DNA of 64,000 nt from an uncultured Pseudomonadota bacterium (lineage in GTDB: Bacteria; Pseudomonadota; Gammaproteobacteria; Burkholderiales; Thiobacillaceae). Below are positions 1-64,000 of this stretch, one piece after another (the first letter of the stretch is position 1; every line of letters starts with the position of its first letter). A model generated the notes under the pieces. It saw only the letters and a list, made by a program, of their open reading frames with translations. It was not told the DNA's origin and did not search any database. The position numbers were made by a program, and so were the translations under genes. Location: contig CAILNT010000007.1 in the NCBI GenBank assembly GCA_903835655.1, positions 1-64,000 on the forward strand, given 5' to 3'.

Positions 1-110
1 AATCGGGCGTGTAGCGGGCTCACCCAGAGGGTGAGCGCGATCGAAGGCACAAACCTCAATACTCATGGGACCTCACGAGGGAATATGAGCGGTCAACTGA
101 GGAATCAAGG
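1..110 (-). repeat. Truncated copy of a 132-bp MITE-like element
   Basis: Bases 4-110 align along their whole length, in inverted orientation, with the element at 40421-40552. Both copies carry the core hairpin around TCACCC and GGGTGA and end in TCAACTGAGGAATCAAGG. The other end lies beyond the window edge. The five bases after the element are ATCAT, the complement of the ATGAT found beside the second copy. This means either a preferred target or that these bases belong to the element. No open reading frame of a transposase accompanies it. Confidence 0.75.
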
Positions 111-548
111 ATCATGCGGGCCAATCCCGCCTATTGCTCACCTTGACCCATGCCGCCGGCGATCAAATCAAGGCCATGGTTGCCAATGTCCGCAAGGGCC
201 TCAATGCCATTCTGACATCTGCGCCTCAGTTGAAGAAAGCCGAACGATGGCCCACGCTCGTGCGCTACATCTTCGACAAAATCCTCGCCGCCAAACCGAA
301 TCTGCCCTCACCATCCTCACTCACAGCTTGGCCTCCTCAGCTCATCGCGGCCGGGTAACAGTGGAATTTAGGATCATCCGGGTGTGATGTACCAAAATCA
401 CGCCGGCATCTAGACTCACCGCCACCTGATGCGCCGCGTGTTTTGCTCGCCACGGGCTAACTGGTCTGGCACCGTATCGATCGTTTGACGGACAGGGTGA
501 ACAGGTTTAGGGTATCGCCTGTTATTACCATGTGATATGAGACCAACT
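111..548. other. Gene-poor stretch between the repeat copy and the toxin-antitoxin pair
   Basis: There is no convincing complete gene here. A short plus-strand frame at 134-358 encodes 74 residues with a helical, lysine-rich look (for example around KKAERWPTLVRYIFDKIL). It could be the tail of a decayed gene, but I do not recognise the family. The last part, from about 485, holds a probable promoter for the toxin-antitoxin pair. Confidence 0.4.
485..513 (+). promoter_or_regulatory. Candidate sigma-70 promoter of the CopG/ParE pair
   Basis: TTGACG (485-490) and TAGGGT (508-513) are separated by exactly 17 bases and lie 36 bases before the antitoxin start. An imperfect dyad (TATC...GATA) directly downstream could be the antitoxin operator, since such antitoxins usually autoregulate. 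The -10 match is weak, so this is a prediction. Confidence 0.4.
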
Positions 549-821
549 ATGGCAACGTCACTCAAGATCGACGACACCCTGAAAGGTCGCGTCCAGCGCC
601 TCGCCAGCCAGCGCCGCCGCTCGCCCCACTGGGTCATGCTAGAAGCCATCCAGCAATACGTCGAGCGGGAGGAAGTCCGTGAGAGTTTTAAGGAGGAAGC
701 CTTGGCTTCTTGGTCGGCTTATCAGGAAACCGGCCGGCACCTGACCGGCCAGGAAGTGCGCGCCTGGTTGAACAGCTGGGGCACCGAAGTCGAAAAGGCC
801 GTGCCTGAGTGCCACAAGTAA
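549..821 (+). CDS. CopG-like ribbon-helix-helix antitoxin
   Basis: This is a protein of 90 residues. The N-terminus (MATSLKIDDTLKGRVQRLA followed by RRSPHWVMLEAIQQYVERE) has the pattern of a ribbon-helix-helix DNA-binding domain: one beta strand, then two helices. The acidic C-terminal half would bind and neutralise the toxin. The next gene starts inside its last codons (13-base overlap), the usual arrangement for type II toxin-antitoxin pairs. An in-frame ATG at 537 is also possible, but 549 gives the typical N-terminus and neither has a clear ribosome binding site. The role as antitoxin follows from family and context; nothing here tests activity. Confidence 0.75.
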   Translation: MATSLKIDDTLKGRVQRLASQRRRSPHWVMLEAIQQYVEREEVRESFKEEALASWSAYQETGRHLTGQEVRAWLNSWGTEVEKAVPECHK

Positions 822-1102
822 TTGTCACTGAAAACGCGGCGGAGGGCTTGGAGCGGTGCCGGCGGTTTTTAGCAGTCAAGGCACCGGAAGCGGCAAGGCG
901 AGCAGGCCAGGCCATCGAGCGACAATTTCTACTGTTGGAGACGACCCCCGAGATTGGCCGGCCGTTTCCCGAAATGCCCGAGCTGCGAGAACTGTTGATC
1001 GCTTGCGGGGATTCCGGCTATGTGGCCCTTTACCGCCACGAGCCGACCGCTGATGCGGTGTATGTCTTGGCATTCCGGCATCAGAAAGAGGCTGGCTACT
1101 GA
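809..1102 (+). CDS. RelE/ParE-family toxin
   Basis: This 97-residue protein starts at GTG. It has the RelE/ParE layout: an N-terminal beta strand (VIVTENAAEGLERCRRFL), two helices, and a C-terminal beta sheet ending in the typical YVLAFRHQKEAGY. Family members either cleave mRNA on the ribosome (RelE) or poison gyrase (ParE), and the sequence does not tell which. It overlaps the antitoxin gene by 13 bases and is translationally coupled to it. It is full length with no frameshift. Confidence 0.8.
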   Translation: MPQVIVTENAAEGLERCRRFLAVKAPEAARRAGQAIERQFLLLETTPEIGRPFPEMPELRELLIACGDSGYVALYRHEPTADAVYVLAFRHQKEAGY

Positions 1103-1623
1103 CGGCACATCGCGCATAGGACTTTGAGTAATCGTACCGAAACGAAGGTTTTGTGAGAGGGCTAAGGATACGACATCAACCAGCGTTGCCTGTGTCTTGC
1201 TCAGGAATAGGCATTCAATTAGGCAAATTCGCTGGCCGGCCACACATCCAAGGCGCGCGTAACGGTCAAACTGTATCATTTAGTGAAATATTCCGTTACA
1301 GCCTGCATGGTGTCGAATGATATGACTTGTCAGAAATTCCGTGGATTTTCCGAAAAATGACGTCGGCAAACGCGTCATAACATGCTGTTTTTACAGCATA
1401 ATACCACTTTATGCCAAGTAACTGGGGGTAGTGCGGCACTTTCGCAATACGGAGGTCGTGAGTTCGATTCCACGTCTGGCTTGACCCATGGACATGCCTG
1501 CAATCGTTATGCAATCAGATACATAACGGTGAAATTCTCATCCAGCAGGAAGGATGCGATGCACTAAAATTGGCCCGGAGCGCGGGTGGAAGGCCATCCG
1601 CGACGATTCGCAAGGGGTAGATC
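1103..1623. other. Intergenic region, 521 bases, with a tRNA-like remnant
   Basis: No supported protein gene lies between the toxin gene and modG. The middle holds a tRNA-like sequence (1413-1481), annotated separately. The remaining bases are lower in GC than the neighbouring genes, which fits accessory DNA at the edge of the nif region. Confidence 0.5.
1413..1481 (+). pseudogene. tRNA-like remnant
   Basis: The 3' half resembles a tRNA: GGAGGTCGTG followed by the T-loop AGTTCGATTCC and a weak acceptor-stem match (GCCA at 1413 against TGGC at 1477). A GGGGGTAGTGC segment resembles a D-arm. The T-stem needs a bulged A, the anticodon stem does not pair, and T8 is missing. I read it as a degraded tRNA or an attachment-site relic rather than a working gene. 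A tRNA-finding covariance model would decide. Confidence 0.35.
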
Positions 1624-2052
1624 ATGAAAAGCAGTGCACGCAACCAATTCGCAGGCAAGGTCACTTCCGTCATCCCCGGGCCGGTCAACGCCGAGGTGGA
1701 ACTGAGCCTGGACAGCGGGGATCGCATCGTCTCGGTGGTCACCATGGGCAGCGTCAAGGAACTGGGCCTACATGTGGGCAGCGAGGCCACGGCCCTGATC
1801 AAGGCGCCCTGGGTCATCCTGATGACCGACGACGCAGGTCTCAAGACCAGTGCCCGCAATCATCTGCGCGGTAGGGTCAGCCGGCTCGTGAAAGGCGCGA
1901 TCAACACCGATGTGACCTTGCAGACTTCCGGCGGCCTGACCGTGAACGCGATCATCACCAACGAGAGCGTGGACTCCCTGGGTCTGGACATCGGTACGGC
2001 TGCCTCGGCCATCGTCAAGGCCTCGCATGTGATCCTGGCCACCAGGGGCTGA
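1624..2052 (+). CDS. modG: Molybdenum-binding protein with two Mop domains (ModG-like)
   Basis: This is a small cytoplasmic protein of 142 residues made of two tandem Mop (TOBE-like) domains, about residues 3-68 and 72-140. Each begins with the SARN motif and ends in a hydrophobic strand (WVILMT, HVILAT). ModG-type molbindins store molybdate in oligomers and help supply it for FeMo-cofactor. The start at 1624 follows AAGGGG at good spacing. It converges on nifQ with only six bases between the two stop codons. Sitting next to NifQ and another Mop protein, it very probably serves nitrogenase. Confidence 0.88.
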   Translation: MKSSARNQFAGKVTSVIPGPVNAEVELSLDSGDRIVSVVTMGSVKELGLHVGSEATALIKAPWVILMTDDAGLKTSARNHLRGRVSRLVKGAINTDVTLQTSGGLTVNAIITNESVDSLGLDIGTAASAIVKASHVILATRG

Positions 2053-2058
2053 GCCTTC

Positions 2059-2649
2059 TCACGCGGCCGCGGGGCTCGCAGCCAAACTGTCCGCTGCGTC
2101 CTCGGGGCCGAAACAACCCTGGTAGTCGTGGCACACCTGACAAGACGGGGCCTGGCACACCTTGATCTCGGCCTGGTCGCAAAGCTGTTTGTAGAAAAAC
2201 TTCTTCCACTTCATGTTGCCGACGTTTTTCTGGAACAGGCGGGTGAAGTGCTGATTCAGCAATTCCGACAAGGCCTGGCGGTGCGGCAGTCCCATGTCCT
2301 GATAGAGGTGATTGCCCCCCATGCAGGCGCTGGCGATGGCGTGCGCCAGCCATTCCGCCGCTTCGCCCTCGTGGGAACGATGCGCTAGCAACAGCGCGAC
2401 CAGATCCCCGAACTCGTCGCCGCGCAGGGGGCGACAACCTTCGCAATACTGAGCGCAGATGCCGCTGTCGAGCGTGGGGAAATAGTGTGCCAGCAACGCC
2501 TGGAATCGTTCCCCATCCAGGCCCAACGCCGGGCTTGGCGCCTGTATGACGCCCGCGGCCGCGTTGGCGAGCGCGCCGGCCAGGGCGAGTGCCACGGTAT
2601 CCGAGCGGTCGCGGCAGGCTTGCATCAACAATTCGTGGCTGAGTGTCAT
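2059..2649 (-). CDS. nifQ: NifQ, molybdenum donor for FeMo-cofactor synthesis
   Basis: This 196-residue protein carries the NifQ signature near the C-terminus: C165-x4-C170-x2-C173-x5-C179, which binds an Fe-S cluster that takes up molybdenum and passes it to the NifEN/NifH assembly complex. The length fits the family. The start has a clear AGGAG and overlaps the stop of the upstream Mop-domain gene by four bases, so the two are translationally coupled. It is the last gene of the nif operon. The final 20 residues are alanine-rich and probably disordered. Confidence 0.93.
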   Translation of the reverse strand: MTLSHELLMQACRDRSDTVALALAGALANAAAGVIQAPSPALGLDGERFQALLAHYFPTLDSGICAQYCEGCRPLRGDEFGDLVALLLAHRSHEGEAAEWLAHAIASACMGGNHLYQDMGLPHRQALSELLNQHFTRLFQKNVGNMKWKKFFYKQLCDQAEIKVCQAPSCQVCHDYQGCFGPEDAADSLAASPAAA

Positions 2650-3401
2650 GTTTTTCTCCTGTTGGCTGGCGCGAGTGCTTCGTAGACGGCCAGAATGATC
2701 TGAGATGCCTGGATGAGCGCGCAGACAGTTTTTCCCACACGGATCTCTTTTTCCAGCCTCTCCGCATGGGTCATGGTCGCCAGGAGCAGGCGGCCGCCAG
2801 CCAGGGCGATCGTCACTTCGCTGTCCACCGGGTCGTCCCGGCAGCGCGCCACCGTGCCGCGCAAGCCATGCAGCTGCCCGGCGGCGGACGTGTCGGGCAG
2901 GATTTCCACCCAGGATGGATCGAACAGGGCATGGCAGGCGCAGCCGCTGACCAGGCCAAGATCATCGATGCTGCGCGCCGTGATCTGGGCAGTCAGCTGG
3001 TCACCGCCGCCGAGATCCAGTGTCACCACGGCATTGACCCGTTCCCTGCTGATCAGGCGCACCCGGCAATAGAACTGGTTGCGCGCGCTGGTGCGTTCCT
3101 CGAGTCCGCGCAGGAGTCTTCGGCGCAGGTGGAACTGGCGGAAGGCGCCGCCCTCGGGCACATCCAGAAACCCCATGAAGGCGTGGGCCAGATTATCGGA
3201 CCGCCCCAACAGGACCTGCAAAGGAGCATCCCCGGTGGCGGACGGGAGCAGCGGCACCTCGGACAGGTTGTTGGCCGCCACCAGGGTGTTCCAGACCGGC
3301 CCCTCCGCCACGCCCAAGTCCGCGGCGGCTGAGGCGACCCGCTCCAGCTTCGTTATGTATGGCGCCTTGATAACGCTGGCGACGCGGCAAGGAGTGGCCA
3401 T
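2646..3401 (-). CDS. Nif-operon protein with two C-terminal Mop domains and an unassigned N-terminal domain
   Basis: This protein has 251 residues. Residues about 106-170 (starting SARNQFYCRVRL) and 178-240 are Mop (TOBE-like) molybdate-binding domains, similar to those in ModG and the C-terminus of ModE. The first ~100 residues do not show the winged-helix sequence of ModE, and I do not recognise them. A molybdenum-carrier or sensor role is likely from the domains and from its position directly upstream of nifQ, with overlapping stop and start. It is not a standard ModE regulator. GAGG lies nine bases before the start. Confidence 0.7.
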   Translation of the reverse strand: MATPCRVASVIKAPYITKLERVASAAADLGVAEGPVWNTLVAANNLSEVPLLPSATGDAPLQVLLGRSDNLAHAFMGFLDVPEGGAFRQFHLRRRLLRGLEERTSARNQFYCRVRLISRERVNAVVTLDLGGGDQLTAQITARSIDDLGLVSGCACHALFDPSWVEILPDTSAAGQLHGLRGTVARCRDDPVDSEVTIALAGGRLLLATMTHAERLEKEIRVGKTVCALIQASQIILAVYEALAPANRRKT

Positions 3402-3412
3402 GGCAGGATACC

Positions 3413-3688
3413 TCAGTCTTGGGAAACTACGGCCAGGACGATGCCGGTCGCGGCCTCGGGCTGGCTGGTGAAGGCGATGCAGTGTTCCGCATTGCTAACC
3501 AGATAGAGCCTGATATTTTCGCCATCCAGGGCGGGGGAGAGGCGGGCGGGGACGTCGTCGTCGTCGCAGAAGGTGAAGTGGATGCCAGGCCATTCCCGCC
3601 GCAGCTGGGCAAGACTGGCCGCGCTCGAATCCAGTTCGGTGGCGCGGGCTGCGACCGCGGCCAGGACGGCGTTGTCGATGCGGGCCAT
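3413..3688 (-). CDS. Small nif-operon protein of unknown function
   Basis: This is a soluble 91-residue protein with an N-terminal helical segment and a C-terminal part rich in beta strands. It contains an acidic run (CDDDDVPARLSPAL) but no cysteine pair or known motif. Its spacing of 5 bases from the nafY-like gene and 11 bases from the Mop gene places it firmly in the nif operon. I associate it with the small DUF6129-type proteins of betaproteobacterial nif clusters, without being able to verify this. Function unknown. Confidence 0.6.
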   Translation of the reverse strand: MARIDNAVLAAVAARATELDSSAASLAQLRREWPGIHFTFCDDDDVPARLSPALDGENIRLYLVSNAEHCIAFTSQPEAATGIVLAVVSQD

Positions 3689-3693
3689 GGCGT

Positions 3694-4398
3694 TCAGGCT
3701 TCTTCTTGCGCGAACCTGGACAACGACTTCGCCTCCACGCCCATGACCCGCGCCAGCCAGGGAGGCGGCGCGTTCAGCGTGGTTTGCAGGCGGGCCAGGG
3801 CGTCACGCGCCGGAACCGGGGTCGGGAACTTGACCGGATGCACGTTGGCGCGGACCACCTTGGCCGCGGCCGGACCACCGATGGATTGCACGTAGACGAT
3901 CTGGCAGTCGCGGATCAGTTCGCACCGGGCGACATTCTTATCCTCGGCCTCGTCGGCAAGCAGGGTGGGACGAACGTCGATGAGCCGGATGGCATCGAGT
4001 CCGACCTGATAGACCAGGAAGTGCCGCGCCGATCCGAAATGGCCATCGAGGTTGTCCGCCGTGTTGGAGGCCACGGCGACGCGCAGGCTGCCGCGCATAT
4101 CGCCGTCGGCGTAGGGCTCGGGTTTCGGCACGGATAGGCTGTCGTCGCCGCCGTCCTCACCCCAGAGAAACCGCACCGCGAGTTTCAGGCTGGCGGTGTC
4201 GATGTCCGGCTCCACGGTTTCCTCGCCGGAGAGCACCAATTTCAGGTCGTTCACGGTCAATGTAGCCAGCTTGCCCTCGGTCAGGGGCAGTCCCAATTTC
4301 TCGGCCAGCTTGATGGTGAACGCCCCTGCCTTGATCTCGCCCAGCGCGCGGGCGGCGAGCGCGATACGGAAGGCGGCGGCTTTGGTGATGGTGGTCAT
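3694..4398 (-). CDS. nafY: NafY/NifY-type FeMo-cofactor carrier
   Basis: This 234-residue protein has two domains. Residues about 5-70 form a helical domain like the N-terminal apo-NifDK-binding domain of NafY. Residues about 110-215 form the FeMo-cofactor-binding NifX/NifB-C-terminal fold, with the conserved DGHFGSARHF motif. Such proteins hold FeMo-cofactor or its precursor and help insert it into apo-dinitrogenase. The frame stays open upstream to 4713, but the ATG at 4398 begins the conserved domain and the upstream part runs through the ferredoxin gene. It lies in the NifY position (after nifT) known from Azotobacter. NifY versus NafY naming is uncertain. Confidence 0.85.
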   Translation of the reverse strand: MTTITKAAAFRIALAARALGEIKAGAFTIKLAEKLGLPLTEGKLATLTVNDLKLVLSGEETVEPDIDTASLKLAVRFLWGEDGGDDSLSVPKPEPYADGDMRGSLRVAVASNTADNLDGHFGSARHFLVYQVGLDAIRLIDVRPTLLADEAEDKNVARCELIRDCQIVYVQSIGGPAAAKVVRANVHPVKFPTPVPARDALARLQTTLNAPPPWLARVMGVEAKSLSRFAQEEA

Positions 4399-4415
4399 AT
4401 GGGCTCCTGGTTTTG

Positions 4416-4457
4416 CTCCCTCGCCCGCGGGTGGGAGAGGGCTGGGGTGAGGGGGGG
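4416..4457. repeat. GC-rich palindrome between ferredoxin gene and nafY
   Basis: CCCTCGCCC and GGGAGAGGG form an imperfect hairpin followed by a G-rich run. It belongs to the same CTCTCCC/GGGAGAG class found between nifD and nifK and before draT. Confidence 0.5.
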
Positions 4458-4460
4458 GGA

Positions 4461-4661
4461 TTAAGCCTCCAACGGCACGATGCAGTTGTCGATCGGACAT
4501 AGCGACACGCACTTGGGCGTCTTGTAGTCGCCTTCGCATTCCGTGCAGGTATCCGGGTTGATGATGTAAACACCTTTTTTCTTCCGGATCGAGGCAGTGG
4601 GGCAATCCGGTTCGCAGTCCGCGCAGGCGGTGCACAGGGTGGGGTCGATCTTGAGTGCCAT
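4461..4661 (-). CDS. fdxN: Nif-associated 2[4Fe-4S] ferredoxin
   Basis: This 66-residue protein has two cluster-binding regions: CTACADCEPDCP near the start and CTECEGDYKTPKC...C in the second half. The second motif has the longer loop between cysteines that is typical of nitrogenase-linked ferredoxins of the FdxN/FdIII type. It is likely a direct or near-direct electron donor to NifH. A good AGGAAA precedes the start. It sits between nifT and nafY in the operon. The family is sure; the exact symbol is by analogy. Confidence 0.87.
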   Translation of the reverse strand: MALKIDPTLCTACADCEPDCPTASIRKKKGVYIINPDTCTECEGDYKTPKCVSLCPIDNCIVPLEA

Positions 4662-4726
4662 GATGGTTTCCTTTGGGTAGCGAGTGACGAGTGGCTAGCG
4701 GGTGCCTCGGCACTCAGTCCTCGATT

Positions 4727-4951
4727 TCATTCCGCCGCATCCAGGCGACGGGCACGCACGGAAAAAGGCAGACGCGCGGGGGCCGGCTGGGGTTCGATCA
4801 GGTACGCGCCGCCGTTGCCGAGCTTGATCTCGCCACCCCATTTCTCCGGGGTGTCGAACTCCATCGAGACGATACTGTCCTCGAGGTCGCGCTTGGGCAG
4901 GTAGAACACGTACTCGCCCGTACTTCCGCGTCGAATCATGATGTTGGCCAT
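4727..4951 (-). CDS. nifT: NifT/FixU protein
   Basis: This 74-residue protein matches the NifT family throughout: MANIMIRRG, then FYLPKRDLEDSIVSMEF, then WGGEIKLGNG. NifT is found next to nifK in most diazotrophs and is thought to aid nitrogenase maturation, but its function is not settled. AAGGA precedes the start. The gene lies 92 bases after nifK, with a palindromic repeat in the gap. Confidence 0.9.
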   Translation of the reverse strand: MANIMIRRGSTGEYVFYLPKRDLEDSIVSMEFDTPEKWGGEIKLGNGGAYLIEPQPAPARLPFSVRARRLDAAE

Positions 4952-4971
4952 GAGGGATTCCTTTCTGGGCT

Positions 4972-5036
4972 CCTGTAGGAGCGAAGCTTGCTCGCGATCC
5001 TTGCCGCCGGATCGCGGCCAAGGCCGCTCCTACAGG
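4972..5036. repeat. REP-type palindrome between nifK and nifT
   Basis: CCTGTAGGAGCG (4972-4983) and CGCTCCTACAGG (5025-5036) are perfect inverted repeats of 12 bases enclosing a second pair of arms (CGCGATCC and GGATCGCG). This is the well-known GTAGGAGCG class of repetitive extragenic palindromes. In the nif mRNA it would fold into a strong double hairpin downstream of nifK. Confidence 0.85.
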
Positions 5037-5043
5037 GAGGGGC

Positions 5044-6612
5044 TCAACGCACCAGGTCATAGTTGTAGTCCGTCGTGCCCATGCCGCGGGTCTCTTCGTC
5101 CAGACGTTCCAGCACGGCGTTCACCAGGGTGGTGAGCATGTACATGGCGCCCTCGTAACCCAGTGTGGTCATGCGGTGCAGGTGATGGCGATCGAAGATC
5201 GGGAAGCCCAGGCGGATCAACGGCACTTCAAACTCCTTGCCCTTCTGCAGGGTGTCGCGCTGTATGAACTTACCGTAGCTGTTGCCGATCAGGAAATCGG
5301 GCTTCTCGGTGAAGCAAAGACTGCGCATGTGCCACAGGTCGGAACCCGCGTAGGCCTTGCAGCCGGCCCCGTAGGGCGAGTCGGCCAGCACTTTCTGCAT
5401 CGCCTTGTTCCACTTCTTGCTGCCGTTGTGGCACAGCACATGGATGGGTTCCGCGCCCAGTTCCATCAGGAACTTGGCCAGCCCCATGACGAAATCCGGG
5501 TCGCCGTAGAGGGCGAACTTCTTGCCGTGCAGCCAGGTGTGGCTGTCGGTCATCATGTCCACCAGGCGGCCGCGTTCCTTGGCCAGCGAGGCCGGAATCG
5601 GCTTCCCGGTCACTTCGGACACCTTCATCAGCCACTCGTCTGTCCATTCCAGGCCCATCGGAATGTTCGCCTTGGGCACTTCCTGGGTCCAGGTGGTCTC
5701 GACCAGCTTCCTGGTCTTTTCCAATTGCATCGGTTGCAGCAGGAAGGTGGTGATGGCATTGGGCGCATCCTTCACCTCGGCCATGCTGGTGCCGCCCGCG
5801 TACATGCGGAATTCGCCATCGGCCGGGGTGTCCAGCACTTCGGCCGGGTCCGACAGCAGGGTGTGGGCGACCCCCATTTCGTCCAGCATGCGGTGGATCA
5901 CCCGGAAGTTGCCCAGGTAGGTCTCGAAGCCGGGGACGATGTTGATCTTGCCGTTGCTGCCGACCTTCTTGTCCGCCATGGTGTTGAGCGTGAAGTAACG
6001 GGCGATGCCTTCGAACATGTTGTCCCAGCCGGTGACATGGCTGCCCACGAACGACGGCGTGTGAGCGTAGGGGACGGGAAAGTCCTGGGCGATGTGACCT
6101 TCCTTCTTGGTGTTGCCGATGAAGGCGTTGAGGTCATCGCCAATGACTTCTGCCATGCAGGTGGTGGAAACCGCGATCATGTCCGGCTTGTAGAGCGCCA
6201 GGGCGTTTTCCAGTCCGTCATACATGTTCTTCTGGCCGCCAAATACCGCCGCGTCTTCGGTCATCGAGTCCGACACGCAAGCGATCGGTTCCTTGAAGTG
6301 GCGGTTGAAGTAGGTGCGGAAATAGGCCACGCACCCTTGCGAGCCATGCACGTAGGGCAGGGTCTTCTCGAAGCCCAGGGCGCAGAGCACTGCGCCCAGG
6401 GGCTGGCACGCCTTGGCCGGGTTGATGGTGAGCGCTTCGCGCTTGAAATTGAGTTCCTGGTATTCCAGCGTGGTGGTCCACTGGAAGGTTTCCGCCAATT
6501 TGCCCTCGTCGATGCGGCCTTCGAACTGCTGCTGTTTGTTCGCCAGCATGCCCTTGTACTGATCATCGCGGAACAAGGGGTAGGACGGCTTGATGTCTTC
6601 AACGACTTGCAT
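5044..6612 (-). CDS. nifK: Nitrogenase molybdenum-iron protein beta chain
   Basis: This 522-residue subunit is the normal NifK length. With NifD it forms the MoFe protein and shares the P-cluster. The cluster cysteines are C69, C94 and C152 (contexts KACQPLGA, GSQGCVAYFRT, STTCMAEVIGDD). The frame is open to 6828, but that part is repeat sequence. ATG at 6612 has AGGAG six bases upstream, and a second ATG at 6618 lies directly against the AGGAG. All expected NifK motifs are present and the frame is intact. Confidence 0.96.
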   Translation of the reverse strand: MQVVEDIKPSYPLFRDDQYKGMLANKQQQFEGRIDEGKLAETFQWTTTLEYQELNFKREALTINPAKACQPLGAVLCALGFEKTLPYVHGSQGCVAYFRTYFNRHFKEPIACVSDSMTEDAAVFGGQKNMYDGLENALALYKPDMIAVSTTCMAEVIGDDLNAFIGNTKKEGHIAQDFPVPYAHTPSFVGSHVTGWDNMFEGIARYFTLNTMADKKVGSNGKINIVPGFETYLGNFRVIHRMLDEMGVAHTLLSDPAEVLDTPADGEFRMYAGGTSMAEVKDAPNAITTFLLQPMQLEKTRKLVETTWTQEVPKANIPMGLEWTDEWLMKVSEVTGKPIPASLAKERGRLVDMMTDSHTWLHGKKFALYGDPDFVMGLAKFLMELGAEPIHVLCHNGSKKWNKAMQKVLADSPYGAGCKAYAGSDLWHMRSLCFTEKPDFLIGNSYGKFIQRDTLQKGKEFEVPLIRLGFPIFDRHHLHRMTTLGYEGAMYMLTTLVNAVLERLDEETRGMGTTDYNYDLVR

Positions 6613-6671
6613 GTTCATCTCCTGGGCCCCTGCCGCTAATCCGCGGACAAGAGCATGGTTTGATCGGTTTG

Positions 6672-6775
6672 CTCTCCTCTCCCACCGGGAGAGGGGCCGG
6701 GGGTGAGGGAGCGCGGGTTGGTTAAGCGCAGCGTGTTCCCTCTCCCCAACCCTCCCCCGGAGGGGGAGGGGGTTG
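6672..6775. repeat. Two palindromes between nifD and nifK
   Basis: The first is CCTCTCCC (6676-6683) with GGGAGAGG (6687-6694). The second is CCTCCCCC (6751-6758) with GGGGGAGG (6762-6769). Both would form stable stem-loops in the nif transcript within the 167-base gap. They belong to a dispersed class, not a Rho-independent terminator: no T-run follows. Confidence 0.75.
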
Positions 6776-6779
6776 TACA

Positions 6780-8261
6780 TTACGCAGCTTTTGCCAACTC
6801 CTCGGCGGCTTCCGGTTTCTTCAGCCAAGGGGCTTGCATCTGCTTCCAGCAGGGGTTGTTGATGGTCATGTCCATGTCGCGGGCGAAGATGGCGAAGCCG
6901 TCGTAACCGTGGTAAGGGCCGGAATAATCCCAGGAATGCATCTGGCGGAAGGGCACGCCCATCTTCTGGAAGATGTACTTTTCCTTGATGCCCGAGCCGA
7001 TCAGGTCGGGCTTGACGCGCTTGACGAACTCCTCGAACTCGAAGCCGGTGACGTCGTCGTAGATCAGTGTGGCGTTGCCCATCTCCTTGATGGTGCGGTC
7101 GTAGTCGTCGTTGTGGCCGAATTCGTAGCCGGTACCGACGACTTCCATGCCCAGGTCTTCATAGGAACCGATGACGTGGCGTGGACGCAGACCACCGACG
7201 TAGAGCATCACCCGCTTGGCCTCAAGGCGCGGCTTGTACTTGGCAACGATGGCATCGACCATGGGCTGGTAGCGGGCGATGACCGCTTCCGCACCGGCCT
7301 TGATCTTGTCGTCAAAGTGGCTGGCGATGGCACGCAGGGATTCGGCGATCTTGGTCGGGCCGAAGAAGTTGTATTCGATCCAGGGGATGTTGTACTTCTC
7401 TTCCATGTGCCTGGCGATGTAGTTCATCGAGCGGTAGCAGTGGATCAGGTTGAGCTTGACCCTGGGGGTGAGTTCGATTTCCGCCAGAGTGCCGTCGCCG
7501 GACCACTGGGCGACCACACGCAGTCCCATTTCTTCCAGCAGGATGCGCGAAGACCAGGCATCGCCGCCGATGTTGTAGTCGCCGATGATCGAGACGTCAT
7601 AGGGACCGGGCACGAATTCAGTCTTCACGTCACGGCCATCGCGGCCGAATACCCAGTCGCGGATCGCGTCGTTGGCGATATGGTGGCCCAAGGACTGGGA
7701 GACACCGCGGAAACCCTCGCAGCGCACCGGCACGACCGGCTTGTCCAGTTCGACGGCCGCTTTCTTTGAGACGGCCTCGATGTCATCGCCGATCAGACCG
7801 ATCGGGCATTCGGACTGCACAGAGATACCCTTGTGCAAGGGAAACAGGCCTTCGATTTCGCCGATCAGACGGGCCAGCTTCTTGTCGCCGCCGAAGACGA
7901 TGTCCTTCTCCTGGAAATCGGAGGTGAAATTCATGGTGCCGAAGGTGTTCACGCCAGTCATGCCGACGTAGTAGTTGCGGCGCCCGGCGCGGGAATACTG
8001 GCCACAACCCACAGGACCGTGGGAGATGTGGATCATGTCCTTGATCGGTCCCCAGACCACGCCCTTGGAACCGGCGTAGGCACAGCCGCGGACGGTCATC
8101 ACGCCGGGCAGGGACTTGCGGTTGGACGTGACGCACTTCTGCTCGACGCTCTGGTCGTTGACCGCCAGATGCTTGGCCCGATCCTTCTTGGCCTTTTCCG
8201 GATACACCTCAAGCACCTCGGCGATGAGGGCCTCGGTTTCTTCACGCGTCAGATTCGACAT
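6780..8261 (-). CDS. nifD: Nitrogenase molybdenum-iron protein alpha chain
   Basis: This 493-residue subunit carries the FeMo-cofactor. C60, C86 and C152 match the P-cluster ligands; C275 ([10 protein letters not shown]) and H442 ([11 protein letters not shown]) match the two protein ligands of FeMo-cofactor, at the canonical numbers. It starts behind a strong GGAGA. The alpha chain is of the molybdenum type, not Vnf or Anf, judged by these motifs and by the absence of a delta-subunit gene. Position 2 in the operon, after nifH. Confidence 0.97.
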
Positions 8262-8312
8262 TTCATTCTCCTTTCACGCCGCCACCAATCTGTGGAAAAC
8301 GTGGACAGGTTT

Positions 8313-8398
8313 CGTAGGTCGGGCCAGGCGCGATGCGCCGTGACCCGACGTCCAGAGCACCGTCGGGTTACGCGATAAAGCCGCCGACCCGACTTACG
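8313..8398. repeat. Palindromic repeat between nifH and nifD
   Basis: CGTAGGTCGGG (8313-8323) and CCCGACTTACG (8388-8398) are inverted repeats enclosing smaller CCCGAC/GTCGGG arms. This type of extragenic palindrome sits between the nitrogenase reductase gene and nifD, where a hairpin could protect the 3' end of a nifH-only mRNA. Confidence 0.75.
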
Positions 8399-8402
8399 CT
8401 CG

Positions 8403-9557
<1,155 letters not shown>

Positions 9558-9559
9558 TC

Positions 9560-9907
9560 ATGGCTCAAGATCGACTCGACCGTATCGTCCTCGAAGCCCG
9601 CCGCAACGCCGAGAAACGGGACGCGGGCTACCGGGCGCAGGCACTGAAGTTATTCCCCTGGGTGTGCGGACGCTGTGCGCGCGCTTTCACCCACAGCAAC
9701 CTCCAGCTGCTGGAAGTCCACCACAAGAACAGCAACCACCAGGACAATCCGCCGGACGGCAGCAACTGGGAACTGCTCTGCACCTACTGCCACGAGAATG
9801 AGCACTCCAAGTTGAAGGATCTGGCCGGCCGCACGGACTCGGTGGACACCCCATCGGCCGCCACCTTCAACCCCTTTGCCGGCCTGAAGGGCATGCTGGA
9901 GAAATAG
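9560..9907 (+). CDS. yajD: YajD-type HNH nuclease
   Basis: This 115-residue protein has an HNH fold: CGRC (zinc pair), LEVHHKNSNHQDNPPDGSNW (HH and N of the catalytic motif), and CTYCHENEH (second zinc pair and final H). It resembles the widespread YajD family, whose biological role is not established. AAAGGAAA precedes the start. It reads away from nifH and shares the upstream region holding the nif activator site. Confidence 0.85.
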   Translation: MAQDRLDRIVLEARRNAEKRDAGYRAQALKLFPWVCGRCARAFTHSNLQLLEVHHKNSNHQDNPPDGSNWELLCTYCHENEHSKLKDLAGRTDSVDTPSAATFNPFAGLKGMLEK

Positions 9908-10003
9908 GCTCAGGTCGACTGCCGCGGCGCCCAACCGTGCATGGCCTTACACCGCCCGCTTATGCAAGCCACTGATGCAAGCCACGTCAGGCCATGAACG
10001 GTT

Positions 10004-10024
10004 CCCTCTCCCAAAGGGCGAGGG
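10004..10024. repeat. CTCTCCC-class palindrome upstream of draT
   Basis: CCCTCTCCC and GGGCGAGGG form a short hairpin, the same class as the elements within the nif operon. Confidence 0.5.
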
Positions 10025-10073
10025 GAGCTTCGGACTCGCGCTCGCGACTGGCAAGATAACCCAGCGGCACACC

Positions 10074-10892
10074 ATGTCCCCCAGCCTACCCCGCGCCGTC
10101 AGCCTGCCCGTCAACCGCTGCAACCTGCCGGCGGCGATTCTGGGCAGCCTGACCTTCCAGCGCCATCCCGCCCCGCTGAAGCTCGATGGCGTGGAAGAAT
10201 TGCACCGCCAACTGTTCGCACGGCTGGCCGAGCTCGACAGCGGCGGCGAGCGTGCGGGCGTTTTCACGGCGCACATGAACGCGGCCTTCTGCCTGGAACA
10301 CCCGGAGGAGGCCGGCCATGATGCGGCGTCGCCGCACGGGCGGGCGAAGGCGAATTACCTGAAAGTCCTGCGCGGCTGGGCGTTCGACGCCGACGGGCGC
10401 GAAGGCGCGGTGTTGAAGGGCTGGGTGGAATCGCGTTTTGGCCTACTGCCGCGTCATCACGGCGGGCCGATCCGCGATTTCTCCGGCGCCACCTACCGCC
10501 ATTACCTGGAACAGCGCAGTGGCGGCCTCTACAACACCAACAGCCTGGAAGCGCAGTTCGATCTGCTGTATGCCTGGTGCCAATACGAGCTGCAGCGCCG
10601 CTTCACCGGGGAAACCCATCTCACCTTGTATCGCGGCGTGAACCGGATGGGGGGGTACGAGGTGTTGGCCGAGCCCGGGGCGGATGACACCCGCATCGTA
10701 TTGCTCAACAGCCTCAACTCCTTTACCCGCGAGAGGGAACGAGCCTGCGAATTCGGCGACAGCATCCTGGAAGCCCGGGTACCGCTGCCCAAGGTCTGTT
10801 TCTTCCACGGCCTGCTACCGGGGATGCTGGGCGGCGAAGCGGAATTCGGCGTAATCGGCGGGGTGTACGAGGTGCGCGTTCCGGCGGCGTGA
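10074..10892 (+). CDS. draT: NAD+-dinitrogen-reductase ADP-ribosyltransferase
   Basis: DraT inactivates nitrogenase by transferring ADP-ribose from NAD+ to Arg101 of NifH when ammonium appears or energy falls. The 272-residue protein matches the family throughout (N-terminal SLPVNRCNLPAAILGSLTFQ). It has elements reminiscent of the R-S-E signature of ADP-ribosyltransferases: LYRG, NSFT and GEAEF near the C-terminus. ATG at 10074 begins the conserved region; an open frame upstream from 9975 covers repeat DNA. The gene for the reversing hydrolase DraG, usually next to draT, is not in this window. Confidence 0.93.
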   Translation: MSPSLPRAVSLPVNRCNLPAAILGSLTFQRHPAPLKLDGVEELHRQLFARLAELDSGGERAGVFTAHMNAAFCLEHPEEAGHDAASPHGRAKANYLKVLRGWAFDADGREGAVLKGWVESRFGLLPRHHGGPIRDFSGATYRHYLEQRSGGLYNTNSLEAQFDLLYAWCQYELQRRFTGETHLTLYRGVNRMGGYEVLAEPGADDTRIVLLNSLNSFTRERERACEFGDSILEARVPLPKVCFFHGLLPGMLGGEAEFGVIGGVYEVRVPAA

Positions 10893-10993
10893 AGCCGGTC
10901 GCCATGTTCGTCACTCCCGCGCGGTCGTCACCTCCGCTTCGCCGATCCAACTCGAGGTTGGACTGCCCTCCCGAGGGTGCGCCGGATTTCGGT

Positions 10994-13900
10994 TCAAGCC
11001 GGGGAGATCGGGGCCGACGCGCTATCGTGTGAGGGCGTATCCAGCCATTTCAGCAAGGTCTCAAACAATTTATCCGGATCGACCGGCTTGGCGATATGGT
11101 CGTCCATGCCCGCCTCCAGGCACCTTTTCCGGTCCTCGTCGAAGGCGTTGGCGGTCATCGCCAGGATGGGAAGGTGGCCGCGCCCGGGCAGGGCCCGGAT
11201 GGCACGGGTCGCATCCACGCCGTTCATGTTGGGCATCTGCATGTCCATCAGGATCAGGGCGTAGTCGAAATTTCGTGCCATCTCCAACGCCTGGACGCCG
11301 TCTTCGGCCAGATCCACCGTGAGGCCGACATCTTCCAGCAACCCCTTAGAAACCTCCTGGTTGATCGGTTCGTCCTCGGCCAGCAGGATGCGGGCACCCG
11401 CATGGCGGGTCTTGAGCCGCACTTCGGCCGAGTCGTGTGCCTCTGCCGAGACCGGCTCGGCCGTATCCTGGCCGGCTTTACCCAAACGTGCGGTGAACCA
11501 GAAGGTGCTGCCGCTTCCGGCCTGGCTTTCCACCCCGATCTCGCCGCCCATCAATTGCGTCAGGCGTTTGCTGATCGCCAGGCCCAGGCCCGTGCCGCCA
11601 TATTTTCGGGTCGTCGAGCCATCCGCCTGCTCGAAGGCAGTGAATAGCCGCACCTGATCTTCGGCGCAGATGCCGATGCCCGTGTCCCGCACTTCGAAAC
11701 GCAGCAACACCTCATCCTGACGCTCTTCGGCCAGGCGGACATGCACGCTGATGACGCCTTCCTCGGTGAACTTGACGGCATTGACCGCGAGGTTGAGCAG
11801 GATCTGGCCCAGGCGCAGAGGGTCGCCCAGAAGCGACCGTTGGGCGACTTCCTGCGGTAGATCGACGCGTAGTTCCAGATTCTTGTCCACGGCCTTGTTG
11901 CGGATCAGGCTCATGAGATTTTCCAGTACCTCACCCAGCCTGAAGCCGACCCGTTCCAGGGTGAGACGGTCCGCCTCGATCTTGGAAATGTCGAGAATGT
12001 CGTTGATGACGGCGAGCAGGTGTTGGGATGCTTGAGCGACCATGGACAACTGCTCTCTCTGCTTGGGGTCGGTGGCCCGACGCAAGGCCAAATCCGTCAT
12101 GCCCATGATGCCATTCATCGGCGTGCGCAACTCATGGCTCATGTTGGCGAGGAAAGTGCTCTTGGCACGATTCGCCGCTTCGGCCGAGGTGCGTTCGATG
12201 CGCGTTCTCAACCCCTGGACACCGAACGCCAGATTGGCCGCCAGTTCTTCCAGCAGAGCCACTTCATCCACGCCGAACACGTCGGGTTCGGCGGCGTAGA
12301 CCGTCAGGGCTCCGAGCATTGCCCTCCCGCCGGCCAGCGGCAGAGCGATGCTTGAACGATAACCACGATGCAGGGCCAACGCCCGCCACGGGGCCAAGTT
12401 CGCATTGGTCAGGACATCCTGGTTGACCTGCGTGACCCCGGTTCGGATCGCGCTACCGGTAGGGCCGTGTCCGAACTCCGAGGCTTCATCCCACGACACC
12501 TGAATACTATCCAGATAAGCGTCCTCGTAGCCGGACCGGGCAACGGGACATATCTTTTTTTCGGCGTCGTGCTCGGCGTATCCGACCCAAGCCATCAAAT
12601 ACCCACCTGTTTCAACGACCAGTCGGCAAATATCGGCCAGCAGTTGCGGTTCGTTCTCGGCGCGCACCAGGGTCATGTTGCTCTCGCTCAGGAGGCGGAG
12701 CGCGCGGTTGAGCCGCATATGTTCACTTTCGACGTGCTTGCGCTGCGTGATGTCGGTATGAATGCCGATCATTCGGGTCGCGCCGTGATCGGCATCCCAT
12801 TCCACGATCTTGCCGATGGACTCGAGCCACTTCCAGTCGCCCGATTTGGTTTGGCGGCGATACTCCATCGTGTAGGGCCCGCCATCCGCGGTACATGCCT
12901 GAAATGCCTGGCTGACTGCCTCAATATCCTCGGGATGGACATGTGCCAGCCAATTCGGCAGATCGCTGGAAAACTCTTCCGGAGCGTAGCCGATCATGGG
13001 GGGATATTCCTGGCTGACCTTCACCCGACCGGTACGCAGATCGACATCGAACCAGCTCTGGTTAGCCGCACCCAGGGCCAGGCGCAGCCGTTCCTCGCTT
13101 TCGCCCAAGGACTCTTCCTTCCGTATCTGCTCGGTCACGTCCTCGAATATGGACGCGAACTGATGCTTTGCCGGAGAAAACACGGAAATCGCGAATACCG
13201 CGTCGAGCGGCCCGAACTTCGCCTCGAAACGCGTGGGTTTGCCCGTGATCGCCACGGCCGCGAAGGCTTCCAGATAAGGGATCGAGCCGTACACGGCGCT
13301 GGCCCGGCGCCCGACGAGCGACGACCGGCTCATGCCTGTCATGGCCTCAAATGCGGGATTGACGTCGAGCACGAGGTAATCGACGGGTTCTCCCGAGGGG
13401 TCGCAAACCAGTTCGTGCAGTGCGACCCCCTCGGTCATCGCGGCATAAAGCGAGCGGAACTTCATTTCGCTCTCGCGCAGCGTATCCTCGAGCCGTTTTC
13501 GCTCCGTGAGGTCGTAAAGAATCACGAGGTGAGACTCCCAGCCCATCAGCAAGGCGGCCTCGACCAATACGGTCCTGTCACTTCCATCCTTGCAACGTAT
13601 CGTCACCTCCAGCGGCTCGAAGGGCGTCCGGTCTCGCTGTAACCTTGAAAAACGTTCCTGCCACGCGGTCACGACCCACTTCTGATATGCCGCATCGGGG
13701 TAGGCATGCGCCCACCAGTCGGTCAGCGCGGGAATGTCCTCGAGCACATAGCCGAAAGTACGGGTGAAGGCCGCGTTGAGATGGGTGATATGGTTCTGAT
13801 TGTCGTTCATCGCCATGGGCACCGGAGCGGCTTCTATGATGGCCCGTGATTCGGCTTCACTACGAACGATTTCTGCGGTGCGCTCACGCACACGTTGCTC

Positions 13901-14839
13901 GAGATTGGCGCGTTCTTCCTCGAGTTCAGCGGTGCGACCCCTGACCTGAAGCCGAAGCATGCGGTTCCAGCTGGAAACGCCGGCAACTACCGCGAGAACG
14001 GCAAACAGCGCGGTGCACACGACGAGCCAGAACTGCCAGTCGGAAAAGAGGCTTGGGCTGGAAATGCCGATCCAGCGTTTACGGATGGCCTCCCTCTCGT
14101 TTTCGGTGATTGCATCGAGCCCTTTTTGGAGTATGCCGCGCAACATGGATTGATTGATCGGCGTGGCGATGGCCAACTGAACGCTCAGGTCCGATTCACC
14201 GGCCACGCGCAGATTGGTGATACCGTTTTTCGAGATCAAGAAGGAGGCCGTTGCCAGGTCGATGATGGCCGCATCGGCGCGGCCAAAAGCAACATCGAGC
14301 AGGGCCGAACGGTCGTCTGCGACGATATCCAGCACCAACCCAGGCGAGTTTCGTATGAGGTATTCCGTGACGGCATACTTCTTGACCAGGGAGACGGTCA
14401 ATCCGGCCAGGTCGCTCTCGCGTAACGGACCCGTGCGGTCCTTTCTCACGAGAATAACGTTCGGCACGACGATGAAAGGATCGGTGAACGTCAGGAATTG
14501 CGACCGCTCGGCTGTTTTCGTCACCGCATTGACGATGTTCACTTCGCCCGTGCGAACTTTTCCAAAGATGGCGTCGAGGGAAGGAAATTGCCGCTGTTTG
14601 AACCTGGCGCCGATCTTCGCTTCGATGAGGCGGAGGTAGTCGCTGGCAAGCCCCGCGGGCAGGCCCTGGGTGTCGAGAAAGGAGAAGGGCGCATATCCCG
14701 TTTCGACCGCAAGGACGACGCGTGACTGATTCGCCTCCAGCCAAAGCCGCTCATCCGGGGTCAACCGCGCGTTGCCGCCGTCGGCCCGCGTGCCCGGGAC
14801 GCAGGCCAGCAGCAGGCAGATCAGCGCGAATCGGCGCAT
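10994..14839 (-). CDS. BvgS/EvgS-like hybrid sensor histidine kinase with periplasmic solute-binding domain
   Basis: This is a large inner-membrane kinase of 1281 residues. Order: signal peptide (1-19), solute-binding-protein family 3 domain (about 30-260) that senses a periplasmic ligand, one membrane helix (about 270-292), three PAS-type regions (about 335-715), a GAF domain (about 720-880), HisKA with H902 in [10 protein letters not shown], HATPase with DTGIGI and [11 protein letters not shown], and a receiver with Asp near 1199 (ILMDMQMPN). There is no separate HPt or output regulator next to it, so the phosphate acceptor lies elsewhere. It is convergent with draT. A link to nitrogen fixation is possible only by position. 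Confidence 0.9.
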
Positions 14840-15185
14840 GATTCCGTGCCTACCGACGTTGCGGATGGTTGCTCACCCACGGTTTCATCTGTTCGGTCCT
14901 GTTGACGGGACATGAGGGGGCGTCACTCGAAGCTGGACGCTCAGAGGTGAACGTCGGCCACCGCTACTGCAAGCACCGATTCTACAACCGCGCCCGTCCA
15001 CAAAGGGTCTCGGCCGTGCACAACCCCATCCCGCCGGCCGGTCGCACTGCATCGTCAACCCGACAAAACCCGGCCTTTGCGCTCTATCCGACAGGGCCGT
15101 CGCCACGCCAACCCGCATGGCGCCAGGGCCTTGAGTCGGCCCGTTTCTTGCGATGGTGACTGCGTTCGATAATCAGGAGCTTTCC
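14840..15185. other. Divergent intergenic region, 346 bases
   Basis: This region separates the sensor kinase (reading left) from the SIR2-like gene (reading right). It holds the sigma-54-like promoter at 15137-15151. I found no TGT-N10-ACA NifA site and no protein gene. Confidence 0.5.
15137..15151 (+). promoter_or_regulatory. Candidate sigma-54 promoter of the SIR2-like/hemerythrin pair
   Basis: CGGCCCGTTTCTTGC has GG and GC exactly ten bases apart and a perfect TTGC; the -24 part matches TGGCACG at 5 of 7. It lies 35 bases before the SIR2-like start. Without a visible NifA site the assignment is tentative, but it would place these genes under nitrogen control. Confidence 0.45.
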
Positions 15186-16052
15186 ATGGCGTCAAATCCC
15201 GCAATGGCTTCCATCCTCACCGGCTTGGCCGATGGCAGCGTCGTGCCCTATCTCGGCTGCCACGCCCTCGACGGCGTCACCAATCCCGCCAACGGCCAGG
15301 CCATACCCGCCGATTCCAACAGTCTCATTCTGGCCATGAACGACGGCCGGCCGATGGCGCCCAAACTGATGTATGAATTCCCCCGCGCGGCGATGAATGT
15401 CGAGTTGAAACGCGGTCGTGCGGCGGTCAGCAAGTTTCTCGATCGCACCTACCGAGACACCCTCTGGAGCGCCTCCACACTGCATACCTGGCTGGCCGCA
15501 CAGCATCTGCCCTATATCGTCGACAGCAACCGCGACACCCTGCTACAGCAAGCCTATGCCGACCGCCCGCATACCCTGATCGTCGGCCTGGCGCGCATCG
15601 GCGGCAGCGATTACCGCTTCAAGCTGTTTCAATCGGAGGGGACAGGCAACTACCGCTCCATCGACCAGGATGCGGTGGACGTGACCCTGCCGGTGCTGTT
15701 CAAGCCGCTGGGCACGCCGCTGCCCGAGTCGCACTACATCGCCTCGGACGCGGATTTCGTCGATTACGTCACCGAGTTGATGGGCGGCTTCGGCATACCT
15801 TCCTTCGTCAAGCGCATGCGCCAGGGCAAACGCTATCTCCTGCTGGGCTTGCCGCTCTCCCGCGACACCGAACGCATGGTGTTGTCCGACATCCAGTTTG
15901 GCGCGGCCCAACCCGCAGGCTGGGCCTTGCTGCCGAACGCCAACGACAAGGAAAAACGTTTCCTGAACAAGTTGGGGCTGGAATGGGTGGATGCGGGTAT
16001 CGCCGACCTGCTCGCGGCCGCGCTGCTCGAACTTGAGCAGGAGACGGCCTGA
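15186..16052 (+). CDS. SIR2-fold protein with degenerate active site, nif-linked
   Basis: This 288-residue soluble protein follows the SIR2_2 layout: VVPYLGCHAL in place of the NAD-binding GAGxS loop, LPYIVDSNRDTLLQQAY in place of TNYD, FKPLGT where sirtuins have a KxHG catalytic histidine, and LLLGLPLSRDTERM like the FLGYSxxD motif. The missing histidine and altered loop suggest it may bind a nucleotide without being a classical deacetylase or NADase. The start at 15186 has CAGGAG. It is coupled to the hemerythrin gene (TGATG overlap). Position between draT and stress genes suggests nitrogenase protection, but the function is unknown. Confidence 0.65.
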   Translation: MASNPAMASILTGLADGSVVPYLGCHALDGVTNPANGQAIPADSNSLILAMNDGRPMAPKLMYEFPRAAMNVELKRGRAAVSKFLDRTYRDTLWSASTLHTWLAAQHLPYIVDSNRDTLLQQAYADRPHTLIVGLARIGGSDYRFKLFQSEGTGNYRSIDQDAVDVTLPVLFKPLGTPLPESHYIASDADFVDYVTELMGGFGIPSFVKRMRQGKRYLLLGLPLSRDTERMVLSDIQFGAAQPAGWALLPNANDKEKRFLNKLGLEWVDAGIADLLAAALLELEQETA

Positions 16053-16480
16053 TGCTGCGCTGGGAGGACTCGATCCACGCCCTCGGCGTCGCGGAAATGG
16101 ATGCCACGCATCGTGAATTCACCGCACTGGTCAACCTGCTCGTGGAGTGCGACGACACCGACTTTGCCGCGTTGTTTCAGAAACTGCTCGACCACTGCCG
16201 GCTTCATTTCACCAGCGAAGGCCGCCTGATGCGGATCTCCCGCTTTCCGGCCATGAACGAACACGAGGGCGAGCATCACCGCATCTATGGCGATCTGGTG
16301 CAGATGCATCGCGCCGTGCAACGCGGCCGCCTGGCGCTGCCGCGTGCTTTCGTGAAACAGGGCCTGGAGGAATGGTTCGGCGTGCATCTGGCCAGCATGG
16401 ACGCGGCCCTGGCGGCGCATCTGAAACGGGTGGGCGAAGCGCGGGTGGAGATGAGCGGCGGCTTGCCGGTGTTGGGGTAG
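16052..16480 (+). CDS. Bacteriohemerythrin
   Basis: This 142-residue four-helix protein has the di-iron ligands of hemerythrins: H in MDATHREF, H and E in HCRLHFTSEG, HxxxH in MNEHEGEHH, and H in FGVHLASMDAALAAHL. Hemerythrins bind O2 reversibly; next to nitrogenase genes such a protein may buffer or sense oxygen. Its start overlaps the stop of the SIR2-like gene, so the two are made together. No signal peptide. Confidence 0.88.
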   Translation: MLRWEDSIHALGVAEMDATHREFTALVNLLVECDDTDFAALFQKLLDHCRLHFTSEGRLMRISRFPAMNEHEGEHHRIYGDLVQMHRAVQRGRLALPRAFVKQGLEEWFGVHLASMDAALAAHLKRVGEARVEMSGGLPVLG

Positions 16481-16500
16481 TTGAGCGCGTTTTTCGGCCC

Positions 16501-16522
16501 ATGCTCTGTGTAGCCAGAGCAT
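16501..16522 (+). terminator. Hairpin after the hemerythrin gene
   Basis: ATGCTCTG and CAGAGCAT form a perfect eight-pair stem with a six-base loop, 20 bases after the stop. No T-run follows, so termination is uncertain. A second hairpin (GTGGACGG 16581, CCGTCCAC 16607) lies before moxR. Confidence 0.4.
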
Positions 16523-16630
16523 CCCCGGCCTGACGCACGCGCCGGGCGAGCACATGGTAGATATAGGTCAGTGTGGCCCGGTGGACGGATCAAGGATAAT
16601 CCCCCACCGTCCACTCCTCCACTCGCCGCC

Positions 16631-17587
16631 ATGACCCAACAAACCCGAATCCTGGAACTACGCCAGGCACTGGAAGGCGTCATCGTCGGCCAGGGAAAGT
16701 TGCTCGACCGCCTGGTGATCGGCCTGCTTTGCGGCGGCCACGTGCTAGTGGAGGGCCTCCCCGGCCTAGCCAAGACCACGGCGGTGAAGACGCTGGCCGC
16801 GGGCATCCAGGCGGGTTTCCGGCGCATTCAGTTCACGCCCGACCTGCTGCCGGGCGACCTCACCGGCAGCGACATCTACCGGCCCCAGGACGGCACGTTC
16901 CAGTTTTCCGAAGGCCCTTTGTTCCACGAAATCATACTTGCCGACGAGATCAACCGGGCACCCGCCAAGGTGCAGTCCGCGCTGCTGGAAGCCATGCAGG
17001 AACGACAGATCACGGTGGGCAACCACACCCGTCGGCTGCCCGAACTGTTCATGGTGATGGCCACCCAGAACCCGCTGGAACAGGCGGGCACTTACCCGCT
17101 GCCGGAGGCGCAACTGGACCGCTTCCTGCTGCACGTGCTGCTGGATTACCCGAGTGCCGACGAGGAACTGGAAATCATGCGCCGCGACCGCGCCCGCAAT
17201 TGGGGGGAGATGCCTCCGACGGCGGTGGTGGACGTGGCCTGCGTCCTGGCTGCGCGCGCCGAAGTGCGCCGGGTACACATCGCGCCGGACGTGGAGCGTT
17301 ATCTCGTTTCCCTGGCCCGCGCCACCCGCGAGCCGGGCGTCCACGACGCCGCCTGGGCCGGCAGCGTGGCCGTCGGCGCCAGCCCACGCGCGGCCCTGGC
17401 CCTGGCGCACTCGGCGGCGGCGCTGGCCTGGCTGCGCGGGCGCGACTATGTCAGCCCGGACGACATCCGCGAAATCGCTCCGGACTGCTTGCGCCATCGC
17501 ATCCTCCTCAGCCTGTCCGCGCGACTGAACAAACTCGACCGCGACGCGCTCATCCAGGGATTGATCGACAAGGTGCCGGCGCCGTGA
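16631..17587 (+). CDS. moxR: MoxR-family AAA+ ATPase
   Basis: This 318-residue AAA+ chaperone-like ATPase has Walker A GLPGLAKTT (the usual MoxR variant), Walker B IILADEINRA, sensor 1 MATQNP and a C-terminal lid. MoxR proteins act with VWA-domain partners in assembly or stress tolerance. ATG at 16631 was chosen over the open frame from 16571 because it starts the conserved region. Its stop overlaps the GTG of the DUF58 gene (GTGA). It is the first gene of a seven-gene operon. Confidence 0.93.
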   Translation: MTQQTRILELRQALEGVIVGQGKLLDRLVIGLLCGGHVLVEGLPGLAKTTAVKTLAAGIQAGFRRIQFTPDLLPGDLTGSDIYRPQDGTFQFSEGPLFHEIILADEINRAPAKVQSALLEAMQERQITVGNHTRRLPELFMVMATQNPLEQAGTYPLPEAQLDRFLLHVLLDYPSADEELEIMRRDRARNWGEMPPTAVVDVACVLAARAEVRRVHIAPDVERYLVSLARATREPGVHDAAWAGSVAVGASPRAALALAHSAAALAWLRGRDYVSPDDIREIAPDCLRHRILLSLSARLNKLDRDALIQGLIDKVPAP

Positions 17588-18477
17588 ACGATGCGCCGCC
17601 GCTCCTGTCCGCGGCCGAGATCGCCCAGGTCTGCGCGCAGGCAACGCAACTGCGGGCATATCGCCGCCAGCGCGAAGTCCACGATCATCATGCCGGCGAC
17701 TGGCCCTCGGCCTGGCTGGGCCGGGGGCTGGATTACGAGGAGTCGCGCCCCTATGCAGCCGGCGACGACATCCGCGACATGGATTGGCGCACCACCGCGC
17801 GCAGCGGCCGGCCTTACCTCAAGGTCTACCGCGAGGAACACCAACCCCTGCTGCAACTGGTGGTGGATCGCGGTGCGAGCCTGCGTTTCGGCACCCGACG
17901 CCGGCTCAAGGCGGCCCAGGCGGCACGCGTCGCCCTGCTGCTGGCCTTCGCCGCAACCCAGGACAACCGCGCCCTGGCCGCCACCTTGTGGGATCGGCGC
18001 GACCTCGAATTGCCTCCCCGGCATGGTGAAGCCGGTTTTCTGGCGCTGGCCCTGGCCGTCGCGGCGCCCTGCCCACCGTTGCGTGTGACGCCAGAGCCCA
18101 GCCGCGATCTCGACCGCCTGGCCGGGCTGGCCGCCAATCTGCCGCGCGGAACGCATCTGGTGCTGGTGAGCGATTTTTCCTGGCTGGAGGCCGGGCACGA
18201 GAGTCTGCTCGCGCGCCTGGCGGAACGCCTGGATGTGCTCGCCGTGGGCATCAGCGATCCCGCGGAACGCGCATTACCGGCACTCGGCCTGGCCTGCTTT
18301 CGCGACCTCTCGCAGCCGGGCGTAAGCTGGCTCGATACCAGCCAGCCCGGTCACGGCGAGCGGCTGCGGCAACGACTGGAACGGCGCGTGGAACGCCTCA
18401 CCCGCGCCGGCATCCGGCACGTCGGCATCGGCTGCGAAATCGACGACCTTCTACCCGCCCTCGAAGCTCATGCCTGA
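17584..18477 (+). CDS. DUF58 domain protein
   Basis: This 297-residue protein of the DUF58 family, a regular partner of MoxR, shows the signature RPYAAGDDIRDMDWRTTARSG followed by a VWA-like fold (LQLVVDRGAS, HLVLVSDFSW). It starts at GTG inside the moxR stop, and its end overlaps the next gene by eight bases. The DUF58 protein probably links MoxR to the membrane VWA proteins BatA and BatB. No membrane helices. Confidence 0.88.
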   Translation: MNDAPPLLSAAEIAQVCAQATQLRAYRRQREVHDHHAGDWPSAWLGRGLDYEESRPYAAGDDIRDMDWRTTARSGRPYLKVYREEHQPLLQLVVDRGASLRFGTRRRLKAAQAARVALLLAFAATQDNRALAATLWDRRDLELPPRHGEAGFLALALAVAAPCPPLRVTPEPSRDLDRLAGLAANLPRGTHLVLVSDFSWLEAGHESLLARLAERLDVLAVGISDPAERALPALGLACFRDLSQPGVSWLDTSQPGHGERLRQRLERRVERLTRAGIRHVGIGCEIDDLLPALEAHA

Positions 18478-18826
18478 CCCGCATAGGGATCTCGCCGAGA
18501 TCATCGAACCCGCTTCGCCGCCGGCCACGGCGACGCCGGCCCATTTCATGCGACCACTGGCCCTGGCCGGTGCCGCCGTGTTGCCGCTCCTGGCCCTCTG
18601 GTGGCTGCTGCGGCGGCGCGCACCCTTGCGCGCCTTGCGCCGGCTGGCGCGTTCGCCGGACGTCGCCGCCGCGGCCGCCGCATTGGCGCGTCTGGCCGAA
18701 GGCCACGCGGCGACGACAGCCTGGCGCCAGGAACTGGAGCGCCTGCGCTTCGCGCCGCCGACGCCTGAAGCCGCAAGCACGCTGGCGCGGCTGTGCCGCG
18801 AGGCGGAAAGTTTTCTCGGGGGCTGA
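18470..18826 (+). CDS. Small membrane protein of the Bat operon (DUF4381-like)
   Basis: This 118-residue protein has a proline- and alanine-rich N-terminus, one membrane helix (about residues 31-46, ALAGAAVLPLLALWWLL) and a basic/helical cytoplasmic tail. Its size, topology and position between the DUF58 and BatA genes match DUF4381 proteins. Function unknown; probably a scaffold of the MoxR-Bat complex. Confidence 0.75.
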   Translation: MPDPHRDLAEIIEPASPPATATPAHFMRPLALAGAAVLPLLALWWLLRRRAPLRALRRLARSPDVAAAAAALARLAEGHAATTAWRQELERLRFAPPTPEAASTLARLCREAESFLGG

Positions 18827-19777
18827 ATGTTGGAACTCGCACACCCCCTCTGGCTGTTCCTGTTCCCACCGCTGCTGGCCTGGGTGGCCTGGCGCCGGTC
18901 GGACACGCGGCCAGCCGCGAGGATGCTGCTCAACCACCCTGGCCTGGGGCTGGATGCCGCTCCCGAGGCAGTTGCGCGGTCGCACTGGCGCTTCGAACTG
19001 CTGGCTTATGCCCTGATGCTGCTGGCCCTGGCGCAGCCGCATGAGGTGGGGGGCTGGATCCTGCCGCCGCCGGAAGGCCGCGACATCGTCCTGGTCATCG
19101 ACACCTCGCAGACCATGAGCATCGACGACTTCCAGCTTGCCGGAAAAAAAGCCGAACGCCTGGCCGTGCTCAAGACCGTGTTGGCGCGTTTCGTCCAGGC
19201 TCGGGCTGGAGACCGCTTCGGCTTGCTGGCCTTCGGTTCCAGGGCGGCGACCCTGACCCCTCCCACCTTCGACCGTGCCCATGTCATCGCGCAGATCGAA
19301 CGCTTGCAGATCGGCATGGCCGGGGACGACACCGCGCTGGGAGACGCCATCGGTCTGGCGGCAAGGCAGGTGCGTAACCGCCGTCTTCGCCCGGCGCTGA
19401 TCCTGGTCAGCGACGGTGCCGAATCCAACAGCGGCGACCTCGCGCCGGCCGAAGCCGTCGCCGTGGCGCGACAACTCGGGGTGGCGGTGCACACCTTGCG
19501 TATCGGCGGCGACCTTTTCGCCGCGGGCAGGACTGCCGAGAGTCCTTCCGGGAGAGAGGCGCAGCCCGGCCTGGCCGAGATCGCCCGGCTCACCGGTGGC
19601 CAACACTGGGTGGTGAAGAGCACGCAGGACGCCGAACAGGTCATCCACGCCATCGACCGGATGGAACCGACCCTCGTCCGCCCGGCACAGGACCGCCAGA
19701 CACGCGAGTGGTACTGGCTGCCGCTACTGCTGGCCGCGGCCCTGTTGACGCGGATTCGGCTCGTGGAGGCGGCGTGA
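18827..19777 (+). CDS. batA: BatA, membrane VWA-domain protein
   Basis: This 316-residue protein has N-terminal membrane segments (about 4-22 and 55-70), a von Willebrand A domain (about 85-275) with MIDAS DTSQTMS, which has T where S is usual in DxSxS, and a C-terminal membrane helix. Bat proteins contribute to aerotolerance and envelope stress resistance in several bacteria. It starts directly after the previous stop and overlaps batB. Confidence 0.88.
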   Translation: MLELAHPLWLFLFPPLLAWVAWRRSDTRPAARMLLNHPGLGLDAAPEAVARSHWRFELLAYALMLLALAQPHEVGGWILPPPEGRDIVLVIDTSQTMSIDDFQLAGKKAERLAVLKTVLARFVQARAGDRFGLLAFGSRAATLTPPTFDRAHVIAQIERLQIGMAGDDTALGDAIGLAARQVRNRRLRPALILVSDGAESNSGDLAPAEAVAVARQLGVAVHTLRIGGDLFAAGRTAESPSGREAQPGLAEIARLTGGQHWVVKSTQDAEQVIHAIDRMEPTLVRPAQDRQTREWYWLPLLLAAALLTRIRLVEAA

Positions 19778-20751
19778 TCGACCTCCTTTCCGGTCTCGAC
19801 TGGCGCGCCCCCTGGTGGGGCCTGCTGGCCTTGCAGCCGCTGTTGCTCCGGCTCTGGACGCTGCGCCGCCGGCAGCGCCTGGAGGCGTATGCCGACGCGC
19901 ATCTCCTGCCCTGGGCGGTCGCTCCCCGGCCGAGTATCTCGCCAGGACCCGCCTTGGCTTACGGCCTGGCCTGGCTGTTGCTGGCCGCCGCCGCCGCCGG
20001 GCCGCGCCTGCCCTTGCTGACGAACGCCGACGGCCGCCTCGTTCCTGGCCACCAGAGCAGCCTCTACGTCCTGCTCGACCTGTCCGAGTCGATGGCAGAG
20101 ACCGACATCGCGCCTACACGGCAGATACGCGCTAGGCTGGAACTCGATGACTGGCTGGCGCGGCTTTCCGGAGAGCGGGTCGGCCTCATCGTCTATGCCG
20201 GCAGCGCCGGCGTGCTGTTGCCGCCCACGGACGACAGCGCCGTGTTCAGGCGTGCGTTGGGGCTGGCCGAGCCCGGTTTGATCGAGGCGCGCGGCACCCG
20301 GCTGGATGCGGCACTGGAACTTGCCGGGAGCGAGCTTCAGGCGGCAACGACGCGATCGCGAGCCATCCTCTTGCTCAGCGATTGCGCAGCCGACGGCCTG
20401 TCTGGAGCCGCGGGAGACGCCGTTCGCGCCGCCGCGCGCAAGTTGGCGCGGCAGGCCATACCCATATTCGTGTTCGGCGTTGGCAGCGCTCCATCCGGAT
20501 TGACCGGAGCGGGAAACGCGGCGCCGCGCAGCCCGATGGATGTCGCCACCTGCCAGGATCTGGCGCGCCTCACGGGGGGCCGGTTCGCACTGGTCGCGAA
20601 TCGTGGCGCCGCTGCCCTGGATGCGCTCGTCGGAACCCGGGGCGATCCGCCACGGCGCGAGCAGGCGCGTGCCTGGCGCGAGTTATACCCCTGGCTGCTG
20701 GCCCCCGCGCTGGTGTTGCTGGCGGGCGTGCGCAGGCGCGGCGATGCGTAA
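19774..20751 (+). CDS. batB: BatB, membrane VWA-domain protein
   Basis: This 325-residue protein starts at GTG in the batA stop (GTGA). Membrane helices flank a VWA domain whose MIDAS DLSESMAET is canonical. The last 20 residues form a membrane helix (LLAPALVLLAGV). It is a paralogue of BatA; the two probably form a membrane pair. It overlaps the next gene by eight bases. Confidence 0.87.
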   Translation: MIDLLSGLDWRAPWWGLLALQPLLLRLWTLRRRQRLEAYADAHLLPWAVAPRPSISPGPALAYGLAWLLLAAAAAGPRLPLLTNADGRLVPGHQSSLYVLLDLSESMAETDIAPTRQIRARLELDDWLARLSGERVGLIVYAGSAGVLLPPTDDSAVFRRALGLAEPGLIEARGTRLDAALELAGSELQAATTRSRAILLLSDCAADGLSGAAGDAVRAAARKLARQAIPIFVFGVGSAPSGLTGAGNAAPRSPMDVATCQDLARLTGGRFALVANRGAAALDALVGTRGDPPRREQARAWRELYPWLLAPALVLLAGVRRRGDA

Positions 20752-21445
20752 GGAATTATGCCTGGCATGGTTGCTATCCGCTTCGGCGCTGGCCGATGCC
20801 GGCGCGTCTTCCGCCTACGCCCAATACCGCGGCGGCCATTACGCCCAGGCCCAGACCCTGTACGCGCGCCAGGGCGGTTACGCCGGCCAGTTCGGCGCGG
20901 GGGCCGCGGCCTGGAAACTGAACGACTACCGGGCCGCCGCGGCCTACTTCGGCGCCGCCCTGCTGCTGGCGGGGGACGCGAGGAGTCGCTGCGACGCCCT
21001 CTACAACCTGGGCAATGCCCTCTATGGCCTGGGCAACTGGCGCGCCGCGATGGAAGCCTACACGGCGGTGTTACAAGCCCGACCCAGGGATGCCGCTGCC
21101 CATGCCAACCTGGAGCAGGCTCGCCGTCGCCTGGCGAGCGAACCCAAGCCCTTCGCCAGCGACCTACGTGGCCGCCGCGGGCAGTTGGCGCAGGGCGAGG
21201 TCAACCTGGACTGGGATAGTGAACGCGCGGTGCGCGAATTGGACGCGACGCCCGGCGTGGCGATGGTCGGCGGCGGCACGGCGGCGGGCGCGCGGCTGCA
21301 AGGCCCGGACGGCGACGAGGCCGCGGCGCGGGACAACGCCAACGTGCAATCTGGCCTCAAGAAGCTGGAATTACTGGGCGACCACCCCCAGACGATGTTC
21401 AAGGGCATGATGCGTCAGGACCGTTCCTCCAGCCAGGCGCCATGA
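20744..21445 (+). CDS. batC: BatC-like TPR protein
   Basis: This 233-residue protein has a signal peptide (about 1-20, MRKELCLAWLLSASALADA) and TPR-like helical repeats (about 25-130; clear unit YNLGNALYGLGNWRAAMEAY). The C-terminal half is low-complexity and glycine/alanine-rich. BatC proteins are periplasmic scaffolds. It overlaps batB and batD. Confidence 0.8.
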   Translation: MRKELCLAWLLSASALADAGASSAYAQYRGGHYAQAQTLYARQGGYAGQFGAGAAAWKLNDYRAAAAYFGAALLLAGDARSRCDALYNLGNALYGLGNWRAAMEAYTAVLQARPRDAAAHANLEQARRRLASEPKPFASDLRGRRGQLAQGEVNLDWDSERAVRELDATPGVAMVGGGTAAGARLQGPDGDEAAARDNANVQSGLKKLELLGDHPQTMFKGMMRQDRSSSQAP

Positions 21446-22926
21446 TAGCGCGCTGCCTGCTGATCCTCCTGCTGCTGCCTGGCGCCGCCGGAGCCGGCCT
21501 GCAAGCCCGGCTCGACCATGGCAGCCTGGCCCTGGGCGAAGCGCTGGGCCTCACCTTGACCGGGAGCGGACTGGACCGGATCGACCTGGCACCCCTGAAC
21601 GCGGATTTCCAGGTTCAGGCTGCCACGCTGTCGCGCTCCGGGAAACAGGAAACCCTGGTTCTGAGCCTCTATCCGCTGCACCTGGGGAAGTGCATTCTGC
21701 CCGCGCTGCACGCGGGAACTGCGCGCAGCCGAGCACTGCCCGTCACGGTGACGGATGGCTCGGCACAGACGCCCCGGGTCTGGTTCCGGGTGGAAACCGA
21801 TCCATCCGTCCCGAACCAGCGGCAAGCATTCCGCCTCACCATGGAAGCTTGTGACGACGACAGCCTTGCCTGGAAGCGCCCCTTGTTGCCGCGCCATGTC
21901 GCCCTATACGCCCGGCCGCTGGGCGAGGAACAGCGCGAAGTGAACCGCAACGGGGTTCGCTGTACCGCGCACCGATGGCATTGGGCGGTGATTCCCACCC
22001 AGGCCGGGCGGGTGTCGCTACGGCTGGCCATGCTCGAAGCCAACAAGTTCGGCCGAGTGCTGCGCTTCCCCGCACCCGCGCCGAGCTTTGCCGTCGCCGC
22101 CGTGCCTGGCTGGCTGCCGCTGGATGTCGCCATCGGCCGGCCCCATATCGAGGCGGATGGGCTACCCCTCACCTGGCCACGGGGTCGGCCGCTGGCCTGG
22201 CACATCGAGGTCGTCGGCGGCTACAGCGAAGACGGCATGAAGGCTCTGCTGGCAGTGCAATCGCAGGACGTCTCCGGTTTCGGCGGTTATGCGCCCACGG
22301 TGGAAACCCTGGCGCCGGAAAACCATAACTCAGCCCAAAGCAGACTGCGCCTGACCTTCTATTCCAGGGCGGAGACACGCGGCCTCCTGCGGCTGCCCAA
22401 GCTCGTCTTCCCCTGGTATGACCCGGACCGTGGCCGGCTGGAAAGCCTGGCCACGACGGGCGGCGAACTGCGGGTCGTGGATCCCGCCCTGGAAGCCTTC
22501 CTCCACTGGCTGCCCTTCCTCCTGGGCGGCGTGGCGCTGGCCGCGCTGTGCGCCTGCGTGGCGGGCCGGTCGTTCTGGCGTGTACGCAAACGCCGCCACC
22601 TCGCCGCCCTGGATGCGAGCCCCGACCTGGACAGCCTGTTGCGGACGCTGCGCGCTTTCAGCCTGCTTGCCTCCCCTCCACCCGCGGCCACGCTCGGGCT
22701 CTGGCGTGAACGCATGCGCGCCGAGGCCTGCTGTACGGGGCTGGACGCGATGATCGAGGCCATGGAACACGTCCGCTACGGAGAAAAGGAGGAAGATTTT
22801 GCCCGCTCGCGGGAACACGTGTCGCGGGTGCTGCGCACCTGCCGGCCCTCTGCCTCGTCCATGGGCTGCTTCGCCAACTGGCACCGGCTGGGCCGCCACG
22901 CTCACGCGCCGCCTGGTACCCGGTGA
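21442..22926 (+). CDS. batD: BatD-like protein
   Basis: This 494-residue protein has a signal peptide (1-18), extracytoplasmic beta-rich domains (about 20-345), one membrane helix (about 357-375, LPFLLGGVALAALCACVAG) and a cytoplasmic helical tail. This is the BatD (oxygen-tolerance) topology. It is the last gene of the operon, starting at the ATGA overlap with batC. The tail is cysteine- and arginine-rich. Confidence 0.82.
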   Translation: MIARCLLILLLLPGAAGAGLQARLDHGSLALGEALGLTLTGSGLDRIDLAPLNADFQVQAATLSRSGKQETLVLSLYPLHLGKCILPALHAGTARSRALPVTVTDGSAQTPRVWFRVETDPSVPNQRQAFRLTMEACDDDSLAWKRPLLPRHVALYARPLGEEQREVNRNGVRCTAHRWHWAVIPTQAGRVSLRLAMLEANKFGRVLRFPAPAPSFAVAAVPGWLPLDVAIGRPHIEADGLPLTWPRGRPLAWHIEVVGGYSEDGMKALLAVQSQDVSGFGGYAPTVETLAPENHNSAQSRLRLTFYSRAETRGLLRLPKLVFPWYDPDRGRLESLATTGGELRVVDPALEAFLHWLPFLLGGVALAALCACVAGRSFWRVRKRRHLAALDASPDLDSLLRTLRAFSLLASPPPAATLGLWRERMRAEACCTGLDAMIEAMEHVRYGEKEEDFARSREHVSRVLRTCRPSASSMGCFANWHRLGRHAHAPPGTR

Positions 22927-22941
22927 GCCACGGCTGATCGG

Positions 22942-23826
22942 CTACCTCGTTTGCATGTAGCGGGCGAAAATCCCGGCATGAAGCCCGCGCAAGGTCTTGC
23001 GTTGCTGGAGCGGGGGACTACCCTGCTTTTCCAGGAGCAGGAGTTCCAGCAGCAGGCGCGCCGCGCGCTCCGGATCGCGATCCGCGCCGGGTTCGGCCTG
23101 GCGCAGCAAGTGCGCCAGGCCGGGCTCTACGAGTATGCACCAGGCCGGGAACCAGGCCATTTCCTGCGCCGGGTCGGCCTCGCCGTTACCCGATTCATTC
23201 TCGAAATTCGCATCGAAGTCGCGCAGCAAGCGTTGCAGGTTCGCGTCTTCCAGGCCACGGGCGAGCCCCTCGAAACCGGGTGGGTCGAGCCAGGCCAGCT
23301 CGATCAGGAGGGGCCAGGCCGCAGTCAGGCCCTCCCTGCCCATGCTTGCCTGGGCCATCCAGGCAAGCGGCCGGGGTATGCGCCGCCAGGAGGGGATGCG
23401 GTCGACGGCGCGCTCCGCCTCCCGCCATGCACCGGCCCGCAGCAGGTACGGCGCCGCATGCGCTTGCGGCGCCATGGGGGCGAAGGCCAGACCTTCGGCG
23501 GCCTGCGCCAGGCCCAGCCATTCCTGCCTGATCCAGTGGCGCGCGGAGCTTGGTGAGAGCAGCCGTGTCGCGGCGGACTGAATCACCGTCTCCAGGAGTT
23601 CTCCAGCCGACAGGGCCGACTCGTGGTCGGACAAACGCATGACCGGCGCTTCCAGCGTGCGCATCAGAACCTCCAGGGCCGGCAGTAGACTGTCCTGAGG
23701 GTAGGCCGTTGCGAGCTTGTCCAGCGCCGCCCGGCCCGGCAATGCCTGCCTCGCCTCGATGGCGGCGATCACGTCGCGGCGCAACATCACGTCGCGGCCG
23801 TGGGCAAACAGGTCGAGTTGCTGCAT
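22942..23826 (-). CDS. Unrecognised all-helical protein
   Basis: This protein of 294 residues has no signal peptide or membrane helix. The composition is leucine/alanine/arginine-rich and the pattern looks like a helical-repeat protein (TPR or HEAT-like), with many paired helices such as WLGLAQAAEGLAF and YLLRAGAWREAERAV. It lies between the Bat operon (convergent) and gltD (same strand, 72 bases away). Codon use is like its neighbours, so I take it as real. I do not recognise the family. Confidence 0.6.
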   Translation of the reverse strand: MQQLDLFAHGRDVMLRRDVIAAIEARQALPGRAALDKLATAYPQDSLLPALEVLMRTLEAPVMRLSDHESALSAGELLETVIQSAATRLLSPSSARHWIRQEWLGLAQAAEGLAFAPMAPQAHAAPYLLRAGAWREAERAVDRIPSWRRIPRPLAWMAQASMGREGLTAAWPLLIELAWLDPPGFEGLARGLEDANLQRLLRDFDANFENESGNGEADPAQEMAWFPAWCILVEPGLAHLLRQAEPGADRDPERAARLLLELLLLEKQGSPPLQQRKTLRGLHAGIFARYMQTR

Positions 23827-23898
23827 GCGCTGGATCTTCCTTACGGGGAAAGAGCCCGAGTCTCCCTGCCTGTGCTCAGGAGAGGGGAAGGCCCACGC

Positions 23899-25326
<1,428 letters not shown>

Positions 25327-25620
25327 TTAGTGCTGCGAGCTAGGCCAAGACGAAGGATTGCGATGTTGGTGCAAACAGCGAAGCACCTGGATACCGCGCC
25401 CATCCACCAGATAGAACAGGGCATAAGGAAATATCCGCATGGACACCCGCCGCATCTCGCCCCCGACGCGTGCGAAGGCGAGAGGTTGATCGCGGACAAT
25501 CTTGAACATCTCGGTAATGCTGTTCAGAAACATTCGTCCTAGTCCTGCCGATTGTTGTTCATACCAAGTGGCTGCCTGATTCATTTCATGCCCTGCGCGA
25601 ACACGAACATACACTTTCAT
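25327..25620 (-). CDS. RelE/ParE-family toxin in the gltBD operon
   Basis: This 97-residue protein shows the family pattern AATWYEQQSAGLGRMFL, then FPYALFYLV, then VLRCLHQHRNPSSW. It is probably an mRNA-cleaving or gyrase-directed toxin. Its start overlaps the antitoxin stop by four bases and its stop lies only 12 bases before gltD, so it should be co-transcribed with gltB and gltD. Intact; no frameshift. Confidence 0.85.
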   Translation of the reverse strand: MKVYVRVRAGHEMNQAATWYEQQSAGLGRMFLNSITEMFKIVRDQPLAFARVGGEMRRVSMRIFPYALFYLVDGRGIQVLRCLHQHRNPSSWPSSQH

Positions 25621-25835
25621 GAAAAGGATTTCTCGATACGCGCCCGCACGTCTTCCCAGTCCTCACCCTCTTCCGGATTGAGCCGATACTCTTCAAGAGC
25701 CTGCTCCAATTCCCGTTTCTGCCAGTCGTGGAGGGGAATGTCATCGGGTTCCAGAGAATTCCACAGGAATTCGATCAAAGCCAGCTTTTCCGGGGCCGTG
25801 AGGCTGTCGAGTTGTTCCTGCGAAATGGTCGCCAT
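25617..25835 (-). CDS. Addiction-module antitoxin in the gltBD operon
   Basis: This 72-residue acidic protein of the addiction-module-component type (SLTAPEKLALIEFLWNSLE; DWQKRELEQALEEYRLNPEE) is the usual partner of RelE/ParE toxins with an FPYALFY motif. The frame is open to 25856, but the ATG at 25835 has AGGAG at good spacing. It starts 17 bases after the gltB stop, leaving no room for a promoter other than within gltB. Confidence 0.83.
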   Translation of the reverse strand: MATISQEQLDSLTAPEKLALIEFLWNSLEPDDIPLHDWQKRELEQALEEYRLNPEEGEDWEDVRARIEKSFS

Positions 25836-25852
25836 ATCGAACTCCTGTGGTC

Positions 25853-28800
25853 TCAATCCCGCAACAAACTATCCAGCGTCAGCGCCTTGGGCTTCACTAG
25901 CCAGAAACGGTTCACCACGTCGTTGTAGTGTTCCAGCATCCAGCGAGCGCGTTCCGAGCCGGTATGAAGCAGGTGTTTTTCCAGCTTCTCGCGCAAGAAG
26001 GCTCGGTGTTCGCCGGTCTTCTCGTCGTTGATGCGGTTGATATCGACCAATTCGTTGTTGTACTTCTCGGCGAAGTTGCCTTCCTCGTCGTAGACCAGGG
26101 CGAAACCGCCGGTCATGCCGGCGCCGACGTTGAGCCCCGTGCTGCCCAACACGACGATGCAGCCGCCGGTCATGTATTCGCAACAGTGCTCGCCCACTCC
26201 CTCCACCACCGCTAGCGCCCCGGAGTTGCGCACGCCGAAACGCTCGCCGGCCGTGCCGGCCGCGTACAACTCGCCGCCGGTTGCGCCATACAGACAGGTA
26301 TTGCCAATGATGCTGGCCTGATGCGCCGCAAAGGAGGAACCACGCGGCGGGTAGACGATCAGGCGACCGCCGGACATGCCTTTACCCACGTAGTCGTTGG
26401 CGTCGCCCTCGATCTCCATGGTCAAACCGCGGTGGTTCCACACGCCGAAGCTCTGCCCGGCGGAGCCGGTGAGCTTGATGTGAAGGCAATCGGCGGGCAG
26501 GCCAGCGGCGCCATGCGCCCGTGCGATCTCGCCGGAGAGGCGCGCACCGATGGAGCGGTTGACGTTGCGCACGGCGTATTCCAGGCGCTGCGGCGTCTTG
26601 GACAGTATGCCGGGCAAGGCGTCCAGCACCATCTGTTCCGCCAGTTCACCCTTGTCGAAGGAAGGATTGGAGGCCTCGATACAGTAGCGCGGTTCGCTCT
26701 CGGCGATGCTGCCCTGGGAGAGCAATACGTCGAGTTTGAGTCGGCCCTGCCGGTCTGACTCCCCGGGGAGCAGATTCAGCAAGTCGGTGCGGCCGATCAA
26801 ATCCTCGAAACGGGTGACGCCCAGCGCAGCCATCCACTCGCGGGTTTCGCGGGCGACGAAGGTGAAATAGTGGATCACCATCTCCGGCAGGCCGATGAAG
26901 AACTGGCGGCGCAGGCGCGCGTCCTGCGTGGCGATCCCGGTGGCGCAATTGTTGAGGTGGCAGATGCGCAGGTACTTGCAGCCCAGTGCGATCATGGGTG
27001 CCGTGCCAAAGCCGAAGGACTCGGCACCGAGGATGGCTGCCTTGACCACGTCCAGGCCGGTCTTCAGGCCGCCGTCGGTCTGCACCCGCACCCGGCCGCG
27101 CAGGCCATTGGCGCGCAGCACCTGCTGCGCCTCGGTCAGACCCAGTTCCCAGGGCGTGCCGGCGTATTTCACGCTGGTCAGGGGCGAGGCGCCGGTGCCG
27201 CCGTCATAGCCGGAGATGGTGATCAGATCCGCATAGGCCTTGGCGACCCCGGCGGCGATGGTGCCGACCCCGGGTTCCGCCACCAGCTTCACCGAGACGA
27301 GCGCTTTCGGGTTGACCTGCTTCAGGTCATAGATGAGCTGCGCCAGATCCTCGATGGAATAGATGTCGTGGTGCGGCGGGGGCGAGATCAGGGTGACGCC
27401 GGGCTTGGTGCAGCGCAGGCGGGCGATATGCGGCTCCACCTTCTTGCCCGGCAACTGGCCGCCTTCCCCGGGTTTCGCACCCTGGGCGACCTTGATCTGC
27501 AACACCTCGGCGTTCACCAGGTAATGCGCGGTGACGCCGAAGCGGCCGGACGCCACCTGCTTGATCTTGGACATCTTCACCGTGCCGTAGCGGGCCGGGT
27601 CTTCGCCGCCCTCGCCCGAGTTGGAACGGCCACCGATGCGGTTCATGCCTTCGGCCAGAGCCTCGTGCGCCTCGGGGGACAGCGCACCCAGCGACATGCC
27701 GGCGGAGTCGAAGCGCTTCAGGATGGCTTCGATCGGCTCCACCGCATCGAGCGACAGCGGCTGTTCGGCGAGCTTCAATTGCATCAGGTCGCGCAACATG
27801 GCTACCGGCCGGGTATTCACCGTGGCGGCATAGCGCTTGTAGGCTTCATACGAACCGGTCTGCACGGCCTCTTGCAGTTCCTGCACCACGTCCGGGTTGT
27901 AGGCGTGGTACTCCTCGCCGTGCATGTATTTGAGCAGGCCGCCCGCGGGGAGGGTGCGCTGCGGGTTGAAGGCAGCGCGGTTGAGCCTCGTCTGGTCGGA
28001 CTCGAAATCTGCGAAATGAGCGCCGGAGACGCGCGAGACAGCCCCCGTCAGGCACAGGCGGACGACGTCTTCGTGCATGCCTACGACTTCGAACAACTGC
28101 GCGCCGCGATAACTGGCGATGGCGGAAATGCCCATCTTCGACATGACCTTGAGCAGGCCCTTGTCTATCCCTTTGCGGTAGTTCATCAGCGCTTTTTCCG
28201 CCTCGATCTGAACTTCGCCCCCCTTCACCATCTGCAGGATGGACTGATAGGCAAGGTAGGGATAGACGGCGGTGGCGCCGAAACCGATCAATGCGGCGAT
28301 CTGGTGAGGGTCGCGCGCGGCGCCGGTTTTCGCCACGATATTGGCGTCGCAGCGCAAGCCTGCCTCGATCAGGGCATGGTGCACCGCACCCACGGCGAAC
28401 AGAGCGGGTATGGTCAGGGTGGACTCCTTGCCGAAGCGGTCGATGGTGCGATCCGACAGGACCACCACCACCTTGCCCGACTTCACCGCCGCCACCGCGT
28501 CCTGCGCCAGCTGGTTCAGCGCGGCTTCGAGATTGCCCAGGGTCGCATCGTATTGCAGGTAGAAATGCACCGCGGCGAAGGCCGGATCGCTGCTGGCGGT
28601 GACCGCCTTGTAGCTGTCGTTGGACAGCACGGGAGAATTCAGCTCCAGACGGTATGCGTGCAGCGGCGTCTCTTCGAACAGGTTGCGTTCGCGCCCGAAC
28701 ACGGTGTTGAGCGACATGACGATGGCTTCGCGGATCGGATCGATCGGCGGATTGGTCACCTGCGCGAACTGCTGCCGCAGATAGTCGAAAGGAGAACGCA

Positions 28801-30322
28801 CCTTCTGGGACAGCACCGCCATGGGCGTGTCGTCGCCCATGGAGCCGACGGCTTCCTGGCCCTCTTCGGCCAGCACGCGGATCACCTGGTCCAGTTCCTC
28901 GGCGCTGAGATTGAACAGCTTCTGGTGGGTCGCCACCGCGGCGGCATCCATGGTCGGATAATCCGTGTCCTGCTCCATGCCGAACTCGACCCGCTTCGCG
29001 TTGGACTTGAGCCAGTCGCGGTAAGGTTGGGCGCTCTTGAGCTGGGCGTCGATGTCCTCGGGCAGGAGGAATCGCCCGGTCTCCAGATCGGCCGCTACCA
29101 TCTGGCCCGGACGCACGCGCCCCTTGGCGGCGATGTTGTCGGGGCCGCCGTAATCCCAAACGCCCACTTCCGAGGCGATGGTCACATAGCGATCCTTGGT
29201 GATCACGTAGCGCGCCGGGCGCAGGCCATTGCGGTCCAGCATGCACACGCCATAGCGGCCGTCGGTCATGACGATGCCGGCGGGGCCATCCCAGGGCTCC
29301 ATGTGCATGGAGTTGTATTCGTAGAAGGCGCGCAGGTCCGGGTCCATGTTGGTCACGTTCTGCCAGGCCGGCGGCACCATCATGCGCATGGAGCGGAACA
29401 GACCGGCGCCGCCCATGACCAGGCCTTCGAGCATGTTGTCGAAGCTCATCGAGTCCGAGCCCTTGACGCCCACCATCGGCCGCACGTCGTCCATGTTGGG
29501 GATCAAGGGGCTCTGGAATTTCTGCTCGCGCGCGCGCGCCCAGTTGCGGTTGCCCTGCACGGTATTGATCTCGCCGTTGTGGGCGAGGTAGCGGAAAGGC
29601 TGGCTCAGGCGCCACTCCGGCCAGGTGTTGGTGGAAAAGCGTTGGTGGAACACGGCGAGCGAAGAGGCGAAGCGCGCGTCGGCGAGATCCGGATAGAACA
29701 CCTGCAAATAGGCCGGCATCACCAGGCCCTTGTAGGAAATCACCCGCCCGGACAGGGTCGGCATGTAGAAGGTGGCATCCGTGTCGGCCACTGCCTTCTC
29801 CACGCGGCGCCGGGCGATATAGAGCTTGCGCTCGAAGATGTCGGCCGAGACGTCCTCCGGACAGTTCACGAAGAGCTGCTCGATCACCGGCAGGCTCTTC
29901 AGGGCGACCTCGCCGAGTGCGGCGTTGTCCGTGGGCACCGAACGGAAACCGGCCACGTGCAAGCCTGCGCCGGTCAACTCCCGGACCAGCAGCTCGCGCG
30001 CGCGCGCGGCCAGGGCCGCATCCTGGTTGAGAAAGGTCAGGCCGGCGGCATAACGGGTGTTCAGGGTGTAGCCGTTCTCGACCGCCACCGCGCGCAGGAA
30101 ACCGTCCGGTTTCTTGAACAACAGACCACAGCCGTCGCCCGATTTGCCATCGGCAGCCACCGCGCCGCGGTGAGTCATGCAAGCCAGCGAAGAGATCGCC
30201 GTGGCCACCAGCTTGTGGGTTGCCTGGTCATCCAGCTGCGCAATCAGGCCGAATCCGCAGCTATCCTGCTCGAAGTCCGGGCTGTACAGCGTGCCAGCTA
30301 GGCTACTTTGTCGATCATCCAT
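25853..30322 (-). CDS. gltB: Glutamate synthase large (alpha) subunit
   Basis: This 1489-residue protein is the normal length. A short propeptide precedes the catalytic Cys22 (DSCGFGLIAQ), which becomes the N-terminal nucleophile of the glutamine amidotransferase domain (about 22-430). Next come the central domain, the FMN synthase domain (about 830-1210) with the 3Fe-4S cysteines in CKYLRICHLNNC, and the C-terminal beta-helix (GXXGG repeats). It makes two glutamates from glutamine and 2-oxoglutarate. It is divergent from nikR. Confidence 0.97.
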   Translation of the reverse strand: MDDRQSSLAGTLYSPDFEQDSCGFGLIAQLDDQATHKLVATAISSLACMTHRGAVAADGKSGDGCGLLFKKPDGFLRAVAVENGYTLNTRYAAGLTFLNQDAALAARARELLVRELTGAGLHVAGFRSVPTDNAALGEVALKSLPVIEQLFVNCPEDVSADIFERKLYIARRRVEKAVADTDATFYMPTLSGRVISYKGLVMPAYLQVFYPDLADARFASSLAVFHQRFSTNTWPEWRLSQPFRYLAHNGEINTVQGNRNWARAREQKFQSPLIPNMDDVRPMVGVKGSDSMSFDNMLEGLVMGGAGLFRSMRMMVPPAWQNVTNMDPDLRAFYEYNSMHMEPWDGPAGIVMTDGRYGVCMLDRNGLRPARYVITKDRYVTIASEVGVWDYGGPDNIAAKGRVRPGQMVAADLETGRFLLPEDIDAQLKSAQPYRDWLKSNAKRVEFGMEQDTDYPTMDAAAVATHQKLFNLSAEELDQVIRVLAEEGQEAVGSMGDDTPMAVLSQKVRSPFDYLRQQFAQVTNPPIDPIREAIVMSLNTVFGRERNLFEETPLHAYRLELNSPVLSNDSYKAVTASSDPAFAAVHFYLQYDATLGNLEAALNQLAQDAVAAVKSGKVVVVLSDRTIDRFGKESTLTIPALFAVGAVHHALIEAGLRCDANIVAKTGAARDPHQIAALIGFGATAVYPYLAYQSILQMVKGGEVQIEAEKALMNYRKGIDKGLLKVMSKMGISAIASYRGAQLFEVVGMHEDVVRLCLTGAVSRVSGAHFADFESDQTRLNRAAFNPQRTLPAGGLLKYMHGEEYHAYNPDVVQELQEAVQTGSYEAYKRYAATVNTRPVAMLRDLMQLKLAEQPLSLDAVEPIEAILKRFDSAGMSLGALSPEAHEALAEGMNRIGGRSNSGEGGEDPARYGTVKMSKIKQVASGRFGVTAHYLVNAEVLQIKVAQGAKPGEGGQLPGKKVEPHIARLRCTKPGVTLISPPPHHDIYSIEDLAQLIYDLKQVNPKALVSVKLVAEPGVGTIAAGVAKAYADLITISGYDGGTGASPLTSVKYAGTPWELGLTEAQQVLRANGLRGRVRVQTDGGLKTGLDVVKAAILGAESFGFGTAPMIALGCKYLRICHLNNCATGIATQDARLRRQFFIGLPEMVIHYFTFVARETREWMAALGVTRFEDLIGRTDLLNLLPGESDRQGRLKLDVLLSQGSIAESEPRYCIEASNPSFDKGELAEQMVLDALPGILSKTPQRLEYAVRNVNRSIGARLSGEIARAHGAAGLPADCLHIKLTGSAGQSFGVWNHRGLTMEIEGDANDYVGKGMSGGRLIVYPPRGSSFAAHQASIIGNTCLYGATGGELYAAGTAGERFGVRNSGALAVVEGVGEHCCEYMTGGCIVVLGSTGLNVGAGMTGGFALVYDEEGNFAEKYNNELVDINRINDEKTGEHRAFLREKLEKHLLHTGSERARWMLEHYNDVVNRFWLVKPKALTLDSLLRD

Positions 30323-30537
30323 TGTCGTCGGGCCGATCAGGTGGTCCGCGCGGGGCGCACGAACGCAGGGTAAAAAAGGGGAGAAATTCTATCTTGAACC
30401 TGGGCCTCCCGCCAGACGGCGATTGCGGCGATCGGCGGCCCCTGCCGGGCGGCGTCGCCCGGCGACGCACACAGCGCGGGACTGCCAAGCACGGGAGTCG
30501 CTGCTACACTGGCCCGATCGCCATTCACGAGCCTCCC

Positions 30538-30981
30538 ATGGAACGCTTCACCATCTCCCTGGACGAATCCCTGGCCCAGGAGTTCGACGCACTGATCCGC
30601 GCCCGCGGCTATGCCAACCGCTCGGAAGCGGTACGCGACATGTTGCGCCGTGAACTGGAAAGCCACCGCCTGTCGCGGGAGGAAGCGCCCTTCTGCGTGG
30701 CCAGCCTGGCCTACGTCTACAACCACCACGAAAGACGGCTCTCGGAGCGGCTCACCGACTTGCAGCACCGCGCCCACGATCTGGTGGTCTCCACCATGCA
30801 TGTACATCTCGACCACGACCATTGCCTGGAAACCCTGTTCCTGCGCGGTGCCACGACGGAAGTGCGCGTCCTCGCGGAAAAAATCTCCGCCGAGCGGGGC
30901 GTGCGCCACGCCTCCCTCAACCTGGTGCCGGCGGAGTCGGAAGGCGTCCATGACCACATCCACAGCCGGCCTCGCACCTGA
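30538..30981 (+). CDS. nikR: NikR nickel-responsive regulator
   Basis: This 147-residue protein has an N-terminal ribbon-helix-helix (MERFTISLDESLAQEFDALI) and a C-terminal ACT-like nickel domain with the ligand set in TMHVHLDHDHCLETL (His, His, His, Cys). Nickel-bound NikR represses nickel uptake genes; the permease gene follows directly. ATG at 30538 begins the conserved region; the open frame extends further upstream without conserved sequence. Confidence 0.95.
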   Translation: MERFTISLDESLAQEFDALIRARGYANRSEAVRDMLRRELESHRLSREEAPFCVASLAYVYNHHERRLSERLTDLQHRAHDLVVSTMHVHLDHDHCLETLFLRGATTEVRVLAEKISAERGVRHASLNLVPAESEGVHDHIHSRPRT

Positions 30982-31019
30982 GCCGCATCCATTGGGCCGA
31001 CGCCCGATCGACGCGGCGC

Positions 31020-31057
31020 AGTTATGATGTATTTTCTTTTTTTCCTATTTGTGATTA
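31020..31057. promoter_or_regulatory. Weak candidate NikR operator before the nickel permease
   Basis: The arms GTTATGA and TGATTAC form an imperfect dyad of the GTxATxA type around a T-rich spacer of 24 bases, upstream of the NiCoT gene. It is not a full match to the GTATGA-N16-TCATAC operator known from E. coli, so this is only a candidate. The T-rich, low-GC spacer stands out from the surroundings. Confidence 0.3.
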
Positions 31058-31093
31058 CCATGCCCCGGCCGATACGCTCCCGGGAGCACCGCG

Positions 31094-31918
31094 ATGGAAA
31101 CCCTGCCTCATGACTTGCTGGCCCTCAGCCTGCTGGTCTTCGTCCTGGGACTCAAACACGGCTTCGATGCCGACCACCTCGCCACCATCGACGGACTGAC
31201 GCGCTTCAACGCCCGCAACAATCCCCGACTGGCGCGGTATTGCGGCGCCCTGTTCTCGCTGGGCCATGGCCTCGTGGTGGTGGCCATCGCCCTCGCCGTC
31301 AGCCTGCTGACCCGCAAATGGCAGACCCCGGAATGGCTGGAAGCGTTCGGCGCCTGGACCTCCATCGCCTTCCTCGCCGCGCTGGGTCTGCTCAACATCC
31401 AGGCGGTGATCCAGGCCAGACCCACGGAAATGGTTCGGCCCATCGCGCTGAAAGGGCGCTTGCTCGGAAGGCTGGCACAGGCCGCCTCGCCTGGTCTGAT
31501 CGCGTTAGTCGGCGCGCTATTCGCCCTCTCCTTCGACACCATCAGCCAGACCGCCCTGTTCGCGCTGACCGCCGCCCAGTTCGGCGGCTGGCGCGACGCC
31601 CTGTTGCTGGGGCTGTTGTTCATGCTGGGCATGCTGGTGACCGATGGCATCAACGGCTTGTGGATCTCCCGCCTCATCCTGCGCGCCGACCAGCTTGCGC
31701 TGATCGCCTCTCGCGTCATGAGCCTGGTGGTGGCCAGCCTCAGCCTACTGGTGGCCGGGTTCGGCATTGCCAAACTGACGTGGCCCGCCCTGAACGCATG
31801 GAGCGAGGGCAAGGAGTCGCTGTTCGGCCTGACCGTGGTGCTGGTGGTCGCCAGTAGTTTCGCGATGGCGTTATGGCTCACCCGCTCCAATTCGGGCAAG
31901 CCGCTAGCGGTCGAGTGA
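31094..31918 (+). CDS. NiCoT-family nickel permease (HoxN/NixA type)
   Basis: This 274-residue integral membrane protein has about seven to eight helices. The signature LKHGFDADHLATID in the second helix is the metal-binding motif of NiCoT transporters. It takes up Ni2+ (possibly Co2+). It lies 112 bases after nikR and is presumably NikR-controlled. Nickel would serve hydrogenase or urease encoded elsewhere. GGGAG precedes the start. Its end overlaps the end of the convergent SDR gene by 15 bases. Confidence 0.92.
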   Translation: METLPHDLLALSLLVFVLGLKHGFDADHLATIDGLTRFNARNNPRLARYCGALFSLGHGLVVVAIALAVSLLTRKWQTPEWLEAFGAWTSIAFLAALGLLNIQAVIQARPTEMVRPIALKGRLLGRLAQAASPGLIALVGALFALSFDTISQTALFALTAAQFGGWRDALLLGLLFMLGMLVTDGINGLWISRLILRADQLALIASRVMSLVVASLSLLVAGFGIAKLTWPALNAWSEGKESLFGLTVVLVVASSFAMALWLTRSNSGKPLAVE

Positions 31919-32713
31919 CGCTGTGGCAAATCGCCTCAGCGCGGGGAGCTGGCGCCGCAGTGCGAAATCGACCAGTCCTGGCCACAGGGCGTTGAGGCGC
32001 GCGAACAGGCTCTCCGGAAAGCCCAGATAGGCCTCGCCGCGCTCCTGTTCGAGGGCGCGTACGATGGCGCGCGCGACCGGGCCCGGTTCGTCCATCTGCA
32101 TCAGGCCCTGTGCGGCCATTTCGTGGACGACGGGCGGATTGAGCGGGGTGTTGACCGCGCGGGGAGCGACATAGGTGACACCGACCCCGCTGCCGTCGAG
32201 TTCGCGGCGCAGGGCCTGGGAGAAGCCGCGCAGGGCGAATTTGCTGGCCGAATAGGCGGCGAAGAACGGAAAGGCAATGCTCCCGAAGGTCGAGCCGACA
32301 TTGACGATACGGCCCACTCCGCGCTCCAGCATCCCTGGCAACAGGGCGCGAGTCAGTTGCATGGGCGCTTCGAGGTTCACCTGCAAGAGCCGATGCAACA
32401 CGTCCGCGTCGCAAGTTTCGAGTGGGCCGAAATCGAGCACCCCGGCGAGATTGATGAGGATGTCGACGCCACCCCAGGCCCGATTCACCGCCTCGATGGC
32501 GGCGGCCCGCTGTTCCGGCCGGGAAATATCACAGAGGAGAGTCAGTGTCTGGCCGCCGTAGCCTGCGGGAACGGAGTCCGCAGCCAGCGCGCCTTCGCCC
32601 TGGCGCACCAATCGGCAAAGTTGGGCACCGCGGGCGAGCAGTGCGTCGCCCAGAAGGCTGCCGATGCCTCCCCCAGCCCCAGTCAGCAGGATGCGTTGCC
32701 GGTTCAGATCCAC
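31904..32713 (-). CDS. Short-chain dehydrogenase/reductase
   Basis: This 269-residue Rossmann-fold enzyme has the cofactor loop TGAGGGIG, the NLAG motif, a catalytic Ser in NVGSTFGSIAF, and YSASK (Tyr and Lys). The N-terminal pattern and missing acidic residue cannot settle NADH versus NADPH. GTG at 32713 has GAGGTGA upstream and begins four bases after the TPR gene. It is the last gene of a five-gene operon and probably reduces a carbonyl in the product made there. Confidence 0.88.
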   Translation of the reverse strand: MDLNRQRILLTGAGGGIGSLLGDALLARGAQLCRLVRQGEGALAADSVPAGYGGQTLTLLCDISRPEQRAAAIEAVNRAWGGVDILINLAGVLDFGPLETCDADVLHRLLQVNLEAPMQLTRALLPGMLERGVGRIVNVGSTFGSIAFPFFAAYSASKFALRGFSQALRRELDGSGVGVTYVAPRAVNTPLNPPVVHEMAAQGLMQMDEPGPVARAIVRALEQERGEAYLGFPESLFARLNALWPGLVDFALRRQLPALRRFATASLDR

Positions 32714-32717
32714 GCGC

Positions 32718-33383
32718 TCACCTCGCCACCTTGAAGTCATCGCCGGCACTCGCCCGAATCTTGTCCATCAGGATGCGGATTTCCTCGCGCCTTCCCGAAT
32801 CGGCCAGCGGTCGCAGCGCCCGCGCGGGGGCGGCCTGCGCCTTTTCCAGGGCCAGGATGGCCTCGCGGTAATGGTGCTTGCCATAGAGAAAGTCGGCATG
32901 AAAGTAGTTCGGGTCGATGCCATTGGGATTGAGTTGCAAGGCCTTCTTCAGGTAGGTCTCGGCCTTGTCGTCGTCGCCGAAGCCGATCGGCCAGCCCGGA
33001 ACCTTGAAATAGAGCGTGCCCAGCGAGGTGTAGATCGAGCCTTGCATCGCATTGGGATCGATTTTTTCCGCGGCCTGCAACTGCCGCCTCGCCTCGCGAG
33101 CCAGGCCCAGCGCGCCCAGCCCTCCCTTGGCGCCGGCGTGCGAGCTCAAGGTGATGCCGTGCCAGATCAGGGGCTCGGGACGTCCGGGATACTGGCCCGC
33201 GAGAGCCGCCTCTTTCCCCTCCAGCGCGGCATAGGCTTGGACTTTCTCGTCCTGGGGCAGTTTGTAGTTGATCTGCTCCCACTGGTGCTGGATGTCGAGG
33301 ATGGCGTGATCCAGCGCGGCGTCGTCGGCATGGGCGGGCAGGGTTGTGAACGCCAGGGCCAGTAAGGACAGGGGGATTTTCAT
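32718..33383 (-). CDS. Periplasmic TPR protein
   Basis: This 221-residue protein has a signal peptide (1-19, cut after AHA), followed by TPR-like helices: ARRQLQAAEKIDPNAMQGSIY, then DKAETYLKKALQLNPNGID, then AILALEKAQAA. No catalytic motif. It starts at an ATGA overlap with the diiron-enzyme gene. A periplasmic helper inside an otherwise cytoplasmic enzyme operon suggests that the product or a step reaches the envelope. Confidence 0.75.
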   Translation of the reverse strand: MKIPLSLLALAFTTLPAHADDAALDHAILDIQHQWEQINYKLPQDEKVQAYAALEGKEAALAGQYPGRPEPLIWHGITLSSHAGAKGGLGALGLAREARRQLQAAEKIDPNAMQGSIYTSLGTLYFKVPGWPIGFGDDDKAETYLKKALQLNPNGIDPNYFHADFLYGKHHYREAILALEKAQAAPARALRPLADSGRREEIRILMDKIRASAGDDFKVAR

Positions 33384-34042
33384 GCGTTTATTCCAGAGGA
33401 GGTCAGGGTGCGGAAGATGTCGCCGTACAGCCGGAAGAACATGGCGGCGGCGTGCAGCACCGATGCCTGGTCTTGCGTGTTGTCGAGGCGATTGAGCAGG
33501 TCTTCGAGGAAGCGGATGTGCTCCTGATCGACGCTGCCGTGTGACTGGAGATAGTGGAAGGCGGCGGGCGGCAGGTCGAGGCTGGACCCGATCGCCCCGG
33601 CCGCGTGATGCGCCAGGCTAACGCTGGTGCCTTCGAGAACGTAGACCATACCGAGGAAACCGACCGGGTTGCGCCGCTGGATCTGGTCGTAGGCATACGC
33701 CACCATCACTTCCGTGGCCGGCGCCGGCGAGGAACGCCGCACCGCGTCGGGGTCGCCGCCGCTCGCGGCGAGATCGTCGAGGATCCATTCCTCGTGGCCG
33801 ATCTCTTCCGCGATGTAGTGGGCCAGGGCCGCGCGCAGCCAGTCCAGGTGGCCGGGCAGGCGCGCGCCACAAGCCATGAGCAGGGGCACGGTGTGTTTGA
33901 CATGATGGTAAGCCTGGCCCAGGAATGCCTGGTACTCGACCAGGCTAACGTCGCCCCTCAGTGCGCGCTGGATCAGGGGAATGTCCAGCATCTGCTGGCG
34001 CTCGCCGCTGCTGCGTGCAATCAGGCTTTCATAGAAAGACAT
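33380..34042 (-). CDS. Haem-oxygenase-like diiron oxygenase (TenA/UndA-like fold)
   Basis: This 220-residue all-helical protein of the iron-containing redox enzyme type has HHVKHTVPLL, EEIGHEEWILDDL, VLEGTSVSLAHH and DQEHIRFLEDLL, which give the Glu/His/Asp ligand pattern of this fold. Relatives include UndA (terminal alkene formation from fatty acids) and N-oxygenases such as SznF. Substrate unknown. The start at 34042 lies inside the end of the ligase gene (14-base overlap). Confidence 0.78.
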   Translation of the reverse strand: MSFYESLIARSSGERQQMLDIPLIQRALRGDVSLVEYQAFLGQAYHHVKHTVPLLMACGARLPGHLDWLRAALAHYIAEEIGHEEWILDDLAASGGDPDAVRRSSPAPATEVMVAYAYDQIQRRNPVGFLGMVYVLEGTSVSLAHHAAGAIGSSLDLPPAAFHYLQSHGSVDQEHIRFLEDLLNRLDNTQDQASVLHAAAMFFRLYGDIFRTLTSSGINA

Positions 34043-35504
34043 GGGCATCCTCAAGGTTGAAAAGTGGGGTGATCCTGGCCTGGTAGTGTGCCCAGACCGC
34101 ATCGCGGCGGAGGCCGCCCGCCGCATTGGACTGGCCGTTGGCGAGGGAAAAGGCGGCATCGGCGCGCAACCACCGCCGCACGCGGGCGTAATCCGGCAAA
34201 CGGGCGTTGGTCGCCTGCACGGCCCGATCCAGGGTCGCGTCCGCGGCAGACCCGACCAGCACGGCGACATTGCCGGCCTGGCCCTCGCCGAAGACCGCAG
34301 CCTGGAAGAGGTCGGGGTGGGCGCAAAGTTCGCCCTCCACCCATTCCGGCGCCACGTTGCGCCCGAAGGCGGTGGCATAGGCGGTCTTCTTGCGGCCGGT
34401 CAGGTAGAGGTAGCCGTCCGCGTCGAAATGGCCCAGGTCGCCACTGCGAAACGACGCGGCGCCCTGTTCCGGGTGGCCTAGATAACCCAGGAACAGGTGT
34501 TCGCCGACCACGATCTCGCCGTCCGCGGCGATCTCGACGCGGTGCTGCGGCAAAGGGCGGCCGACGCTGCCAGGGCGTTCCGCACCCGGCAGATTGAGGC
34601 TGACCACCGAGCCCGCCTCGGATAGGCCGTAACCCTGGTAGACCGGCAGACCCAAGGCGCGCGCCTGTTCCAGCAAGGTGCTGGACACCGGGGCGCCGCC
34701 CACGGCGACGAAGCGCAGGCCGCGCGGCAGGAGCAGGCCGGCCGCGGCGGCTGCCGTGAGGGCCTTGAGCAGTTGCGGCACTAGAAGCAGCGTCGTCGGC
34801 TCGTAGGCTACCAGGGCGGTACACAAGAGGTCGATCCGCAAGCCCGACGAACCCTGCAGGCCGCAGCGCGCGGGGCTCGGCAACTGGGCCAGGGCGCCGA
34901 CATGCAGCGGCGCATAGAGCCCGGCGATGTTTTCCAGCAGGGTGGACAAGGGCAGCAACGCCAGGGTGCGATCCGCGGCGACGGCCGAGACGGCCTGGCA
35001 GAGCGCGGACGTGGCTGCTTCGAGACACTCCGTCGACAGGCAAACCCCCTTGGGCTGTCCGGTCGTACCCGAGGTGTAGGTGATCTTCACGGTGCCGGGT
35101 GGGAGAAGCGGCGCGGCGTCGGCCTGGGGGTGGAAGACATGCAGGATCCGGCCGGCCACCTCGAAGCGGGTGCCGGTCAGCCCGGGTAACAGGGCCGCCA
35201 CGCGCTCCGGCTGGTCGCTCACCACCAGGTCGACCCCGGCGTCACGCAGAAGGTGGCGCAACTGCGCATCGCTGAAAAAGGGCGGCATCGGCACGCAGAC
35301 CGAGCCGCGCTGCAACAGCGCCAGATCGAGACAAGCCCAGGGGGCGCCGTTATCGAGCAGCAGGCCGACCCGGTGCCCGGGCAGGGTCGCTGCCAGAGAC
35401 TCCACTTCGCGCAACAGTCCTCGGTAATCCAGCCGGGTCACGCCATCGCTCAACGCAGTCCGATCCGGGTGCATCCGCGCATGCTCCCGCAGCATCAAGC
35501 CCAT
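34029..35504 (-). CDS. AMP-dependent acyl ligase
   Basis: This 491-residue enzyme of the ANL superfamily has the phosphate loop TYTSGTTGQPKG, the motif GYGLSEAGS, and GDLGHFDADGYLYLTGRKK at the hinge. It activates a carboxylic acid as acyl-AMP, then probably acyl-CoA or acyl-carrier thioester. AGGAGG stands before the ATG at 35504, so the longer frame to 35705 is not used. It overlaps genes on both sides. Confidence 0.88.
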   Translation of the reverse strand: MGLMLREHARMHPDRTALSDGVTRLDYRGLLREVESLAATLPGHRVGLLLDNGAPWACLDLALLQRGSVCVPMPPFFSDAQLRHLLRDAGVDLVVSDQPERVAALLPGLTGTRFEVAGRILHVFHPQADAAPLLPPGTVKITYTSGTTGQPKGVCLSTECLEAATSALCQAVSAVAADRTLALLPLSTLLENIAGLYAPLHVGALAQLPSPARCGLQGSSGLRIDLLCTALVAYEPTTLLLVPQLLKALTAAAAAGLLLPRGLRFVAVGGAPVSSTLLEQARALGLPVYQGYGLSEAGSVVSLNLPGAERPGSVGRPLPQHRVEIAADGEIVVGEHLFLGYLGHPEQGAASFRSGDLGHFDADGYLYLTGRKKTAYATAFGRNVAPEWVEGELCAHPDLFQAAVFGEGQAGNVAVLVGSAADATLDRAVQATNARLPDYARVRRWLRADAAFSLANGQSNAAGGLRRDAVWAHYQARITPLFNLEDAHVFL

Positions 35505-36205
35505 GCACTGGCCTCCTGCCGGTCCGGACGATGACTTTGCGCGCCCAGGCGGCCACTGGCGTGTAGCAGACCGTGCAGGTTGGGGCGACGACTCCAGCCA
35601 CCGGTCAGAAGCTTGTGGTAACCGGCCTGGATGTCGCCGACATAGACGCGGGGTCCGGCGGCGTAATAGCGACCCCAGGAGGCGCCACGATCCGCCAGAC
35701 GACACGGGTCGGCCCTGCCCAGTGCGAGGGGTTTGAGTCCGAGCCGGGCAAAGGCGTTGGCCAGGCCGGGCCGGGCCACGAACAACACCCAGCGATAGCC
35801 GGCCGCGGCCAGAAAAGCCGTGCTGGCGGCGATCACCCAGCGCGCATGACCCGGGTCGGCCAGCGCCAGGTTGCCGACTTCCACCAGTTGTTCACGGCGA
35901 AGGTCCAACCCCTGTTCCGCGGCCAAGTCCTGCACGGGCCTACCCAGATATTGCTCGGCGAACAGCACTTCGCCTGCGTCGCGGTAGCCCACCACCGCGC
36001 GCGGCGTGCCGCCGGCACTGAAGCTCAACAATCCAGGGTAGAACGCGTAGACCTCGGCGCCATAGGCTTTGCGGAAATCCTCCCGAATGAAGGCCTGCAA
36101 TTGCGGGCGTGACGGGTGCCTGGAACCGACGACCCGTGCCTGGATCGGCACCGGCAATTCGGGCAGTAGCGGGTCGATGCCGACTTCGATGAAGGAGGGG
36201 TGCAT
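35495..36205 (-). CDS. Thermostable-hemolysin family protein
   Basis: This protein of about 236 residues resembles the thermostable hemolysin (delta-VPH) family, which has an acyltransferase-like (GNAT/autoinducer-synthase-like) fold. The conserved stretch runs from RPQLQAFIREDFRKAYGAEV to EVGNLALADPG and YRWVLFVARPGL. Despite the name, enzymatic transfer of an acyl group is the likelier role here, since it is the first gene of an operon with an acyl ligase. The start is uncertain: ATG at 36205 (GGAA upstream) is preferred over 36238. Confidence 0.78.
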   Translation of the reverse strand: MHPSFIEVGIDPLLPELPVPIQARVVGSRHPSRPQLQAFIREDFRKAYGAEVYAFYPGLLSFSAGGTPRAVVGYRDAGEVLFAEQYLGRPVQDLAAEQGLDLRREQLVEVGNLALADPGHARWVIAASTAFLAAAGYRWVLFVARPGLANAFARLGLKPLALGRADPCRLADRGASWGRYYAAGPRVYVGDIQAGYHKLLTGGWSRRPNLHGLLHASGRLGAQSHRPDRQEASAWA

Positions 36206-36643
36206 TCTGGCGTTTCCAAGACAAGTCTGGGAAGCCATACGCAATAACCATACCAGCCTGATGTAAACGGCGGGCCACCCGCGTCTTCCTGCCCCCCGCG
36301 AGGGACACAGCCTCGCGGCGGCTGGGGGCGCTCGCCGGTCCATCGATACGCCGGGGGCCATGCCAATCCTGGCGGGGCCAGGAGACACGCGGGCACTCGG
36401 GCGCAAATATTGTCCCTGGCGCAGAAATCCGTGACAAAAATTGCGCGACCCACCCTGCCCCATCGCTCCCAGGCCCAGCACCAGGGAAAACTTCGAGCGA
36501 GATCATGACCTTGGAAATCCGCTCACAAGCCGGCACCGAACTTGCTAATCCACCCCGGATTCGATCCCACAACGTCTGGCGTTCCCTTCCACAGATGCCC
36601 GTAGCCGTATTTCTCGCGGGCAGCCCAACCCGAGGTTTGAAAC
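36206..36643. other. Divergent intergenic region, 438 bases
   Basis: This gap lies between the hemolysin-family operon and the cytochrome-porin gene. It contains a candidate promoter (36409-36437) for the left operon. GAGG lies eleven bases before the cytochrome gene start. I see no protein gene or structured RNA. Confidence 0.5.
36409..36437 (-). promoter_or_regulatory. Candidate sigma-70 promoter of the hemolysin-family operon
   Basis: The minus strand reads TTGTCA, 17 bases, GACAAT (5/6 and 4/6 matches to consensus). It would give a leader of about 200 bases before the first gene. Confidence 0.4.
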
Positions 36644-38011
36644 ATGCGTACCCGTCATTCCATCCGCTCTACCCGCAGTCCGCGCGTAGCCCTGCTCCTG
36701 CTGGCCGCCACCTCGGCGTTGTTGGCGTCGTCAGCCCATGCCCTGCCCAGCTTTTCGCGGCAGACCGGTGCGGCCTGCGCCGATTGCCACGTCGGCGCCT
36801 TCGGCCCACAGTTGACGCCCTTCGGCATCAACTTCAAGCTGACCGGTTACACCCTGACCAAGGGTGAAAGCAACATCCCCGTTTCCGCCATGCTGCAATC
36901 CTCCTTCCAGAGCCTCAAGACCCCGCTCTCCGACGGCTCGCAAAAGGCGACCCTGCTGGCGCAACAGGCCTCCGTTTTCCTGGCGGGCGGACTGACCGAG
37001 CATCTGGGCGCCTTCGTCCAGGCAACCGGAACCGCCGCCGCGGGCAACGCCAACACCGACAAACTCGGCATGGACGAGGCCGATATCCGCTACGCCCGCA
37101 CCCTGGCGCTGGGAGAACACTCGGCCATCGTTGGCGTCAGCCTGAACAACAACCCGACGGTGAGCGACGCACTCGCCACGGTGCCCGCCTGGCGCTTCCC
37201 CTATATCGGCCCGACGCTGCCCCCCGGCGGCGCCACCCCCATGATCGACGGGGGACTCGGCCAGCAGACGCTGGGCCTCAACGTCTATACGCTGGTGGAC
37301 AGTGCCTGGTACGCCGAACTCGGCGGCTACAAGGCCCTGCCCAGGTCGTTCCTGGAAAAGACCCATGTCATCGCAAACGGCGACCCCTACACCAAGGCCG
37401 ATGGTATTAGCCCTTACTGGCGCCTGGCCTATATGGGCGATCTGGGCGGCGGCAACTTCACCGCCGGAGTGTTCGGCCTGAACGCGCACATCCTGTCAGA
37501 CCCGGCCAGTTCAGCCACGGACAAATACCGCGACCTCGGGCTCGATGCTTCCTACCAGCGCCAGTTCGGCGACAAGCACACGTTGGCACTCAATGCGGCC
37601 TACCTCGACGAGAAGCAGAACCTGGATGCGAGCTTCGCCAATGGTGCCGCGAACAACGCCAGCAATTCCCTGCATCGCTTCGACCTGAGCGCCTCCTATT
37701 ACTACGATCAGACCTATGGCCTGACTGCCGGCCTATTCCGGATCGCGGGCAGCGCGGACGGCGGTTTGTATGCGGCCAACCCGGACACAGGGTATGCCGG
37801 CACCCCGGACACCAACGGCTATGTCTTGCAGGCCGACTGGACGCCCTTCGGCAAATCGGATTCCTGGGGCGCGCCCTGGGCCAATCTGCGTATGGGGCTG
37901 CAATACACCGGCTACACCAAGTTCAACGGCGCGAGCAGCAACTACGACGGCAGTGGCCGCAATGCCTGCGACAACAACACGCTGTACGCCTTCGTCTGGA
38001 GTGCGTTCTAA
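36644..38011 (+). CDS. Outer-membrane monohaem cytochrome-porin fusion (Cyc2-like)
   Basis: This 455-residue protein has a signal peptide (1-33), a single haem c motif C45-ADC-H49 in RQTGAACADCHVGAFGP right after the cleavage site, and about 400 residues of alternating polar/hydrophobic strands ending in aromatic F, the pattern of an outer-membrane beta barrel. The architecture and length match the Cyc2 class, in which the barrel holds a haem that takes electrons from outside, for example Fe(II). Family sequences share RQTGxxCxxCH. Substrate is not shown by the sequence, and no partner cytochrome lies next to it. Confidence 0.72.
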   Translation: MRTRHSIRSTRSPRVALLLLAATSALLASSAHALPSFSRQTGAACADCHVGAFGPQLTPFGINFKLTGYTLTKGESNIPVSAMLQSSFQSLKTPLSDGSQKATLLAQQASVFLAGGLTEHLGAFVQATGTAAAGNANTDKLGMDEADIRYARTLALGEHSAIVGVSLNNNPTVSDALATVPAWRFPYIGPTLPPGGATPMIDGGLGQQTLGLNVYTLVDSAWYAELGGYKALPRSFLEKTHVIANGDPYTKADGISPYWRLAYMGDLGGGNFTAGVFGLNAHILSDPASSATDKYRDLGLDASYQRQFGDKHTLALNAAYLDEKQNLDASFANGAANNASNSLHRFDLSASYYYDQTYGLTAGLFRIAGSADGGLYAANPDTGYAGTPDTNGYVLQADWTPFGKSDSWGAPWANLRMGLQYTGYTKFNGASSNYDGSGRNACDNNTLYAFVWSAF

Positions 38012-38064
38012 GGCGGCTGCGCTAACCTGCCGGTAGCTAAGCCCGGCGCACGTAGAGTGGCAAA

Positions 38065-38110
38065 CATCCGGCGGAAGGCGCGAAAAACCGTTTTTCCGCC
38101 CTACCTTTCT
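38065..38110 (+). repeat. Left 46-bp direct repeat flanking the Wadjet operon
   Basis: This is 43/46 identical to 45256-45301 in the same orientation. It contains a GGCGGAA/TTCCGCC hairpin. It lies 165 bases before jetA. Confidence 0.8.
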
Positions 38111-38275
38111 TACGCTTGGCGGCTTGCCTTCGTCTGGGTCGAAGGCCTGGGAGATGCCCGCTTGGCCTGGGAGGTACAGTTCCCGACCATGGCGCCGGAG
38201 CCGTCAGGCAGGAGGAACTAGCCAAGACCCGAGGACGGTTCGGTTCGGCGCGGCTAGAATCCGGAGGAATCTGAT

Positions 38276-39802
38276 ATGCCTCTCGACTACCCTACCCTCG
38301 ACACCCTGCGCCGCAGTCACCCGGCCTGGCGACTGCTGGATTCGCCCCATGCACCGCTGGTGGCGAGCTTTCTGCATCGGGTTTACTTGACGCCCAACGT
38401 GCGAGTGATGGCCCAGGCCGATCTGGTGGAGAAGTTGGAAGACACGCTTTACGGTCTTCGACTCTCTCTGGGCACAGCCGCGTTCCCGCGCACCGCCGCG
38501 CAATACCTGGATGACTGGGCGGCCAACGACAAGGGGTGGTTGCGCAAGTTCTATCCGCCAGGTTCCGATGAAGCCCATTTCGACCTGACCCCCGCCACCG
38601 AGAAAGCCCTGGCTTGGCTGGAAAGTTTGACCCAGCGCGCCTTTGTCGGCACCGAGTCGCGGCTGATGACTGTGTTCGAGTTGCTACGACAAATGGTGGA
38701 AGGCAGCCAGACCGACCCCGACGCGCGCATCCGTGAACTGGAGAGGCGCCGCGCGGAGATCGACACCGAAATCGAACGGGTACGGGCGGGGGACTTGCCG
38801 ATGCTGGACGATACCGAGGTGAAGGATCGCTTCCAGCAGGTGGCGGCGACGGCGCGGGAACTCTTGTCGGATTTCCGCGAAGTGGAACAAAACTTCCGCA
38901 ACCTCGACCGCAGCGTGCGCGAGCGCATCGCCTTATGGGAGCGCCCCCAGGGTCAAGCTGCGCTCAGCCCGCCCCCCGAGGGAGTGCGAGAAAGCCCTGA
39001 GGCGACCCCGCGTGTTAACCGAGAGAGCGGAAAGGGGGCCCTGCTGGAAAGCATCTTTGGCGAACGCGACGCCATTGCCGACTCCGACCAGGGGCGCAGC
39101 TTTCGCGCTTTCTGGGATTTTCTGATGTCGCCAGCCCGGCAGGAGGAGTTGTCGAGCCTGCTAGTTTCGGCCTTCAGCCTGTCGGCGGTGCAGTCTCTGG
39201 CGCCGGACGGGCGCCTGAAGCGGGTCCACTACGACTGGCTGGAGGCCGGCGAACACACCCAGCGCACGGTGGCGCTGTTATCCATGCAGTTGCGCCGCTT
39301 CCTCGACGATCAGGCCTGGCTGGAGAATCGCCGCATCATGGAAATGCTGCACAGCGTCGAAACCCGTGCTCTGGCCGTGCGGGAGGCGCCGCCGGTGGGC
39401 AGTTTCATGGAGCTGGACGAGGCCACGCCCACCGTCGAACTGCCCATGGAGCGCCCCCTGTTTTCGCCACCGATCCGCCCGACCATCACCGAGCAGGTCT
39501 TGCTGGAGGGCGGAGAGGACATCGAGACCGAGGCCTTGTTCGGCCAGGTGGTCGTGGACAAGGCGCGGCTGGCTAGCTGGATTCGCCAGTCTCTCCAGGA
39601 GAAAACCCAGGTCACCTTGGGAGAACTGGTACAACAGCACCCCCTGGAGCACGGACTGGCCGAACTGGTCGCTTGGTTGACCCTGGCCAGCGAGGATCGC
39701 AAGACGGTCTTCGAGGAGGACACGCGGGAATCGATGGACTGGCTGGATACGGCCGGGAGGCAACGGCGGGCGACCTTGCCACGCGTGAGTTTTGTGAGGT
39801 GA
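38276..39802 (+). CDS. jetA: JetA, Wadjet kleisin-like subunit (DUF3375)
   Basis: This 508-residue protein is of the DUF3375 family: N-terminal LDTLRRSHPAWRLLDSPHAP, central coiled coil with DLPMLDDTEVKDRFQQV, and the conserved DSDQGRSFRAFWDFLMSP. In type I Wadjet, JetA bridges the SMC heads of JetC and holds JetB. GGAGGA precedes the start. Residues about 222-253 form a proline/arginine-rich stretch that looks like an insertion relative to the rest. It is the first gene of jetABCD. Confidence 0.92.
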   Translation: MPLDYPTLDTLRRSHPAWRLLDSPHAPLVASFLHRVYLTPNVRVMAQADLVEKLEDTLYGLRLSLGTAAFPRTAAQYLDDWAANDKGWLRKFYPPGSDEAHFDLTPATEKALAWLESLTQRAFVGTESRLMTVFELLRQMVEGSQTDPDARIRELERRRAEIDTEIERVRAGDLPMLDDTEVKDRFQQVAATARELLSDFREVEQNFRNLDRSVRERIALWERPQGQAALSPPPEGVRESPEATPRVNRESGKGALLESIFGERDAIADSDQGRSFRAFWDFLMSPARQEELSSLLVSAFSLSAVQSLAPDGRLKRVHYDWLEAGEHTQRTVALLSMQLRRFLDDQAWLENRRIMEMLHSVETRALAVREAPPVGSFMELDEATPTVELPMERPLFSPPIRPTITEQVLLEGGEDIETEALFGQVVVDKARLASWIRQSLQEKTQVTLGELVQQHPLEHGLAELVAWLTLASEDRKTVFEEDTRESMDWLDTAGRQRRATLPRVSFVR

Positions 39803-39804
39803 GC

Positions 39805-40419
39805 ATGGATACGAACGAAACGAGCCAGGGCGTTTCCCTGCCCCGCGTGCTGGTCGGGCTGATGAAGGGCGTCGTCTATCGTGAGGGCGATGCGCCGCTG
39901 TGGCAGGACTTGCTGGGTTTGCAGGCTCGCGTTCGCGATTACGTTGCGGTGCTGGGTCTGGAACTGATGCTCGATGAGGCCGAGGGCTATGCCTTCCTGC
40001 GCACCCGACTGGTCCCCGATGGAGAGCCCGACTTGCCGCGCCTGGTGCAGCGCCGCGCCTTGTCCTTCCCGGTCAGCCTGCTGCTCGCGCTGCTGCGCAA
40101 GAAGCTGGCCGAGTTCGACGCCGGCGGCTGCGAGGGGGGCAGCCGACTGATTCTGTCCCGGGATGAGGTGGTCGAACTGATCCGGGTCTTTCTGCCCTCG
40201 GGCAGCAACGAGGCGAAATTGATCGACCAGGTGGAAACCCACCTCAACAAGATCATCGAACTGGGTTTCGTCCGCCGCCTGAAAGCACCCGGCGGCGACC
40301 AGGCATTCGAGGTACGCCGCCTCCTCAAGGCCTTCGTCGACGCCCAATGGCTGGCGGAATTCGACCAACGCCTGGCAGGGTATCGGGCGCAGTTGGGTGA
40401 ACAGGAGGCATCGGAATGA
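39805..40419 (+). CDS. jetB: JetB, Wadjet KITE-like subunit (DUF4194)
   Basis: This 204-residue DUF4194 protein consists of winged-helix segments (LSFPVSLLLALLRKKLAEF; LSRDEVVELIRVFLP; VETHLNKIIELGFVRRL). It binds JetA as the MukE-like partner. The start at 39805 lies two bases after the jetA stop with GAGG upstream; the longer frame overlapping jetA is not used. Its TGA lies within an ATGAT target duplication of the inserted element. Confidence 0.9.
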   Translation: MDTNETSQGVSLPRVLVGLMKGVVYREGDAPLWQDLLGLQARVRDYVAVLGLELMLDEAEGYAFLRTRLVPDGEPDLPRLVQRRALSFPVSLLLALLRKKLAEFDAGGCEGGSRLILSRDEVVELIRVFLPSGSNEAKLIDQVETHLNKIIELGFVRRLKAPGGDQAFEVRRLLKAFVDAQWLAEFDQRLAGYRAQLGEQEASE

Positions 40420-40420
40420 T

Positions 40421-40552
40421 CCTTGATTCCTCAGTTGACCGCTCATTTCCCCCCGTGAGGCCCCATGAACATTGAGGATTGCGCCTTCGATCACGCTCAC
40501 CCTTTGGGTGAACTCGCTACGCACTCGGGCGTGTTCAACTGAGGATTCAAGG
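40421..40552 (+). mobile_element. 132-bp MITE-like element between jetB and jetC
   Basis: Terminal inverted repeats are CCTTGATTCCTCAGTTGA (40421-40438) and TCAACTGAGGATTCAAGG (40535-40552), 17 of 18 matching. Direct repeats ATGAT flank it at 40416-40420 and 40553-40557. A second, truncated copy lies at 1-110. It has no coding capacity, so it depends on a transposase elsewhere. Removing it with one ATGAT restores GGAATGATCCAGG, in which the jetB stop and jetC start overlap as ATGA. Its right end supplies GAGG for jetC translation. The 5-bp duplication and CC-starting ends recall IS1380-like elements, but this is unproven. Confidence 0.85.
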
Positions 40553-43500
40553 ATGATCCAGGCCGACCAACTCGATTTCTCCGCCTGCGACGATCAGGCT
40601 GCCCACGAGGCCCAGGCCGGTTTCCGCCTGCACCGCCTGGAGGTCTACAACTGGGGCACCTTCGACCGACGGGTGTGGTCGCTCGCACCCAACGGCGAAA
40701 ACGCGCTGCTGACCGGCGACATCGGTTCCGGCAAGTCCACCTTGGTGGACGCGGTCACCACCCTGCTGGTTCCGGCCCATCGCATTGCCTACAACAAGGC
40801 GGCTGGCGCGGAGGCGCGCGAGCGCACCCTGCGCTCCTACGTGCTGGGCCATTACAAGTCGGAGCGTACCGACTCGGGCCTGGCGGCCAAACCGGTGGCG
40901 CTGCGCGACCACAACGCCTATTCCGTGATCCTCGGCGTGTTCCGCAATACCGGCTTCGACCAGACCGTGACCCTGGCTCAGGTGTTCTGGCTGAAGGATG
41001 TACAAGGCCAGCCTGCGCGCTTCTTTGTGGCTTCGGAGGGAACGCTGTCCGTTGCCCAGGACTTCGCCGGCTTCGGCAGCGACATCAACGACTTGCGCCG
41101 CCGCCTGCGCGCCCGGCGCGGCATCGAGCTGCACGACAGTTTTCCGCCTTACGGCGCCTGGTTCCGCCGCCGCTTCGGCATCGAGAACGAGCAGGCGATG
41201 GAGTTGTTCCATCAGACGGTATCCATGAAGTCGGTCGGCAACCTCACCGACTTCGTGCGCGAACACATGCTGGAAGCCTTCGATGTGGAAACCCGCATCC
41301 ATGCCTTGATTCACCATTTCGACGATCTCAATCGGGCGCATGCCGCCGTGCTCAAGGCCAAGGATCAGGTAGCGCGCCTGCAACCTCTGGTGGCGGATTG
41401 TGGCCACCACACCGAGCTGGCCGCCAAGGTGGACGATCTGCGTGCGGCGCGTGTAGCCCTCAAAGCCTGGTTCGCCGATTTGAAGGCGGGGTTGCTGGAG
41501 AAGCGCCTGGCTGGCCTGGAAATCGAACACCAGCGCGGCGCGGCGCGCATCTGCACGCTTGACGAAGCCCGGCGCGGACTCTGGGCGCAGCGCGATCAAC
41601 TCAAGCGCGACATCGCCGAAAATGGGGGCAATCGCCTAGCCTGGATAGCCACTGAAATCGGCGGCAAGGAAACCGAGAAACAGCGGCGCTTGCAACGTGC
41701 CGAGCGCTACGGCGAGCTGGCGCGGGAATTGGGGCTGTTGCCGCTGACCGGGCCGGAGCGTTTCGTAAGCCATCGCGGCATGTGCGAGGGCCTGAGCGGA
41801 AAATTGCGCGAGAAGGAGGCCGAACAGCAGAACCGCCAGACCGAGGCCGGTGTCGACCTGCGCACCCACAAAGGCGAGCACGACCAGTTGCAACAGGAAC
41901 TGGCCGGCCTGCGCGGCAGGCGCAGCAACATCGACGAATCCCAGGTGGCCATCCGCCGCGCCCTGTGCGCCGCCCTGAAGCTGACTGAAGCCGATCTGCC
42001 CTTCGCCGGCGAGCTGATCCAGGTGCGTCCCGAGGAGAAGGCATGGGAGGGCGCGGCGGAGAGGCTGCTGCATAACTTCGGCCTGTCGCTGCTGGTGCCG
42101 GATCGGCACTATACGGCGGTAGCGGAATGGGTGGATCGCACCCAGTTGCGCGGTCGGTTGGTCTACTACCGAGTTCGGGAAAGCGCCGGTACCAGCATGC
42201 CAGACATGAATCCGGACTCCCTGCCGCGCAAACTCACCCTCAAGCCGGACTCGCCCTTCTACGGCTGGATCGAACGGGAACTGGCGAAGCGCTTCGACTA
42301 CATCTGCTGCGACAATCTGGACCAGTTCCGCCGCGAGCGCCAGGCGGTGACCCGTGCCGGCCAGGTCAAGGCCGGAGGCGAACGTCACGAGAAGGACGAC
42401 CGCCATCGGCTGGACGACCGCAGCCGCTACGTCCTGGGCTGGAGCAACGAGGGCAAGATCGCCGCCCTGGAGAGTCGTGCCCTGTCGTTGGAAAAGGACA
42501 TGCAAGCCGCGGCGGCACGCATCGCCGAGGCCCAGGCGGAACTGAAACGGGTGTCGGAGCAGATCACCAATCTGGCGCGGATCGGTGAATTCCGCGACTA
42601 CCAGGAACTGGACTGGCAGCCTCTGGTGGCGGACATCGCCCAGCTGGAATTGGAGAAGCGAACGCTGGAAGCCGCCTCCGATTTACTGTACAGCCTGACC
42701 GGCCAGTTGACCACACTGGAGGCGGCGCTCGACCAGACCGAACGGGAGTTACGCGAGCGCAATCAGGACCAAGCCCGCAACGAGGAAAAACAACGCCATG
42801 CCCACGTTCTGCTGGCCGATTGCCAGGCCAGCCTGGCGAGCCTGGAGGCCGCCGCGCGGCAGCTGCGTTTCCCCCAACTGGAGGCCATGCGCGCCGAAGC
42901 CTTGGGCGAGCAGATGCTCACCGTGGAATCCTGCGACAACCGCGAACGAGACATGCGCGACTGGCTGCAAAGCAGGATCGACGCCGAGGATGGTCGCACC
43001 AAGCGGCTGCGCGACAAGATCATCGACGCCATGCGCGCCTACAGCCTCGCCTACCCGCTGGAAACCCAGGAAGTCGACGTCAGCCTCGAAGCCGCCCGCG
43101 AATACCGTGTGATGCTGAACGACTTGCAGGCCGACGATCTGCCGAAGTTCGAGGCACGCTTCAAGGAACTGCTCAACGAGAACACCATCCGCGAGGTGGC
43201 CAATTTCCAGTCCCAGCTCGCCCGCGAACGGCAGAGCATCAAGGAGCGCATCGGACGCATCAACCAGTCGCTACGCCAGATCGACTACAACCCAGGCCGC
43301 TACATCGAACTGGAAGCGCAGACCAGCCCGGACCCCGAGATTCGGGATTTCCAGAGCGAACTGCGGGCCTGTACCGACGGGGCGCTGACCGGTTCCGAGG
43401 ACGCCCAGTATTCCGAGGCGAAATTCCTTCAGGTGAAGGCCATCATCGAGCGGTTCCGCGGCCGCGAGGGCCAGACCGACCAGGACCGGCGCTGGACCCG

Positions 43501-43954
43501 CAAGGTCACCGATGTGCGCAACGGCTACGCATTCGCGGCCGCCGAGCGTTGGCGGGAAGATGACAAGGAATACGAGCACTACACCGACTCGGGCGGCAAG
43601 TCAGGCGGCCAGAAGGAAAAACTGGCCTACACCGTGCTGGCCGCCAGCCTGGCCTATCAATTCGGACTCGAGTGGGGTGCGGTTCGCTCTCGCACATTCC
43701 GCTTCGTGGTCATCGACGAGGCCTTCGGTCGCGGCTCCGATGAATCCGCACGCTTTGGCCTGGAACTGTTCAAGCGACTGAACCTGCAACTGCTCATCGT
43801 CACACCCTTGCAGAAGATCCACATCATCGAACCCTATGTGGCCAGCGTCGGCTTCGTACACAACGAGGAAGGGCGCGAATCCCTGCTGCGCAATCTCAGC
43901 ATCGCCGAATACCGGGCCGAGAAGGAAAGACACGCGGAGGCGCACGGTGCGTAG
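40553..43954 (+). CDS. jetC: JetC, Wadjet SMC-like ATPase
   Basis: This 1133-residue protein is a condensin-like motor with a head-coil-hinge-coil-head plan. Walker A is GDIGSGKST (residues 55-63), the long coiled coils run about 280-480 and 660-960, the signature is [10 protein letters not shown] (from 1017) and Walker B is [11 protein letters not shown] (about 1050). ATP-driven loop extrusion lets the complex measure closed circular DNA. ATG at 40553, right after the inserted element, begins the conserved N-terminus; the frame open from 40472 translates the element. Confidence 0.94.
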
Positions 43955-43960
43955 CCGGCA

Positions 43961-45157
43961 GTGCGATGCGACGTGAGTGACTGGACCACGCCTGCCGACC
44001 TCCGCGCCCGCGTGCTACGGGAATGGGACCGTGGTCACCTGCTGTCTGCAACACTGACCGGAGAGGCTCTGTATCCCTGGCGCATCCCCCTGAAATGCCC
44101 ATCTTCCACCGAGTTGGCCGGCAGTTTTGACGCGGTTCGACAGTGGATACGCGAGCTTGCCGACAGTGCCAAGACGGAGGGCAAACCCGGCTACCGGCTT
44201 GAATTCCAGGAAATAAACCATCGCCAACTCGGTCGCAACCATGTGCCTGTCGCGGCCTGGCTCGATACGGAAGCGGACGCACTGGCCCTGATCGGCAAAC
44301 GCCGCGAGGCTGCCCAGTTCCAGGAACTGGCCGGCGCGATTGCCCTCGCCTTCCCGCCTCTGCACGACTGGCTGGTCAGGCGCCCCTTGCGAGTACTGGA
44401 ACACGCGGAGGATTGGCCGCGCCTGCTGGGGGTGCTGGGCTGGGTCGTGGCGCACCCGCGTCCGGACGTGTACCTGCGCCAGATCGACGTGGCTGGCGTG
44501 CACAGTAAATTCATCGAGCGACAACGCGGGCTGCTCACCGAACTGCTGGAGCGGATACTGCCGGCACATGTCATCGATACAGCGGCCCCCACGGGAGTGG
44601 CCGTCTTCGAGCGGCGCTACGGCTTCCGTGCCAAACCGGCACTGATACGCTTCCGCCTGCCCCAAGGCGGTATGCATGGTCTCACCGACTTGACCGTGCC
44701 CGCCGACGAGTTCGCCCTCTTGTCGCTTCCAGCCGCACAGATATTCATCACAGAAAACGAAATCAATTTCCTGGCCTTCCCGCTGACCCCCAACAGACTG
44801 GTGATCTTCGGCTCCGGCTATGGCTTTGACGCATGGGCCGAGGCCCACTGGTTGCGGGCGCGGGAGATAATCTACTGGGGTGACATCGACACCCACGGCT
44901 TCGCCATCCTCGACCAGTTGCGCGGCCGTTTTCCGCAGGCCCACTCCTTGTTGATGGACCGGACGACCCTGCTGGCCCACCGGCCGCTCTGGGGACGGGA
45001 AGACACGCCGACCCGGCGGGAATTGAGCCGGCTGTATCCCGATGAAGCCAGTTTGTACGACGAACTGCGCCAGGATCGGATCGCACCGGCGCTGCGCCTG
45101 GAGCAGGAGCGCATCGGCTATGCCTGGGTTCAGGCCGCGCTGGCCGGGTACGAATAG
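43961..45157 (+). CDS. jetD: JetD, Wadjet Toprim nuclease (DUF3322/DUF2220)
   Basis: This 398-residue protein has an N-terminal DNA-binding part (DUF3322, about 1-190) and a C-terminal Toprim domain (DUF2220) with E in FITENEINF (about 265-267) and the DxD pair D308/D310 in IIYWGDIDTHG. JetD cuts small circular plasmids after JetABC has stalled on them. The start is GTG at 43961 or 43973; both are close to the jetC stop. All four type I subunits are intact and in the order A-B-C-D. Confidence 0.93.
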   Translation: MRCDVSDWTTPADLRARVLREWDRGHLLSATLTGEALYPWRIPLKCPSSTELAGSFDAVRQWIRELADSAKTEGKPGYRLEFQEINHRQLGRNHVPVAAWLDTEADALALIGKRREAAQFQELAGAIALAFPPLHDWLVRRPLRVLEHAEDWPRLLGVLGWVVAHPRPDVYLRQIDVAGVHSKFIERQRGLLTELLERILPAHVIDTAAPTGVAVFERRYGFRAKPALIRFRLPQGGMHGLTDLTVPADEFALLSLPAAQIFITENEINFLAFPLTPNRLVIFGSGYGFDAWAEAHWLRAREIIYWGDIDTHGFAILDQLRGRFPQAHSLLMDRTTLLAHRPLWGREDTPTRRELSRLYPDEASLYDELRQDRIAPALRLEQERIGYAWVQAALAGYE

Positions 45158-45172
45158 CCGGGGTCGGGAGTC

Positions 45173-45301
45173 ACCGCTTTGCCGCCCTACCTTGCTTGAG
45201 CCCGCATAGGGCGGATGAGCCGGCGGCGCCTTGCCGGCGTTATCCGCCGAATGCCCATCCGGCGGAAGGCGCGAAATACCGCTTTTCCGCCCTACCTTGC
45301 T
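45173..45301 (+). repeat. Right repeat cluster of the Wadjet locus
   Basis: A half copy of the flanking repeat (45173-45196) is followed by a palindromic unit (GGGCGGATGAGCCGGCGG...CCGCCGAATGCCC) and a full 46-bp copy (45256-45301) that is 43/46 identical to 38065-38110. Together these make a REP-like mosaic directly after jetD. Confidence 0.78.
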
Positions 45302-45341
45302 ACCCAGCTATGCGCGTTAATCCACTATGCACTACCACGCC

Positions 45342-48230
45342 TCAGCCGCACGCGCCCACCGCGCCACAGGCGGTGCAGAAGTCACAGCCGTCCTTGCGTA
45401 TCACCGTGGCGTTGCCACATTCCTTGCACACCGCCCCGGTCATGACCACCTGGGCGATTTCCCCGGGGTGGGCGGGGGGCAGGGCCGGCGTTTTCAGGAT
45501 ACCCATTTCCTTCACCGGCAGGCCTTCTTCCGTGAGGATGCCCAGCATGGCATAGCGATGGATGATGAGGCGGGCGACGTAGGCCACCGTCGAGGGCCAG
45601 TTGGTCTGCCGCGATTGCCCCGGCACGAAAGCCATGAAGTCCCCCAGGGGTTCCGGGTAGTTCAGCAGCTTCCTCAGTTTCATGCCGATCCAGGCCGGGT
45701 CCATGACGCGCATGTCGAGCGACAGCAGCTTGCACAGGCCGTCCAGCGCGCGCGGGTATTCCCCGGAGAGCCAGACGGAATAGGGCCGGGTCACGCCATC
45801 CGGCAAAGTGATTTCCTTCAGCCCGAGAACAAAGTCGTCGCCGGTGTGGGGGTTGTAGATGTCCACGGTCCAGGACAGGGTGCCGTCGGTGCCGGTCTTG
45901 GGTTCCTTGTGCGAGAACAGGGCATCGAGCAGGGGACTGTAGCCCGCCTCGCTGCCCTCCAGTGCCTTCAGGTCGTCCAGGCGCCAGCGCAGGAGTTGTG
46001 CCACGGCGGCGACCAGGCTGGGCATCAGCTTCGATTCGCCGTCGGGCGGGAAGGGAATGGCGCAAGTGTCGTCGCCGCGCGTCTTGGCCAGGGTTTCGAG
46101 CTTGAGCTTGAGCCAGCCGCGGTCGTTGGCGCGCATGTCCATGGACAGGGTCTTGGCCACCGCACCCAGGCCGCGCGGCTGTTCCGCGCCGTTCACCCAG
46201 ACTTCGAAGGGCCAGGCATGGCCGTCACTTTCGGTATGCCCGACGAAGAGCGCAAAGCTGCCACAGGCGCTGTCGAGCATGTAACACCAGGCCGGGTTGC
46301 CGCCCGAGAGTTTCGGGCGGCCGGGCCATTTCAGGCTATCCAGAACCGGGGCCGGTAGCGCCTTGATTTCGATGCGGCGGTTGACGTCGGAAAGCTCGAA
46401 GTCCTGAGGCGATTTTGCGTTCGCCATGGCCGAACTCGTCGGGCTGGGAGTCGACGCCCCGGTGGAGAGCACGCTGCCCAGCACGGCATTGGGCCGATAG
46501 GTGGCCAGGCCCTTGAGGCCGGCCTTCCAGGCGGCGAAATAGAGGCCCTCGAATTCCGTGTAGGGATAATCGACGGGGACATTGACCGTCTTGGAAATCG
46601 CGGAATCGACGTAGGGGGCGACGGCGGCCACCATATCCATGTGCGCCAGAGCCGAGATCTCGAGCGCGGTGACGAAGGCCGCCGGTAGATTTTCCATGTC
46701 TCCGCCCTGTTCGCGATAGACGCGCCAGGCGTGGTCTTCCACTTGGTATTCCTTCCAGCCGCCTTCGGCCAGCCGTTTCTTGCGCGTGTAGGCCCAGGAA
46801 AAAGGCGGTTCGATGCCATTGCTGGCGTTGTCGGCAAAGGCTAGCGAGATGGTGCCGGTGGGGGCGATGGACAGGAGGTGCGAATTGCGGATGCCGTGCT
46901 CGCGGATTTCGGCCTGAATCTCCTCCGGCAGGCGCGAGGCGAAGTTGCCCTCGGCGAAATAACGATCGGCGTCGAACAAGGGAAAGGGGTCGCGTTCCTT
47001 GGCCAGTTCCACGGAGGCCAGATACGCCTGGTCACGCATGAACTGCGCCACCAGGGTGGAGAAGGCCAGCGCCTGCGGCGTGTCGTAGCGTAAACCTAGC
47101 ATCACCAGGGCATCGCCCAGCCCGGTGAAACCCAAACCGACGCGGCGCTTGTTGTGCGCTTCCTGTTTCTGCTTGTCCAGCGGCCAGGCGGTGAGGTCGA
47201 GGACGTTGTCCAGGGCGCGCACGCAGATGGGCAGGATGCGTTTCAGGCTCTCGAAATCGAAGCTCGCCTGATCGCCGAAGGCACTGTTGACGAAACGGGT
47301 GAGGTTGATCGAACCCAGGCAGCAGCAGCCGTAGGGCGGCAAGGGCTGCTCGCCGCAAGGGTTGGTCGCTTCGATGGTTTCGCAATAACCCAGGTTGTTG
47401 TCGCGATTGATGCGATCCATGAAAAGTACGCCAGGTTCGGCGTGGTCATACGTGGAGGCCATGATCTGGGTCCACAGGTCGCGCGCGCGCAGCTTGTGGT
47501 AGACCCAGGTGCCATCCTTGCGTTGATAGGCGCCATTGGCCTTCTGCTCGGCGCCGGGCTCGGCCTTGTGGACCAGTTCGGCTTCCGCGTCGGCTTCCAC
47601 CGCCGCCATGAAGGCGTCGCTCAAGCCGACCGAGATGTTGAAATTCTTCAGGTCGCCCTGGTCCTTGGCGTGGATGAAGTCCTCGATGTCGGGGTGGTCG
47701 CAGCGCATCACGCCCATCTGGGCGCCGCGCCGACTCCCCGCGGATTCCACCGTCTCGCAGGAGCGGTCGAACACCCGCATGTAGGAGACCGGGCCGCTGG
47801 CGCGCGACTGCGTCCCCTTCACCAGAGCGCCCCTGGGGCGGATACTGGAAAAATCGTAGCCGACGCCGCCGCCGCGGCGCATGGTTTCCGCGGCCTCTTC
47901 CAGAGCCACGTAGATACCGGGCTTGCCGTGACTCTCCCCGGAAATCGCGTCGCCCACCGGTTGCACGAAACAGTTGATCAGGGTCGCCTGGAGACCGGTT
48001 CCGGCCGCGGAATTGATCCGCCCGGCGGGAATGAATCCGGCCTCCATGGCCGCGAAGAAAGCCCTTTCCCAGTGCGCCCGCTGCGCTTTTTTCTCCACGG
48101 AAGCCAGGGCCTGCGCCACGCGCATGCGTACATCGACGACGTTCTGCTCGTCGCCCTTGGCATATTTTTCCAGCAGCACCTCGCTGGATATGGTTTGATC
48201 GGAGAGTTCAGGGAACAGGGCTTCCTGCAT
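45342..48230 (-). CDS. nrdJ: Adenosylcobalamin-dependent ribonucleotide reductase (class II)
   Basis: This 962-residue enzyme makes deoxyribonucleotides using B12 and so works with or without oxygen. Motifs: [10 protein letters not shown] (active-site Cys), the sequence [21 protein letters not shown], and a C-terminal zinc-ribbon-like tail [22 protein letters not shown]. The region of about 640-900 includes two repeated segments (WSFE/WTVD-type) seen in the TIGR02504 class. Oxygen-independent synthesis fits a microaerobic diazotroph. NrdR boxes lie upstream. Confidence 0.93.
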
Positions 48231-48242
48231 GGCTACGTCCTT

Positions 48243-48290
48243 ACTCTAGATATATGGGCGGAACTGCTTTTTAGACACTATGGGCAGTGT
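48243..48290 (-). promoter_or_regulatory. Pair of NrdR boxes upstream of nrdJ
   Basis: ACACTATGGGCAGTGT (48275-48290) has perfect ACACT/AGTGT arms and matches the 16-bp NrdR box. ACTCTAGATATATGGG (48243-48258) is a weaker copy (11/16). The 32-bp spacing is three helical turns, as is usual for paired NrdR boxes. NrdR represses nrd genes when dATP is plentiful. Confidence 0.75.
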
Positions 48291-48409
48291 TTTCAAGCGG
48301 AATTTCATGACAGCAGCAGCCTCTCTGCCCGCAGCCCTCGCTGGCAGCGACACCGCGAGGTGGACTTTATTTCATGCCCGTTCTCATTACCGATCCATCG
48401 GAGAGTTCC

Positions 48410-49663
48410 ATGCGTATTCGTCTGCTGCTCTGCCTCGTCCTCGACCTCGTGGCCTGCGCCCATGCCGAACTTCCGCTGACGCGCAGCGAGCAGCTCGCCG
48501 CCGGCAGCCTGGACCAGGATGGCGCGGTAGCGCTGGCACTCGCCGCCCAGCCACAGCTGGCGGCACGCACCGACGCCGTTCACGCCCTGCGCGAGGACGC
48601 CGTCGCGGCAGGCCAGTTGCCCGACCCCAAGCTCAGCTTCGGGGTCCAGGCTCTACCGGTGGATAGCTTCAATTTCAACAGCCTGGACATGACCCAGGCG
48701 ATGATCGGCGTCAGCCAGATGCTCCCCGGCGGCGCCAAGCGCGGGCTCAACCGGGCGCGCGGCGAGTACCAAGCCCTGCTGGCCGAAACCGATCTCGCAT
48801 CGACGCGGCGCGACATCGAGCGCGAAGTGCGCCTGGCCTGGATCGATCTCTGGCAGCCCACCCAGGCGCTGGGCTGGCTGCACCGTCTCGGGGACGCCTA
48901 CGAACAGCAGCTCGAGTGGGGCGAGGTGAGCTATAAGGCGGGGAAGCTGTCGCGCGACGAGATCCTGCAATGGCAGGCCATGCGTGAGGGGCTGCGCGAC
49001 CGCGAGAGCGAGCAGCGCATGGCCCGCGCCCGCGCCCGCGCGCAGCTGCGGCGTTGGCTGGGCACGGCCGGCGATGCCGAACCCGTGCCCGACCTGCCGC
49101 CCGCCCCGTCGCTGGGTGCGGAAGCCGATTCCCGGCTGGAGCGGCATCCGGAACTCCTGCGCACGCTACGCCAGCTGGACCTGGCCAGGGCCGATGTCGA
49201 CCTGGCGCGGGAAGCCGTCAAGCCGGACTGGAACCTGGGTCTGGCTTACGGTGCGCGCAGCGGCGCCCGCGCCGACGTGGTGTCGTTCCAGGTCGACGTG
49301 GACCTGCCGGTGTTCCAGGCACAGCGCCAGGACCGGCGTCTGGGGGCGCGCCTGGCCGAGGCGAACCAGGCCGGTGAACAACTGGAAGACAAGCGCCGCT
49401 CGCTGCTGGCGGATCTGCGCGGCGCGCGCGCGGAGCAGGAGGCTGCCCAGGAGCGCATGCGCCGCTTCGAGCAGACCATCCTGCCCCTGAACCAGGCCCG
49501 CGAGGCGGCGGCCCTGACCGAGTACCGTTCCGGGAAGGGGGCGTGGGGCCGAGTGCTGGAGGCCCGCCGCGACATCCTGGAAACCCGTTTGCAGTGGCTT
49601 GCCCAGAAGGCGGCCGGCGCACGCGCCGACGTGCAATTGCGCTACCTGATCGGAGGAGAATGA
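48410..49663 (+). CDS. cusC: CusC/TolC-like outer-membrane efflux channel
   Basis: This 417-residue protein has a signal peptide (1-19, LLLCLVLDLVACAHA) and two outer-membrane-efflux-protein repeats with long helices (LPGGAKRGLNRARGEYQALLAE; TLRQLDLARADVDLAREAVKPD). It forms the outer channel of the RND pump encoded downstream. The start at 48410 with GGAGAG was chosen over 48374. The stop overlaps a spare ATG of cusB. Confidence 0.88.
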   Translation: MRIRLLLCLVLDLVACAHAELPLTRSEQLAAGSLDQDGAVALALAAQPQLAARTDAVHALREDAVAAGQLPDPKLSFGVQALPVDSFNFNSLDMTQAMIGVSQMLPGGAKRGLNRARGEYQALLAETDLASTRRDIEREVRLAWIDLWQPTQALGWLHRLGDAYEQQLEWGEVSYKAGKLSRDEILQWQAMREGLRDRESEQRMARARARAQLRRWLGTAGDAEPVPDLPPAPSLGAEADSRLERHPELLRTLRQLDLARADVDLAREAVKPDWNLGLAYGARSGARADVVSFQVDVDLPVFQAQRQDRRLGARLAEANQAGEQLEDKRRSLLADLRGARAEQEAAQERMRRFEQTILPLNQAREAAALTEYRSGKGAWGRVLEARRDILETRLQWLAQKAAGARADVQLRYLIGGE

Positions 49664-49665
49664 CC

Positions 49666-51111
49666 ATGAAGACCATTTTCGTGCTGCTGCTGGGCGTCGG
49701 CATCGGTGCCGCGGCCGTCTGGCAGATCGGGCGCCACCCGACCGCCGCCGTTGCCACACCCAGCGCGGCAGCCAAGACCGAACGCCCCGTGCTCTACTGG
49801 TTCGACCCGATGGTGCCGGAGCAACATTTCGCGAAGCCGGGCAAGTCGCCTTACATGGACATGGAGTTGGTGCCCAGGTACGCGGATGCGGGCGAAAGCG
49901 ACGAAAACGTGGTGAAGATCGACCCGCGCATCGTCCAGAACCTGGGTGTGCGTGCGGAGAAGGCCGAGGCCGGCCACCTGCTGCGACGCATCGACACCGT
50001 GGGGTATGTCGAGACCGACGAGAACCGCGTCGAGGTCGTGCAGGCACGCGCCGCCGGCTTCGTGGAAAAACTCCACCTGCGCGCCCTGAACGACCCCGTG
50101 CGCCGCGGCCAGCTGCTGGTCGAGGTCTACAGTCCGGATCTGCTGGCCGCCCAGGAAGAATTTCAGCTCGCGCTCAGGCGCGACGATCCCGCCTGGCGTG
50201 CCGCCGCGCGCGAGCGCCTGTCGCTGTTGGGCGTGCCGGAGGCTCGCATCGCCGAACAGGAAAAAGGCGGCCGGCCGGTCAGGGCCGTGCCCTACTTCGC
50301 GCCCAGCGATGGCGTCGCCGCGGAAATCGGGGTCAAGGAGGGTTCGACGGTGTCGCAGGGCAGCCCCATGTTCCGTATCGCCGACCTGTCCTCGCTGTGG
50401 GTGCGGGCGGAAGTGCCCGAAGAGCAGGCCGGCTGGATCGGGCCGGGCAAGTCGGTGGACATCGCTTTTCCGGCGCTGCCGGGGCTGAAGCTCGCAGCCA
50501 GGGTGGATTACCTCTATCCGGAACTGGACGCCAAGACCCGCACGCTGGGTGTGCGCATCAAGCTTCCCAACCCTGGATTGCGTTTTCGACCCGGGATGGT
50601 CGCCAACGTCACGCTCTACGCCGGCGCTACGGCGGCGGCGGTCCTGGTTCCGACGGAAAGCGTGATCGCCACGGGCAAGCGCAGCATCGTCCTGATCGAC
50701 GCGGGTAATGGCCGCTTCCGGCCGGTGGTGGTGAAGGTCGGCGGCGAGAGTCATGGCAAGACCGAGATCCTGGAAGGCATCAAGGTCGGTGACGCGGTCG
50801 TGGTATCCGGGCAGTTCCTGATCGAATCGGAAGCCAACCTCAAGGGCGTGCTGGCGCGGCTGTCCGGCCCCGCGCAGACCTGGACCGGGCATGGCCGCGT
50901 CACGGCCGTCGACGCCGCGACCGGCGAGCTGAAAATGCAGCACCAGCCCATCCCCGCGCTCGGCTGGCCGGGCATGACCATGCCCTTCGAGGTGGCCGAC
51001 CGGGCCTTGCTGGACGGACTCAAGATCGGCCAGGCGGTGGACTTCGACCTGGCGAAGCAGGGGGCGAACTACCTCGTGGTCGGTATCCGGGTGCAAGGGG
51101 GCAAACCATGA
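49666..51111 (+). CDS. cusB: CusB-type periplasmic adaptor fused to a CusF domain
   Basis: This 481-residue protein has an N-terminal membrane anchor (1-20), then a metal-binding segment YWFDPMVPEQHF...SPYMDMELVP with Met/Asp instead of Cys. The adaptor hairpin, lipoyl and beta-barrel domains follow (about 95-385). The C-terminal domain (about 400-478) carries GWPGMTMPFEV, the Trp/Met copper- and silver-binding motif of CusF. It thus combines adaptor and metallochaperone. ATG at 49666 lies seven bases after GGAGGAG; 49660 is too close. Confidence 0.9.
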   Translation: MKTIFVLLLGVGIGAAAVWQIGRHPTAAVATPSAAAKTERPVLYWFDPMVPEQHFAKPGKSPYMDMELVPRYADAGESDENVVKIDPRIVQNLGVRAEKAEAGHLLRRIDTVGYVETDENRVEVVQARAAGFVEKLHLRALNDPVRRGQLLVEVYSPDLLAAQEEFQLALRRDDPAWRAAARERLSLLGVPEARIAEQEKGGRPVRAVPYFAPSDGVAAEIGVKEGSTVSQGSPMFRIADLSSLWVRAEVPEEQAGWIGPGKSVDIAFPALPGLKLAARVDYLYPELDAKTRTLGVRIKLPNPGLRFRPGMVANVTLYAGATAAAVLVPTESVIATGKRSIVLIDAGNGRFRPVVVKVGGESHGKTEILEGIKVGDAVVVSGQFLIESEANLKGVLARLSGPAQTWTGHGRVTAVDAATGELKMQHQPIPALGWPGMTMPFEVADRALLDGLKIGQAVDFDLAKQGANYLVVGIRVQGGKP

Positions 51112-51133
51112 TCGCCCGCGTTACGGAAAAGAC

Positions 51134-51240
51134 GCAGGCTGGAAGCCTGCGCTACATTTCGCCGCAGGCTGACCCTTGTAGCGTAGGCTTATTGCCCCGG
51201 AGGGGCGGTATTCTTCAGGGCCAGTCTGAGACTTTCCAGG
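51134..51240. repeat. Palindromic repeats between cusB and cusA
   Basis: GCAGGCT and AGCCTGC form a hairpin at 51134-51150, and CCCCGGAGGGG another near 51205. They fill most of the 139-base gap in the operon. Confidence 0.6.
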
Positions 51241-51250
51241 GAGGCCAGCC

Positions 51251-54200
51251 ATGATCGCCAAACTGATCCGTTGGTCCATCGTCAACCGCTTCCTGGTCTT
51301 GTTGGCCACCCTGGTGGCCACGGTGGCGGGCGTGGTGGCGGTGATGAAGACGCCGCTGGACGCCATTCCCGACCTCTCCGATGTCCAGGTGATCGTCCGC
51401 ACCGAATTCCCCGGCCAGTCGCCGCGCGTGGTGGAAGACCAGGTCACCTACCCGCTGGCCACTACCTTGCTCTCCGTGCCCGGCGCCCGCGCGGTGCGCG
51501 GCTATTCCATGTTCGGCGACTCCTTCGTCTACGTGATCTTCCAGGACGGAACCGACCTTTACTGGGCACGCTCGCGGGCGCTGGAATACTTGAGCAGCAT
51601 CGCCTCCAAGCTGCCTCTGGGGCTGATGGCCAGCCTGGGGCCGGACGCCACCGGCGTCGGCTGGGTCTACGAATATGCCCTGGTCGACCACAGCGGCCGC
51701 CACGACATCGCCCAGTTGCGCAGCCTCCAGGACTGGTTCCTGAAATACGAGTTGCAGGCCCTGCCCAATGTCTCCGAAGTGGCGACCGTGGGCGGCATGG
51801 TCAAGGAATATCAGGTCGTGGTCGATCCGGAAAAACTGCGCGCCTATCGGCTGCCGCTCTCCCGTGTGGTCGCGGCGGTACAGCAGTCCAACCAGGAAAC
51901 CGGCGGTTCTGTCGTGGAAATGGCGGAGGCTGAGTACATGGTGCGGGCCAGCGGCTATCTGAAGACGGTCGATGACTTCGCCGCCATCGCCGTCGCCACG
52001 GGCGAGAATGGCGTGCCGGTCCTGTTGAAGGACGTGGCGCGCATTCAGGTGGGGCCGCAGTTGCGCGTGGGAATGGCCGATCTCAACGGCGAAGGCGAAA
52101 CCGTGGGCGGGGTGATCGTGATGCGCTCCGGGTCGAACGCCCGCGACACCATACTCTCGGTCAAGAAGAAGCTGACCGAGCTCAAGAAGGGATTGCCGCC
52201 CGGCGTGGAGATCGTGCCCGTGTACGACCGCTCCGGGCTGATCGAACGCGCGGTGGACACCCTCTCCCACAGGCTGCTGGAAGAATTCATCGTCGTGGCC
52301 CTGGTCTGCCTGGCTTTCCTGTTCCACATGCGATCGGCCCTGGTTGCCATCGTCTCCTTGCCGCTGGGCGTGCTGATCGCCTTCATCGTCATGCGCGAAC
52401 AGGGGGTGAACGCCAATATCATGTCCCTGGGCGGCATCGCCATCGCCATCGGCGCGATGGTGGACGCCGCCGTCGTCATGATCGAGAACGGCCACAAACA
52501 CCTGGAGGCCTGGCGCCGGGATCATCCCGAGCGGATTCTGGATTCCGCCGAGTATTTCCGTCTGGCCGGCGACGCCGCCGTGGAAGTGGGGCCGGCCCTG
52601 TTCTTCAGCCTCCTGATCATCACCGTGAGCTTCCTGCCGGTGTTTACCCTGGAGGCCCAGGAAGGGCGATTGTTCGCCCCCCTGGCCTACACCAAGACTT
52701 ATGCCATGGCCGCGGCCGCCGGTCTGTCCGTGACCCTGATCCCGGTGCTGATGGGCTTTTTTTTACGCGGGCGCATCCCGGACGAGCACAGCAACCCGCT
52801 CAACCGTTTACTGACCGCGCTCTACCGCCCCCTGATCGGCGTTACCCTGCGCCATCCCAAGAGCCTGCTGGTACTCGCCCTGGGGCTGCTGGCAGCCACC
52901 TGGGTGCCGATCAGCCGCGTCGGCAGCGAGTTCATCCCGCCGCTCAACGAAGGTGACCTGCTCTACATGCCCACCACCCTGCCCGGCCTGTCGGCGGGCA
53001 AGGCGCAGGAACTCCTGCAACTCTCCGACCGCATGATCAAGACCGTGCCGGAGGTGAAGACGGTGTTCGGCAAGGTCGGCCGCGCGGAAACCGCCACCGA
53101 CCCCGCGCCCTTGACCATGCTGGAGACCACCATCCAGTTGCAGCCGCAGGAACTGTGGCGGCCCGGCATGACGATAGACAGCATCCTCCACGAACTGGAT
53201 CGTGCGGTGCGCATCCCCAGCCTCTCCAACTACTGGACCATGCCCATACGCACGCGCATCGACATGCTCGCCACCGGCATCAAGAGCCCGGTCGGGCTCA
53301 AGATCGCGGGGCCGGACCTGAGCGAAATCGAGCGCATCGGTGGCCAGGTCGAGGCCGTGCTGAAGACCGTGCCCGGCACCACTTCCGCCTCGACCGAGCG
53401 GGCCGCGGCCGGGCGTTACCTCGACATCGACATCGACCGACTGGCAGCCGCGCGCTACGGCCTGTCGCTGGCGGAAATCCAGGAAACCGTGGGCGTGGGC
53501 GTCGGCGGCACGGTGATCGCTCAGACCATCGAGGGCCTGGAACGCTACCCCATCCAGGTGCGCTTCCCACGCGAGGACCGCGACAGCCTCGCCGCGCTCT
53601 CCAGCCTGCCCATGGTCACCCCGAATGGCGCCAGCGTGACCCTGGGGATGGTGGCGAAAATCAAGGTGGCGGATGGACCGGCCATGATCCGCAGCGAGAA
53701 CGCCCGACCCAACGGCTGGATCTACGTCGACATCACGGGGCGGGACATCGGCACTTATGTCGCCGAAGCGCGCGCCCGGGTCGATCGGGAGGTCAAGTTA
53801 CCGACCGGCTATTCCATCGCCTGGTCCGGCCAGTACGAGTACATGGAACGGGCAATGGCGCGTTTGAAGCTGGTGCTGCCCCTGACCCTGACGCTCATCT
53901 TCGTGCTGCTGTTCCTGACCTTCCGCACCTTCTGGCAGCCGCTGCTCATCATGGCCACCCTGCCCTTCGCCCTGATCGGCGGCTACTGGCTGCTCTACCT
54001 GCTGCACTTCAACCTGTCGGTGGCGGTGGGCGTGGGTTTCATCGCTCTGGCGGGGGTGGCTTCCGAATTCGGCGTGGTGATGCTGATCTACCTGGACCAG
54101 GCGGTGAGCCAGCGGGAACGGGAAGGCAGCCTCAACACCCGCGCCGACCTGGTGGAAGCCATCGTCGCCGGGGCGGTGCTGCGGGTGCGCCCCAAGGCCA

Positions 54201-54382
54201 TGACCGTCGCCGTGATCCTGGCTGGCCTCCTGCCCATCATGCTGGGTACGGGCACGGGCAGCGAGGTGATGCAGCGCATCGCCACCCCCATGGTGGGCGG
54301 CATGGTCACCGCCCCCCTGCTGTCGATGTTTTTGATTCCGGCGGTATATCTGCTCTGGCGGGGGAGGACGCTGAGGCGCTAG
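51251..54382 (+). CDS. cusA: CusA-type RND metal efflux pump
   Basis: This 1043-residue inner-membrane proton antiporter has twelve helices and two large periplasmic loops. Conserved stretches include [25 protein letters not shown]-type sequence near the N-terminus and [19 protein letters not shown] in helix 4. With CusC and CusB it exports Cu(I)/Ag(I); the fused CusF domain argues for these ions over Zn/Co/Cd. AGGGAGG precedes the start. Confidence 0.92.
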
Positions 54383-54419
54383 TCGGCGTGCGGGAAACGG
54401 CCTCCTCCACCCGGCGCAA

Positions 54420-57116
54420 TCATCGCGGCATCGCCAGCCATTTGAGCAAGGCCTGAAACAGCGTGTCCGGATCGACGGGCTTGGTGATGAAGTCATTCAT
54501 CCCCGCCTCGAGGCAGCGCGCCTTGTCCTCGGCAAACGCATTGGCCGTCATGGCCAGGATCGGCAATCGGGTGCCATGGGCCAGACGCCGAATCCGCCTG
54601 GTCGCCTCCAGACCGTCCATGTTGGGCATCTGCATATCCATCAGGATCAGGTCATAAACGTTCGTGGTCGCAAGCTCGACCGCCAGCACACCGTCCTCGG
54701 CGGTATCGGTGGCCAGACCGGCATCCTCCAGGATGGACAGGGTGACCTCGCTGTTGATCGGTTCATCCTCGACCAGCAGTATGCGGCAACCGCGGTAATC
54801 GCGGGCGAGGGTGGCTTCGGCGGCCCCCACCAGGGAGGCGGTTACGGACTCGACGGGAGTCACGCCCTTCTTGAGCCGGGCCGTGAACCAGAAGGTACTC
54901 CCCACGCTTGGCGTGCTGAGCGCCCCGGCATCGCCTCCCATCAGTTGCACCAGCCTTTTGGTGATGGCCAGGCCCAGGCCGGTTCCGCCGTACTTGCGCG
55001 AGGTTGAATTGTCCGCCTGCTCGAAGGCACTGAAGAGTCGGGGCAAGGTCTCGGGTGGGATGCCGATGCCGGTATCTTGCACCTCGAATCGTAACAGTAC
55101 CGACTCGGCGTCTTCCTCGTGCTTCGAGGCGCGCAGCGTAACCGAGCCCTTATCGGTGAATTTGACCGCGTTCGTCGCGTAGTTGAGCAAAGCCTGCTGT
55201 ATCCGCATCGGGTCGCCCACCAGGTTGCATGGCAAGGACTCGGCCTCGATCGACAGGCGAATGTCCTTGGCGTTGGCGCGTTCGGACATGATGGAGTACA
55301 CATTTTCCAGAAGGCTACCGATGGCAATGGGCGCTTCCTCAAGCTTGAACTTCCCGGCCTCGATCTTCGAGAGGTCGAGAATGTCGTTGATGATCGCCAG
55401 CAGGTGCTGGGCGGCGGTGTCGATTTTGTCGAGACGTTCGGCCTGGAGCGGGGTCACGCCCCCGCGCCGCAGCAGGCTCGCCATGCCGAGCATGGCGTTC
55501 ATGGGCGTCCTGATCTCGTGGCTCATGTTGGCGAGGAAAGCGCTCTTGGCGACGTTGGCGGCTTCGGCCTGGGAGCGCGCGAGGGACAGGGACTGGTTGG
55601 CAGCACTGAGGTCGGCGGTGCGAGTGAGCACGCGTCCTTCGAGTTCGGCGTTGAGCATGTTGATCTCGGCCTCGGCTCGCTTGCGTTCGGTGATGTCCTG
55701 AATGGCGCCTATCAGAGCCACGGGCTTGCCTTGGGCATCCATTTGCAGCTTGCCCTTGCCGTGTACCCAGCGTTCCTGGCTGTCGCAGGGACGGAGGATG
55801 CGGTATTCGCGGTCGAAGGGAATACGCTGCTCGACGACGGCACTCAGGTAGTCTTGCAATCCCTGACGCGAATCGATGGCCGCCAGTTCCAGCCAGTGCC
55901 GGGCATCGCGAGGATAGTCGCCCTCTATCCCGAATATCCCGTCGAGAATATCGGAAGTGGTCCAGCGACCGGTGCCCAGGTCATAGGAAAAGCGCCCGAG
56001 ACCGGCGATTTTCTGCGCCTCATGGAGGGATTCCCGGCTCGCCTTCAGCGCCTCCATGTCTCGTTGCTGGCGCAGCCAGGCGCGGCGGGTCGACCAGAAA
56101 AACGCGATCACCACCAGGCTGAAGGCGCCCACCAGTCCGGCAACGAACCACGCCTGCTTGCGCCATACGTCCAGCGCCGTGTCGCTGGAGATGCCGACGT
56201 TGACATAGAAACCATACTTGTCGCTGCGGCGATAGGACTGCGTGCGATTGATGGAATCGATACTGGTGGCGCCGCTGACATACGTCCCTTCCCGAGGGTT
56301 GGCCTTCAGTGCGTCCGAGAAAGGTTTCGCCATCTTCTTGTCGCCGGGTGGGGCGGGATTTTTTCCATGGAATACATGGCGGGCAATCAAGCCCAGCCCG
56401 GCGTCGCGTAGCGTTGCAACGCTGCCTACATCCAGGGTGATCCTGGCGAGCATTTTGTCGATCCGATCGAGAAAGATCGCGGCATAAACCACACCGCCGA
56501 AGGATCCGTCCGGTTTGTTGACGCGACGCGCGAATAACCAGGCCCACTTGTTGTCGGCTCGCGTGAGCAAAGGCTTGCTGACGAACAAGCCCGCGCCCGG
56601 GTCATCCCGAAGCCTGAGAAAATGCTCGCGGTCGGAAATATTGACCGGGGGCGACAGGATGCCAGGTCCGAAAATGACGTCACCCCGTGCGTTGGCCGCC
56701 CGCACAAAGGCCACGTGTGGAAGGCGCTCCTGCTGCCGCGCCAGGAAGCGAGTGATCGAGTGTGGGTCGACACGCCCGACAGACAACTGCCGGCTCATTT
56801 CGTCGGCGGAAGCCAGGAGGGCGATATCGGTCGTGTCGATCAGGCCGTCATAGGTCTGTTCCATCAACCTGGCCAGGTTTTGGGTGGTCAACGCCGTCAG
56901 CAACTCGGTTTGTCGACGCATTTGCACCAACGCCAGCAGCGCGATCAATGCGACGATCAGTACAGACGCCACCACCCCGCCAAAGAGGTAATACCTTGAA
57001 CCTTGTGGCCGAACCTGGGGAAAGAGTCGCCCGCCAAAATCGGCAGGCTGAGAAGGCGGGGCCGCTGCTCGTTCGAGATGGTTCAGGGTGACCGGCTTGG
57101 TGGTGGAATCGTACAT
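54420..57116 (-). CDS. Hybrid sensor histidine kinase with Cache domain
   Basis: This 898-residue protein has a first membrane helix (about 42-66), a periplasmic double-Cache-like sensor (about 70-315; [14 protein letters not shown] is typical), a second helix (about 325-347), a PAS domain (about 370-490), HisKA with H533 ([10 protein letters not shown]), HATPase ([20 protein letters not shown]) and a receiver with Asp about 828. It resembles the kinase at 10994-14839 in its kinase and receiver parts. The output partner is not adjacent. It is convergent with cusA, 37 bases apart. Confidence 0.9.
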
Positions 57117-57259
57117 TCCAGACGCTCACAAGAAAACGACGGGCAGCTCACAGTCCGAGCAGTGGATCTGCCTATCCATGAGGGCCGGATCGTAGTCGTT
57201 TCTGGCCGCCGGCGCACCCTCGCCGCACCGCCATCGGACCGCGCCAGCCGCATGTGCCG

Positions 57260-59119
57260 CTACGATTCCGGTGGGTAACGCCCTTCTTTCAGAAACAGTG
57301 CCTGGTCATAGAACCTGCGGTAGAAGCTGAAGACCGCGGCAACCAGAAGCATGACGACGGCAAAAACCAGGCCGAAGCCAACTTCCACGCCACGCGGACC
57401 CAACCAACGCAGGACGCGGCGGCTCTTGAGCCAGGTGCGCACGCTCCCCTGCGTGGTCAGGAAACTGGAGAGCAGCAGGGCCAGGGCTGCGGCGACATCC
57501 AACAAGCTCAAGCGCCCCTCGAACAAGATGATCGCGCCGGGCGCGTAGAAGCCCAGGTCACAGCCCGCGCCTTGCCGCGCCGGACCATAGAACCAGCCCA
57601 AGGCCCACCAGAGTGCAGGCAACACGACGAGCAGCGGCACCAGTGTGAGCGCCCATGCCTGCACGGGTTTCACCAGGAAGGGCTTGAAAAATTGCAGGCT
57701 GCCGATCCGGAGGCGTTCACGCAACCAGTTCAGGCCTTTCGGATTGCGCAGAACAGCGCGTATCTTCAGGAAATTCCAGTCCGCGTCGTAGCTCCACTCG
57801 CTGTTGCACAGGAGGGCAAAACCCAGCCCCATGCGCTCATGCGTCAGGCAGTAGCCGTCATACATCAGAGCGTGGGCCTCGGCATGGCTGAAGCTGTCGA
57901 GGTCGGTGCGGATACCGGACAGACGGTAGACCAGGCCACCCGGGCGGTCCACCGGAGGCGGAAAAAAGGGATGGCGCGGCGTGTTGGTAAAACTCTGGCG
58001 CAAGTGCATCAGGGCATAGGCGGCGACACCGTTCTGCGCCACCAGCGGGTTACTTCCGGGCAGGCTCACTTGGGCCTCGTGGCCAGATTGCACGCGGTAG
58101 AGGGTCTCGTTGCGGATCTTGTTCATCATCACGTCGCTGGAGCGCTGCACGACCTGGTAGAACTGGGTGCCGAGAATGCGCTCGTCTTCCAGTTGGCCTG
58201 AGGCATCGCTGATCACGAAATGGCTGCAACCGTAATGAAACAGGGCATCCACCCCCTGGTTGTCGTAGACGCCGCCGTCCGCCAGTTCGATCACGATCTC
58301 CTCGCCATCCGGGGTTTCATAGAGTTCGTGTAGAGCCAGGGGCGGGAAGATGCCGGGCACGGCCGCGGAACTGGCCACCGCGTCGGCCAGCGTGATCTGG
58401 GTCAGCTTGTGCTTCTGCCGGTCGGAGAGAGGGCGCAAACCGCGCCGGGCGCGGTCATCCTCGTAGTAGAAATCCACTTGCAAGCTGAGGCGCTCCATGC
58501 GGACGTTGCTGTCCACCGCCCTCAGGAACGCGCGCCGCTGCGGCGGCTCGCCCACGTAAGCGCCGGTGAAATGCCAGGGGTGACCGGTGTTCAGGCAGGT
58601 GGCGTTGAGGATCAGGACGGGGATCTTGTACTCGTGGTCGCGGTTATAGACCGACGCCTTGACATCGCTGCCCTCGGGCCGGATGTAGATGTCGCGCAGC
58701 CGGATGTCCCGCTGCCCCGCCACCGCGTCGTAGAAGTGTTCGTTGAGCAATTCCGCCAGGCGATCGCAACGGGAATAGTCCTCGCGCGCCAGCTTGTAGT
58801 TCTTGATCGGGTTGTCGAACAGTCGCAGACGCAGATTCTTCTGCACCGCTTCGAGAAAATCCGACTCGACCTCGTGCATGATGGTGCGATACAGCGCCGG
58901 CGTGGGTTTCGGGCATCCGGGGCGCTTACCCTCGAGCAACTGCCTGACCTTGAGGTAGTAGTACGCGCCGATGATGGAGCCCCCCGACACCGTGGAGAGG
59001 GCCTCCACCCGATGCAGCATCTCACGCTCGGCCATGGCGGCGAGTACGCCGATGTGGAACAGCGAGGCGCGAAAACCGCCGCCGGAAAGGCATAGGCCGA
59101 GTCGGGTGGAGGTTGCCAT
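57260..59119 (-). CDS. Patatin-like phospholipase with membrane C-terminus
   Basis: This 619-residue protein has an N-terminal patatin domain with oxyanion loop LSGGGFRAS, the nucleophile region STVSGGS (Ser about 45) and the dyad Asp in ADGGVYDN (about 310). After residue 480 there are three to four hydrophobic helices (VPLLVVLPALWWALGW; DVAAALALLLSSFL; VGFGLVFAVVMLLVAAVF), so the lipase faces the cytoplasm from a membrane anchor. The start at 59119 has GGAG; the longer frame is not used. Substrate unknown. Confidence 0.85.
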   Translation of the reverse strand: MATSTRLGLCLSGGGFRASLFHIGVLAAMAEREMLHRVEALSTVSGGSIIGAYYYLKVRQLLEGKRPGCPKPTPALYRTIMHEVESDFLEAVQKNLRLRLFDNPIKNYKLAREDYSRCDRLAELLNEHFYDAVAGQRDIRLRDIYIRPEGSDVKASVYNRDHEYKIPVLILNATCLNTGHPWHFTGAYVGEPPQRRAFLRAVDSNVRMERLSLQVDFYYEDDRARRGLRPLSDRQKHKLTQITLADAVASSAAVPGIFPPLALHELYETPDGEEIVIELADGGVYDNQGVDALFHYGCSHFVISDASGQLEDERILGTQFYQVVQRSSDVMMNKIRNETLYRVQSGHEAQVSLPGSNPLVAQNGVAAYALMHLRQSFTNTPRHPFFPPPVDRPGGLVYRLSGIRTDLDSFSHAEAHALMYDGYCLTHERMGLGFALLCNSEWSYDADWNFLKIRAVLRNPKGLNWLRERLRIGSLQFFKPFLVKPVQAWALTLVPLLVVLPALWWALGWFYGPARQGAGCDLGFYAPGAIILFEGRLSLLDVAAALALLLSSFLTTQGSVRTWLKSRRVLRWLGPRGVEVGFGLVFAVVMLLVAAVFSFYRRFYDQALFLKEGRYPPES

Positions 59120-59467
59120 CGTCGATCTCCTGGTGGAATCTGCGTATCGGAAGCACGGAGCCGGCGCGGCCGCTTCAAGCACCGCCCCCGGTGCCGCGTC
59201 ACCACGCAAGTAAGATGCCAGGGAGGGGATCGCGCGCGCGGCGCGACCGGCGGCGTGCGACCGCGACATGCACCGGGTCGAGGACGACCCGATATGGCGC
59301 AACTCCGGGGCAGACTGGACCCGGCCGACGGCATGCCGGCCGCAGCGCGCGCGAGAAACTGGACAATCGGCCGTAGTGTGTGACCATAGCCCCCGGTAAA
59401 CACGCGGAGACATCAACATGGAAACGGCAAACACGCGGGCGACACACGCCTACGCAGGAGAAACCTG
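59120..59467. other. Divergent intergenic region, 348 bases
   Basis: It lies between the patatin gene (reading left) and glgX (reading right). Apart from AGGAGAAACCTG, the glgX ribosome binding site, I see no gene, repeat or clear promoter. Confidence 0.45.
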
Positions 59468-61594
59468 ATGCAAGATCACGTCATCTGGCCCGGCAACCCC
59501 TACCCCCTGGGTGCGACCTGGGATGGCAGCGGCGTCAATTTCGCACTATTTTCCGAGCACGCGGAAAAGGTGGAGTTATGCCTGTTCGATCCCAAGGGCA
59601 GGCGGGAACTGGCGCGTATCTCCCTGCCGGAGAGAACCGACCTGGTTTGGCACGGCTACCTGCCGCAGGTACGCCCCGGACAGCTCTATGGTTATCGCGT
59701 CCACGGACCCTACCAGCCCGAAGCCGGACATCGCTTCAACCCCAACAAGCTGCTGCTCGACCCCTACGCCCGTGCCTTCGAGGGCCAGATCAAGTGGTCC
59801 GACGCGCATTTCGGCTACAGGGTCGGAAATCGGCGTGAAGATCTCTCCTTCGACCGCCGCGACTCGGCGCCGGGCATGCCGAAATGCCGGGTGATCGATC
59901 CCGCCTTCACCTGGGGAGACGACCACCCGCCCATGATCCCCTGGCAGGAGACCGTGATCTACGAATTGCACGTGAAGGGCCTGAGCCAGCGCCATCCGCA
60001 AATTCCGCCGCCACTGCGCGGCACCTATGCCGGGCTGGCCAGCGAGCCGGTGATCGCGCACCTCAAGCGGCTCGGCATCACCGCCGTGGAACTGATGCCG
60101 GTACATGCGTTCGTGGACGATCGCCACCTCATCGAAAAGGGCTTGCGCAACTACTGGGGCTATAACTCCATCGGTTATTTCGCCCCGGATCTGCGCTACT
60201 CGGCCAGCGGCGAGATCGGTGAATTCAAGACCATGGTGAAAACCCTGCACGCCGCCGGCATCGAAGTCATCCTCGACGTGGTCTACAACCACACCGCCGA
60301 AGGCAATCACATGGGGCCGACGCTGTCCTTCCGCGGCATCGACAACGCCGCCTACTACCGCCACGTCGGCAAAGATCCGCGCTTCTACATGGACTACACC
60401 GGCTGCGGCAACACCCTGAACACGATGCACCCGCGAGTGCTGCAACTCATCATGGACTCGCTGCGCTACTGGGTGCTGGAGATGCACGTCGACGGCTTCC
60501 GCTTCGACCTGGCCAGCGCGCTCGGTCGCGAACGCCACGAGGTGGACAAACTCGGCGCCTTCTTCGACATCATCCGCCAGGATCCCGTGCTCTCACGGGT
60601 CAAACTGATCGCCGAACCCTGGGATCTGGGTGAGGGCGGTTACCAGGTAGGCAATTTCCCGGTCGGCTGGAGCGAGTGGAACGGCCGCTATCGCGACGTC
60701 CTGCGCGACTATTGGCGCGGGGAAGGCGGACTCATCGGCGAGTTCGCGACTCGCCTCACCGGCTCCTCAGACCTCTATGCCCATAGTGGCCGCCGTCCCT
60801 ATGCCAGCATCAACTTCATCACCTGCCACGACGGCTTCCCCCTGGCCGACCTGGTCAGTTACAACGACAAGCACAATGCCGCCAACGGCGAGGACAACCG
60901 CGACGGCGAATCCCATAACCGCGCCTGGAACTGCGGGGTCGAGGGACCAACGGACGATCCCGCGGTCGTGATTTTGCGGGCGCGACAGAAGCGCAATCTG
61001 CTCGCCAGCCTGATCTTCTCCCAGGGCGTACCCATGCTCACCGCGGGCGACGAAATGGGGCACAGCCAGAAGGGCAACAACAACACCTACTGCCACGACA
61101 ACGAACTCAACTGGCTGAATTGGGAGGGTGAGACCGCGGACTGGGACCTGTTCGAGTTCGTCACCACCTGTTTGCGCCTGCGACGCGAGCACCCGGCGTT
61201 GCGCCGCCGGCATTTCTTTCAGGGTCGAACGCATGGCGCCGAGGTCAAGGACATCCACTGGCTGAAGCCCGACGGCAGCGAGATGAGCGACCAGGAATGG
61301 AATCACCACCACGCCCGCAGCCTCGGGGTCTACCTGGTGGGTGCGGCTATCGGCGAGACCGACTCGCACGGTCATCGCATCGTCGACGACGACTGCCTGC
61401 TGCTGTTCAACGCACACCACGAACCCCTCATCTTTCTCCTGCCAACCTGGCCGAAAAATGCCGCCTGGACGGCGCAACTGAATACCGCCCGGCCCAAGGG
61501 GCGCACCTTGCGCGAGCGCTTCGTCGCCGGTCAAGCCTTCCCCTTGATGGCCCGCTCCTTCGCCCTGCTCACCCTGCCGCGGCGCACGGGCTGA
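59468..61594 (+). CDS. glgX: Glycogen debranching enzyme GlgX
   Basis: This 708-residue enzyme hydrolyses alpha-1,6 branches of glycogen limit dextrin. It has an N-terminal CBM48 domain (about 10-115) and a GH13 catalytic barrel with nucleophile Asp about 346 (DGFRFDLAS), acid Glu about 382 (LIAEPWDLG) and TCHDGFPL with the third acidic residue. The length fits GlgX/TreX. No other glycogen gene is in the window. Confidence 0.94.
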
Positions 61595-61681
61595 GGCGCA
61601 TGCGGAGACGCAACCCGCCTTGTTCTGGCACACTCCGGCCACATATGGGCAAGGCTCAACTCATTCTTTTAGAGGTCACGC

Positions 61682-62704
61682 ATGACAGTCTGGACCGAAT
61701 TTCTGGCCGCCCAGGGCGCCGCGCTTGCCGACTCCGCCGTGGCGCATTTCGGCGCGCCCGGTGAAGAGCTGCAAGCCGCGCGCGATGGCGCAGTGCTGGC
61801 CGATCTTTCCCACTACGGGCTGATCGCCTTTTCCGGGGAGGAGGCGCAGACCTTCCTCCACGCACTGGTCACCAACGATCTGCGCAAGCTGGACGAAAAC
61901 GCGGCCGTGTTCGCCGCCCTGCTCTCGCCCAAGGGCCGCATGCTGGCCAATTTCCTGGTGCTGAAGCGAGCGGACGATGTCCTGCTGCTGCTGCCGGCGG
62001 CATTGCTCCCGCCCTTGCAAAAACGCCTGTCCATGTACATCCTGCGCGCCAAGGTCAAGGCGCGCGACGCGAGCGCAGAGTGGGTACGCCTGGGCCTCTC
62101 CGGCCCTGGCTCCGCGGCACGGGTGGAGGCACTGCTGGGACGGGCCGTATCGGCGGGCATCATGAGCATGGCACACGGGGACACCGCCTTCGCGATTCGC
62201 CTGGGCGATGAACGCTTCGACCTATTCGTCGCCCCGGACGCCGCGCGGGCTGTCTGGTCCAACCTGGCCGGCACGCACCACCCGGTGGGCGCGCCGGCCT
62301 GGGACTGGTTGCTGGTCAATGCCGGCGTTCCCGCCGTGCAACCCGCCACACAGGATCATTTCGTGCCGCAAATGGCGAACATGGAAATCCTGGGGGGCGT
62401 CAGTTTCAACAAGGGCTGTTATCCCGGCCAGGAAATCGTGGCACGCAGCCAGTACCTGGGCAAGGTGAAGCGGCGCCTGCACCTCGCCCATGTCGAGGCA
62501 CTGGCCCGCGCCGGCGACGAACTGTTCAGCCCGGATCTGGCTGATCAGGCCGCCGGCCAGATCGCCAACGCGGCCCCGGCACCCGGCGGCGGCTTCGACG
62601 TCCTGGCCGTGGTCCATGACAGCAGCGTCGAGGCGGGCGAGGTCTGCCTGGGCAGCCGCGACGGCCCGAGACTCGCCTTCCGCCCCCTGCCCTACCCGGT
62701 ATAA
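61682..62704 (+). CDS. ygfZ: YgfZ folate-binding Fe-S repair protein
   Basis: This 340-residue protein of the GcvT-like fold has the YgfZ signature KGCYPGQE with C246. YgfZ uses tetrahydrofolate and the reactive cysteine to maintain Fe-S enzymes such as MiaB. N-terminal ADLSHYGLIAFSGEEAQTFL is typical. AGAGG precedes the start. Relevant to a cell with heavy Fe-S demand, though the gene is widespread. Confidence 0.93.
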   Translation: MTVWTEFLAAQGAALADSAVAHFGAPGEELQAARDGAVLADLSHYGLIAFSGEEAQTFLHALVTNDLRKLDENAAVFAALLSPKGRMLANFLVLKRADDVLLLLPAALLPPLQKRLSMYILRAKVKARDASAEWVRLGLSGPGSAARVEALLGRAVSAGIMSMAHGDTAFAIRLGDERFDLFVAPDAARAVWSNLAGTHHPVGAPAWDWLLVNAGVPAVQPATQDHFVPQMANMEILGGVSFNKGCYPGQEIVARSQYLGKVKRRLHLAHVEALARAGDELFSPDLADQAAGQIANAAPAPGGGFDVLAVVHDSSVEAGEVCLGSRDGPRLAFRPLPYPV

Positions 62705-62719
62705 AACCGGGCGGGCCGC

Positions 62720-63853
62720 TTATTTGGCGGGTTGTTGCTTCAGGAACATCTGCAACAGGGCTGCCGGGTCGATCGCCTGCGGGCTGGCGGGCACCGCTTC
62801 CACCGGTGCCTGCGTGGGCGACATGAGAGGCGTGGAAGCCGTGTCGGCTGAGGTGGAAGCCTGAGGCATGGGGGGGAAGAATCCTTCTACCGATTGCGCG
62901 GGCTGGCCGGACTGCGGTGCCTGGACCGGATTGACCTGTTGGAAGGGATTGAACTGTGAGAAGGAGGGAGACTGCGGCTGTGCCGCGGCGGGCTGCTGGA
63001 ACGGCAGGAAATAGGGCTGGCCGGACTGCTGCGCCTGGGCCGGATTGACCTGTTGGAAGGGATTGAACTGTTGGAAGGAGGAAGGCTGCGGCTGCGCCGC
63101 GGCGGGCTGCTGGAACGGCATGAAGTAGGGCTGGCCGGACTGCGGTGCCTGGGCCGGGTAGGCCTGTGAGTAGGGATTACCCTGCGGGAAGTAAGCAGGC
63201 TGCTGCTGTGCGGCAGGCTGCTGGAACGGCATGAAGTAGGACTGGTCGGACTGCGGCGCCTGGACCGGGTAGGCCTGCGAAAAGGGGTTGCCCTGTGGGA
63301 AGAAAGAAGGCTGCTGCACCGCGGCGGGCTGCTGGAACGGCATGAAGTAGGACTGGCCGGACTGCGGCGCCTGGACCGGATAGGCCTGCGAAAAGGGATT
63401 GCCCTGCGGGAAGGGGGAAGGCTGCGGCACCGCGAAGAAGCCGGGCCGTTGCTGGGCGGAGAAGGGCAGCGCGGGCATGTTCGGGATGGACGGCGTAAAG
63501 CTGGGCATGCCGTAGCCCGAGGGCGCAAAGCCCGGTAAAGAAAAGGAAGGCTGCGATCTTTGCTGGAAATTGCCACCGAAGGGCCCACCCGCGTAGGAGT
63601 TGCCAAACGGATTTGAATAGCCCAGCACGCCTGGCGCCATCTGCAACGCCGGACCGCCCAGTGCGCCGATTGCGGCCAGGCCGCCCAGGCTGAGCAGGGG
63701 ATTGGACAGCGGATTGAATCCACCATTACCGCCGTAACCCGCGAAAGGATTGAACGAGGGCGTCGGCGCCATCATGGCGAAAGGATTGTTCTCGAAGCCA
63801 GCCTGGGCCGCGGATGCGACGACAGCGAGGAATAGCGGTGCTAGGCGTTTCAT
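62720..63853 (-). CDS. Secreted Gln/Pro-rich repeat protein
   Basis: This 377-residue protein has a signal peptide (1-18, MKRLAPLFLAVVASAAQA). The middle is Gly/Asn/Pro-rich and residues about 143-317 consist of tandem units of 37-38 residues with the core SGQxYFMPFQQPAA. There are no cysteines, no enzyme motif and no anchor. It is probably disordered and exported. Family not recognised. It is convergent with ygfZ, 15 bases apart. Confidence 0.7.
   Translation of the reverse strand: MKRLAPLFLAVVASAAQAGFENNPFAMMAPTPSFNPFAGYGGNGGFNPLSNPLLSLGGLAAIGALGGPALQMAPGVLGYSNPFGNSYAGGPFGGNFQQRSQPSFSLPGFAPSGYGMPSFTPSIPNMPALPFSAQQRPGFFAVPQPSPFPQGNPFSQAYPVQAPQSGQSYFMPFQQPAAVQQPSFFPQGNPFSQAYPVQAPQSDQSYFMPFQQPAAQQQPAYFPQGNPYSQAYPAQAPQSGQPYFMPFQQPAAAQPQPSSFQQFNPFQQVNPAQAQQSGQPYFLPFQQPAAAQPQSPSFSQFNPFQQVNPVQAPQSGQPAQSVEGFFPPMPQASTSADTASTPLMSPTQAPVEAVPASPQAIDPAALLQMFLKQQPAK
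62903..63427 (-). repeat. In-frame tandem repeats of 111-114 bp
   Basis: Four full units and partial ends repeat within the secreted-protein gene. Units keep the reading frame (37, 37, 38, 38 codons) and diverge towards the C-terminus, which suggests growth by slippage or unequal crossing-over. Confidence 0.85.
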
Positions 63854-63931
63854 GGAGATCTCCAGGATGTCGAGACAGGAGACCGGAAGGTCCCCTGTCG
63901 GCCGTTCAGAGCCGGTGCGGCAGTCTGCCGA

Positions 63932-64000
63932 TTACAGGTCGCCGTTGGCGGCGGCCTTCATGATGATGTCCATCTTGTCACGGATGTCCTTGGCATACTC
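63932..64000 (-). CDS. C-terminal end of a gene cut by the window edge
   Basis: The last 22 residues (ending KMDIIMKAAANGDL) and a TAA stop are visible on the minus strand. The sequence is helical and charged, too short to assign. The start lies outside the window. Confidence 0.5.
   Translation of the reverse strand, partial: EYAKDIRDKMDIIMKAAANGDL

Follow-up and report, generated by a model that had tools for sequence, protein, structure and literature searches.

In an uncultured bacterium, the jetB and jetC genes of a type I Wadjet operon are separated by one copy of a non-autonomous transposon (MITE) whose family, judged from its copies, lands on start codons more often than on intergenic sites that carry an identical 5-mer. 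The insertion, its duplication, the target rule, the empty sites, the excess at start codons and a GAGG carried by the arm can all be read in the DNA itself. It is probable that the family couples the gene it lands on to a leader: an element of this kind, moved by an IS1380-type transposase into WTSAW targets, would insert at a start codon and make the new start dependent on translation of the leader.

The element between jetB and jetC

Wadjet (jetABCD) is a bacterial plasmid-defence system. In the window (the whole stretch of 64,000 nucleotides that was analysed), jetA (38276..39802, +), jetB (39805..40419, +), jetC (40553..43954, +) and jetD (43973..45157, +) lie adjacent on one strand and match the PADLOC profiles JetA1, JetB1, JetC1 and JetD1 (best E-values of 8.2e-219, 2.9e-88, 0 and 3.5e-147, respectively), as expected of Wadjet type I. 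Gene starts and stops are those of our own codon-usage gene caller, which together with the profiles places jetB, jetC and jetD; jetA is given from its profile.

The MITE copy is 132 bp long (40421..40552, forward orientation) and fits exactly between jetB and jetC. Its terminal arms, CCTTGATTCCTCAGTTGA (40421..40438, +) and TCAACTGAGGATTCAAGG (40535..40552, +), are identical at 17/18 positions, as the initial annotation had it, and an inverted-repeat search recovers the same pair, stretching it to 23 nt at 91 %; the left arm is also returned by the arm-pattern search. The ATGAT on the left (40416..40420, +) contains the jetB stop (TGA, 40417-40419) as well as the first codon of a leader frame, and the ATGAT on the right (40553..40557, +) contains the jetC start (ATG 40553), so that the gene caller bears out the placing of stop and start in the two duplicates. 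In the nearest relative (genome G008), jetC begins at the equivalent position. The GAGG said to be supplied for jetC is present in the right arm (40541-40544), 8 nt 5′ of the jetC ATG. Within jetB there is an AGGAGG (40403..40408, +), 7 nt 5′ of the left ATG, which is presumed to be the original ribosome site of jetC.

The initial annotation held that the insertion unlinks jetB and jetC without changing either protein. The insertion and the unchanged proteins stand, but the unlinking is too simple, because the AGGAGG and the left ATG open a leader frame of 19 codons (40416..40475, +) that spans the entire left arm. This copy is a forward one, and its leader stops 77 nt short of the element's end, making any coupling at jetB/jetC indirect. 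It had also been proposed that the element may alter the JetB:JetC ratio or add a promoter. That it supplies a promoter for jetC, or terminates the jetB message, is suggested by its position alone and is very improbable: a consensus scan of 40300-40700, restricted for promoters to the sigma-70 type, returned 0 promoters and 0 intrinsic terminators, and no known RNA family in Rfam matched 40000-41000.

Copies, target duplication and empty sites

The arm pattern (≤3 mismatches) has 120 matches in the genome that contains the operon, against 2 for the reversed control, and BLAST with 142 bp (element plus duplicates) returns 71 matching pieces, in which the two ends of a single copy are often counted separately; the element is therefore not a chance arrangement. 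Of the 120 arm matches, 100 were located, and only located places entered the analyses of copies. There are 29 two-armed copies of more than 100 bp in this genome, the shortest being the one at jetB/jetC; the other 28 measure 222-404 bp, and BLAST shows that the jetB/jetC copy lacks the stretch beyond position ~107. A second copy in the window (1..115, −), noted earlier at 1-110 with ATCAT beside it, is real; it is truncated at the contig end, and its ATCAT lies at 111-115. Contigs C20, C25, C58, C100, C104 and C121, like the window start (1-110), begin or end within a copy. The assembly is thus interrupted by the family and gives minimum copy numbers, with two-armed copies under-counted because many contigs end within copies.

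Family matches were found in 29 of the 61 genomes searched: the source genome itself, 21 of the other 22 in its genus and, with weak matches, 7 that are more distant. The exact arm with its target occurs in 59 stretches among named betaproteobacterial MAG records (the genome studied here is possibly not among them), including Hydrogenophilales, Thiobacillus, Gallionellaceae and Azonexus. Judged by such relatives, the source genome is probably related to Hydrogenophilales/Thiobacillus. Viral contigs gave 0 stretches with the exact arm pattern, and the one plasmid match was to a Polaromonas plasmid (69 % over 77 % of the query).

Target duplication was assessed in 41 two-armed copies of more than 100 bp, the 29 above and 12 from genomes G008 and G022. 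The left and right five flanking bases are identical in 26 of these, in 12 forms when read in element orientation; in the remaining 15 at least one of the five differs. Among the 26 perfect duplications T is found at position 2 and A at position 4 in every case, and in 23 the middle base is G or C, giving the rule WTSAW. The initial annotation had left open whether the five bases might be part of the element; their variation between copies shows them to be a target duplication. Start codons and ATGA stop/start overlaps look just like the targets used most often (ATGAT, ATGAA and their complements).

Empty sites were sought by removing the element from 26 copies of the source genome, joining the flanks and comparing them with G008, the assembly of which is incomplete. 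Twelve of the 26 queries aligned across the junction. Eight of these show an orthologous site without the element at 84-94 % identity, seven of them ungapped (jetB/jetC, a response-regulator/kinase pair, hflK/hflC, and loci L083, L086, L091 and L124); in the eighth, L115, the gaps lie away from the junction. The alignments of L071, L074 and L075 are weak or gapped at the junction, and the joined flanks of L112 align in G008 only to a dispersed repeat. Two further queries were split, L101 by a copy that is present in G008 and the one at L119 7001 by 222 unrelated bases; three matched with a single flank and nine not at all. The L119 7001 site might be taken for an occupied one in G008; since the 222 bp at that place (L260, about 1279-1500) are unlike the family, it was counted neither as occupied nor as empty. 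At L112 (around 3076-3324) the copy sits inside another dispersed repeat, which occurs several times in G008 (L263-L268).

At jetB/jetC the empty site aligns without gaps, GTAATGGCCCAAA in G008 against GGAATGATCCAGG in the source genome after deletion of the element with one ATGAT. The same junction without the element in the nearest relative supports an insertion that leaves both proteins intact. The expected empty site was thus recovered as an ungapped junction, but not to the letter: the two genes in G008 meet at GTAATGGCC, with TAATG instead of ATGA. A strong jetC match was found in 11 other genomes, in seven of which jetB lies directly 5′ of jetC, and none of the seven has the element; in the other four a different gene precedes jetC. 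That the element is a fixed spacer of the Wadjet operon and not a mobile insertion, which the initial annotation had named as its refutation, is itself refuted by these seven relatives and by the many copies elsewhere in the genome. A ParDE-like pair (named by eye) lies after jetB and before jetC in genomes G016 (L172) and G017 (L180), and jetC is preceded by a DUF1016-like gene (also by eye) in G021 (L171) and by another gene in G010 (L173); the junction of jetB and jetC seems to have taken up inserts more than once. Being short, with inverted repeats, no transposase gene, a variable duplication and empty sites, the element is by its sequence characters a MITE.

Preference for start codons

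A start codon, taken as the first three bases after the arm, directly abuts the arm in 20 of 71 copies and remnants in the source genome (13 of 31 two-armed), compared with 65 of the 532 WTNAW sites that lie outside genes (p = 2.4e-4). Without the gene caller's bonus for ribosome sites the count is 19 of 71 (p = 6e-4). When copies were matched on the exact 5-mer to intergenic sites, 12 of 27 were at starts against 4.9 expected (P = 6e-4); this test leaves out two copies of the 29 (one a start-site copy), as their flank is not WTNAW. In other species the two-armed copies show the same preference (11 of 31, p = 0.0012). Among one-armed copies, with 3 of 36, there is no excess, and the total is 14 of 67 at a start codon (p = 0.045 against a WTSAW null). 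The Fisher p-values given here and below are optimistic because copies share ancestry. One-armed matches with more than 2 mismatches were excluded from both counts, as was one locus of less than 1000 bp from that of the other species; the 31 two-armed pairs of the source genome include two of 50 bp, in L076 and L090, which lie outside the target-rule, 5-mer-matched and leader-frame sets.

It might be argued that this is a plain MITE with an A+T-leaning 5-bp target, which hits starts since ATGAW is a good target and intragenic insertions are lost, the frames and hairpins being by-products without effect. We regard this as rather unlikely. The strictness of the target rule is in its favour, as are the 51 of 71 copies in the source genome with no start codon directly at the visible arm and the one-armed copies of other species without excess; against it, the excess persists after exact 5-mer matching and exclusion of intragenic sites.

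One start codon carries copies in two species of the genus (L101 3046-3267 in the source genome, G000, and L133 2991-3239 in G008), of different subfamilies and in opposite orientation, which, on their sequences, suggests independent insertions at one site. Single-arm remnants adjoin gene starts at L073 7483-7500, L077 3018-3035 and L117 3026-3043, the last keeping ~55 bp of the element; they look as if the ribosome-site end alone had been kept, while other remnants are not at starts.

Ribosome sites and leader frames

The arm on the gene side carries GAGG 8 nt 5′ of the start codon in 16 of 17 start-site copies, the exception being L124. The distal duplicate retains what originally lay upstream, together with the old start codon. 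A ribosome-site-like motif precedes that codon in 12 of the 17; its absence in the other five counts against the leader-coupling account. From this start, forward copies have the 19-codon leader frame in five of six cases (the sixth has AGG at the start position). In reverse copies the frame runs through the whole element in 9 of 11 and stops at the TGA of a rebuilt overlap, which reads ATGA, or TTGA in L073; in the reverse copy at hflK/hflC this leader is 95 codons long and its overlap reads ATGA.

In a larger set, the leader frame is open through the element in 12 of 15 reverse start-site copies and in 13 of 49 other copies (p = 3e-4). The difference is seen in the source genome (8 of 9 vs 9 of 20, p = 0.03) as well as in other genomes (4 of 6 vs 4 of 29, p = 0.016). 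A frame that crosses the whole element and ends on the start of the host gene requires a length divisible by three, which is found in 13 of the 15 compared with 21 of the 49.

Changes per site at the three codon positions of the leader are 0.078, 0.092 and 0.087 (28 copies of the source genome), with no sign of selection; third positions are not favoured, therefore the leader peptide itself does not look selected. Pfam searches with three leader peptides returned nothing but a hit to DUF2385 (E = 0.13) that falls below the cut-off of that family, and one leader peptide compared with plasmid sequences had no match. It is at best the openness of the frame, not the peptide, that could be kept, as far as these alignments tell. 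The lack of selection on the peptide fits a plain MITE, but open frames are concentrated where they would be translated toward the gene, and copies with closed frames are not more diverged than those with open ones, neither of which a plain MITE would lead one to expect. Reverse start-site copies are slightly younger than the others (divergence 0.071 vs 0.091), a point against the leader-coupling account. The codon-position and divergence alignments comprised 57 copies of at least 190 bases, target duplications included.

The whole-element frames allow a further reading, which we hold only tentatively: a mobile cistron without a start or stop of its own, for which duplication of an ATGA target would give ATG at one end and TGA at the other. 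In the productive orientation a ribosome would read through to the next gene at the rebuilt ATGA, so that the element would be invisible to translation of the operon, with selection on openness and not on the peptide.

Predicted folding and a proposed leader-coupling model

In the predicted fold of the operon RNA the two arms pair and enclose the ribosome site and start of jetC (z = -2.18; 7 of 200 shuffles were as good). Arm-arm pairing is expected of any inverted repeat, which weakens the argument from folding. To open the ribosome site and AUG is predicted to cost, on average over 25 start-site copies, 19.3 kcal/mol with the element, 7.3 kcal/mol with the distal arm occupied and 7.8 kcal/mol at the empty site. 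For jetC the predicted values are 20.6, 5.7 and 11.1 kcal/mol, respectively. The cost drops by at least 3.4 kcal/mol on occupation of the distal arm in 24 of the 25 copies; in L233 there is no drop.

The same long stem would suit an element that is mainly an RNA processing site, the paired arms being cut by an RNase or protecting ends and so setting the jetB and jetC messages apart. RNase-mediated cleavage of MITE-containing transcripts has been described (PMC10969869), as has RNase E exposure for ERIC (PMC2229807). This is nevertheless unlikely, as it leaves the start-codon preference and the open frame unexplained.

In the leader-coupling model a MITE, probably moved by an IS1380-type transposase, duplicates a 5-bp WTSAW target, and insertion at a start codon leaves the upstream stop and the old start in one duplicate, with a fresh start in the other beside the GAGG of the arm. 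In the mRNA the two arms would pair and bury the new start. From the reading frames and the folding, in which the gene start is freed only with the distal arm occupied, we infer that translation of the leader frees the next start: the ribosome that formerly started the gene would start the leader at the distal duplicate, cross the distal arm and so expose the new start. In reverse orientation the leader would usually run through the whole element and stop on the rebuilt ATGA. By way of the 19-codon leader, translation of jetC would stay dependent on that of jetB and the leader. Translational coupling would thus be rebuilt rather than lost.

Candidate transposase

The mover is likely to be an IS1380-type transposase. 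The IS1380 family makes duplications of 4-5 bp (PMC12116815), within which the 5 bp of the MITE fall; a published member of the ISEc9/ISEcp1 type has the end CCTAGATTC, from the IRL ACGTAGAATCTAGG (PMC12116815). In G184, a genome of the same order, an IS1380-type IS is present in four identical copies (L289, L296, L298 and L300) with 5-bp duplications TTCAT, CTCAT, TTCAA and TTCAT, close to the WTSAW rule; its ends, CCCAAATTTCCCATTAGCC, are unrelated to the MITE arms. An IS1380-type IS from the genus (L154), both ends of which read CCCTGAATCCGCARGTT, has one end that is 14/18 like the MITE arm, and its flanking bases show no matching duplication. The IS1380 of the source genome (L150) has ends unlike the MITE arm. 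No autonomous element with these arms was found among the loci covered. L156, where a 42-bp MITE-like end lies near a transposase fragment, was rejected as a parent: what separates the two is a conserved sequence in its own right (rhodanese-like by eye).

Comparison with known elements

Gene-dense operons offer mobile DNA few safe sites. The way of life of this family in operons is to land on a start codon, duplicate it and bring its own ribosome site, often with a readable frame. The wider result is that start codons serve this MITE family as sites and that its copies tend to stay readable in frame up to the following gene; the functional reading is drawn from frames and folds. If the leader-coupling model is true, the 25 start-site copies are natural replicates for coupling broken and rebuilt, seven of them with an empty orthologous site in G008, and they include a multi-subunit defence machine in which the ratio of subunits may matter. 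None of the titles and abstract openings returned by a literature search describes a MITE with this start-codon rule.

By title, the nearest precedent is the Chunjie MITE of Geobacter uraniireducens, which the title of the original paper describes as leaving operon structure undisturbed. It is alike in having many copies, of 178-235 bp, one of them in an operon (PMC10969869); the review holds the copy in question to be disruptive to one of two operons for phosphate uptake (PMC10969869). It differs in that a start-codon target, ribosome sites in the arms and a leader ending on ATGA go unmentioned in the review's account of it (PMC10969869). MITEAba12 of Acinetobacter, a MITE of 111-114 bp, was tied to its parent IS by arms and duplication, but is reported to have 9-bp duplications without sequence trend, stops in all six frames and proposed outward promoters (PMC6382973). 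ERIC/RU-1, Correia and RUP are also MITE-like palindromes, and effects on transcripts have been proposed for them; compared by description only, they have no start-codon rule in the account given of them (PMC2229807). The MITE resembles IS1380 elements of the ISEc9/ISEcp1 type at the end, the published one matching 8/9 bases of CCTTGATTC (PMC12116815); it differs from them in having no transposase, and no IS with the exact MITE arms was found. The Rickettsia palindromic elements are alike in being small and repeated and in having a reading frame with which insertion into coding DNA is tolerated (PMC10969869). As described there, they fuse in frame inside genes, whereas the start-site copies of the present family are intergenic and take their start and stop from the target duplication.
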